A stretch of DNA of 35,385 nt, taken from contig WRHO01000022.1 of the NCBI GenBank assembly GCA_009783205.1, forward strand, positions 1-35,385. The letters are read 5' to 3'. The position numbers were made by a program, and so were the translations under genes. The notes below the pieces were generated by a model. That model searched no databases. It worked only from the letters and a program-made list of their open reading frames with translations, and was not told where the DNA came from. Below, piece by piece: positions 1-35,385 of this stretch (its first letter is position 1; each line of letters begins with the position of its first letter). The DNA is from Oscillospiraceae bacterium (GTDB lineage: Bacteria; Bacillota; Clostridia; Oscillospirales; Ruminococcaceae).

Positions 1-122
1 CGAATTTTCCGCCATACTGCGTTAAAAATTTTTTAAATATCAACGGATATTCGCAAAATTTTTGCCTTGTTTGACGAAAAATTCGCTCGAAATTTAAACG
101 ATTCGTCTATGAACACAACTTC
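1..122. mobile_element. MITE-like element, right part (cut by window edge)
   Basis: This stretch matches 12464-12585 with about three differences in 122 bases and no length change. It ends in the same terminal sequence GTCTATGAACACAACTTC followed by TTA (123-125), the proposed 3-bp target duplication. The left end lies outside the window. It contains no ORF and has internal inverted repeats (AATATC-AACG-GATATT near its centre). It lies just upstream of the promoter of the ttcA-like gene. That it is a non-autonomous transposable element is inferred from structure and near identity of the copies; no transposase is present. Confidence 0.75.
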
Positions 123-188
123 TTAAAACCGTCTCCCGATTTTGGGCAAACGGCTTAAAAAATATTCCCAACTTTTTTAAAAAACATC

Positions 189-217
189 TTGATAAAAATG
201 TCAAAATATGATATAAT
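189..217 (+). promoter_or_regulatory. SigA-type promoter of the ttcA-like gene
   Basis: TTGATA (189-194), a 17-bp spacer and TATAAT (212-217). The start codon is at 227, only 9 bases after the -10 box, so transcription would begin within about 0-4 bases of the ATG and the mRNA would be leaderless. No Shine-Dalgarno sequence is present. Confidence 0.75.
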
Positions 218-226
218 CGTGTCGTT

Positions 227-949
227 ATGCAAAAAATACTAAGTTATGTCCGCCGCGCCTGTCAAGAATTTGACCTTATACAAAACGGCGACAGGGTTGC
301 CGTAGGCGTATCGGGCGGCAAGGATTCCGTCGTGTTATTGGCGGCTTTAGCGCAAATGCGGGTATTTCCCGGGTTCAACTATACTCTTCGCGCCGTAACA
401 ATGGACCCGCGTTTTTTCGGAAATGACGGCGATTTCTCGCCCGTCGAACGCTTATGCAAAAGGCTCGATGTTCCTTTCACGCTTATAAAAACGGACATTT
501 ACGAGGTCGTTTTTGATATTCGTAAAGAGAAAAACCCTTGTTCCTTGTGCGCTAAGATGAGGCGGGGCGCGTTACATGATGCGGCTTTAGCTGAGGGGTG
601 TAACAAAATCGCGCTCGCACACAGTTTTGATGACGTTATAGAAACATTTATGATGAATCTTTTTATGGAGGGGCGATTGGGTTGTTTTTCGCCCAAAAGC
701 TATCTTTCGCGAAAAGACCTTACTCTTATACGTCCGCTTGTGTTCGCGCCGGAGGGTGTGATAACGGGTTGTGTAAATCAAAACGGCTTTGAAATAGTAA
801 AATCTCCCTGTCCCGTCGATAAATCTACCTATCGTCAAGAGATGAAGGAATTTCTTTTACAAAAGGAACGCGAAGACAGGGGGTTTAAATTACGATTATT
901 TACCGCGTTAAGAAAGGGCAATATTGACGGGTGGGGGTATGACGGTTGA
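227..949 (+). CDS. ttcA: TtcA-like tRNA 2-thiocytidine synthetase family protein (PP-loop ATPase)
   Basis: A 240-residue cytoplasmic PP-loop ATPase of the TtcA/TilS group. TtcA enzymes adenylate cytidine 32 of tRNA and replace its oxygen with sulfur, using an iron-sulfur cluster held by cysteines. Visible motifs are the ATP-binding loop SGGKDS near residue 30, a CxxC pair (CSLCAKMRR) near residue 103, the helix HSFDDVIET near residue 131 and a late SPCPVD cysteine near residue 189. The beginning (LSYVRRACQEFDLI) matches the usual TtcA beginning, so ATG 227 is the right start although it has no ribosome site. The next gene begins within its last codons (939), suggesting translational coupling. 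Other bacterial members of this family act on unknown tRNA positions, so the exact substrate is not certain. Confidence 0.82.
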   Translation: MQKILSYVRRACQEFDLIQNGDRVAVGVSGGKDSVVLLAALAQMRVFPGFNYTLRAVTMDPRFFGNDGDFSPVERLCKRLDVPFTLIKTDIYEVVFDIRKEKNPCSLCAKMRRGALHDAALAEGCNKIALAHSFDDVIETFMMNLFMEGRLGCFSPKSYLSRKDLTLIRPLVFAPEGVITGCVNQNGFEIVKSPCPVDKSTYRQEMKEFLLQKEREDRGFKLRLFTALRKGNIDGWGYDG

Positions 950-2009
950 AATAAAGCCGCCGAAACAGGTGGTTGAAATTCTCGAAAAGCTTGAATCGCA
1001 CGGTTATTCGGCATATATTCACGGCGAATGTGTACGGGTGCTTATAAAGGGGCAAACTCATCTTGACGAGATAAAAGCTTTTGATTTTGACGTAATGACT
1101 AACGCCGAAATGTCGCGCATTTTAGCAATTTTTGAGGATTACGGCTTAAATTGTGAGAATGTCGCTCGCGGCGAATTAATAGTCACGGTTTTGGGCGTTG
1201 CGGTCAGTATAACGACAATGACCGAGATTAAAGACGAGCTGTCGAACGAACACGCGTTCACGTTTGACGCAATAGCATACAGCTTGAAATCGGGGTTGGT
1301 TGACCCGTGGGGCGGTTTGAACGACCTTAAAAAAGGGTGCCTCAATTTTATTCAAGTCGGGAAGGCTTTTAACCCGCACGATATTTTACCCGCATTAGCC
1401 TGGCGTTCGAGCGGCGACTTTGAAATAAGCGACTTTGCAAAGGGTTTGATTCATAATAATATATCCGATATGGCTAAGCCGTCTTATGTAAAAGAGAGTC
1501 AGGACGCAAAAAATCTCAAGGCGATTTTAACGGAAAGAAACGTAAACGCGGTTTTATCGGAATACGAAGACGTTTTTGCGGCAATAATACCGGAAATAAA
1601 AATGCTCGGCGAGAACGCCGAACACAGCTACAAATGCGTGGGCTGTTCCGCGCCCGTCTTGACGTTGCGTTACGCGCTTTTGTTTCACGAATTAGGCAAG
1701 GAGGATTGTCGCTCGGTCGACTCGAACGGCAACAATCTTTATTACGGTCATGCCGAACGCTCGCGCATTTATGCAGAGCGGATTATGACGCGATTAGGCT
1801 GTCCCGCAGAGGATATAAAAGAGACCGGGCTTATTATAAAAAACTATCAAAGGGTGGCGCACACCTCTCGAACCCTTATATTGGATTTAAAAGACGAGTT
1901 CCCTAACGATTTGTTAAAACTGCTTTTGTTGTTTAACTGTGCAATAAACAGGGCGGTTTCTAATGAAAAAGACGCTATGATGTTTAAAGAATTGTCGAAA
2001 GGAATGTAA
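939..2009 (+). CDS. CCA-adding-enzyme-like nucleotidyltransferase with HD domain, degenerate motifs
   Basis: About 356 residues from ATG 939, which has GGGTGGGGG just upstream; a TTG at 924 is in frame but lacks a ribosome site. The order of parts follows bacterial tRNA nucleotidyltransferases and poly(A) polymerases: a head with the pair DFDVMTNAE, a segment SGLVDPWGGLNDLKKG resembling the neck-proximal LIDPFGG motif, and a C-terminal HD-like part (FHELGK followed by GHAERSRIYAERIMTRLG). Several residues normally fixed are changed: the GGxxRD loop reads GECVRV, the RRDFTINA motif reads NEHAFTFDA, the RILRALRF motif reads DILPALAWR and the HD pair reads HE. The DxD metal pair remains. It could be a diverged paralogue with altered chemistry or an inactive protein. 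It overlaps the ttcA-like gene by 11 bp, so both tRNA-related genes form one unit. Confidence 0.7.
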   Translation: MTVEIKPPKQVVEILEKLESHGYSAYIHGECVRVLIKGQTHLDEIKAFDFDVMTNAEMSRILAIFEDYGLNCENVARGELIVTVLGVAVSITTMTEIKDELSNEHAFTFDAIAYSLKSGLVDPWGGLNDLKKGCLNFIQVGKAFNPHDILPALAWRSSGDFEISDFAKGLIHNNISDMAKPSYVKESQDAKNLKAILTERNVNAVLSEYEDVFAAIIPEIKMLGENAEHSYKCVGCSAPVLTLRYALLFHELGKEDCRSVDSNGNNLYYGHAERSRIYAERIMTRLGCPAEDIKETGLIIKNYQRVAHTSRTLILDLKDEFPNDLLKLLLLFNCAINRAVSNEKDAMMFKELSKGM

Positions 2010-2350
2010 TGAACAGCTTCAACTGGATAAATTACATTGATTTATTTTATAAAACGACTACCTTGTTGAACGGTTCATTTCAACCGGGTTTATATACATT
2101 CGGCTCCTTCAACCTCAGCTCCTTCAACTTCTACAACCTCGGCTCCTACAACCTCGGCTCCTACAACTTCGGTTCCTTCAACTTCTACAACCTCGGCTCT
2201 TTTGACTACAGCTTGCAAGGCTTCGGCTTAAACAACTGTCAACTGTCAACTGTCAATTGTCAATTGTCCGTCAATTGTCAATTGGCAACTGTCCGTCAAC
2301 TGCCATCAGAGCCGTTGAATATATTTGGATATGGGATAGAACTAATATGA
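2009..2350 (+). CDS. Doubtful small ORF built mostly from tandem repeats
   Basis: A 113-codon ORF whose ATG overlaps the preceding stop codon (TAATG) and is preceded by AAAGGA, so translation by coupling is possible. Its middle is a 15-bp tandem repeat (2102-2209) giving units such as GSFNL, SSFNF, GSYNL and GSYNF. Its last third is read through CAACTGTC/CAATTGTC microrepeats (2233-2302). I recognise no domain. The period of five residues recalls pentapeptide repeats but lacks the A(D/N)Lxx pattern. It may be noncoding repeat DNA that happens to be open. It overlaps the start of the next gene by 4 bp. Confidence 0.3.
   Translation: MNSFNWINYIDLFYKTTTLLNGSFQPGLYTFGSFNLSSFNFYNLGSYNLGSYNFGSFNFYNLGSFDYSLQGFGLNNCQLSTVNCQLSVNCQLATVRQLPSEPLNIFGYGIELI
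2102..2209. repeat. 15-bp degenerate tandem repeat
   Basis: Units of the type GGCTCCTACAACCTC or GGTTCCTTCAACTTC, with two shortened 9-bp units (TACAACCTC). About seven units are present. The period is a multiple of three, so the frame stays open. Confidence 0.85.
2233..2302. repeat. CAACTGTC/CAATTGTC microrepeat array
   Basis: Seven to eight copies of 7-8-bp units (CAACTGT, CAATTGT, with CCGT interruptions). On the minus strand the units read TTGACA(A/G). The same family occurs at 5474-5513, 11257-11285, 19230-19300 and 31010-31045, and as a relic at 21184-21214. Confidence 0.9.
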
Positions 2351-3231
2351 AACTAAATGTTATTTATTCGCTTTCTACGCTTCCGTTTTTTAAGAAAAAC
2401 CCAAACGGAAGCTTCGAAATGGACAAATTTGAGCTTTACACCGCCGCGCTTTCTTCTCTCACGCGCAAAAGTAAACAAGAGATAAGCCCAAAAGACGGGC
2501 TTTGCTCGTCCGACGGGCGAATCTTGACGTCAGGTAACACAACGATAATGCACTGTGATAAACGCGGTGCGGAGTATCTTCGCGCAAAAGGCGTGTCTGA
2601 TTTATGGGACGAGGTACTCGAGGATATTCCCGATGATTTGGAGGGGATTAACCCGTTGATGTTTTGGGCGGCGGGGAAGCTTTTTGCGTTAAAAAACACA
2701 AAAGCTCCCGTTTTAATGCTCGATACCGACTTCATAGCTTGGCAGCTTCCCGAACTCGGAAGCTCGATTGTCGCGGCACACAGAGAGCCGTTATTTGAAA
2801 AAACATACCCCGATGTTTCGCGCTTTCAAATGAATGACAGCTATACCTTCAATGACAAACTCGATTATACCGTTCAACCGTTGAACACGGCGTTTTTATA
2901 TATGAACGATGATGAGTTTAAAGACTATTATGTTGAACAATCGCTCGACTTTATGAAATCGGCATTACCCTGTGATGACTATCTCACCTACATGGTTTAC
3001 GCGGAGCAACGGCTATTGGCTCTTTTAGCCGCATATAAAAACATCGACGTTAAAACTATTCTGTGCTATGAACAGCTTAGACTGCCGCAAAAACGCTACA
3101 CCCATACATGGGGTGCAAAACAGGTTATGAGGGACAATCCGAGCGAGGAAGAGCGGTTTTGCGAAAAATGCAGAAACAGAATCCGCAAGGATTTCCCCAA
3201 ATATGAGTATATAATTGATATTATAGGATAG
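2347..3231 (+). CDS. DUF6734-like protein, possible GT-A glycosyltransferase fold, with an in-frame repeat insert
   Basis: About 294 residues from ATG 2347 (KLNVIYSLSTLPF); an in-frame ATG at 2257 would read through microrepeats and is unlikely. The layout resembles the DUF6734 family: a short first beta strand, a set of early helices, and an aspartate motif in a hydrophobic strand (VLMLDTDFIAWQLP) that looks like the DxD of GT-A nucleotide-sugar transferases. Later come FLYMND, CDDYLTYMVYAEQRLL and a C-terminal helix rich in basic residues. The family role is unknown. Residues 43-64 (bases 2472-2537) are an inserted 66-bp dispersed repeat also found in polA. No clear ribosome site is seen; GGGATAG lies about 10 bases upstream. 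It is 9 bp from polA and likely co-transcribed with it. Confidence 0.55.
   Translation: MKLNVIYSLSTLPFFKKNPNGSFEMDKFELYTAALSSLTRKSKQEISPKDGLCSSDGRILTSGNTTIMHCDKRGAEYLRAKGVSDLWDEVLEDIPDDLEGINPLMFWAAGKLFALKNTKAPVLMLDTDFIAWQLPELGSSIVAAHREPLFEKTYPDVSRFQMNDSYTFNDKLDYTVQPLNTAFLYMNDDEFKDYYVEQSLDFMKSALPCDDYLTYMVYAEQRLLALLAAYKNIDVKTILCYEQLRLPQKRYTHTWGAKQVMRDNPSEEERFCEKCRNRIRKDFPKYEYIIDIIG
2472..2537. repeat. 66-bp dispersed coding repeat, copy A
   Basis: Matches 3249-3314 at 62 of 66 positions and is read in the same frame, giving KQEISPKDGLCSS then DGRILTSG. It contains an RNA-type hairpin GACGGGC-TTT-GCTCGTC with one G-T wobble. It lies inside the DUF6734-like gene and keeps the frame open. Confidence 0.85.
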
Positions 3232-3240
3232 GGGGTCATA

Positions 3241-5469
3241 ATGAAAGCTAAACAAGAGATAACCCCAAATGACGGGCTTTGCTCGTCCGAAGGGCGAATC
3301 TTGACGTCGGGTAAGCTACTTTTAATAGACGGCAATTCCTTAATCAACCGTTCGTTTTACGCAATACGCCTTCTTTCAAACAAAAAAGGCGTCTATACGA
3401 ACGCAATTACCGGCTTTTTTTCGGCGTTCCTTAAGTTACAAAATGAGCTTAAGCCAACCCACGCGGCAATCGCATTTGACCTTCGCGCACCGACCTTCCG
3501 ACACAAAATGTACGACGGCTATAAAAAACGCCGTAAAGGTATGCCCGAGGAATTGGCGGCGCAAATGCCTTATATAAAACAAATTCTCGATTATATGGGA
3601 ATAGCGCGGGTAGAATGTGAAGGCTATGAAGCAGATGATATAATCGGAACGCTTGCGCGGTCTGCCGCATCGGACGAATCGGAAAACCTTGTTTACATCG
3701 CAACGGGCGACCGCGACTCGTTTCAATTAATAGATGAACAAATATCGGTTTGTCTCGCGTCAAATAAAGAAGAAATCATTTATACGCCTAAAAAAATCGA
3801 AGAGCTGTACGGTATAGCCCCTAAACAATTTATTGAGATTAAAGCGTTAATGGGCGATTCGTCGGACGATATTCCCGGGGTTGCGGGAATAGGGGAGAAG
3901 ACGGCGTTTTCTCTTATACAAAAATTTGAAACCGTCGATTATATATATGAACATTTAGCGGGACTCGATGTGACCACTCTCGTCAGAACGAAGCTTTCAC
4001 GCGGAAAGGAGTTGTGTTTCCTTAGCCGCGAACTCGGAAGAATAAAAACGGACGTCCCGATTGATTTATCGCTCAATTCGTATATACCGCAAAAAGGAAA
4101 CCCCGCGCAATTGGCGACGCTTTTAACAGAACTCGAATTAGCGACGCTAATGAAACGCTTGAAGCTTCAACCGGTTGAGCTGCCCGCTTTGAGCGACGTA
4201 TCACAAAATGAACCTCAAAAAAACGAAGCCGACAACGACCAAACCAACGACCACCCCTATGAACACCTTCAAGTCGACAACGATTTAGAGCGCGTTTTGC
4301 GCGATATGGAAAATACAGGGATTAAGGTTGACGCAGAGGGGATTCGGAAATTCGGCGAAGAGCTTGAACCGCAAATTAACGCGCTTGAGTCGCGAATACA
4401 CGAAATGGCGGGGGTACAATTCAACATACTTTCGCCTAAACAATTGAGCGAAATCCTTTTTGAAGGCTTGGGCTTAAGCGGTACAAAAAAGACAAAAACC
4501 GGGTATTCGACCGGTGCGGAGGTGTTGGAGGCTTTGGCGGACGAACACCCGATAATCCCCCTTATTACCGAATACAGAGAGCTTACAAAGCTTAATTCAA
4601 CTTATGTACAGGGGCTTTTAAAATGCGTAAAAGACAACGGGCGAATCCACACCACCTTTAAAAACGAAACGCGAACGGGGCGGCTTTCGTCGGTTGAGCC
4701 TAATATTCAAAATATTCCGGTGCGTACCGAACGCGGAAGAATTTTCAGGCGTTTTTTCATAGCGGAACGCGGTTGCCTTTTAGTAGACGCCGACTATTCC
4801 CAAATAGAACTGCGGGTTTTAGCGCACGTCTCGTCTGACTCAATTATGCTCGACGCTTTTAGAAATAATGCCGATATTCATACAATAACCGCGGCACAGG
4901 TGTTTGGCGTAGCCGAAAAAAACGTAACGCGGGAAATGCGTAGCGCGGCAAAGGCGGTCAATTTCGGAATAGTGTACGGAATGGGCGCGTTTTCGCTGTC
5001 GAAGGAAATCGGCGTTTCCGTCGCACAAGCAAAGGATTATATCGAGCGTTATCTCAAAAAGTACAACGGCGTCCGCGAATATCTCGAGCGCGTCACAGAA
5101 GAAGCAAAAAACTGCGGCTATGTTAAGACTTTACTCGGACGAACCCGCAACATTCCCGAGCTTAGGTCATCTAACCACAATATACGCGCCTCCGGCGAAC
5201 GAATTGCAAAAAATACACCGATTCAAGGAACGGCGGCGGATATTATAAAAATAGCAATGGTTCGGGTATACGACCGCTTAATAAAAGAACAACCGAGCGC
5301 GAAGCTTATATTACAGGTACACGATGAGCTGATTGTCGAATCGCCGGAACAAATTGCCGACAAAACGGCAAAAATCTTATCCGAGGAAATGATTTCCGCG
5401 GGGAGAGAACTCGAGATGAATCTAACGGTAGATGTAAAAACGGGGAGTTCGTGGTATGAAACACACTGA
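3241..5469 (+). CDS. polA: DNA polymerase I, compact form without the 3'-5' exonuclease domain
   Basis: A 742-residue family A polymerase that fills gaps and removes RNA primers in replication and repair. Residues 25 to about 305 form the 5'-nuclease (KLLLIDGNSL, the acidic EGYEADDIIG and TGDRDSFQL motifs, and the GVAGIGEKTA helix-hairpin-helix). The polymerase domain has motif A DADYSQIELR, motif B around RSAAKAVNFGIVYG and motif C LQVHDELIVE. Between them is only a short acidic linker (about residues 308-345), so the exonuclease domain, even the inactive form common in Bacillota and Taq, is nearly absent. The first 24 residues come from the 66-bp repeat; ATG 3241 with AGGGGG upstream is the only well-supported start, so the extension is probably translated. 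It overlaps the acetyltransferase gene by 14 bp. Confidence 0.95.
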   Translation: MKAKQEITPNDGLCSSEGRILTSGKLLLIDGNSLINRSFYAIRLLSNKKGVYTNAITGFFSAFLKLQNELKPTHAAIAFDLRAPTFRHKMYDGYKKRRKGMPEELAAQMPYIKQILDYMGIARVECEGYEADDIIGTLARSAASDESENLVYIATGDRDSFQLIDEQISVCLASNKEEIIYTPKKIEELYGIAPKQFIEIKALMGDSSDDIPGVAGIGEKTAFSLIQKFETVDYIYEHLAGLDVTTLVRTKLSRGKELCFLSRELGRIKTDVPIDLSLNSYIPQKGNPAQLATLLTELELATLMKRLKLQPVELPALSDVSQNEPQKNEADNDQTNDHPYEHLQVDNDLERVLRDMENTGIKVDAEGIRKFGEELEPQINALESRIHEMAGVQFNILSPKQLSEILFEGLGLSGTKKTKTGYSTGAEVLEALADEHPIIPLITEYRELTKLNSTYVQGLLKCVKDNGRIHTTFKNETRTGRLSSVEPNIQNIPVRTERGRIFRRFFIAERGCLLVDADYSQIELRVLAHVSSDSIMLDAFRNNADIHTITAAQVFGVAEKNVTREMRSAAKAVNFGIVYGMGAFSLSKEIGVSVAQAKDYIERYLKKYNGVREYLERVTEEAKNCGYVKTLLGRTRNIPELRSSNHNIRASGERIAKNTPIQGTAADIIKIAMVRVYDRLIKEQPSAKLILQVHDELIVESPEQIADKTAKILSEEMISAGRELEMNLTVDVKTGSSWYETH
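3249..3314. repeat. 66-bp dispersed coding repeat, copy B (5' end of polA)
   Basis: About 94% identical to 2472-2537, 777 bp away (259 codons), in the same reading frame. It gives KQEITPNDGLCSS then EGRILTSG directly before the conserved polA beginning KLLLIDGNSL. Confidence 0.85.
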
Positions 5470-5887
5470 CGGGCAGTTGCAGTTGACAATTGACAAGGGA
5501 CAGTTGACAGTTGTTGAGCGCGTTTTACAAATGGAGCGGGTTTGTTTTGATGAGCCGTGGTTATCGGTAAACCCAAACTCCGTTTTTGTTATTGAGGACT
5601 ACGGTTACGCCGTCGGAACCCAAAACGAACTCCACAGAATCGCCGTCCTTCCGGAATTTAGAGGTAAAGGCTTGTCATATTCGCTCATGCGTTCGTTTTT
5701 AGACAAATGTAACGGCGAGGTGTTCTTAGAGGTTGCTTCTAAAAACGCCCACGCCGTTAAGCTTTATAAAAAATGCGGTTTTAAAGAAATTGCACGCCGT
5801 AAAGATTACTACAAAGATGATGATTGTATTGTGATGTCTATGAATACAGCTTCTAATTCTTCTAACTCTTCTAATTCTTCAACTTGA
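5456..5887 (+). CDS. rimI: GNAT acetyltransferase, RimI-like
   Basis: A 143-residue GNAT-fold protein. RimI acetylates the N-terminal alanine of ribosomal protein S18. Motif A is visible ([20 protein letters not shown], with the acetyl-CoA loop RGKGLS), followed by [28 protein letters not shown], which is typical of RimI. The core is short, about 115 residues. The first 19 or so residues ([13 protein letters not shown]) are read from a TTGACA microrepeat, and the last ten ([10 protein letters not shown]) from a 9-bp tandem repeat, so both protein ends come from repeats. The native start may have been replaced; no better start is seen. It overlaps polA by 14 bp at its start and the convergent chemoreceptor gene by 17 bp at its end. 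Substrate could differ from S18. Confidence 0.72.
5474..5513. repeat. TTGACA-type microrepeat array in the rimI start
   Basis: CAGTTGCAGTTGACAATTGA followed by CAAGGGACAGTTGACAGTTG. It is the same unit family as 11257-11285 in opposite orientation, and it is read as the N-terminus of the RimI-like protein. Confidence 0.85.
5852..5878. repeat. 9-bp tandem repeat TCTAAYTCT at the rimI and chemoreceptor gene ends
   Basis: Three units (TCTAATTCT, TCTAACTCT, TCTAATTCT) give the NSS repeat of the acetyltransferase. They run into the 13-bp palindrome CTTCAACTTGAAG (5877-5889), which holds the rimI stop and the last codons of the convergent chemoreceptor gene. Confidence 0.85.
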
Positions 5888-7532
5888 AGTTTGAAACCAA
5901 TTCTTCCAATATATCCGATTGATTATTCATTTCCATAGACGCCGCCGCACTCTGCTCGGCGGTCGACGAGTTTCTTTGAACAACCTGTGCAATATGCTCC
6001 ATGCCGGTGTTAATTTGAATAATCCCGTGCGACTGTTCATCAGATGATTGTGCAATTTGGGTCACGATTTGGGTGCTTTCGTTAATCCCCGATACAATAT
6101 CGTTAAGACTTATTGCCGTTTCTCCTGCAATTTTTGAGCCTAACTCGGCTTTCTGAACGGAATTTGCAATAAGCTCGCCCGTTTCCTTTGCCGCCTCCGC
6201 GCTCTTCCCCGCCAAATTCCGCACCTCCTCGGCAACAACGGCAAAGCCTTTACCGTGTTGACCCGCGCGCGCCGCCTCAACCGCCGCGTTTAACGCCAAT
6301 ATATTTGTTTGGAACGCTATGTCGTCAATAACCTTAATTACCTTACCTATACTTTGGCTCGCCTGATTAATTTCATCAACCGCCTTCATCATTTCGCTCA
6401 TTTGATGACTTCCTTTTTCGGCGTTCCCTTTTATTGTCTCGGCGAGATTTGCGGCTTGTTTAGCCATGTCTGCGTTATTCTTAGTCTTAACCGCTATTTC
6501 CGCAACCTCTGCGGACAGCTCTTCTACTACCGACGCCTGTTCCGTTGAGCCTTGAGCGAGCGATTGCGCCCCCTCCGACACCTGTCTCGAGCCGTTGGCA
6601 ACCTGTTCGGTAGAGGTGTTGATATCGCCGAACATAGTGTTCAAATTATCGACGGTATGTTGAAGCGCGTTCCCCATAATGTCGTTTTCGGAAAGAAAAT
6701 CAATTTGAGTGGTCAAATCCCCCTTCGCCACGTTTTCCAATTCGTTGGAAATGTTCAAAACGTGTTTAATGAACAAATTTGTGCTGTTTATAATATGCCC
6801 TATTTCGTCGTCGATTTTTGCAAATCGGCTTATCTTATTAAGGTCGTCTGCGTCAAATTTGATGTCCCCCGTAACGCCCGCTTTGTGCATTAAGTCGGAA
6901 AGAACCCGCAGCGGTCGTAATATCCCCCTCGGCAATAACCACGATAAGAATAATCCGACCCCCGCCCCGACAATTAAGAAGACGATAATTAAAACGGTCG
7001 CAAAAACGCCGAGACGTATAATTTCGAGTTCCTCGCTCGTGCTTATCTCGGAATACCGCTCTTCCATTTGGGTCAAAAGCTCTATAACCTCGTTCGTCTT
7101 CGGAAGAACATCTTTTACTACGTGTTCCCGCGCATCCTTATAATCACCCGCTTCTATATATTCGATTACGAGCTTTGCCTCCTCGTGAATATATGTATGC
7201 GGCTCCAAAATTTGTTCTAAAAGGGAAAGAACGGTTGTATCGGATATATGCTGCGCCTCCTCGCTCTTGAGCCAGGTTCCTAACGCACAGCCGTTCGGGT
7301 CAACCGAACCGGTAAATTCGGTCTCCGCCAAAACCGCCTGTGTCAGTCCGTGTCTCCATATAAAATGCGCGTTCAAAACAATCGAAACGCCTTCGGCTTC
7401 TTTTTGGGTATCATATAAATTTGTTGACATATTCGTAAGTTGTTTTACCGAGAATATCCCCGCCGCTCCGAGAATAACCGAAATAGCCACCATAACAAAA
7501 AAGCTCAAATAAATCTTAGCGCGTACCTTCAT
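5871..7532 (-). CDS. Methyl-accepting chemotaxis protein with CZB-type zinc-binding sensor region
   Basis: A 553-residue transmembrane chemoreceptor. It has a first membrane segment at about residues 8-28, an outside domain to about 170, a second membrane segment at about 172-198, a HAMP linker and a signalling hairpin whose tip ([20 protein letters not shown]) contacts CheA and CheW. The outside domain carries the signature of the chemoreceptor zinc-binding (CZB) family: H55 and W58, C81-ALG-W86, and H111 with H115. CZB domains bind zinc through three His and one Cys, so this receptor may respond to zinc or to oxidants acting on the Cys. It has its own SigA promoter (7591-7619) and the ribosome site AGGGAG. 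The pentapeptide tether for CheR is absent from its end (NFKLKN). Confidence 0.93.
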
Positions 7533-7590
7533 AATAAAAACACTCCCTACTTATTTTTATGTTCCCCTTATACAAACACCATAATATTAT

Positions 7591-7619
7591 ATTCTACATA
7601 ATTTTTTCAAATATGTCAA
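7591..7619 (-). promoter_or_regulatory. SigA-type promoter of the chemoreceptor gene
   Basis: On the minus strand: TTGACA (7614-7619), 17-bp spacer, TAGAAT (7591-7596). It lies about 60 bp upstream of the start codon. It is not a SigD-type flagellar promoter, so the receptor may be expressed independently of the flagellar cascade. Confidence 0.7.
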
Positions 7620-7663
7620 GTCATTAATATAACTTTAAAATCTTTTGTGAAAATTGCACAAAT

Positions 7664-7699
7664 AAAAACAGATTCTCGTTAAAACGCGAATCTGTTTTT
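7664..7699 (-). terminator. Intrinsic terminator downstream of the HtrA gene
   Basis: Perfect 12-bp inverted repeat AAAAACAGATTC (7664-7675) and GAATCTGTTTTT (7688-7699) with a 12-base loop and T-runs in both directions. It follows the protease stop codon by about 33 bp and precedes the chemoreceptor promoter. Confidence 0.85.
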
Positions 7700-7732
7700 T
7701 AGCTATCGTCAAAATATCTCTTGTTTTGCTCC

Positions 7733-8962
7733 TCAATCGGTAGCGTTGGTCAAAGCGAATTTAATTTCTATTTCGTTACTTTCGCCGAAATTATTATACC
7801 GAATCACTTTAACGGTGACAACATCGCCGATACTCAAGTCTTTTATAATATTTTGTATATCCGCCGCAGTAGCGACGTCTTTCCCGTTAATCGCAATAAT
7901 TATATCGTTTCGCGCAAGTCCGCTTTCCGCCGCGGGTGTACCCGGTCTGACCGTTTCGACTAAAAACCCGCTGAAATCGTCATAATACGGAATGACCTCT
8001 CTGCCCGTTATTCCGAGCATTGCGCGGGTAGTAACCGCGCCGAATTGTGTGAGGTCGGTTATAATGGGCATAGCCTCGTCAATTGATATAGCGAAGCCCA
8101 AATTGTCAATAGCGGTATCGTACACGAGCTTTATATTAACGATTCCGATAACCTCACCTTGCATATTAAATAAGGGACAACCGGAGTTCCCCGGGTTAAG
8201 CGCGGCGTCGGTTTGGATAGAGGGGAGCATATAAGGGTTTCCGTCGTCGAGCTCTCTTTGAAGCCCGGAAATAATCCCCTGCGTCATTGTTTTGATAAGT
8301 CCTACGGGGTTTCCGATTGCGACGACGGTTTGACCTATTCTGAGGTCGGAGCTTTTGCCGATTTCTGCATATTTAAAAGCCTCGTCTCGTTCTATTTTCA
8401 AAACGGCTAAATCGGACGGCGTGTCGGAGCCGTAAAGCGTTGCCTCGTATTCGTGCGGCTTTGCGGACGGGTCGTTATAATCGTCAATAACTACAAATAT
8501 CTTTTCCGAACCGTCAACAACGTGAGCGCAGGTTATAATAAAACCGTCCTCGGATATGATGACCCCGCTCCCCACAATTCCCGATTCATCTCCCGCTCCC
8601 GTTTTTATTCCGACAACCGTATCGTTTAAATCCGCATACAGCTCGGCGGCGTTATAATCGCCCGAACGCAATTCGCGTTCGTGAACGGGGGGTTTTTCAA
8701 AAGCCGCCTCGTTCGAATTATCCAACTCGGGCTGTAAAAGAACATCGGGGATATTATTTCTGTCGACGTTATCCTTTGCGGCGGCGCGTTTCCCGCCGTT
8801 TGACTGTACTTGTGAGCTTGAGCTTATATCGACTATTTTTACAACCTCTGTAAGAAGCCAGGAGCCGCCGAAGCCTACCGCCCCCCCAAATATTATCGTC
8901 GCCAAACACGAAATAAAGACCGTTTGGAATCTTCCTTTTTTCTTAATGTATTCCGGTTTCAT
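7733..8962 (-). CDS. htrA: S1C serine protease of the HtrA/DegP family
   Basis: A 409-residue membrane-anchored quality-control protease acting outside the cell membrane. It has a short cytoplasmic N-terminus, one membrane segment (about residues 14-38), a low-complexity linker, a trypsin-like domain with catalytic H147 (ITCAHVVDG), D184 (SDLAVLKIE) and S260 (NPGNSGCPLF), and one PDZ domain (about 315-400). The usual GNSGGP around the serine reads GNSGCP here. The start ATG is preceded by AAGGAGGAG. A SigA promoter (9027-9055) and a terminator (7664-7699) suggest a single-gene unit, although no terminator separates it from the abi gene upstream. Confidence 0.94.
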   Translation of the reverse strand: MKPEYIKKKGRFQTVFISCLATIIFGGAVGFGGSWLLTEVVKIVDISSSSQVQSNGGKRAAAKDNVDRNNIPDVLLQPELDNSNEAAFEKPPVHERELRSGDYNAAELYADLNDTVVGIKTGAGDESGIVGSGVIISEDGFIITCAHVVDGSEKIFVVIDDYNDPSAKPHEYEATLYGSDTPSDLAVLKIERDEAFKYAEIGKSSDLRIGQTVVAIGNPVGLIKTMTQGIISGLQRELDDGNPYMLPSIQTDAALNPGNSGCPLFNMQGEVIGIVNIKLVYDTAIDNLGFAISIDEAMPIITDLTQFGAVTTRAMLGITGREVIPYYDDFSGFLVETVRPGTPAAESGLARNDIIIAINGKDVATAADIQNIIKDLSIGDVVTVKVIRYNNFGESNEIEIKFALTNATD

Positions 8963-9026
8963 AAATCTCCTCCTTATGAATGTATATTATTTGTTTTTCG
9001 CCTTTTGGTATATACCTGATATAAAC

Positions 9027-9055
9027 AGTATAATGCTATAATTTCTTATTGTCAA
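9027..9055 (-). promoter_or_regulatory. SigA-type promoter of htrA
   Basis: On the minus strand: TTGACA (9050-9055), 17-bp spacer, TATACT (9027-9032). The -35 box begins 4 bp after the abi stop codon. Confidence 0.75.
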
Positions 9056-9058
9056 TCG

Positions 9059-9985
9059 TTAAAGGAGAAAATTCACCCAATCTTCAGGGAATCCCAAATC
9101 GGCGGGATTTACTATATCGGCATAATCATCGAACAATTTTATCATATCGCCGACGAAAGCCTTCCCCCACTCCTTTTGATGATTTCCGCGCCTGTGCACA
9201 ATTCGTATTGCAATTAAATAATCGAAGAGCGTCGAACCCATTTCATATTCGCGCGGAAAAAACGAAACAGAATCTCCGACCGCCTTACGAAGCTCTCCCG
9301 GCAAATTGTTGCCGTAAATTCGATTATAATGGGCGCAATGATTACGAAGGTTCCCCAAATTTTCGAGCCAGTTATCGGCGTTTCTTGCGTCGAGCTTAAA
9401 ATAGTGAAGCGAGATATCTTTTTTATCGCTCGCGCGCATATCCTGATAAAAAAAGACCAACATACCAAAGCTGAACAGCTCCATTAAAACCCACAGAGGA
9501 AACGCCCCCTTGTGTTTGTTGTTATAATGTCGAACAAAGGACAAGTGGGAGTTTTTGTCTAACATACGCTTTATTTTATTTAAAAACGCTTTATGGTTAT
9601 GTCTGCGGTCAAACGAATCCTCATTAAGATATCCCAACGAGCCGTATTTTGTGGCGTGATAGTTAGAAACCGCCGCTCTTACCGCCAATTCTATTTCCTC
9701 CAACAAAATGAGGATTTCCGAGCGCAGCCGCCTGTCAAAATCATAAAACCTCATTCCGCATTCAAAGGTCGTGCCTTCCTTGTAGTATTTCCCGTTATCG
9801 TCCAAAAAAACCGCAAAATAATGTAATAAACGATAATAATTTATAGATTCGAGCGTGTAATGTGCATAATCCTCGTCGTTAATAATCATTCCTCGTTCGC
9901 GAAGCTTTTCAATTTGAACCGAAATTGTGGCGGGGACTTTTGAAAAACCTTGTTCGCGCTCGGAAAATATAACAGCATTTGTCAT
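9059..9985 (-). CDS. Abi family protein (Abi_2, AbiD/AbiF-like, HEPN-type)
   Basis: About 308 residues from ATG 9985, which has GAGG about 9 bases upstream overlapping the tyrS stop; a TTG at 10000 is also in frame. Typical Abi_2 features are INYYRLLHYFAVF, FYDFDRRLRSEILILLEEIELAVR, a YGSLGY segment and the late motif LRNHCAHYNRIYG. That last motif fits the RNase Rx4-6H pattern of HEPN domains (R214 and H219 from this start). Abi_2 proteins give abortive infection against phages in lactococci and are often suspected RNases; the target here is unknown. It lies 11 bp downstream of tyrS and must share its transcript, which is unusual for a defence gene. No antitoxin gene adjoins it. Confidence 0.85.
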   Translation of the reverse strand: MTNAVIFSEREQGFSKVPATISVQIEKLRERGMIINDEDYAHYTLESINYYRLLHYFAVFLDDNGKYYKEGTTFECGMRFYDFDRRLRSEILILLEEIELAVRAAVSNYHATKYGSLGYLNEDSFDRRHNHKAFLNKIKRMLDKNSHLSFVRHYNNKHKGAFPLWVLMELFSFGMLVFFYQDMRASDKKDISLHYFKLDARNADNWLENLGNLRNHCAHYNRIYGNNLPGELRKAVGDSVSFFPREYEMGSTLFDYLIAIRIVHRRGNHQKEWGKAFVGDMIKLFDDYADIVNPADLGFPEDWVNFLL

Positions 9986-9996
9986 ATACGATAACC

Positions 9997-11211
9997 TCAA
10001 TTCTTAGAATTAACTCTGACAAAATTTTTCTTGCCTTTTTTTACAACAACAAAGTCGTTAATCTCTATTACCGCGTTTACATCTGTTATCTTTTCGTCGT
10101 CGACCGATACGCCGCCTTGCTCCACGTTGGTTCGCGCATCTCGCTTTGAGCCGCAAAGCTTAGCTTGAATCAACAAATCGAGAATATTAATCTGCTTTTC
10201 GCTCACCGTAACAGATGGCATATTTGCATCGACGGCTCCCCCCCCGAAAACATTCCGCGCCGCGTCGCGCGCCTTTTGCGCCGCGTCGACGCCGTGAACC
10301 GTTTTTGTTAACTCGAACGCTAATAGCTCCTTTGCCGTATTGAGCTTCGCGCCCTCGAGGGTCTTTTCCATTTCCTCAATCTCTTCTATGGGGATAAAGG
10401 TCATCATTTTTAAAAGGTTGATTACATCGGCGTCGTCAACATTTCGGAAATATTGAAAAAAATCATAAACCGAAAACTTATTTGAATCGAGCCAAACCGC
10501 GCCTTTTTCTGTTTTGCCCATTTTCTTTCCGTCTTTTGTTAAAAGCAGAGAGAAGGTCATAGCGAAGGCGTCCGTTTTCGATTCGACCCGCCGAACCAAG
10601 TCCGCGCCCGCCAATATATTAGACCATTGGTCGTCGCCGCCTATTTGCATTTTTACGTCCTTTGCTCTGTATAAATGTAAAAAGTCATAGCTTTGTAGAA
10701 GCATATAATTAAACTCGAGGAACGAAAGCCCCTTTCCTTCGAGTCTCGAACGGAAGCATTCGGCGGTGAGCATTTTGTTTACCGAGAAATGTCGTCCTAT
10801 ATCGCGGAGAAAATCGAGATATTTTATATCGGCAAACCAATCCCCGTTTTTCACGATTTCCGCTTTACCCGGACGCAAATCAATAATCTGCGAGAATTGT
10901 TTTTTGAAACGCTCGGCGTTATACGCAATATCCTCGGGCGTCAACATTTTACGCATATCCGTCTTGCCCGTCGGGTCGCCTATGAGCGAGGTTGCCGTAC
11001 CGAGCAAGGCTACGGGATAATGTCCCGCGTCCTGTAATCGTTTCATGGTGATTAGCTGCATTAGCCCGCCCACATGAAGCGAATCGGCGGTTGCGTCAAA
11101 CCCGATATAAAATTTTACCGAGTCGCCGCCCGATAAAAGCTCTTCTATTTCCTTTTCGTGGCTCATCTGTGCAATAAGACCGCGCCGCTTTAATTCTTGA
11201 AATATAGTCAT
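9997..11211 (-). CDS. tyrS: Tyrosyl-tRNA synthetase
   Basis: A 404-residue class I aminoacyl-tRNA synthetase that charges tRNA-Tyr in the cytoplasm. Visible motifs are the tyrosine pocket YIGFDATADSLHVGG (HIGH equivalent HVGG), GDPTGK, the QIGGDDQWSN motif, the KMSKS equivalent KMGKT, and a C-terminal S4 RNA-binding domain (LIQAKLCGSKRDARTNVEQGGVSVDD). Length is normal. The start ATG follows GGGGTGAGAG. A perfect SigA promoter lies directly upstream. There is no room for a T-box leader (about 50 bp from the alr stop), so it is not regulated the way many Bacillota tyrS genes are. Confidence 0.97.
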   Translation of the reverse strand: MTIFQELKRRGLIAQMSHEKEIEELLSGGDSVKFYIGFDATADSLHVGGLMQLITMKRLQDAGHYPVALLGTATSLIGDPTGKTDMRKMLTPEDIAYNAERFKKQFSQIIDLRPGKAEIVKNGDWFADIKYLDFLRDIGRHFSVNKMLTAECFRSRLEGKGLSFLEFNYMLLQSYDFLHLYRAKDVKMQIGGDDQWSNILAGADLVRRVESKTDAFAMTFSLLLTKDGKKMGKTEKGAVWLDSNKFSVYDFFQYFRNVDDADVINLLKMMTFIPIEEIEEMEKTLEGAKLNTAKELLAFELTKTVHGVDAAQKARDAARNVFGGGAVDANMPSVTVSEKQINILDLLIQAKLCGSKRDARTNVEQGGVSVDDEKITDVNAVIEINDFVVVKKGKKNFVRVNSKN

Positions 11212-11244
11212 TATTAACTCTCACCCCTACAAATTTTTATAAAT

Positions 11245-11273
11245 ATTATAACACAACAACTGTCAACTGTCAA
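11245..11273 (-). promoter_or_regulatory. Consensus SigA promoter of tyrS, with the -35 box inside a microrepeat
   Basis: On the minus strand: TTGACA (11268-11273), 17-bp spacer, TATAAT (11245-11250). The -35 hexamer is the second of three TTGACA units in the array that also encodes the end of alr. Confidence 0.85.
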
Positions 11274-11285
11274 TTGTCAACTGTC
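11257..11285. repeat. TTGACA-type microrepeat array between alr and tyrS
   Basis: On the plus strand the units CAACTGT, CAACTGT, CAATTGT, CAACTGT follow in tandem. The minus strand reads TTGACA three times. It contains the alr stop codon (11263-11265) and the tyrS -35 box. Confidence 0.9.
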
Positions 11286-12354
11286 TCTCTACCCTGTGCG
11301 CTACGGCACAGGTTACCTCATAGGGAATTGTCCCCAATGAATCGGCAATGTCTTCGACGCTAATCCCGCTGTCCTCGTCGCCGTAAATTGTTACCTCGTC
11401 GCCGACCTTTACGTTATCAATATCGGTAATATCCGCCATAATATACTCCATACAGACGTTTCCGCATATAGGCGCGAGCTTTCCGTTAATAATAACCTTC
11501 CCGCGGTTAGAATGTCGTCGCGAATACCCGTCGGCATATCCCGCGGCGACAACCGCTATGCGGCGGTAGGAATCGGCGGTATACCTTCGCCCATAGCTTA
11601 TGGGGGTTCCCGCGGGTACGTCTCTTATTTGAACAATGTCGGTTTTAAGCGTCATAACCGGTTTTAATTTAACGGGGCTTTCAAAGGCGGTATTAGGGCG
11701 ATAGCCGTAAAGCGAAACCCCCAACCTAATCATATCCCCGCTAAGCTCCCCGTGGTACAGCGCGCCCGCCGAGTTATGCGCGTGATACTTCATGTTATAT
11801 TTTTCGGCAAATTTTTGTATTTGCGCCTGTTGCTTGGCGGTAAATTCCCGATTTTCAATTTCGATTGAATCGGCGTCGGAAAAATGGGTGTAAAAAGCCT
11901 CGGGCTTTAATTGCGAAAACGCCATAATTGTATCAAGCTCGTCGAACGTGTTCACGCCGAACCGCGTCATACCCGTATCAATTTTTATGTGACAGCGGAG
12001 GCGGTTTCCACTGTTTTGCTTTAAGTGTTTTTGTATAACGGAAGCGTTGCCGACATTGGATATTGTCTGAATAAAGTCGTTTCTGATAACTCTTTCTATA
12101 TACGACGAGGGTGTTCGCGAAAGTATGAGTATATCCGCGCCCTTTGCAATTTCCCGTATCGTCTCCGCTTCATAAATATTCGAAACGGCAAAGCTTTTTA
12201 TACCGTGTTTATACAAACAATCGACGACGGCTTCTATCCCGTGACCGTATGCGTTTGCTTTAACAACCGCCATAATCTTTTTATCGGGACAAAGCCGCTT
12301 TATCTGTTCCACATTATGAATAAGCGCGTTTTTGTTTATTAATGCACGTATCAT
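11263..12354 (-). CDS. alr: Alanine racemase
   Basis: A 363-residue fold-type III PLP enzyme making D-alanine for peptidoglycan. The PLP lysine is K32 in VVKANAYGHG; the catalytic tyrosine is Y254 in PISYGRRYTA. Other conserved pieces are KIDTGMTRFG, SGDMIRLGVSLYG and CGNVCMEYIMADIT. Length is normal. The last residues (QLTIDS) are read from the TTGACA microrepeat, which therefore supplies the stop codon. It is divergent from the LCP-like gene across a 250-bp region. A TATAAT-like -10 box (12403-12408) lies upstream on this strand without a good -35. Confidence 0.96.
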   Translation of the reverse strand: MIRALINKNALIHNVEQIKRLCPDKKIMAVVKANAYGHGIEAVVDCLYKHGIKSFAVSNIYEAETIREIAKGADILILSRTPSSYIERVIRNDFIQTISNVGNASVIQKHLKQNSGNRLRCHIKIDTGMTRFGVNTFDELDTIMAFSQLKPEAFYTHFSDADSIEIENREFTAKQQAQIQKFAEKYNMKYHAHNSAGALYHGELSGDMIRLGVSLYGYRPNTAFESPVKLKPVMTLKTDIVQIRDVPAGTPISYGRRYTADSYRRIAVVAAGYADGYSRRHSNRGKVIINGKLAPICGNVCMEYIMADITDIDNVKVGDEVTIYGDEDSGISVEDIADSLGTIPYEVTCAVAHRVERQLTIDS

Positions 12355-12378
12355 ATAAAAATCTTTCCTTTCCGACTA

Positions 12379-12407
12379 TTGAAATTTATTCTGTTTTATG
12401 TTATTAT
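12379..12407 (+). promoter_or_regulatory. Probable SigA promoter of the LCP-like gene
   Basis: TTGAAA (12379-12384), 17-bp spacer, TATTAT (12402-12407). The MITE-like element lies between this promoter and the gene, so the transcript would carry the folded element in a leader of about 190 bases. The -10 box overlaps a TATAAT-like site on the opposite strand that may serve alr. Confidence 0.5.
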
Positions 12408-12426
12408 ATATTTGGAGACAATCTTA

Positions 12427-12585
12427 GAAGCTGTATTCATAGACATCACCGTTCATCTTTCGGCGAATTTTCCGCCACACTGCGTTAAAAATTTCTTAAA
12501 TATCAACGGATATTCGCAAAATTTTTGCCTTGTTTGACGAAAAATTCGCTCGACATTTAAACGATTCGTCTATGAACACAACTTC
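12427..12585. mobile_element. Complete MITE-like element, 159 bp
   Basis: It is bounded by 18-bp terminal inverted repeats GAAGCTGTATTCATAGAC (12427-12444) and GTCTATGAACACAACTTC (12568-12585), which match at 16 of 18 positions, and flanked by TTA on both sides (12424-12426 and 12586-12588). Inside are GCGAATTTT (12463-12471) against AAAATTCGC (12541-12549) and AATATC-AACG-GATATT at the centre, so most of the element can fold into one long hairpin. It contains no ORF. A second copy starts the window (1-122) and a 31-bp miniature lies at 13493-13523. Confidence 0.8.
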
Positions 12586-12605
12586 TTATTTTTTGAGAGG
12601 ATATT

Positions 12606-13493
12606 ATGGCGATTAAAGAAAAAAAGCACCTTCGCAGAAGGAGCAACTGGTACATCTACCTTATAAGCTTCGCAACGACAACCGTTTTACTCGGCTTGAC
12701 TATATTGGCGTTTTCTGATGTTTTGTTCCCGCCAAAGAGTACGCTTACTCAAAAAGACGCTTGGGGCGAATATAAGCCCGATTCGGAAACCAACGTAACC
12801 GTTTTGTTCATGCTGTGCGATGAACAGGGGAGCGTCCCCAACAATTATATGCTTATGAGATATCGTCCGGGCGACGAGATTATTACATTAGTTCCGCTTA
12901 ATGCCTCTACAAGAGTAACCGCCGGTAAAAAAACGGGTAAGCTTACCGATTTGTACAAACAAGGTGGGGCGAATACCGTGACCGAAGGGATAAAAGAAAC
13001 ATTAAGCGTCGAGTGTGACTTTTATGTTCTTTTTGACCGTTCGTCTTTTATAAGCTTGACGTCGCTTTTAGGCGATGTTCAGGTTAATATACCCTACTTT
13101 TTTGAAGACGGGGGGATTGAACTCGACACCGGTGAACAATATATTTCGGGGAGCGAATTGTTCTTATATATGAATAACGCCGATTTTCCCGAAGCGGGTG
13201 AGGATTATAACCTCATTATAATGGGCTCCGCCGTTTCGTCGATAATCAACACGAACGCGAGGCATTTGGAAAACGAAGCCATTCAAGACGCTTTTAATAA
13301 GGTTCTCAATACCGCGAGCACCAACTTAACCTTCAGACATTTTGCTTTTTATCAGCGCGCGCTCACCTACACCTCTGAAAACAGCGCGAACCCCGCTTAT
13401 TATTATATCCCCACCGGGAGCTATGAGGCGGGCGAATTTGTTATTTCTGCCGAATCAATAGGGCTTATATATAACCGCTTTGATTTAGCTTAG
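12606..13493 (+). CDS. LCP-like (LytR-CpsA-Psr) membrane protein with degenerate active site
   Basis: A 295-residue protein with a basic cytoplasmic start, one membrane segment (about residues 15-38) and an extracellular domain resembling LCP proteins, which attach teichoic acids or other glycopolymers to peptidoglycan. Matching parts are the strand EIITLVPLNASTRV, KLTDLYKQGGANTVTEGIKETLSVECDFYV, FDRSSFISLTSLLGDVQVNIPY and ELFLYMN. The arginine and aspartate residues that bind the lipid pyrophosphate in active LCP enzymes (PRDT in the first strand and later arginines) are not seen, so it may be non-catalytic. The ribosome site is AGAGG. The stop codon TAG overlaps the miniature element at 13493. 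Confidence 0.6.
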   Translation: MAIKEKKHLRRRSNWYIYLISFATTTVLLGLTILAFSDVLFPPKSTLTQKDAWGEYKPDSETNVTVLFMLCDEQGSVPNNYMLMRYRPGDEIITLVPLNASTRVTAGKKTGKLTDLYKQGGANTVTEGIKETLSVECDFYVLFDRSSFISLTSLLGDVQVNIPYFFEDGGIELDTGEQYISGSELFLYMNNADFPEAGEDYNLIIMGSAVSSIINTNARHLENEAIQDAFNKVLNTASTNLTFRHFAFYQRALTYTSENSANPAYYYIPTGSYEAGEFVISAESIGLIYNRFDLA

Positions 13494-13523
13494 AAGCTGT
13501 GTTCTCATAGACATCACAGCTTC
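13493..13523. terminator. Miniature of the MITE-like element acting as a likely bidirectional terminator
   Basis: A perfect 9-bp stem GAAGCTGTG (13493-13501) and CACAGCTTC (13515-13523) with a 13-base loop, flanked by TTA on both sides. Its left half follows the left end of the 159-bp element (GAAGCTGT, then CATAGACATCAC). It fills nearly the whole gap between the convergent LCP-like and cheD genes and touches both stop codons. T-runs are weak, so termination is inferred. Confidence 0.6.
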
Positions 13524-14006
13524 TTAAATATTCTTCTCGCCTTTACCCGCCGATTTTATCGTAACCTTACCGTCCTCGGGGTACATGAACACCGTGCGCC
13601 CATAATCCGCGCCGGTATCCTGTGCAAGTATCGGAATACGCAATGCGTGTAACGCCGCCTTAACAGAAGCGACGTTTCGCTCGCCTATATTGAACCGACA
13701 AGACGCGCCGGTGGTGAACATTGTTGCTCCGCCGGCGATTTTTGCCGTTACCGTTGCTCTGCTTGCCCCCATAATGAGCATTTTGTTGAACATATCGGGG
13801 ATTGCTGTGTCGGCGAACTTCATTCGGTTTAAGCCGCTCCCTTCCCCGGAGCCGGTCGATTCGGGGAGCATAATGTGCGAAAGCCCCGCAATTTTTGTCT
13901 TTTTATCATAAAGGCAGATACCCACACAAGAACCCAACGCATAAGTAACCACGACGTCGGGGGGTTTGCCAATTTTCCAATCGGAAATCCCAACGCTTAA
14001 GTTCAT
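13524..14006 (-). CDS. cheD: Chemoreceptor glutamine deamidase CheD
   Basis: A 160-residue cytoplasmic enzyme that deamidates glutamines of chemoreceptors and, in Bacillus, stimulates CheC. The known active-site residues fall at the positions described for Thermotoga CheD: T21, C27 (LGSCVGICLYD) and H44 (GLSHIMLP). AGGATMF and NIGERNV follow; the usual DxGG reads DTGADYGR. It overlaps cheC by 4 bp (ATGA), fitting a CheC-CheD functional pair. Its stop codon TAA (TTA on the plus strand) is the flank of the miniature element. It is the last gene of the flagellar run. Confidence 0.96.
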   Translation of the reverse strand: MNLSVGISDWKIGKPPDVVVTYALGSCVGICLYDKKTKIAGLSHIMLPESTGSGEGSGLNRMKFADTAIPDMFNKMLIMGASRATVTAKIAGGATMFTTGASCRFNIGERNVASVKAALHALRIPILAQDTGADYGRTVFMYPEDGKVTIKSAGKGEKNI

Positions 14007-14626
14007 TCCATACCTAACTTTCCAAATAAAACCGAAAGCGAATCAACCGTAGGAATTAAAAGTATATTTGATTTCATCTTTACGCCGTTAATCTCTATAA
14101 ACTTATCAATACATAAAAGCTTCTCGCCTATTTCTCCAAATTCGATAATAGGAACGCTCATAATTGCGCCAAACATATCGACGGCAAAGGACGGCGTTTC
14201 TATGCCTATATTGACGCCCGCTAATGAGGAAATGGCGGTCATATATGAATGACTCATTATGCTTCCTATTTCGGTTAAGGCGGAAATATCCTCATCGCTT
14301 AAATTAAGGAGGTCGATTTTCTTTTCTCCAAAAAAAACGCTTAGAATTGCTTCGGCAAACTCATGCTCGACGATTATCAGTATCATCCCTCTGATATCGT
14401 CTTTTAAATGAACCAAGACGGCGGCAACCGTTTCCTCGGGACTTCCGTTTTTTTCTATTGCCTCTTGAAACCCCAAAAACTTGACCTCGGGCATACTTAT
14501 TACAATTTCCTTACCCGTCAATGATGATAAAGCGGTCGACGCGTTTCCTGAGCCTATATTCCCTATTTCCGTCAATACGTCTATTTGCGATGCGTTTAAA
14601 TCTTCAAATTTTTTCAGCGCAGCCAT
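14003..14626 (-). CDS. cheC: CheY-phosphate phosphatase CheC
   Basis: A 207-residue protein that removes phosphate from CheY-P during adaptation. ATG 14626 is preceded by GAGGGG at 7-bp spacing, so it is preferred to the in-frame GTG at 14641. The first catalytic helix is intact (D16-xxx-E20-xx-N23, then P46). The second repeat reads S115-xxx-E119-xx-S122, with serine in place of the asparagine, so one of the two sites is probably inactive. It lies between flgG and cheD in the same transcript. Confidence 0.95.
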   Translation of the reverse strand: MAALKKFEDLNASQIDVLTEIGNIGSGNASTALSSLTGKEIVISMPEVKFLGFQEAIEKNGSPEETVAAVLVHLKDDIRGMILIIVEHEFAEAILSVFFGEKKIDLLNLSDEDISALTEIGSIMSHSYMTAISSLAGVNIGIETPSFAVDMFGAIMSVPIIEFGEIGEKLLCIDKFIEINGVKMKSNILLIPTVDSLSVLFGKLGME

Positions 14627-14667
14627 TAACTTACCCCTCACTATTCTCTTTAGATATTCTCTTTATA

Positions 14668-15468
14668 TCACCTTAAATTATTAACCGTTTTCATTATTTC
14701 ATCAGACACTTGAACGAGCTTTGCATTAAACTGATACGAACGCTGTGTCTCGATAATCCGCACCATGTCGCCCGCCAAATCTACGGCAGACTGTTCATAT
14801 ACCCCCGCGAGCTTTTCCGCCGTCGGGTTCGCAACCGCCTCGCCCGACCGCTCGGTAACAATAAACCTATTGTTCTCCGCCTGGTCAAGTCCCCAATTGT
14901 TGGGAACGGAATATACGCCCACCATGTCGCGCAATGCGTTTACATCAATATCGGTGGTTTCAAACTCGGGCAATAAACGAATTTCTATTATATTGCCCTC
15001 TGCGTCTCTACTCATTTCCTTGCGCGGTTCGCTCATCAAAAACGGTATAACTATGCGATTCCCTTCGTTATCCAAAACAAAATCGCCAAACCCGTTGACA
15101 AGCACCCACTCCTCCGTGTCGACCATCTGTGAAATGTTAAAACGGCCGTCTCTCGTGAGATAGGTGTTCCCGTATCTGTCCATGGTCATGAAAAAATCCT
15201 CGTTGGGTAACGCAAAATCGAGCGGCTGGTCCGATAAAACGAGTCCGCCTTGTCCCCACATTAAATCGGTCTTTGAAAGATACTGTCCGTGTCCCGTCTG
15301 CCACTCTTCTCGCGGCGGATGCTGCAAAGTGTAAATACACTCCGCAAAACTCGGGCGCAACGGCTTATACCCGATTGTGTTGACGTTCGCTATGTTATTT
15401 GCATAGACGTTCAACCCTTGTTGCTGTGCAATCATACCCGTCCTTGATGTATAAAATGAAATACTCAT
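14668..15468 (-). CDS. flgG: Flagellar basal-body rod/hook protein of the FlgG family (FlhP-like)
   Basis: A 266-residue axial protein. The N-terminal rod signature is clear (TGMIAQQQGLNVYANNIANVNTIGYKP), and so is the C-terminal axial helix (YEQSAVDLAGDMVRIIETQRSYQFNAKLVQVSDEIMKTVNNLR). The central part (FMTMDRYGNTYLTRDGRFNIS) is typical of FlgG. It lies 33 bp after a second FlgG-family gene; the pair corresponds to FlhO-FlhP of Bacillus, which form the distal rod. AAGGGG lies about 12 bases before the ATG, a wide spacing. Confidence 0.9.
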   Translation of the reverse strand: MSISFYTSRTGMIAQQQGLNVYANNIANVNTIGYKPLRPSFAECIYTLQHPPREEWQTGHGQYLSKTDLMWGQGGLVLSDQPLDFALPNEDFFMTMDRYGNTYLTRDGRFNISQMVDTEEWVLVNGFGDFVLDNEGNRIVIPFLMSEPRKEMSRDAEGNIIEIRLLPEFETTDIDVNALRDMVGVYSVPNNWGLDQAENNRFIVTERSGEAVANPTAEKLAGVYEQSAVDLAGDMVRIIETQRSYQFNAKLVQVSDEIMKTVNNLR

Positions 15469-15501
15469 AATTTAGATATACCCCTTAATAAAAATATACA
15501 A

Positions 15502-16251
15502 TTACCTGTTAAGCTTTGCCATATCTGCGTTTCTGCTGTTAATCAAATCGAACGCCTTGAGCGCGAAGCTGCTCGCTTCGAACATACGCTGTACCTCGAG
15601 TGCTTTCGTCATTTCCTTATTCACGTCAACATTTGACTTTTCGAACGCACCTTGAATAATATCGAATCTCTCACCCGCCGGCATTACCGCGTCTCCGTCA
15701 TAGGCAAAGAAATTGTCGCCGACCTTTCTGACGTTCGCTTCCTCGGGAATATAGGTCAACAGAAACTCGTCAATGAAGTTCTCTTCATAGTCTAATATAA
15801 CCCCGTCGTTGGTTATAATGAAATCATTATGCCCTATGTAAATGTCGCCGCTTACCCCTTGAACCCGTCCTTGTCTTCCGAGTACAAGATACCCCTCTCG
15901 GTCAAGCTCAAATTGTCCCGCGCGGGTTTGATATGTTATGCCGTTGCGGTCGGTCACGTTAAAGTAAACATTCCCCCATATAGCAACGTCAAACTTACTT
16001 TCGGTGTATTCGAGCGACCCTTGTTCAAGAAAGGTATGCGACTCTTCAACATAGGTCTGTTCCATTGTCCCTCTGTGTGTGGCGTTCCTGCGCTGAACCC
16101 AAATGAGTTCGTCCATAAAGGTGTTTAAAGTAACCTCGTCCTTTCGGAACCCGGAGGTGTTTACGTGTGTAACATTGTTAGAAACGGTATCTAACTCCCT
16201 TTGTCTGACTATCATGGCTTGTGCCGCATTATAAAACCCTCTTGCAAACAT
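15502..16251 (-). CDS. flgF: Flagellar basal-body rod protein of the FlgF/FlgG family (FlhO-like)
   Basis: A 249-residue rod protein. It has the N-terminal signature MIVRQRELDTVSNNVTHVNTSGFRKDEV and a C-terminal helix (GAFEKSNVDVNKEMTKALEVQRMFEASSFALKAFDLIN). The central YFNVTDRNGITYQTRAGQFELDREGYLV is the usual FlgG-like domain. The ribosome site AAAGG lies upstream. It follows the sigma factor gene by 49 bp, as flhO often does in Gram-positive flagellar loci. Confidence 0.9.
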   Translation of the reverse strand: MFARGFYNAAQAMIVRQRELDTVSNNVTHVNTSGFRKDEVTLNTFMDELIWVQRRNATHRGTMEQTYVEESHTFLEQGSLEYTESKFDVAIWGNVYFNVTDRNGITYQTRAGQFELDREGYLVLGRQGRVQGVSGDIYIGHNDFIITNDGVILDYEENFIDEFLLTYIPEEANVRKVGDNFFAYDGDAVMPAGERFDIIQGAFEKSNVDVNKEMTKALEVQRMFEASSFALKAFDLINSRNADMAKLNR

Positions 16252-16300
16252 AAAATATAACCATGCCTTTCGATTAATTTAAATTAAATTTAAAATTTTC

Positions 16301-17053
16301 TCAATTTAAGTTTTTTATATAATGCTCTAACTTTTGTTTAAGTAAAAGCATACATTTAGAATGAATCTGACACACCCTCGATTCGGTCACCTCGAGAACC
16401 TCGGCAATTTCTCTGAGCTTTAGATTCTCGTAATAATAAAGCGACACAACCTGTTGTTCCTTTGGTTTAAGCTCGGCGATTGCTTCGGCAATTACCCGTT
16501 TTTGCTCCTTCAAAAAAAGCCCCGCGCTCACCTCGTTATCCCCGGAATCCCAAAAATTATCCTCGTACAAAAGCTCTTCAAAGGACAATGTGTTCGCGCT
16601 CGCCGTATCGGACAACCTTTTTGCAAACTGCTCCTTAGTAAGCCCCATATGCTCTGCCAATTCCTGATTCGTCGGGCTTCTCCCGAATTGATGATACAAT
16701 TCGCCGTAAGCGTTGTTTAACTCGCGCCCAAACCTCCGAACCTGTCTCGGTACCCAATCCTGTTTCCTGATATAATCGAGAATCGCGCCTTTTATTTTTA
16801 TCGACGCAAATGTTTCAAATTTGACGCCCCTTGCGGTATCAAATGCGTCGACCGCCGCAATAAGCGCGATTACGCCCTCATTAATGAGGTCGTCCGCGTC
16901 GAACCCCTTTGCGTATATATTCCGCAACGCGAGCGCGGAATTTTTTACCGAATCCATATATAACAAGACGATTTCGTTGCGAATTGTAACGTCTCCGGTT
17001 TGCTTGTATTTATAGAATAATTCGTTCTTATCATTACCCAAAACACTCACCAC
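16301..17053 (-). CDS. fliA: Flagellar RNA polymerase sigma factor (FliA/SigD/WhiG family)
   Basis: A 250-residue sigma-70 family factor of the sigma-28 type, which directs late flagellar genes. Region 2 is seen in FDADDLINEGVIALIAAVDAFDTARGVKFETFASIKIKGAILDYIRKQDW. Region 3 is RRFGRELNNAYGELYHQFGRSPTNQELAEHMGL. Region 4 is ALKPKEQQVV-type, with the helix-turn-helix LKLREIAEVLEVTESRVCQIH. The start is uncertain: GTG 17053 is used here, and TTG 17041 would also fit. It follows flhA directly, with no flhF or flhG between. Confidence 0.94.
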   Translation of the reverse strand: MVSVLGNDKNELFYKYKQTGDVTIRNEIVLLYMDSVKNSALALRNIYAKGFDADDLINEGVIALIAAVDAFDTARGVKFETFASIKIKGAILDYIRKQDWVPRQVRRFGRELNNAYGELYHQFGRSPTNQELAEHMGLTKEQFAKRLSDTASANTLSFEELLYEDNFWDSGDNEVSAGLFLKEQKRVIAEAIAELKPKEQQVVSLYYYENLKLREIAEVLEVTESRVCQIHSKCMLLLKQKLEHYIKNLN

Positions 17054-17108
17054 CCGTCGAGCAGATTTCTCGATTCTTCAGCTTCCCCGCTCTTGTTTGC
17101 TTTCGCTC

Positions 17109-19208
17109 TTATTCGTTATTGGCTATATTCCCGATTGATTGAATCTGCACTGTATTGTCGATTTCGTTATACGACAATACAGTAATACCCGGAATAAACT
17201 GGTCAACCATTTTCTTAAAGTACACCCGCACCACCGGACTCGTCAGTATAATCACCTGCGGCACGACATCGCGTACCTTTTCAACCGCTTCGGTGGCTAA
17301 ACTCATAATTTGTTGTACCTTTTCGGGGTCAAGAGAGAGATAACTCCCCCTGTCCGATTTTTTAACATTCGCTATAATAAGGTCTTCTATGCGCGGGTCA
17401 ATTGTGATTACCCGCAACGAGTTTGCCTCGGAGAATCGGCGGGTTATTGTGCGCTTAAGCGATTGTCTTACATATTCAACGGCAATGTCTATATCTTTAA
17501 GTGCAGCTACGTTCTCCGCAAGTGCCTCAAGTATTGTTTCCATATCGCGAATCGGTATCCCCTCTTTAAGAAGCATACAAAGAACTTTTTGAAGATAGCC
17601 GATTGAAACGACCGCAGGAATGAGGTCGTCAACAACCGCGGGGTTGTTTGCTTTCATATTATCAACCATCGTCTTAACGTCCTGTCTCGAAAGAATCTCG
17701 TGACAATGGGTTCTGATTATCTCGGAGAGGTGGGTTATCATAACCGAAACGGGGTCAATTAACGTATATCCCGCAACGTCCGCCATAACCTTTTTGTCTT
17801 CGCTAATCCAACGCGCGGGAATACCGAACGCCGGCTCGATTGTATCAATTCCCTCAACCGGATTAGACACGTCTCCGTTATCAATCGCGAGATAATGGTC
17901 GGTTAATATTTCCCCCCTCGTGACCTCCTCGCCCTTGATTTTAATAAGATACTGGTTGGGGTTAATTTCGGGATTATTTCTCATGCGTACCGACGGGAAA
18001 ACCATTCCCATTTCGGTGGCAAATTGTTTCCGAAAGAGTACAACACGTTCTATTGTGCTTCCCCCGCTTTTCTCGTCAACCAAATGCAAAAGACTGTACC
18101 CGAACTCCATCTCTATTTGTTCAATCGACAAAAGCTTAAACACATTGTCGATATTCCTGTAATAGCCTTCTTCCCCCGCGCTTCCCGCTCCCGGGAGCAT
18201 ATCCATGTCCTCCATAGCCGCCTGTTCCGCCGCCAAAGCTATTTCCATCTCCTCGCGCTTTAACATTCTTGACGTCTGAAACCCGAACAAAATAAGCGAT
18301 ATGCCTATAACAAACAAAATCGGCTTAGGAAACCCCGGAAGCATCATTAACGCCAACACGGTCAACCCGGTAATATACATTACAACGGGCTTTCTCGTGA
18401 ACTGGAATATAATATCGGCGTTAAACGAACCCTCGGTACCCGCTCTCGTTACAACCATACCCGTTGCGACCGATATAAGCAACGCCGGAATCTGCGACGA
18501 GAGACCGTCGCCGACCGTCAAAAGGAAATACGTGCCTAAAACCTCGCCGAACGACATATTCATCATAACCATGCCGAGTATTCCGCCGGCAATAAGGTTT
18601 ACGAGCGCGGTTATTATCGACATAATAGCGTCGCCCTTAACAAATTTTGTGGCACCGTCCATGGCTCCGAAAAAGTCCGCCTCGCGTTGAATCTTTACGC
18701 GGCGAAGCTTTGCTTCCTCGTCGGTAATCGCCCCCGTGTTCAAATCGGCGTCAATTGCCATTTGCTTACCCGGCATAGCGTCTAACGTAAACCGCGCCGC
18801 AACCTCTGAAACACGTTCCGCGCCCTTTGTTATTACCAAAAAGTTGGTTATTACTATTATAATAAATATGATGAATCCGACTACGGCATTACCGCCCATT
18901 ACGAATGTTCCGTAGGTTTCAATAACCTTTCCCGCGTAGGCATCACCCAAAATGCCCCTCGTTGTCGATATATTGAGGGCTAATCGGAACACCGTCGTGA
19001 TTAACAAAATTGTGGGAAATATCGAAAATTCGAGCGTCTCCTTTATATACATCGTCATCAATAAAATCATAACCGCAACGGCTACATTTATTATCAATAA
19101 AAAGTCAATTAACGCCCCGTCCCAAATTTTACTCAGAGGAATAACTATTGCGAGCACAATTACAATGACAAATACAGCGAACACGTTGTTCAGCATTCTT
19201 CTAATCAT
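17109..19208 (-). CDS. flhA: Flagellar type III export gate protein FlhA
   Basis: About 699 residues. ATG 19208 (MIRRMLNNVF) is preceded by GGGGAG; an in-frame ATG at 19250 would read through microrepeats and is rejected. About eight membrane segments fill the first 320 residues, with the FHIPEP signature region around RVSEVAARFTLDAMPGKQMAIDADLNTGAI. The cytoplasmic domain that forms the nonameric ring follows (PAFGIPARWISEDKK, and LLKEGIPIRDMETILEALA). It works with FlhB, FliP, FliQ and FliR to export flagellar subunits. Confidence 0.97.
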   Translation of the reverse strand: MIRRMLNNVFAVFVIVIVLAIVIPLSKIWDGALIDFLLIINVAVAVMILLMTMYIKETLEFSIFPTILLITTVFRLALNISTTRGILGDAYAGKVIETYGTFVMGGNAVVGFIIFIIIVITNFLVITKGAERVSEVAARFTLDAMPGKQMAIDADLNTGAITDEEAKLRRVKIQREADFFGAMDGATKFVKGDAIMSIITALVNLIAGGILGMVMMNMSFGEVLGTYFLLTVGDGLSSQIPALLISVATGMVVTRAGTEGSFNADIIFQFTRKPVVMYITGLTVLALMMLPGFPKPILFVIGISLILFGFQTSRMLKREEMEIALAAEQAAMEDMDMLPGAGSAGEEGYYRNIDNVFKLLSIEQIEMEFGYSLLHLVDEKSGGSTIERVVLFRKQFATEMGMVFPSVRMRNNPEINPNQYLIKIKGEEVTRGEILTDHYLAIDNGDVSNPVEGIDTIEPAFGIPARWISEDKKVMADVAGYTLIDPVSVMITHLSEIIRTHCHEILSRQDVKTMVDNMKANNPAVVDDLIPAVVSIGYLQKVLCMLLKEGIPIRDMETILEALAENVAALKDIDIAVEYVRQSLKRTITRRFSEANSLRVITIDPRIEDLIIANVKKSDRGSYLSLDPEKVQQIMSLATEAVEKVRDVVPQVIILTSPVVRVYFKKMVDQFIPGITVLSYNEIDNTVQIQSIGNIANNE

Positions 19209-19229
19209 GCTACACTCCCCTTTTTTGGT

Positions 19230-19300
19230 AATTGTCAACTGTATCGTCAATTGTCAACTGTATCGTCTATTGTCAACTGTATCGTCAATTGTCTACTGTA
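19230..19300. repeat. 19-bp tandem repeat between flhB and flhA (TTGACA family)
   Basis: The unit AATTGTCAACTGTATCGTC occurs at 19230-19248, 19249-19267 and, with one change, 19268-19286, plus a partial unit to 19300. The flhB stop codon (19285-19287) lies inside it. The minus strand carries several TTGACA or TTGACG hexamers but no -10 box at a suitable distance was seen. Confidence 0.92.
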
Positions 19301-20367
19301 ATCCCCTTCGCCGTGTACATATCGGTCAAGATAACCGCTATTGCGTTATACATTGAAGGCGGTATTTCGGAATCCACCTCTACCGTCTCGTACAGCTCGC
19401 GGGCTAATTGGCGGTTTTCGGTGATGAAAACGTCGTTTTCCTCGGCGATTTTGATTATTCTCAACGCCATAGCGTCTTTCCCCTTTGCCACCACCTTCGG
19501 CGCGATTAATGTGTTTTCGCGGTCATAGGATATCGCCACGGCAAAGTGGGTGGGGTTACGAACTACAACGTCCGACCCCGGAACCTGTTCCATCATTCTC
19601 TGTTGAGCCATCTCCCGCTGTTTTTGTTTAATTTTGCTCTTAATTGCGGGGTCGCCCTCTATTTGTTTATACTCGTCCTTAACCTCTTGTTTCGACATTT
19701 TAAGCTTTTTCTCATACTGCCACCATTGAAAGAGATAGTCGCCGACCGAAACAAAAACGATTATTAAAACGAGAAGCATAATTATGCCGAATGCGGTACG
19801 CGCAATATAAGCGACCCCTATTTTTGAGTCGGTGTCGAGAAGCCTTTGATAGTCCGACATATTGTTGCGTATTTGATTATATACAATAACCGAAATAACG
19901 GCAATTACGATTGTTCCTTTTATGACGTTAACAAAGGTCTGCATTGAGAACAACCGTTTTACCCCGGTTATAGGATTGAGCTTAGAAAATTTTGGCTTAA
20001 GCGGCTTCATGGTAAAAAGCCCTTTTGTTTGAAAAATCGTGCTTATTACGGGAACAATTATTCCCACCGTCGCCAATGGCGTTGTTATAAGCGCGAAATA
20101 CTTGATTCCGAAAACAAAAACGGAAATAAACGATTCTGCCGCGACCTCAAACCCCTCGCCGACATTTACAACCGCCTCGGACGTCATGTCCATCATAAAT
20201 TGGAGCATGAACCTTCCGTATACAAACAACATGAAGAAAATGAAAAAGATAGACGCCGCCGTAGTTATTTCCTTACTTTGGAGGACGTTTCCCTCTTTCT
20301 CCCGCGCATCGCGCCGTTTCTTCGGCGTGGCTTTTTCTGTTTTTTCTTGACCTCCGCCTTGCCCCAA
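19285..20367 (-). CDS. flhB: Flagellar export switch protein FlhB
   Basis: A 360-residue membrane protein that changes export specificity from hook to filament. Four membrane segments span about residues 30-215. The autocleaving NPTH motif is near residue 269 (VVRNPTHFAVAISYD). It begins with TTG 20367 (GQGGGQEKTEKATPKKRRDAREKEG), which has GGGGTGA upstream and no usable ATG nearby. The last residues (GITVDN) and the stop codon fall in the 19-bp repeat. It starts 5 bp after fliR. Confidence 0.96.
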   Translation of the reverse strand: MGQGGGQEKTEKATPKKRRDAREKEGNVLQSKEITTAASIFFIFFMLFVYGRFMLQFMMDMTSEAVVNVGEGFEVAAESFISVFVFGIKYFALITTPLATVGIIVPVISTIFQTKGLFTMKPLKPKFSKLNPITGVKRLFSMQTFVNVIKGTIVIAVISVIVYNQIRNNMSDYQRLLDTDSKIGVAYIARTAFGIIMLLVLIIVFVSVGDYLFQWWQYEKKLKMSKQEVKDEYKQIEGDPAIKSKIKQKQREMAQQRMMEQVPGSDVVVRNPTHFAVAISYDRENTLIAPKVVAKGKDAMALRIIKIAEENDVFITENRQLARELYETVEVDSEIPPSMYNAIAVILTDMYTAKGITVDN

Positions 20368-20372
20368 TTAAA

Positions 20373-21161
20373 TCACCCCAATCTTTCAAGGGTTGCGTAT
20401 AAGTTGTCAAACATAATATCCATGAGCCGTTGAACAAAATCGGACATAGGGCCGGCTAACGCCATTACAAGGAAAAAGCCCATCATAATCTTCATTTGTA
20501 TGTTAATTGCGAATATTTGGATATTCGGAACCGCTTTCATCATTACGCCCACGCAAATTTGCAGAATCATCTCCGCCGCAATAATCGGCATCGCCATCTT
20601 TACCGCTAAGGTCATTACCGTCCCCAAAAACATTACTATATCGTGCGACATGGAAATCCATTCCGTCGTAAACTCAAAGCCAATGGGAACGATTTCATAA
20701 GACAGCGCGAAAAGCGATATATAGCTTAAATGTCCCCCCGTGACGAAAAAGTACAAAATAAACAAATAATAGTACAAGCTCGCCATTATAGGCATTGTGA
20801 CATTTGTCGTCGGGTCCATAACCTCGGAAAGCGACATAGTCATCTGATTATCTATTATTTTCCCCGCCAATATAATGACGTTTAAAATAAGATTCACTAT
20901 AAAGCCGAAAACAAACCCTAACGCCGCCTCCATAAGCAAAACCATGACAAAATTCGGAATGTTCTCGGGTATATAACCGATTACATCGCCCATTGACGCT
21001 AACATAGCGAGCGAAAGCACAAGCGACATAGCCACGCGAACGCGCATAGGCACCGTTGCCCGCCCGAATATCGGGTTAAAGGTGAATATTCCGGTAACTC
21101 TCGCGAATACAACCAAACAGCCTATGAAGTTACCTATGATTAAATCCCATATTTCCTGCAC
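20373..21161 (-). CDS. fliR: Flagellar export apparatus protein FliR
   Basis: A 262-residue membrane protein of the FliPQR export gate. Typical parts are the N-terminal ARVTGIFTFNPIFGRATVPMRVRVAMSL, GFIVNLILNVIILAGKIIDNQMTMSLSEVMDPTT and the C-terminal MKIMMGFFLVMALAGPM. The start is GTG 21161, with AAGGGA about 10 bases upstream. The 55-bp gap to fliQ holds a decayed CTGTCAATT-type repeat. Confidence 0.95.
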   Translation of the reverse strand: MQEIWDLIIGNFIGCLVVFARVTGIFTFNPIFGRATVPMRVRVAMSLVLSLAMLASMGDVIGYIPENIPNFVMVLLMEAALGFVFGFIVNLILNVIILAGKIIDNQMTMSLSEVMDPTTNVTMPIMASLYYYLFILYFFVTGGHLSYISLFALSYEIVPIGFEFTTEWISMSHDIVMFLGTVMTLAVKMAMPIIAAEMILQICVGVMMKAVPNIQIFAINIQMKIMMGFFLVMALAGPMSDFVQRLMDIMFDNLYATLERLG

Positions 21162-21216
21162 AATTTATCAATCCCTTATATAACCGTCAATTATTCGTAT
21201 AGCTGTCAATTATTTA

Positions 21217-21486
21217 TCACAGAGTAATGCTCGCCATCCTTTCGAATATCATATTCAAAAAGTCAATTGTTTCGCGTATCATCCAAGGGCCCATTGCCAA
21301 TAAAGCGACAGTTATACCGATTAGCTTCGGCGCAAAGGTCATTGTCTGCTCTTGAACCTGCGTCGCCGCCTGTAAAATTGCAATAATCAACCCTATGCCC
21401 ATTGCCGCAATCAACATCGGCGCGCATAATTTAAACGCCAAGAAAATTGCACCCGTTAATATCTCTAAAACTATATCTTGAGTCAT
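21217..21486 (-). CDS. fliQ: Flagellar export apparatus protein FliQ
   Basis: An 89-residue protein with two membrane helices (about residues 14-38 and 50-72), which packs around FliP and FliR in the export gate. Typical sequences are GLIIAILQAATQVQEQTMTFAPK and MGPWMIRETIDFLNMIFERM. ATG 21486 has AAGGAG at 6-bp spacing. Length is normal for the family. Confidence 0.95.
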   Translation of the reverse strand: MTQDIVLEILTGAIFLAFKLCAPMLIAAMGIGLIIAILQAATQVQEQTMTFAPKLIGITVALLAMGPWMIRETIDFLNMIFERMASITL

Positions 21487-21526
21487 TTAAACTCCTTTTA
21501 CACTCCTTCACAGCTCCCGTTCGGCA

Positions 21527-22411
21527 CTACCCGTAACCGAAGGACTTGACAACCGAGCCGATTAACAACTGCCAACCGTTTACAAGCACAAACAACATGA
21601 TTTTAAACGGAAGCGAAATCATTGCCGGCGGAAGCATCATCATACCCATCGACATAAGCGTTGAAGCTACCACCATATCTATTATCAAAAACGGAACGAA
21701 CAATAAAAAGCCCATTTGGAAAGCCCGCGAAAGCTCGCTCACCATAAACGCCGGAATAACAACTCTGAAGCTGAGCTGTTCTTGATAGTTGAGCAAATTC
21801 ACGTCTCCCGTGGGGAGAACGGGAACCTGATTCCCTTCCTCGTCTATATCATACATCGTAGCTTCGGCTAAATTCATAAAAAACGTCATATTACTGTTGG
21901 ACGTTTGTCTGAGCATAAATGTTTTCATCGGGCGACCCGCCGCTTCAACCGCCTCCCACGCCGACTCAAATTCGCCGTTTACATAAGGTCGGTATGCTTC
22001 TTCGTTAATTTGAGTGAATACCGGCCACATAATAAACATTGTTAAAAACAGAGCTAATCCCGTCAAAATTTGATTTGGCGGCGTCGACTGTGTACTCATT
22101 GCGTTTCGCAAAAAGCCGAGCACTATTATTATGCGGGTATACGACGTCATCATTAAAAGAATGGACGGCGCGACCGACAAAATCGTAATAAGGAGAATAA
22201 TCTCCAACGGTTGTGAGCCGTCAACGCCGATGAGGTCGCGTAATGCGGAAGAATCCACATTCGGCGCGAGAATTTCATCATCGAGAATCCCCGTTTCGTT
22301 ACCGCCGGGTTCCGCAACTACGGTTACCGTGAGCATCAAAACCGATAAGACGACCACAGCGAAAAGGGTTGATATTTTACTAATCGACTTAAACCTTTTA
22401 CTTACTTTCAT
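21527..22411 (-). CDS. fliP: Flagellar export apparatus protein FliP
   Basis: About 294 residues from ATG 22411 (MKVSKRFK), which has AAGGA upstream; an ATG 13 codons earlier lacks a ribosome site. The protein begins with a cleavable signal-type segment (about residues 15-34, ending AEPGG), then the conserved core: LSVAPSILLMMTSYTRIIIVLGFLRNA, PPNQILTGLALFLTMFIMWP, and the C-terminal IPAFMVSELSRAFQMGFLLFVPFLIID. It overlaps fliO by 14 bp. Confidence 0.96.
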   Translation of the reverse strand: MKVSKRFKSISKISTLFAVVVLSVLMLTVTVVAEPGGNETGILDDEILAPNVDSSALRDLIGVDGSQPLEIILLITILSVAPSILLMMTSYTRIIIVLGFLRNAMSTQSTPPNQILTGLALFLTMFIMWPVFTQINEEAYRPYVNGEFESAWEAVEAAGRPMKTFMLRQTSNSNMTFFMNLAEATMYDIDEEGNQVPVLPTGDVNLLNYQEQLSFRVVIPAFMVSELSRAFQMGFLLFVPFLIIDMVVASTLMSMGMMMLPPAMISLPFKIMLFVLVNGWQLLIGSVVKSFGYG

Positions 22412-22814
22412 CGTCCTTAATTCTCTCTTTTTCCTCGTTATCCGCATCATTGCCGACCGTTATATTGTCTTTCTTCTTTCCGATAAAACTGCTTAATATA
22501 TCCGAAAAGGGAAGAACGCCTTGTACGACGCCTTTTTGTGCGTCCTCAAAAGCGGCCTTTGTGTACTCGTCCTCGGCAATGTCCAAATCGGCTAACTTTT
22601 CCATCCGCTGTGAGGAAACCCCGACCAACATCAATTTGCCGCAGACGGATATCACTAATATCATGGATTCGCGACCTAACGAAACCCTGTCGATTACGCG
22701 CAACCGCCCCCCGGACGTGGAAATACGCCTATTGAACATTCTGAGTCCGAAGAACGTCAAGAACATCAACCCCAAAACGCCCAATAAAGACACAAGCATC
22801 CATAAAATTTCCAT
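22398..22814 (-). CDS. fliO: Flagellar biosynthesis protein FliO/FliZ
   Basis: A 138-residue protein with one N-terminal membrane helix (about residues 3-25) and a cytoplasmic part with the family pattern LRVIDRVSLGRESMILVISVCGKLMLVGVSSQRMEKLADLD, followed by a charged tail. FliO helps assemble FliP complexes. The ribosome site is AGGTG. The gap to cheY (22815-22898) holds a long inverted repeat. Confidence 0.9.
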   Translation of the reverse strand: MEILWMLVSLLGVLGLMFLTFFGLRMFNRRISTSGGRLRVIDRVSLGRESMILVISVCGKLMLVGVSSQRMEKLADLDIAEDEYTKAAFEDAQKGVVQGVLPFSDILSSFIGKKKDNITVGNDADNEEKERIKDDESK

Positions 22815-22833
22815 TAAACACCTAAAACACCTA

Positions 22834-22880
22834 AATCAAGAGAATTAACTCACGCTTTTTTCGAGTCGCTCCTCTTGATT
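22834..22880. other. Inverted repeat in the cheY-fliO gap
   Basis: AATCAAGAG (22834-22842) pairs with CTCTTGATT (22872-22880) around 29 bases that can form a small inner stem (ACTC with GAGT). A T-run follows on the plus strand but not on the coding (minus) strand, so on the fliO transcript it would be a stem without a classical terminator tail. Confidence 0.5.
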
Positions 22881-22898
22881 TTTTACTGTATTTTTTTC

Positions 22899-23261
22899 TC
22901 AACCTAAAATCTTAGTTACGGTTTGAAGAATTCTATCGGGCTTAAATGGTTTTACAATGAAATCGAGCGCGCCGAGCTTAATCGCTTCAACAACCATCGC
23001 TTCTTGTCCCATAGCGGAACACATAATCACTTTAGCCGAGGGGTGTTTGCTTTTTATTTCCGATAAAGCTTCAATTCCCGTTTTATTGGGCATGGTTATA
23101 TCCATAACCACAAGGTCGGGCGTTTCCGCTTCATACACCTGACACGCAATTTCACCGTCTCCCGCTTCAAGAATATTTGTGTACCCGTTTTTTGTGAGTG
23201 TGTCTCTTATGAGCATTCTCATAAAAGCCGCGTCGTCAACCAATAGTATTTTTTTGTCCAT
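22899..23261 (-). CDS. cheY: Chemotaxis response regulator CheY
   Basis: A 120-residue single receiver domain. Acidic pocket D9 and D10, phosphorylation site D54 (VVMDITMP), S82 and K104 (VKPF) are all in place. CheY-P binds the switch proteins FliM and FliY and controls rotation. It sits between fliY and fliO, the usual place in Bacillota. The ribosome site AAGGAG is 11 bases from the ATG. Confidence 0.96.
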   Translation of the reverse strand: MDKKILLVDDAAFMRMLIRDTLTKNGYTNILEAGDGEIACQVYEAETPDLVVMDITMPNKTGIEALSEIKSKHPSAKVIMCSAMGQEAMVVEAIKLGALDFIVKPFKPDRILQTVTKILG

Positions 23262-23281
23262 GATAAAAATTCTCCTTCAAA

Positions 23282-24499
23282 TTATTCTTTACCTAATGAA
23301 TCCATAAATTTCGATTTGATTATTTCGGTTATTCTGACCGCAAAGTTATCGTCTATTACCACAACATCGCCCCGCGCTATCAGATTTCCGTTTACTACAA
23401 CGTCTACCGGTGCGCCCGCCTGACGTTCGAGTTCGATTATTGTTCCGGGGGTAAACCCTAATATTTCCTTCACCCTTCTTCTCGCCGTCCCGATTTCTAC
23501 AGAAATCTGCAACGGAACGCCCATGAGTAATTGTAAATTATCCCTTTGGTCTTCCGACAAATTAACGTCAAAGTTTTCAAACTGGTGAAGCTGTGCCGTT
23601 TGAATATTAATAGGCATTTGCATAGGATATCCTCCGTACTGTGGTTGATAACCGTATGGCGGCATTGCCATTCCCTGTGGCGGATACCCCGGCGGCATTC
23701 CTTGCGGCATACCCTGTGGCGGATACCCTTGCGGCATACCCTGCGGCGGATACCCTTGCGGCATACCCTGCGGCGGATACCCCGGCGGCATTCCTTGCGG
23801 CATACCCTGTGGCGGAACACCCATTCCCGCGGCGGGCTGTTGTGGTGTCGCGGCGGCAACCGGCTCGGGTTCGGGTTCCGGCTCGGGGTCGTCCTTCGGG
23901 CTGCTGACCTCTACCATTCTGTCCGAAAGCTCCTGTGCCAACGGAATACTCATGACCGAAACAAACTCCGAATTAATAACGTCCTCAATCGTAAGATTAA
24001 AATTAACCGCAACGACCGATTCCTCGGGTTCAAAATCTTGAAGCTCGGAAAGGTTAATCTGATTCATAATATGTGGAGCGGGGGTCGATATATCTATGTT
24101 CATATCAAGGAACTTCGACAATGCCGTTGAACACGACCCCATCATTTGATTCATCACCTCGGAAACCGCGCTTATGTTTAATTCGTCAAACTCAAAATCG
24201 GGTAAAAGCTCTAAAGGCTGACCCATCAGTTGATTCAAAATCATCTGAACGTCATCTTGTTTGAGTAACATCAAATTTGAACCGCTTATTCCCTTAGTGT
24301 AAACAATTTTCACACAAATAGCCGGCTCAAGCTCTTCCCTCTTCATATCCGACGCTTTAAGGACGGTTACCGTCGGCGTAGTAATCCACACCTTCGCATT
24401 GAGCAATTCCGATGCGGCGGTTGCCGCACTGCCCATGCCGATATTCATTATTTCGCCTATCGCGTCTTTTTGGACATCCGTTATTTCATTAATCGCCAT
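23282..24499 (-). CDS. fliY: Flagellar motor switch phosphatase FliY
   Basis: A 405-residue switch protein combining a CheC-type phosphatase domain and a C-terminal FliN (SpoA) domain. Both phosphatase sites are intact: D12-xxx-E16-xx-N19 with P42, and S110-xxx-E114-xx-N117 with P140. An acidic stretch and a long Pro-Gly-Met-Gln repeat (about residues 205-300) link it to the SpoA domain (NFDVNLSEDQRDNLQLLMGVPLQISVEIG, then LERQAGAPVDVVVNGNLIARGDVVVIDDNFAVRI). The N-terminal LSQDEIDALL-type helix that binds CheY-P in Bacillus FliY is missing. The ribosome site is AAAGGA. Confidence 0.95.
   Translation of the reverse strand: MAINEITDVQKDAIGEIMNIGMGSAATAASELLNAKVWITTPTVTVLKASDMKREELEPAICVKIVYTKGISGSNLMLLKQDDVQMILNQLMGQPLELLPDFEFDELNISAVSEVMNQMMGSCSTALSKFLDMNIDISTPAPHIMNQINLSELQDFEPEESVVAVNFNLTIEDVINSEFVSVMSIPLAQELSDRMVEVSSPKDDPEPEPEPEPVAAATPQQPAAGMGVPPQGMPQGMPPGYPPQGMPQGYPPQGMPQGYPPQGMPQGMPPGYPPQGMAMPPYGYQPQYGGYPMQMPINIQTAQLHQFENFDVNLSEDQRDNLQLLMGVPLQISVEIGTARRRVKEILGFTPGTIIELERQAGAPVDVVVNGNLIARGDVVVIDDNFAVRITEIIKSKFMDSLGKE
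23673..23816. repeat. Pro-Gly-rich tandem repeat inside fliY
   Basis: DNA units of about 24-30 bp built from GGCGGATACCC and TTGCGGCATACCC blocks encode alternating GYPPQGMPQ and GMPPGYPPQ units. Near-identical neighbouring units suggest copy number could vary. Confidence 0.85.
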
Positions 24500-24525
24500 T
24501 ATATGTCCGATTCCTTTCCCTATTG

Positions 24526-25527
24526 CTATTCAAAATCGTTACGTAAAACCGTCTCAATTTTGATTGCTTTTTTACTATTGAAAACTCCGAGCTTTCCGTC
24601 GAACCACGTCTGTCCGCCGATGTTAAGGACAATATTCCCGTCGATACTTTTCCCTAACGGGATTATATCCCCCGTCTGCAAATTTATCACGTCTTGCATA
24701 TCTAAGTTTGTCTCGCCCAAAACCGCGGTAACATTCAACAAAGATTGTGAAAGCGTGGTCATAATCGTTTCCTTACGCTCATCCTCGCGCGCCGCGTCCG
24801 TCTTTTTCGACCCCCGCACATTAAACGTGGTATATTTTTGCATAACGCCGTCTAACTCCAAGGCCGGCATACAAACCGATACTATAGACTTGACCTCGTT
24901 CAAATGAACCTCTAAAACGGCGATTACCATTGTATCATCATAACCTATATTGGAGATTACTCGCGAGTTGGTTTCTATTTTTTCGAGGTAAGGGTTTATT
25001 TCAACATAATTTTCCCAAGGCTCCTGAAACATATTTGCCATATTCTTGACGATTCCGCCCATGACGTTTGTTTCAATCTCGGTGAAATCTCGTTCGGAGT
25101 CGGTGTATTCGCCCCGCCCGCCCAAAAGACGGTCTATCATAATATATGATATCGAGTTAGACAACTGAACAATTGCGGTAACGTCGTCAACGTCTTCATC
25201 GTCTACCTTAAGGTTGATTATTCCCATAATTACATAATCCGGCAAAGCGTTGTTGAACTCAAAATACTTTTGTTCCTCAATCGAAACGAGCGTAACCTTA
25301 CAATAAAGCCGCAACAACCCCGTGAGATACGATGACAAAAGCCGCGCATAATTATCAAATATGCTGTCGAGGATTTTCATTCGCTCCTTAGTCAGCTTTT
25401 TTGGAGCTCTGAAATCATAATCTTTTATTGTGATTTCCATACTCGACGGGTCTATCTCAAGTACCTCGCCCGACATGGCACTGTTTAGCATCGCGTCTAT
25501 TTGTTCTTGTGTAAGAGCATCTGCCAA
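24526..25527 (-). CDS. fliM: Flagellar motor switch protein FliM
   Basis: A 333-residue C-ring protein. The N-terminal CheY-P-binding helix is present (ALTQEQIDAMLNS). The middle domain has GIINLKVDDEDVDDVTAIVQLSNSISYIMIDRLLGGRG, and the C-terminal SpoA part is LSQSLLNVTAVLGETNLDMQDVINLQTGDIIPLGKSIDGNIVLNIGGQ. It starts at TTG 25527 with GGGTGGTGA just upstream and no ATG in frame nearby. FliL, expected between motB and fliM, is absent. Confidence 0.96.
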   Translation of the reverse strand: MADALTQEQIDAMLNSAMSGEVLEIDPSSMEITIKDYDFRAPKKLTKERMKILDSIFDNYARLLSSYLTGLLRLYCKVTLVSIEEQKYFEFNNALPDYVIMGIINLKVDDEDVDDVTAIVQLSNSISYIMIDRLLGGRGEYTDSERDFTEIETNVMGGIVKNMANMFQEPWENYVEINPYLEKIETNSRVISNIGYDDTMVIAVLEVHLNEVKSIVSVCMPALELDGVMQKYTTFNVRGSKKTDAAREDERKETIMTTLSQSLLNVTAVLGETNLDMQDVINLQTGDIIPLGKSIDGNIVLNIGGQTWFDGKLGVFNSKKAIKIETVLRNDFE

Positions 25528-25576
25528 ATCATCACCACCCTTTTATAATCAAAATAATTGTTGCCTTAGCAACCGT

Positions 25577-25663
25577 CCCTTACTCGGCACCTGCTCCACA
25601 CCTGTCAGCACCTACTCGGCACTTACGCAACACCTGCTCGGCACTTGCTTGGCACTTACTCGG
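25577..25663. repeat. 11-bp tandem repeat in the motB-fliM gap
   Basis: Eight consecutive units on the plus strand, of the type CACTTACTCGG, CACCTGCTCGG and CACTTACGCAA, all 11 bp except one of 10 bp (25599-25608). The last unit contains the motB stop codon (25656-25658). The rest of the 128-bp gap is the fliM ribosome site region. Confidence 0.9.
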
Positions 25664-26672
25664 TATCCGGTCTGTCCGGAAGGGTCGGGATTCCTTTTAT
25701 CACCGGGCCCCACTCGTCAAAAACATCGCTCGGCTTATTCGCATTGTCGAAGTCGTCCTCGCTTATATTATATTTTTCGAGAAGACCGCGTTTAATCTGT
25801 GCGGCTCTGTCGTGGTCGCCCGCCGTCGGGTGTCTGCTCCCCCCCTGTGACGAGCCTAAGCCGTAGTCATAGTTGAGTATATCGAGCATCTCTGCGGTAC
25901 GTTCAACCTCAAAATCGTTGCGTGAGATTACGAGTTCAACACGGCGATTATGCCGCCTCGTCTCCTCTTGTTCATTAGACTTATACGGTCTGTACTGACC
26001 GTAGCCGCCCGTTTGGAACTTATCCGAATCGACCATTTTAGCCCACATATCCAAAAAATTGGTGACAACGACGGCACGCTGACTCGAAAGAGACCAGTCG
26101 TTTACGCCCGAACGCTGTCCCGCGGGAACCGCCGCCGTATGTCCGGCGACCTCAACCGTCGATATATACTTGTTCATTTGCCTTATTATGGGGGCAATTA
26201 TGTTTAATGCGTCTCTCCCCGATTGCATAAGCTCCGCGCTGTCCGGGGGGAACATTATATCCGCGTCAAATCTTACATACATTTTACCTTGTGACATTCC
26301 TACCGATATCGAATCGCTAAAATCGGATAACTCAACCTCTTTAGACACCCAGTTGAACATATCGTCGAACGTCATAGGCATATTACCGTCAATACCGGGA
26401 ATATCGCCGTTGTTTTCGCCGGGGTCGGGGCCGGGATTCTCCTCATCTTCCTCGACGCGGTTAATCGGGTCGGGTTCAATCGCCACGGGGTTTATAAGCT
26501 GTCCCTTTAAGCTCGCAAAGGACTGTAATATCCACTGCATCTTCGCGTCGTCGGGAACGGACGCGGTATACATTAAAACGAAGAAACAGAGCAACAATGT
26601 TACCATATCGGCATAAGTATTCAGCCACCCGTCGGTTTTTGCCGGCGGAGTTTCCTTCTTTTTACGCGCCAT
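25656..26672 (-). CDS. motB: Flagellar stator protein MotB
   Basis: A 338-residue stator protein with one membrane helix carrying the proton- or ion-binding aspartate D22 (LNTYADMVTLLLCFFVLMY) and a C-terminal OmpA-like peptidoglycan-binding domain (AGHTAAVPAGQRSGVNDWSLSSQRAVVV, then YGQYRP and NRRVELVIS). A C-terminal tail of about 80 residues follows the OmpA-like fold. The ribosome site GGAGGAG is strong. It has its own promoter in the motA-motB gap. Confidence 0.95.
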   Translation of the reverse strand: MARKKKETPPAKTDGWLNTYADMVTLLLCFFVLMYTASVPDDAKMQWILQSFASLKGQLINPVAIEPDPINRVEEDEENPGPDPGENNGDIPGIDGNMPMTFDDMFNWVSKEVELSDFSDSISVGMSQGKMYVRFDADIMFPPDSAELMQSGRDALNIIAPIIRQMNKYISTVEVAGHTAAVPAGQRSGVNDWSLSSQRAVVVTNFLDMWAKMVDSDKFQTGGYGQYRPYKSNEQEETRRHNRRVELVISRNDFEVERTAEMLDILNYDYGLGSSQGGSRHPTAGDHDRAAQIKRGLLEKYNISEDDFDNANKPSDVFDEWGPVIKGIPTLPDRPDTE

Positions 26673-26722
26673 AACTGCTCCTCCTCTCGAAATTCTTACT
26701 GTAAAGACCGCTTAATTAAGTT

Positions 26723-26751
26723 ATTATAACACAATAATTCTAAAAAAGCAA
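26723..26751 (-). promoter_or_regulatory. Possible SigA promoter in front of motB
   Basis: On the minus strand: TTGCTT (26746-26751), 17-bp spacer, TATAAT (26723-26728), about 50 bp upstream of motB. The gap to motA is 122 bp and AT-rich, unlike the tight junctions elsewhere in the run. Confidence 0.6.
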
Positions 26752-26794
26752 CATATTTTTTAATGTTTTCAATTGTTGGTAATTTTTGGGTGTT

Positions 26795-27589
26795 TTATGC
26801 CGTCTTTTCTTTCCTTAAATCTGACTTAGCGAGCATAAATTCGAGTTTTTCTCTGATAAGTCTCGGGTTTGAACCCGCCGCAATCGACATAACCCCTTCA
26901 ACAACCAACTGCATACATAAAACTTCCTTGTCGTGCGAAATCTTCAACGCGCTTCCTAAAGGCATAAACAGTATGTTTGCGATTAACGAGCCATAGAACG
27001 TGGTAATAAGCGCGACCGCCATGTTCGCGCCGAGGTCGCCGCCCGAATCGAGCGATACAAGCATTAATACCAACCCTACGAGCGTTCCGAGCATACCGAA
27101 CGCAGGGCCTAACGCCAACCCTTTTTCACAAAACGCCTGTCCCAAATTATGTCGCTCGGTGGTAAATTCAATAGAATCCTCGAGCATAGCCCGAACCTTA
27201 TCCGGGTCATTTGCGTCAACCACCAACATAATCGCCTGTTTAAGAAACACATCTTCACATTTGTTTGCCGGCTCCTCGAGCGCGAGCAAGCCCTTGCTTC
27301 TTGCCGTCTGTGCAAAAAGCTCGATTTGGTCTATGTATTCCTTAGGCTTAAACTTCGGCGGAAAAAACGCAATCTTAATAAACTTCGGAACGGTTTTTAA
27401 CACCTCTACCGGAAACGACGCAATAAGACAACCGAGCGTACCGCCGATAACGATTGCCGCGCTGGTCGGGTCTAAAAATATGTTTAAGCTTTGCGCCGGT
27501 GCCAAATCGTTACTCATACCGCCGACTATAATCCCGAAGATTACCATTCCCCACGCGACTATACTACCTATAATAAACGTGATATTCAT
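26795..27589 (-). CDS. motA: Flagellar stator protein MotA
   Basis: A 264-residue stator protein with four membrane helices and a cytoplasmic loop. The conserved prolines are in GPAFGMLGTLVGLVLML, and the last helix is MAVALITTFYGSLIANILFMPLGSALK. The cytoplasmic loop carries the rotor-contact region (ERHNLGQAFCEKGLALG). The ribosome site is GAGGGAAG. It lies 20 bp after flbD. Confidence 0.96.
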   Translation of the reverse strand: MNITFIIGSIVAWGMVIFGIIVGGMSNDLAPAQSLNIFLDPTSAAIVIGGTLGCLIASFPVEVLKTVPKFIKIAFFPPKFKPKEYIDQIELFAQTARSKGLLALEEPANKCEDVFLKQAIMLVVDANDPDKVRAMLEDSIEFTTERHNLGQAFCEKGLALGPAFGMLGTLVGLVLMLVSLDSGGDLGANMAVALITTFYGSLIANILFMPLGSALKISHDKEVLCMQLVVEGVMSIAAGSNPRLIREKLEFMLAKSDLRKEKTA

Positions 27590-27609
27590 ACTGTTCTTCC
27601 CTCTTTTAA

Positions 27610-27831
27610 TTAATCTGTTGCCGTGTCTGAATTGTTGTTAAAGCGGCTCTTCCGCTTGCCCATTCGGTTAAACTCAACCACCTTGTCCAAAATTTCGTCG
27701 AGCTTTTCCGAAACAATGTATGTCGCCCCGCTGCTCATTGTGATTACAGTGTCGGGGGATTCCTTAGCGGTTTCGATGTGCCGCTCGTTGATAAGGAGTT
27801 CTTTACCGTTTAATTTGGTTAATATAATCAT
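27610..27831 (-). CDS. flbD: Flagellar protein FlbD
   Basis: About 73 residues from ATG 27831 (MIILTKLNGKELLINERHIETAKESPDTVITM), which matches the usual start of this small family; ATG codons at 27843 and 27900 are in frame but give an atypical extension. FlbD (SwrD in Bacillus) increases motor torque and is encoded before motA in many Clostridia, as here. GGAAAGG lies about 12 bases upstream. Confidence 0.88.
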   Translation of the reverse strand: MIILTKLNGKELLINERHIETAKESPDTVITMSSGATYIVSEKLDEILDKVVEFNRMGKRKSRFNNNSDTATD

Positions 27832-27905
27832 GATTATGACCATGCCTTTCCGAGCCGCAAAAAGCTTTACGAAATCAGTCAAGTTATTTTCGCTCTTCAT
27901 TATGG

Positions 27906-27943
27906 TGTATGAGGGCGATTATTGCGTAATAACCGCCCCTACA
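27906..27943. repeat. REP-like palindrome between flgE and flbD
   Basis: Imperfect palindrome: GGGCGATTATT (27912-27922), loop GCGT, AATAACCGCCC (27927-27937) with one mismatch, extended by TGTA and TACA at the ends. GTAGGGGCG-type ends resemble dispersed palindromes found between genes in other genomes. No T-run follows on the coding strand. Confidence 0.6.
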
Positions 27944-27956
27944 CATTAATTACTTC

Positions 27957-30449
27957 TTACCTCTTCAAATTCACGAGTTCTTCAAGCATCGAGTCGGATA
28001 CCGTGATGATTCTTGAGTTAGCCTGGAACCCTCTTTGTGTGATAATCATATCGGAGAACTCGTTAGAAAGGTCTACGTTAGACATTTCGAGTGCGCCCGA
28101 TATAACAAAGGTTTCGGACTCGGTTTGAGGTATTCTCACCGTCGGAGTACCCGACGCTAAGGATTCTCTGAAATAAGACGTGCCGTACTGTTGTAAGCCC
28201 TCGGGGTTCACAAAGTCAACAATGTCAACGCGACCGAGTAATAGTACGCCGTGGATTGGGTGTTCGCCGTAAATTACGCCGTCTCTGTCGATGAATATTT
28301 CCGCAGTATCGGGGGTTTGCGGGCCTTCAAAGGTACCGTTCCTCAACTGTAAGGTTGCGAGGCTCTTGAACGCCGTCTGGAAGAAGCTGTCTTCACCGCC
28401 GGACATACCGACGCGGAGCGGCATATCGCTCGTAACGCTGCTGAAATCAATAGCGGCGGACATATCGAGCGGCTGACGCGGTGCGGACGGGTCGGTCGGT
28501 GTGGAAATGGCTCTGACAATGATTACCGGCAAACCGTTCAGCTCCTCACCTTGGAAATACGCGCCGAAATCCTCTGCCAAAACGCCGGGGGTGTTAGCCG
28601 AGTTACCTGTCGTTCTGTTTATAGCGTTTTGAATTTCTTCGGCGGTAATTTCTTGCCCCGCGGGTCTGTCTCTCGGAATTTTAATTTCCAAGATATTACC
28701 GTTCCATTGCGCGCTTACGTTGCCGCTTCCCGCAATGGATTGCATCTTAACCTCATACCGGTTGCCGTTCGCGCCGGGGTTTGTCACAAGGAATTCAAGC
28801 GCGACGCTCGTTGCACCGGAAGCGGAGGGATTGTTGAATATTTCCGGTATTCCCGCCGCAAAAGCGTTTCTTGTAATAATGTTCAAGCTCGAACGCGCAT
28901 TGAGCGTCGGAGTTGTTGTAGAGAAGCTTCCGGTGAACGCAGATGTAAACGCGGGCGTATACAACGGGTCCGAACCGTCAACTATCGAAAGGTTTAACAT
29001 TTGTGCGTCTAAATTAGCTATAATAGAAGCCGCATGAGCCTGAAGATTAACCGGCAATGCGTTGTAAAAGGTCGCTATATCTGTTTGAGTAGCGGTAATT
29101 GAACCCTGTGCAATTGCGTTATCGCGTACTGTATTAACCAATTGTCCCGCGAAGTTGTTTAAAATTGCTCTTTCGGTTACCGTCAAATCCTGCCATGCGG
29201 TGTTCCAGTTTGCGGCGGGTGTAATTCTTACAAACAAATCCTGTTCAATAAGATTTGCTTCTAAGGAGGTCAAAGCGTCCGCGCCGGTTGTCAACGCTAA
29301 ATAAGCTCTTCTTGCCGCTTCCATAACCGTATCGGGAACGGGCGCGGGTACAGTGGGAGTTACGCTCGCGTCCGCGTGCAAATCGGTGAGACCGGTTGTC
29401 AAGTTGGTATATTTAACCGGGTCGCTGCTCGCTAATGCCGCGAGCGCGTTCGCATAGGTCGATAAAGCGTTACGCTGTGTGCTGTTGAAGTCTAAGTACC
29501 ACTGTGTAGCCGCCGTAGCCGTTCCGGGTACTTCTCTGTAGTTGTCGGCGTTCTGTGCCGCCGTGATATCGGGAACAGAGCCGAATTCCACAGAAAGCGG
29601 GATTAACGCATCGTCTACGTTTACGCCGCCTATGCGTATAGCTTCGTTCAGGTCTGCCGAGAACGCCCGCCCGATTGACGCTACAACCTCTTGTTCATAC
29701 TGCGCCAATTGTACAACGGTAGCCGTCGCGCCGGGGTGCGGTACATAATACTCGCTCGTCGGGTCGTTTCTTACAATATCCTCGTAATCCTTGGTCAAAT
29801 CCATTAACACATTGAGTCCCGCCGTACCGCTCATTGTCGCGAATGGCGAATTTGCGTGGTTGATGGTTAAGCCGATGTTTCCGCCGGGGCCGTAACCCGC
29901 CGCGGTAACGCTGATTTGATAGTTTTGACCGCCGATTGTGAAGTCTCTGCGTACTGATGCCGCCTGGTCGGGTATATCGGGGATTTGAATGTTGATTCTC
30001 TGTTGGCTCGCAATAACGCCCGACGGGTCACCCGAAACACCGAGTACCATGTAGCCGTTAGCGTCTACAAGGTTGCCGAAATCGTCGAGTCCGAAACGTC
30101 CGAGACGGGTATAGAATATATTACCCACCTGGTCCATAACCTGGAAGAAGCCCGAACCCTCGAGTGCCATATCAAAAACGCTGTCCGAGTAGGTCAAGCC
30201 GGACTGTGACATAACCTTGCCGACCGTGCCGAGCTGTACACCCATACCGATTTGAGTCGGATTTACGCCGCCTCGTACAAAGTCACCTGAGGATGCTCTT
30301 TGTCTCGTCTGATAGTAAACGTCTTTAAAGGTTACCGTTCCCGCTTTATAAGCCGTTGTGTTTACGTTAGCAATGTTATTACCGATAACGTCCATTCTTT
30401 GGTTGTGTGATTTAAGCCCGGTTACACCGGAATATAGTGATTTAATCAT
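27957..30449 (-). CDS. flgE: Flagellar hook protein FlgE, unusually long
   Basis: An 830-residue hook subunit, about twice the usual 400-450. The N-terminal axial motif (YSGVTGLKSHNQRMDVIGNNIANVNTTAYKAG), the FALEGSGFF-like FDMALEGSGFFQV and the C-terminal helix (SGALEMSNVDLSNEFSDMIITQRGFQANSRIITVSDSMLEELVNLKR) are intact. The extra length is central (about residues 175-640), Ala, Thr and Asn rich and low in lysine, and likely forms added outer hook domains. It is preceded by AAAGGA and a 111-bp gap without a clear promoter. Confidence 0.96.
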   Translation of the reverse strand: MIKSLYSGVTGLKSHNQRMDVIGNNIANVNTTAYKAGTVTFKDVYYQTRQRASSGDFVRGGVNPTQIGMGVQLGTVGKVMSQSGLTYSDSVFDMALEGSGFFQVMDQVGNIFYTRLGRFGLDDFGNLVDANGYMVLGVSGDPSGVIASQQRINIQIPDIPDQAASVRRDFTIGGQNYQISVTAAGYGPGGNIGLTINHANSPFATMSGTAGLNVLMDLTKDYEDIVRNDPTSEYYVPHPGATATVVQLAQYEQEVVASIGRAFSADLNEAIRIGGVNVDDALIPLSVEFGSVPDITAAQNADNYREVPGTATAATQWYLDFNSTQRNALSTYANALAALASSDPVKYTNLTTGLTDLHADASVTPTVPAPVPDTVMEAARRAYLALTTGADALTSLEANLIEQDLFVRITPAANWNTAWQDLTVTERAILNNFAGQLVNTVRDNAIAQGSITATQTDIATFYNALPVNLQAHAASIIANLDAQMLNLSIVDGSDPLYTPAFTSAFTGSFSTTTPTLNARSSLNIITRNAFAAGIPEIFNNPSASGATSVALEFLVTNPGANGNRYEVKMQSIAGSGNVSAQWNGNILEIKIPRDRPAGQEITAEEIQNAINRTTGNSANTPGVLAEDFGAYFQGEELNGLPVIIVRAISTPTDPSAPRQPLDMSAAIDFSSVTSDMPLRVGMSGGEDSFFQTAFKSLATLQLRNGTFEGPQTPDTAEIFIDRDGVIYGEHPIHGVLLLGRVDIVDFVNPEGLQQYGTSYFRESLASGTPTVRIPQTESETFVISGALEMSNVDLSNEFSDMIITQRGFQANSRIITVSDSMLEELVNLKR

Positions 30450-30560
30450 ATTGATTAATTTCCTTTCATTTTCGCCGAAAAGTCAGAATCCGCTTATCAT
30501 TCGTTCAAAGCAGAAGTATGTTCCTCGTTAGAGTCCGCATATTGTTCTCGGCTTTTTGAT

Positions 30561-30968
30561 TTAAATAATTATAGTTGAGTCAATGTTCGTGAACACATTG
30601 CCGTTTCCCGCTAATCCCGCGGTATCCATTGTTGTAATAACCTTGTTGTTCTTAACGCTGACTACAAATGCCATGGAATCGACCAACACCAAAGCGTCGC
30701 TGCTTCCCTTCTGCGCCGCCAACTCGACGCCTTTGTTCAGTCTGTCGAGCTTGGTCTCGTGAATATCGATGCTCCTGCTCTCGATACGCCTCATTGCATG
30801 ACCCGAAAATTCAACTCCGCTTTTACTTTTCGCAAGCACATCGGCGAAAGTATCGCCGTCTTCGTTGACCTGCGGTTGAGAATTTACGGAATTATCGTGA
30901 ATCCCCGGTTGTCCGGTCGTAACGCTTATCGGGCGATTTGTCATTTTCAGGAAATCGTTGAGCAGCAT
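30561..30968 (-). CDS. Flagellar operon protein (TIGR02530 family)
   Basis: About 135 residues from ATG 30968 (MLLNDFLKM), which has AAGGAGG at 7-bp spacing; an ATG two codons earlier is too close to that site. The conserved part is FSGHAMRRIESRSIDIHETKLDRLNKGVELAAQKGSSDALVLVDSMAFVVSVKNNKVIT with NVFTNIDSTIII at the end. The family is found between flgD and flgE in Bacillota and its role is not well known; it may assist hook assembly. Confidence 0.88.
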   Translation of the reverse strand: MLLNDFLKMTNRPISVTTGQPGIHDNSVNSQPQVNEDGDTFADVLAKSKSGVEFSGHAMRRIESRSIDIHETKLDRLNKGVELAAQKGSSDALVLVDSMAFVVSVKNNKVITTMDTAGLAGNGNVFTNIDSTIII

Positions 30969-31009
30969 AACCATTCCTCCTTTCCATTACTTTTTAATGG
31001 GGCTACCCT

Positions 31010-31045
31010 AACTGTCAACTGTTACTTGTCAATTGTCAACTGTCT
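31010..31045. repeat. TTGACA-type microrepeat array downstream of flgD
   Basis: AACTGTCAACTGTTACTTGT followed by CAATTGTCAACTGTC on the plus strand. The minus strand carries TTGACA units. It ends 2 bp before the flgD stop and lies in the flgD to flagellar operon protein gap. Confidence 0.88.
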
Positions 31046-31047
31046 CG

Positions 31048-31728
31048 TCAGTCGCCGATTGTTCCGCCGGGCTGATACGCCTCGTCTTCTTCCTTGCCTT
31101 CGGGCTGTTCAACCTTTGCTACGCTCGACAGCGGATATGCCATATTGTCGATTACGATTGAGATTTGACCGTCCTTGATTTCTATTCTCTCGACGATTCC
31201 TTCCTCAACCACCGATTTGCCGGAGGTGCTTACCATACCGATTGTTACATATTTTCCGATAAGGCTCGTTGCGAACGCGCCGTTTGTTCCGCCGGACAAC
31301 CCGTCAAAGCTGTAATCCAATACTTCCATTATGTTTTTCAAAGGGTATTCCTGTCCGTTGACGGTGATGAGAAATTCGCCGCCCGAGAGGTTAACATTAG
31401 TGACAACGCCCTCTTGAACGTCGAGTCCGTCGCCGCCCGTACTGCGCGCAACGATAACCGTTTTCCCCGCTAACGATGATGCGTAGTTGGCGTTATTGTA
31501 GTACAACGCTTCCTGTTGAACCTGAAGCGAGGTAAACGACGCCATTTGTGAAACAAATTCGGTGTTCGACATAGGGTCCATCGGGTCTTGGTTAGACATT
31601 TCCGCTATTAAAAGCTGATAGAAGGTTTCTATCGACATATCGGAATTGCGTTTATCGGTAAATAAATCGGCATATTTAATTCTGTTTTCGAGTATATTTC
31701 CTATACTCCCCGTATTACCTGTACCCAT
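31048..31728 (-). CDS. flgD: Flagellar hook capping protein FlgD
   Basis: A 226-residue scaffold that caps the growing hook. The N-terminal FlgD signature is FYQLLIAEMSNQDPMDPMSNTEFVSQMASFTSLQVQQ. The C-terminal part has two similar beta-rich stretches (GKTVIVARS, then GKYVTIGMV), as in Gram-positive FlgD. The ribosome site AAAGGA lies upstream. It follows fliK by 26 bp. Confidence 0.94.
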   Translation of the reverse strand: MGTGNTGSIGNILENRIKYADLFTDKRNSDMSIETFYQLLIAEMSNQDPMDPMSNTEFVSQMASFTSLQVQQEALYYNNANYASSLAGKTVIVARSTGGDGLDVQEGVVTNVNLSGGEFLITVNGQEYPLKNIMEVLDYSFDGLSGGTNGAFATSLIGKYVTIGMVSTSGKSVVEEGIVERIEIKDGQISIVIDNMAYPLSSVAKVEQPEGKEEDEAYQPGGTIGD

Positions 31729-31754
31729 AGCTCAATGTCCTTTCTTTTTATTAA

Positions 31755-34316
31755 TTAGAATAACGACTCAACAATCTCCGCAAAGCTCATTTCACCCTGC
31801 TCTGCATCAACCGTTTCGGAATTGTTGTTTTCGCCGTCCGACGGATTCTGCTTATTTCCGCCGTTGCCGTTTTGGTCAAGAAAATCCTGTTGCACTTCGT
31901 TCGCCTGTATCGCCGCTTGTTGCTCGGTAACAACATCATACCGCTCAACCGTAACGCCGCCGAGTTCAATCATAACCTTTACCGAACCGGCTCTCGCGAG
32001 TAACAAATCTCGAACCGTTTCGCTCGCCGCGATAATCTGCACAGCTACTTTAACGCCCGCGCCGTTTGCCGAATCGTCGGTGGTAACTAACTTGACGGTC
32101 ACCTTACCGAGATGCTCGGGATTAAGCGTCATTTTAAATTCGGTAATCTGCGTCTTAATCGGCTCAAGCTTATCTGCCCGTGCAATTTCAACGCTTTTGT
32201 TAATTCCCGCCGTCTGTAAAACTTTATCGAGCTTAGCAATACTTGAAGCTTCCGAAGCGTTTGCCGCTTTTTCAGAAAATCCCGTCACCTGCATGATAAT
32301 CTTTTCGAGATTTTCAACAATCGCGCCGCTTACTTGAAGCGCGACGCTCTGCCCGCTTATCGTGTTTGCATATTGCGGTATGTCGTTTTCAACAATCGCA
32401 TTTTTCTGTACGTTAGGCAATACATTGGGCAATTTTGCGTTTGAATCGTTCTTTTGCTTGTTTTTTTGAACATCTGTCGAATTCGTTTTTGCCGTTGTTT
32501 CCGTTTCGGTTACATTCGGTATAGCTTTTAATTCTTCAATTGATTTTTCAATTTTGACCGTTTTGCCGACATCGCCGACCGCAATTGCATCGCTCTCGGT
32601 AACAATAACGGGTTCAACCGTTTCTGTCTCAACTGTATCCCCAAAACGGTTAAAGTCGATTTCTCTGACAATAGCGGGACGCCCTAACACCGCTTGCTTA
32701 AATTGCAAGAACGATATATCGTTCTTCTTTTCTGCGTTCGCGCCAAATTGCGTTTTTGTCGACTTATACGTTGTCATGTCGTTGAACTCATAATCGGTAA
32801 TATCCTTGGTCAAGCCTTCATGAAGCATTCTTGGAATTTCGCTGTGCTTCGCGCTTTTATCAACCTTTACAAATCCTTGTGCAATTCCCGTTATAATCGG
32901 CTCGTCTTCAACGGCTTTTAAAGGCTTTGAATCGGTTTTTGCTTCAAACCCGCTTTGTTTGGCGGTCTGAACGGCTTTAACGGCATTTTGAACCTTCTTC
33001 GTTTCGCCCGTCTCCGACTCGTCTTCATCGTTGACCAAAATTGCTTCGCCCTGCGCCGCTTGCGCCTTCTGCAACCTTTGCGTTTTCGGCAATATCGGCG
33101 ACTCCGCTTGCTTTTCCGTCGGCATTTCTTGTGCGTTTTGTATCTTTTTTGTTTCTTTTATACCACCGTCTGCATTTTTATCGACATCTGCTTTAACGCT
33201 TTTTGATTCTTTTTCTGCGTACTCGACCTTTTCTGTCTTTTGAACGGTTTTAACAGCCTTAGCATTAATGCCTACGCTTTGAACCGCCTCTTCGACCGTC
33301 TGTACCGTCCGAACGCGTCCGGTCAATTCGGTCATTTCTATCGTCTCAATCAAGGTTTTTTCGCCGCCCTTGGTTTCCGCTCTCTTCACATTCTTTGTTT
33401 CGTTTAAACGCTCTAATTCTTCAGACCACTCCGACCATTCCCGCGGATTTAGAGTCGGGTCAATTGTTTCGAGGAATCTGCATATCAATTCCCATATTTC
33501 GAGGTCAAACGCCTGTTTCAGAGTTTCGGTTCCCGCGGTCCCGGCTTTATTTGCCATTTTTTCGACGATTGCTCTAATCGCTTCGAGCTTTTGTGATTCG
33601 TTGATTTCGCCTTTGCTGTAGTTAATGTAGATGCTGAAAATTGCAATTATGTCTTCGACAAACTCGTCGAACCGTCCTTTCACGCTTACGCTTTGCCACT
33701 CGGTCACGTTATAACCGAAGAGTATAAACGACCCGCCCAAAAGTTCCCGCCAATCCGCGTCGGTAAGCTTTTCAACCCCGCCGACGGCTTCCGCCTTTAC
33801 TCGAACCCGCTCAAACAAAAACAACATTCGGTCAAGCATTGCGGCTACGGAATCGTTTTCGCCGCCCTCGGCATTAAAAGCTTCTTCAACCGTGTTTGTG
33901 TCAAAAATTGCGTCTTGGTTTGAAAGTACCGATTTGTCGGCTTGGTCATTGCCGATTGCGACTATTTCAACCGTTTTGTCAAATTCGGTCTCAACTTGGT
34001 TGTCGCTCGACTGTACAATTTCGCCGATATTGTCGTTTTCGGCATTTTCCGGGGCTTTCAACTCTCGTGACTCCTTAAAATCATCAAATTCCGCTTCCGC
34101 TCCAACTTGGCTCTCGCTCGGTTTTTGAGGATTTTTTATTTCTGTCGACTCCTGCGCGACCTGCAACCCCTGCAGGCAATCCGCAAATGTTATTTCCTGT
34201 GGCGAGTCTTGCGCTTCCGGTGAATCCTGTGTTCCATACGCCGTAAACAACAAGGTCGTTTCGGTAAATCCGACGCTCGCAGTCAACGGCACACCAACCG
34301 CACCAATCACATTCAT
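31755..34316 (-). CDS. fliK: Flagellar hook-length control protein FliK, very long
   Basis: An 853-residue protein recognised by its C-terminal Flg_hook domain (EFKMTLNPEHLGKVTVKLVTTDD, then VRDLLLARAGSVKVMIELGGVTVERYDV). The remaining roughly 700 residues are acidic and lysine-glutamate-threonine rich with many short repeats (KTVQK, KVQNAVKAVQ), as expected for a disordered ruler that measures hook length and triggers the FlhB switch. ATG 34316 is used; AGGAGG lies 13 bases upstream, farther than usual. It has its own SigA promoter. Confidence 0.92.
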   Translation of the reverse strand: MNVIGAVGVPLTASVGFTETTLLFTAYGTQDSPEAQDSPQEITFADCLQGLQVAQESTEIKNPQKPSESQVGAEAEFDDFKESRELKAPENAENDNIGEIVQSSDNQVETEFDKTVEIVAIGNDQADKSVLSNQDAIFDTNTVEEAFNAEGGENDSVAAMLDRMLFLFERVRVKAEAVGGVEKLTDADWRELLGGSFILFGYNVTEWQSVSVKGRFDEFVEDIIAIFSIYINYSKGEINESQKLEAIRAIVEKMANKAGTAGTETLKQAFDLEIWELICRFLETIDPTLNPREWSEWSEELERLNETKNVKRAETKGGEKTLIETIEMTELTGRVRTVQTVEEAVQSVGINAKAVKTVQKTEKVEYAEKESKSVKADVDKNADGGIKETKKIQNAQEMPTEKQAESPILPKTQRLQKAQAAQGEAILVNDEDESETGETKKVQNAVKAVQTAKQSGFEAKTDSKPLKAVEDEPIITGIAQGFVKVDKSAKHSEIPRMLHEGLTKDITDYEFNDMTTYKSTKTQFGANAEKKNDISFLQFKQAVLGRPAIVREIDFNRFGDTVETETVEPVIVTESDAIAVGDVGKTVKIEKSIEELKAIPNVTETETTAKTNSTDVQKNKQKNDSNAKLPNVLPNVQKNAIVENDIPQYANTISGQSVALQVSGAIVENLEKIIMQVTGFSEKAANASEASSIAKLDKVLQTAGINKSVEIARADKLEPIKTQITEFKMTLNPEHLGKVTVKLVTTDDSANGAGVKVAVQIIAASETVRDLLLARAGSVKVMIELGGVTVERYDVVTEQQAAIQANEVQQDFLDQNGNGGNKQNPSDGENNNSETVDAEQGEMSFAEIVESLF

Positions 34317-34355
34317 AATAACCCATACACCTCCTTTCTTAAATTATTACTTCCT

Positions 34356-34384
34356 ATTATATATAATTGTTAATAAAAAGTCAA
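34356..34384 (-). promoter_or_regulatory. SigA-type promoter upstream of fliK
   Basis: On the minus strand: TTGACT (34379-34384), 17-bp spacer, TATAAT (34356-34361), 40 bp before the fliK start in a 131-bp AT-rich gap after fliJ. It could drive the whole run from fliK to cheD independently of the upstream fliI-fliJ transcript. Confidence 0.75.
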
Positions 34385-34447
34385 GTATAAAATAAAGATT
34401 TCCTGTGATTACTATATACTATATATAGGGGATTTCTAAAAAATGTC

Positions 34448-34903
34448 TTAAATTGTTATTACGCCGTCGCGTATACGTTGATTACTGACAAATTCATCTA
34501 TGAAAAGCTCTTCTTCCTTAAGCGCGGCATAATTATATTCCTCTAACTGTCGTTCTTCAAGCTTTTCGAGGGTATTAACCTCTTTATTAGACTCAACAAC
34601 CACCTCAAGCTGTGCGGCTATTTCGTCCTCCTTAGCGGCTATTCTGCGGCGCAGGGCGTGGACTTCCTGTTGTTTAAAGGTGATAAACCGCTTACTCGCC
34701 GCAAAATTCGCGGGCGTTACGCTTTTTATCATCATATGTTCTAACTCGTCGCTTTTAAGGTTAATCAAATGAAGCAACCCGTCGAGCTCGATATTCAAAT
34801 CGCGAAGCTCGCCCCTTAAAATACCCAATGCGTTTTTCTCGGATTCGAGCACCTGTTCCTTATAATTTTGCAATTTATCGAGTGAAAACTTAAATTTTTT
34901 CAT
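34448..34903 (-). CDS. fliJ: Flagellar export protein FliJ
   Basis: A 151-residue, largely coiled-coil protein, the stalk of the FliI ATPase ring that links it to FlhA. It begins FKFSLDKLQNYKEQVLESEKNALG, typical of FliJ, and has long heptad-like helices with few prolines. Its ATG overlaps the fliI stop by 4 bp (ATGA), so translation is coupled. Confidence 0.93.
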   Translation of the reverse strand: MKKFKFSLDKLQNYKEQVLESEKNALGILRGELRDLNIELDGLLHLINLKSDELEHMMIKSVTPANFAASKRFITFKQQEVHALRRRIAAKEDEIAAQLEVVVESNKEVNTLEKLEERQLEEYNYAALKEEELFIDEFVSNQRIRDGVITI

Positions 34904-35385
34904 GACCTAAGCACCACCTCTTTGAGCATCTTAACCGTATCGGCTAAGTCAAATGCCTCGTTCACCTTTTGCTTTAAAAACTCGTTAATTACATCAATTT
35001 TATCAATCGCCTCGTCAATTTTCTCGTTTGTCCCTTTTTTATATGCCCCTATATTAATTAAATCGGCGTTTGTTTCGTAAAGCGACAATAAGTCGCGCAG
35101 TCTGTTTGCGGCTTCGTTGTGGTCTTCGGGGCAAATAATCGCCATAAGCCTCGATATGCTTCCGAGAATATCAATCGCGGGATAATGATTGCGCGCCGCG
35201 ATTTTTCTCGACAAAATGATATGCCCGTCGATAATTCCTCGAACGGTGTCGGAGATAGGCTCGTTTGTGTCGTCGCCCTCTACCAAAACGGCATATATCC
35301 CGGCAATGCTCCCTTTTTCGAAACAGCCCGCACGGTCGAGAAGCTTAGGCAACGCCGAATAGATTGACGGGGGATATCCTCCCGC
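34900..35385 (-). CDS. fliI: Flagellar export ATPase FliI, C-terminal part (cut by window edge)
   Basis: The last 161 residues of the ATPase energising flagellar export. The frame is open to the window edge (GGYPPSIYSALPKLLDRAG) with no true start inside. Recognisable are the conserved YSALPKLLDRAG, GSIAGIYAVLVEGDDTNEPISDTVRGIIDGHIILSRKIAARNHYPAIDILGSISRLM and the C-terminal helical domain. The Walker A and B motifs lie outside the window. Confidence 0.95.
   Translation of the reverse strand, partial: AGGYPPSIYSALPKLLDRAGCFEKGSIAGIYAVLVEGDDTNEPISDTVRGIIDGHIILSRKIAARNHYPAIDILGSISRLMAIICPEDHNEAANRLRDLLSLYETNADLINIGAYKKGTNEKIDEAIDKIDVINEFLKQKVNEAFDLADTVKMLKEVVLRS

Follow-up and report, generated by a model that had tools for sequence, protein, structure and literature searches.

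The two near-identical repeats found in polA and in its neighbour very probably belong to a family of dispersed palindromic elements, each about 62 bp long and recently active, which resembles both the Rickettsia palindromic elements (RPEs) and the CGTC-tagged REPs. They lie in a window of 35,385 nucleotides, the whole stretch of Oscillospiraceae DNA analyzed here. In-frame, gene-invading palindromic repeats are best known from Rickettsia; by the title of a 2002 paper from Ogata and colleagues, they are reportedly a unique but recurrent feature of that genus. An earlier note had likened the present repeat to RPEs, and the comparison is supported: judging by its copy number and by the empty sites of orthologues, the element appears to work as an RPE does.

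Two copies in neighboring genes

Features of the two copies, of their host genes and of a minimal element (positions in the window).
Feature	Position	Strand	Evidence or remark
DUF6734-like gene, copy 1 in frame	2347..3231	+	Pfam PF20508, E 2.8e-5, 24.1 bits (family cut-off 27)
Copy 1, 62-nt core, within DUF6734-like gene	2468..2529	+	tail TCAGGTAA, less conserved, to 2537
Apical hairpin, copy 1, GACGGGC-TTT-GCTCGTC	2494..2510	+	sequence; pairing across 40 copies
polA (DNA polymerase I), copy 2 in frame at N terminus	3241..5469	+	Pfam DNA_pol_A, 5_3_exonuc_N, 5_3_exonuc; relatives without insert
Copy 2, 62-nt core, immediately 3' of polA start codon	3245..3306	+	tail TCGGGTAA to 3314
Apical hairpin, copy 2	3271..3287	+	sequence; pairing across 40 copies
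TTG, possible alternative polA start, inside element	3301..3303	+	in frame with polA; GAAGGG 6 nt upstream
Minimal element GAGCAAAACAAGAG-ATATTTTGACG	7707..7731	-	both ends, without hairpin

The repeat itself was confirmed as first described: positions 2472-2537 and 3249-3314 are identical at 62 of 66 bases, are spaced by 777 bp and are read in the same frame. A repeat search lengthened the pair to 71 nt (92%). The 66-bp unit is nevertheless better delimited as a 62-nt core, identical at 57 of 62 positions, with some 7 bases of weaker conservation behind it. The hairpin proposed for this unit is present, but it contains one G.T pair and sits within a longer stem. When folded as a single RNA strand, copy 1 did better than shuffled sequences (z -2.9) and copy 2 was hardly better than them (z -1.4); folded as DNA, copy 2 gave a z of -0.2. 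An Rfam search of the window returned nothing at gathering scores.

In polA, translation from the ATG at 3241, which is preceded by AGGGGG, gives a protein beginning MKAKQEITPNDGLCSSEGRILTSG-KLLLIDGN. The earlier statement that no other start codon has a ribosome site is uncertain, the TTG inside the element being a second candidate. The net gain is rather about 22-23 residues than the 24 initially counted, and the insert is absent in 5 of 7 relatives (the other two were not read). The DUF6734-like product of the neighboring gene scores below the family cut-off for PF20508. It carries 37 residues between anchors, versus 18 (nine relatives) or 19 (one relative) in the ten that were read, a net gain of 19; the insert was absent in 10 of 11 relatives, the remaining one not being read. 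A structure model of this protein from the single sequence was uninformative (mean pLDDT 34).

Constant ends and variable palindromic centers

The element is a hairpin of the form AAGC-N-AAACAAGAG...CTTGACG; the core of copy 1 is of the form RAGC-N-AAAC...CTTGACG. The ends are common to the elements and the palindromic center varies, forming 24 rough groups among 92 elements; this combination holds across species. At the 3' end, most elements read CTTGACG or CTTGACA, i.e. CGTC or TGTC on the reverse strand, and a few read TTGCCG or CTCGACG. The ends are also partly inverted repeats (CAAGAGC / GCTTG). One minimal element is present in the window on the reverse strand, starting one base past the stop codon of the gene at 7733-8962 (-). 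The peptide encoded by the element is mostly AKQEISPKDGLCSSEGRILTSG and hydrophilic.

Alignment of 40 copies gave 17 pairs in two helices closed by a 3-nt loop. Over these 40 rows, 95.7% of the cells were paired, versus 35-53% in slid controls, and on five measures only 0 or 1 of 500 shuffles scored equally high. Pairs altered on both sides numbered four, no excess over the slid controls (2-6). G.U pairs are present on the sense strand, and in the scored register the outermost pair is G.U in all 40 copies. The A-T pairs that CGTC-tagged REPs have at the first and second stem positions are seen by eye in a CAAG/CTTG register that leaves AG bulged; they are absent in the scored register. Finally, one element (L207) is a perfect palindrome and another (L027) is near-perfect, with one G.T.

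Copies in genes and among relatives

The search for further copies that the earlier note had called for found 31 DNA matches in the 1.9-Mb genome and 45 matches to a structure model of the element, in both orientations and on many contigs; head-to-tail pairs and arrays occur. Over 58 bases, copy 1 shows 100% identity to G000:C40:5335-5392, a copy from a different contig, which indicates recent copying between contigs C22 and C40. It is closer to that copy than to copy 2. This relation excludes local duplication of one segment between the two neighboring genes: the mere 777 bp separating the window copies would favor it, but the 31 matches over many contigs rule it out, and it retains virtually no likelihood.

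Among 30 fetched copies, 16, including three partial ones, continue the open frame of a gene whose product has a Pfam match; open frames are what identifies such copies, so that out-of-frame insertions are harder to see. They occupy 15 genes, two copies lying in one yfhO; the hosts include polA, mutS, pcrA/uvrD, tsaE, prmC and acetolactate synthase. Inserted lengths vary (12-17, 19 or 23 residues) and the frame stays open, indicating that selection maintains it. Partial copies or variable 3' ends within genes were seen at L025, L029 and L030. Orthologues were compared for four of the 15 host genes (tsaE, prmC, DUF6734-like and polA), and for each of them relatives lacking the insert were seen among those read, as had been anticipated. 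In TsaE the segment coded by the element is EISPKDGLCSSAGR; all 6 matched relatives lack it and have 8 residues between anchors versus 31. The PrmC insert is absent at 6 of 7 loci of relatives, one not being read.

These in-frame copies bear on two alternatives. Excision of the element from the mRNA, or its skipping by the ribosome in the manner of a tiny intron or bypass element, is extremely improbable. The genes hosting copies are usually essential, which counts for it, but each of the 16 in-gene copies keeps the reading frame open, at net lengths that differ, and excision would not need this. Retention for a function, either as an mRNA hairpin tuning stability or translation or as a useful peptide tag, is improbable too, with more in its favor. 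Indeed, 14 of the 16 in-gene copies are in sense orientation (one-sided P 0.002 against one half), a bias exceeding what open frames alone explain, which also counts against the main reading. At 6 of the 11 other, non-genic loci, which were analyzed by ORF listing without homology search, the element touches or closely trails the stop codon of a co-oriented ORF lying upstream, and the G.U pairs of the sense strand also fit this proposal. However, the host genes are unrelated, the centers are variable and the sites are empty in the relatives read.

The structure model matched 7 of the 71 genomes of the genus, six congeners having 69, 59, 36, 11, 5 and 1 matches besides the 45 of the own genome. 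The other 64 had no match, which also argues against retention for function. Three of the seven carriers are named Oscillospiraceae MAGs and none is Rickettsia; carrier relatives are known from termite guts. The earlier note had held that a lack of further copies, or the same segment in many unrelated genera, would speak against an RPE-like element. Further copies exist, and a strict-ends pattern was confined to the own genome among 394 genomes of the order, although this pattern is insensitive and recovers no more than 3 places there. Scanning genome contigs gave 37 stretches; two, in Dehalococcoidales and Planctomycetota records, have the hairpin only and were counted as chance since the ends are missing. 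Viral contigs gave no match to an exact pattern for 23 bases of the hairpin, and records of phages and plasmids gave none to the 75-nt consensus. When the whole L005 locus was compared with phages, the matches listed (5 of 14 records) covered only pieces at 505-812, outside the element, which may be tRNA genes. Carriage by phages or plasmids thus receives no support from the hairpin, the consensus or the listed L005-locus matches.

Mobility and relation to known repeats

By the mechanism that we favor, copies would reach new sites by insertion or copying, and those breaking genes would be lost. Survivors would be found at protein termini, in linkers and loops or just behind stop codons, where the hydrophilic peptide may be tolerated and so allow persistence. 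Our first guess for the mover would be a trans-acting factor that works on the hairpin in single-stranded form and on the flanking AAGC and GACG/GACA ends; template switching during replication would be the second.

Two enzyme families were searched. The Y1 transposase (PF01797) was found in none of the six genomes rich in the element, although 20 of the 71 congeners match it; in the seventh carrier, G020, with its one element match, Y1 is matched once, weakly. Mobilization of a classical REP or MITE by a RAYT-type Y1 transposase of the same genome, for which the palindrome with an unpaired tag and the absence of a general target duplication would speak, is therefore very unlikely, and such a resident enzyme is rejected for the six rich carriers. 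Reverse transcriptase (PF00078) was found in one of the six (G064) and also in one of three near genomes without element matches (G080), so that an RNA route via a resident enzyme is unsupported. These searches found no parent insertion sequence. No general target-site duplication was detected in 20 non-tandem copies of G000, a set including at least one misparsed row (57 of 500 shuffles equally high for end matching and 31 of 500 for the longest shared word), or in 13 non-tandem copies of G064 (158 and 168 of 500). Perfect flanking repeats occur at two single copies, L014 (8 bp) and L225 (15 bp). Neither a transposition intermediate, nor a within-species polymorphic site, nor a mobilizer was found; the genomes are fragmented and an autonomous partner could be missing.

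Movement without a dedicated enzyme is somewhat unlikely. The hairpin would stall the fork, a short single strand carrying the element would be caught at microhomologies (AAGC, GGTAA), and correction of one arm by the other would keep the center palindromic. Such template switching is favored by the variable 3' ends and partial copies, by the perfect and near-perfect palindromes, by the lack of a general target duplication and by the scarcity of both enzymes in the rich carriers. Moreover, two of the five relatives displayed for the TsaE site read GGTAAAGG or GGAAAAGG, similar to the usual element end GGTAAAGC. However, the microhomology is missing there in the other three, the constant ends with varying centers across species suggest end recognition, and the restriction of matches to 7 of 71 congeners suggests a lineage-specific factor.

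As with RPEs, the palindromic copies are numerous and sit in frame within protein genes that are unrelated to one another. Unlike RPEs, which are about 150 bp long (PMC10969869) and were compared by description only, the element is about 62 bp, occurs in a different phylum and combines shared ends with variable centers. According to Di Nocera et al. 2013 (PMC3733652), CGTC-tagged REPs have a CGTC tag with a TGTC variant, G.T pairs, no known transposase and intragenic copies that include UvrD and DNA polymerase I; RPE-4 and RPE-6 of R. conorii correspond to such repeats. The CGTC or TGTC at one end of our element, on the reverse strand, further supports the RPE-like reading, a point absent from the earlier note. 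The tag, the G.T pairs and the intragenic copies in the same two genes are likenesses to the CGTC class. As to transposases, the comparison covers PF01797, seen in none of the six rich carriers, and PF00078, seen in one. However, as described there, that class has stems of 8-9 bp, loops of 4-5 nt and a CCA tail, and forms mostly head-to-head dimers with rare clusters; our element has a longer stem, of 17 pairs in two helices with internal loops, and a 3-nt loop; its alignment shows no CCA tail, and it forms head-to-tail pairs and arrays. It therefore misses several defining features of the class. GTAG REPs and REPINs with RAYT are likewise small, non-autonomous palindromes tagged at one end, but our element ends without GTAG and its rich carriers lack Y1. 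Like MITEs it is short and dispersed, with partly inverted-repeat ends; unlike them it has no general target-site duplication, nor a parent insertion sequence as judged from the two enzyme families.

Tagged REPs inside genes have since been described from phyla other than that of Rickettsia; the text of PMC3733652 lists CGTC repeats for five phyla and does not mention Firmicutes. With somewhat less than even confidence, we propose that Firmicutes have a class of palindromic elements that code for protein and are modular, with fixed ends (AAGC-N-AAACAAGAG ... CTTGACG/A) and many palindromic centers. It would multiply in few species of one genus without Y1 transposase (five of six rich carriers also being without detected reverse transcriptase), either through end recognition by an unknown factor or by enzyme-free template switching.

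Segments coded by the element should not pass as conserved domains. Enzymes of DNA repair, tRNA modification and amino-acid metabolism that have each gained some twenty residues amount to a natural experiment in protein tolerance. Finally, an active-looking family in a genus of 71 genomes, six rich in it and 64 without a match, makes the movement of CGTC-type repeats testable by comparing carriers with their near relatives.

Copies of the element and their fold

The two stretches in neighbouring genes of the window are, as the earlier note had stated, identical at 62 of 66 bases, spaced by 777 bp and read in the same frame, as confirmed by repeat search and direct reading. The further copies expected from that reading were also found. 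In the 1.91-Mb source genome (49 contigs, 96.6% complete), of which the window is contig C22, a search with 91 bases spanning copy 1 returned 31 matching places, spread over both strands and many contigs, and 30 loci were taken from them. One of these copies, on contig C40, agrees with copy 1 at every position over 58 bases, which rules out local duplication as the origin of the window pair.

Once oriented and aligned, the copies share a 62-nt core with the majority sequence AAGCTAAACAAGAGATAAGCCCAAAGGACGGGCTTTGCTCGTCCGAnGGGCGAATCTTGACG. Its 3' tail, TCGGGTA(AAGC), is less constant in this genome. The consensus forms a long hairpin (-29.3 kcal/mol and z -4.2 as RNA; z -2.2 as DNA), with G.U pairs on the sense strand; as RNA, copy 1 folds at z -2.9 and copy 2 at only -1.4. 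Across 40 distinct rows, which are selected full-length copies related to each other, 95.7% of the cells were paired versus 35-53% for slid partners, and 0 or 1 of 500 shuffles matched the observed pairing on the five measures. Arm-to-arm correction would produce the same signal as selection. Four pairs are altered on both sides, within the range of the slid controls (2-6), so compensatory change by itself is weak evidence.

Copies within host genes

Among the 30 loci, 16 copies fall within open frames of 15 genes whose products are matched by Pfam; extra copies found by pattern and those of other genomes were judged by open frames alone. The hosts are PolA, MutS, PcrA/UvrD, TsaE, a PrmC-type methyltransferase, signal peptidase I, an acetolactate synthase-type TPP enzyme, an RNase R-type RNB protein, ComEC, MBOAT, PIN7, TerB, YfhO (two copies), an LRR protein and a DUF6734-like protein, the last with a Pfam score under the family's cut-off. 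Three copies are partial: PrmC lacks the 3' end, the second YfhO copy lacks the centre, and RNase R has the left end only. Five copies lie near the N terminus (PolA, MutS, signal peptidase, TerB, LRR), where translation from a later start could skip the element; PolA has a candidate TTG. The acetolactate synthase insert separates two segments that each match a solved structure on their own (query 13-197 and 240-610). That of PcrA links the helicase domain to the tudor domain (550-596), and that of TsaE lies between residues 104 and 126, immediately before the IEW strand.

Comparison with orthologues, proposed in the earlier note, covered 4 of the 15 host genes, and the insert was missing from the relatives read. 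Between anchors, TsaE has 31 residues versus 8 in all six matched relatives (a seventh genome gave no match). DUF6734 has 37 versus 18 in nine and 19 in one of the 10 loci read (eleven fetched, one unread), and PrmC 28 versus 11-16 in six of seven loci (one unread). PolA has no insert in 5 of 7 relatives, those with readable starts. Net length gains vary among these host genes and are whole codons, so it is selection on the host gene that keeps the frame, not a fixed 66-bp unit length.

Of the 16 gene copies, 14 run in the sense direction, 12 using the AKQE frame. The two antisense ones belong to the membrane proteins ComEC and YfhO. This bias (one-sided P of 0.002 relative to an even split and of 6e-5 relative to the open-phase share; rough values, as copies are related) is unexplained by open frames alone, because the 26 full copies have fewer open phases in sense (36/78) than in antisense (60/78). 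The 14 copies outside Pfam-matched genes occupy 11 places after merging of tandem partners. At six of these, the element abuts or lies just past the stop codon of a co-directional ORF, in one case an ORF of only 78 aa.

Coordinates of the element and of other repeats
Feature	Sequence	Position	Remark
Copy 1	window	2468..2529	DUF6734-like gene
Copy 2	window	3245..3306	polA
Candidate later start	window	3301	TTG, PolA
Hairpin-less form	window	7707-7731	another in locus L194
Repeat pair	window	1-125; 12464-12588	98% identical; second copy MITE-like, inverted ends AGAAGCTGTATTCATAGAC / GTCTATGAACACAACTTCTT; similar end adjoins element copy L010
Short-repeat arrays	window	2234-2293; 5480-5515; 11251-11299; 19212-19300; 31010-31063	CAACTGTCAATTGTC type, both orientations
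113-aa ORF	window	2009-2350	largely repeated SFN/SYN-type pentapeptides, then short-repeat array; possibly no ordinary gene
Tandem repeats	window	23669-23816	GC-rich, units 12-15 bases
Second palindromic family	L087 (G064)	3002-3065	also L075, L072
Direct repeat around element	L225 (G064), minus strand	element start 1223	15 bp, TATGATTGATTTAAG, both sides

Element ends, centres and distribution

In congeners with weaker model matches, the same element ends enclose different palindromes. A pattern that itself imposes the constancy of most end letters gave, over all fetched loci, 110 flanked matches, 100 of them at 45-70 nt and 92 distinct; the first two end letters, free or nearly free in the pattern, are A in 85-86%. 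By a crude k-mer rule the 92 centres form 24 groups, some evidently related to one another. Representatives of 23 groups fold better than their own shuffle mean, and the remaining one equals it. The left-end pattern RAGYNAAACAAGAG occurs 40 times in the source genome and 23, 12, 44 and 107 times in the congeners G003, G006, G064 and G067, versus 3, 0, 0, 0 and 0 for the backwards control. G064 also holds a second palindromic family (33 matches), with different ends and a similar hairpin core (GGGCGGGCTTTGCTCGCCC), which is also open within ORFs that by eye resemble a helicase and a phosphoribosyltransferase. Centres may have been exchanged between the two.

A covariance model trained on 40 distinct copies from three genomes matched, under strict filters, 7 of the 71 genomes of the genus (source genome 45 places, G066 69, G067 59, G003 36, G006 11, G064 5, G020 1); the other 64 had no match. 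When 84,980 named species were searched with a 23-base hairpin pattern, 35 of the 37 stretches came from three Oscillospiraceae bacterium MAGs: Emb289P3bin33 (22), Th196P3bin137 (8) and Nt197P3bin88 (5). By eye, element ends are present in 26 of the 35 and absent from all eight Th196P3bin137 stretches and one from Emb289P3bin33. Their prefixes match samples in PMC7024585 from the termites Embiratermes neotenicus, Termes hospes and Neocapritermes taracua; we infer that the source genome is likewise of termite origin. A strict end pattern, insensitive in that it recovers only 3 places in the source genome, matched that genome alone among 394 of the order. Viral contigs gave no match to the hairpin pattern, nor phage and plasmid records to the consensus.

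Known relatives and mobility

According to PMC3733652, REPs are classed by GTAG or CGTC tags, with TGTC variants; CGTC repeats, listed for five phyla, have no dedicated transposase, R. conorii RPE-4 and RPE-6 are equated with them, and intragenic REP hosts include UvrD and DNA polymerase I. Its main text does not contain 'Firmicutes' or 'Clostridi'. Our element shares the tag, the TGTC variant and the behaviour of CGTC REPs, but not their stem, loop, tail or dimer form. RPEs are summarised in PMC10969869, where the same is said to have possibly happened in other prokaryotes. The literature listings searched, which leave out most subscription journals, showed no comparable element described from Clostridia.

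The enzyme searches for a mobiliser covered Y1 transposase and reverse transcriptase in fragmentary assemblies. Y1 transposase was matched in 20 of 71 congeners and in none of the six genomes rich in the element, namely the source genome (G000), G003, G006, G064, G066 and G067; reverse transcriptase was found in one of these six (G064) and in one of three near genomes without element matches. General target duplication was not found in the sets of copies compared; the best single candidate is the repeat at L225. We rank first a trans-acting factor that would recognise the element ends and move copies, and second an enzyme-free spread by template switching. The mode of working like that of Rickettsia palindromic elements, proposed from sequence, proved right.
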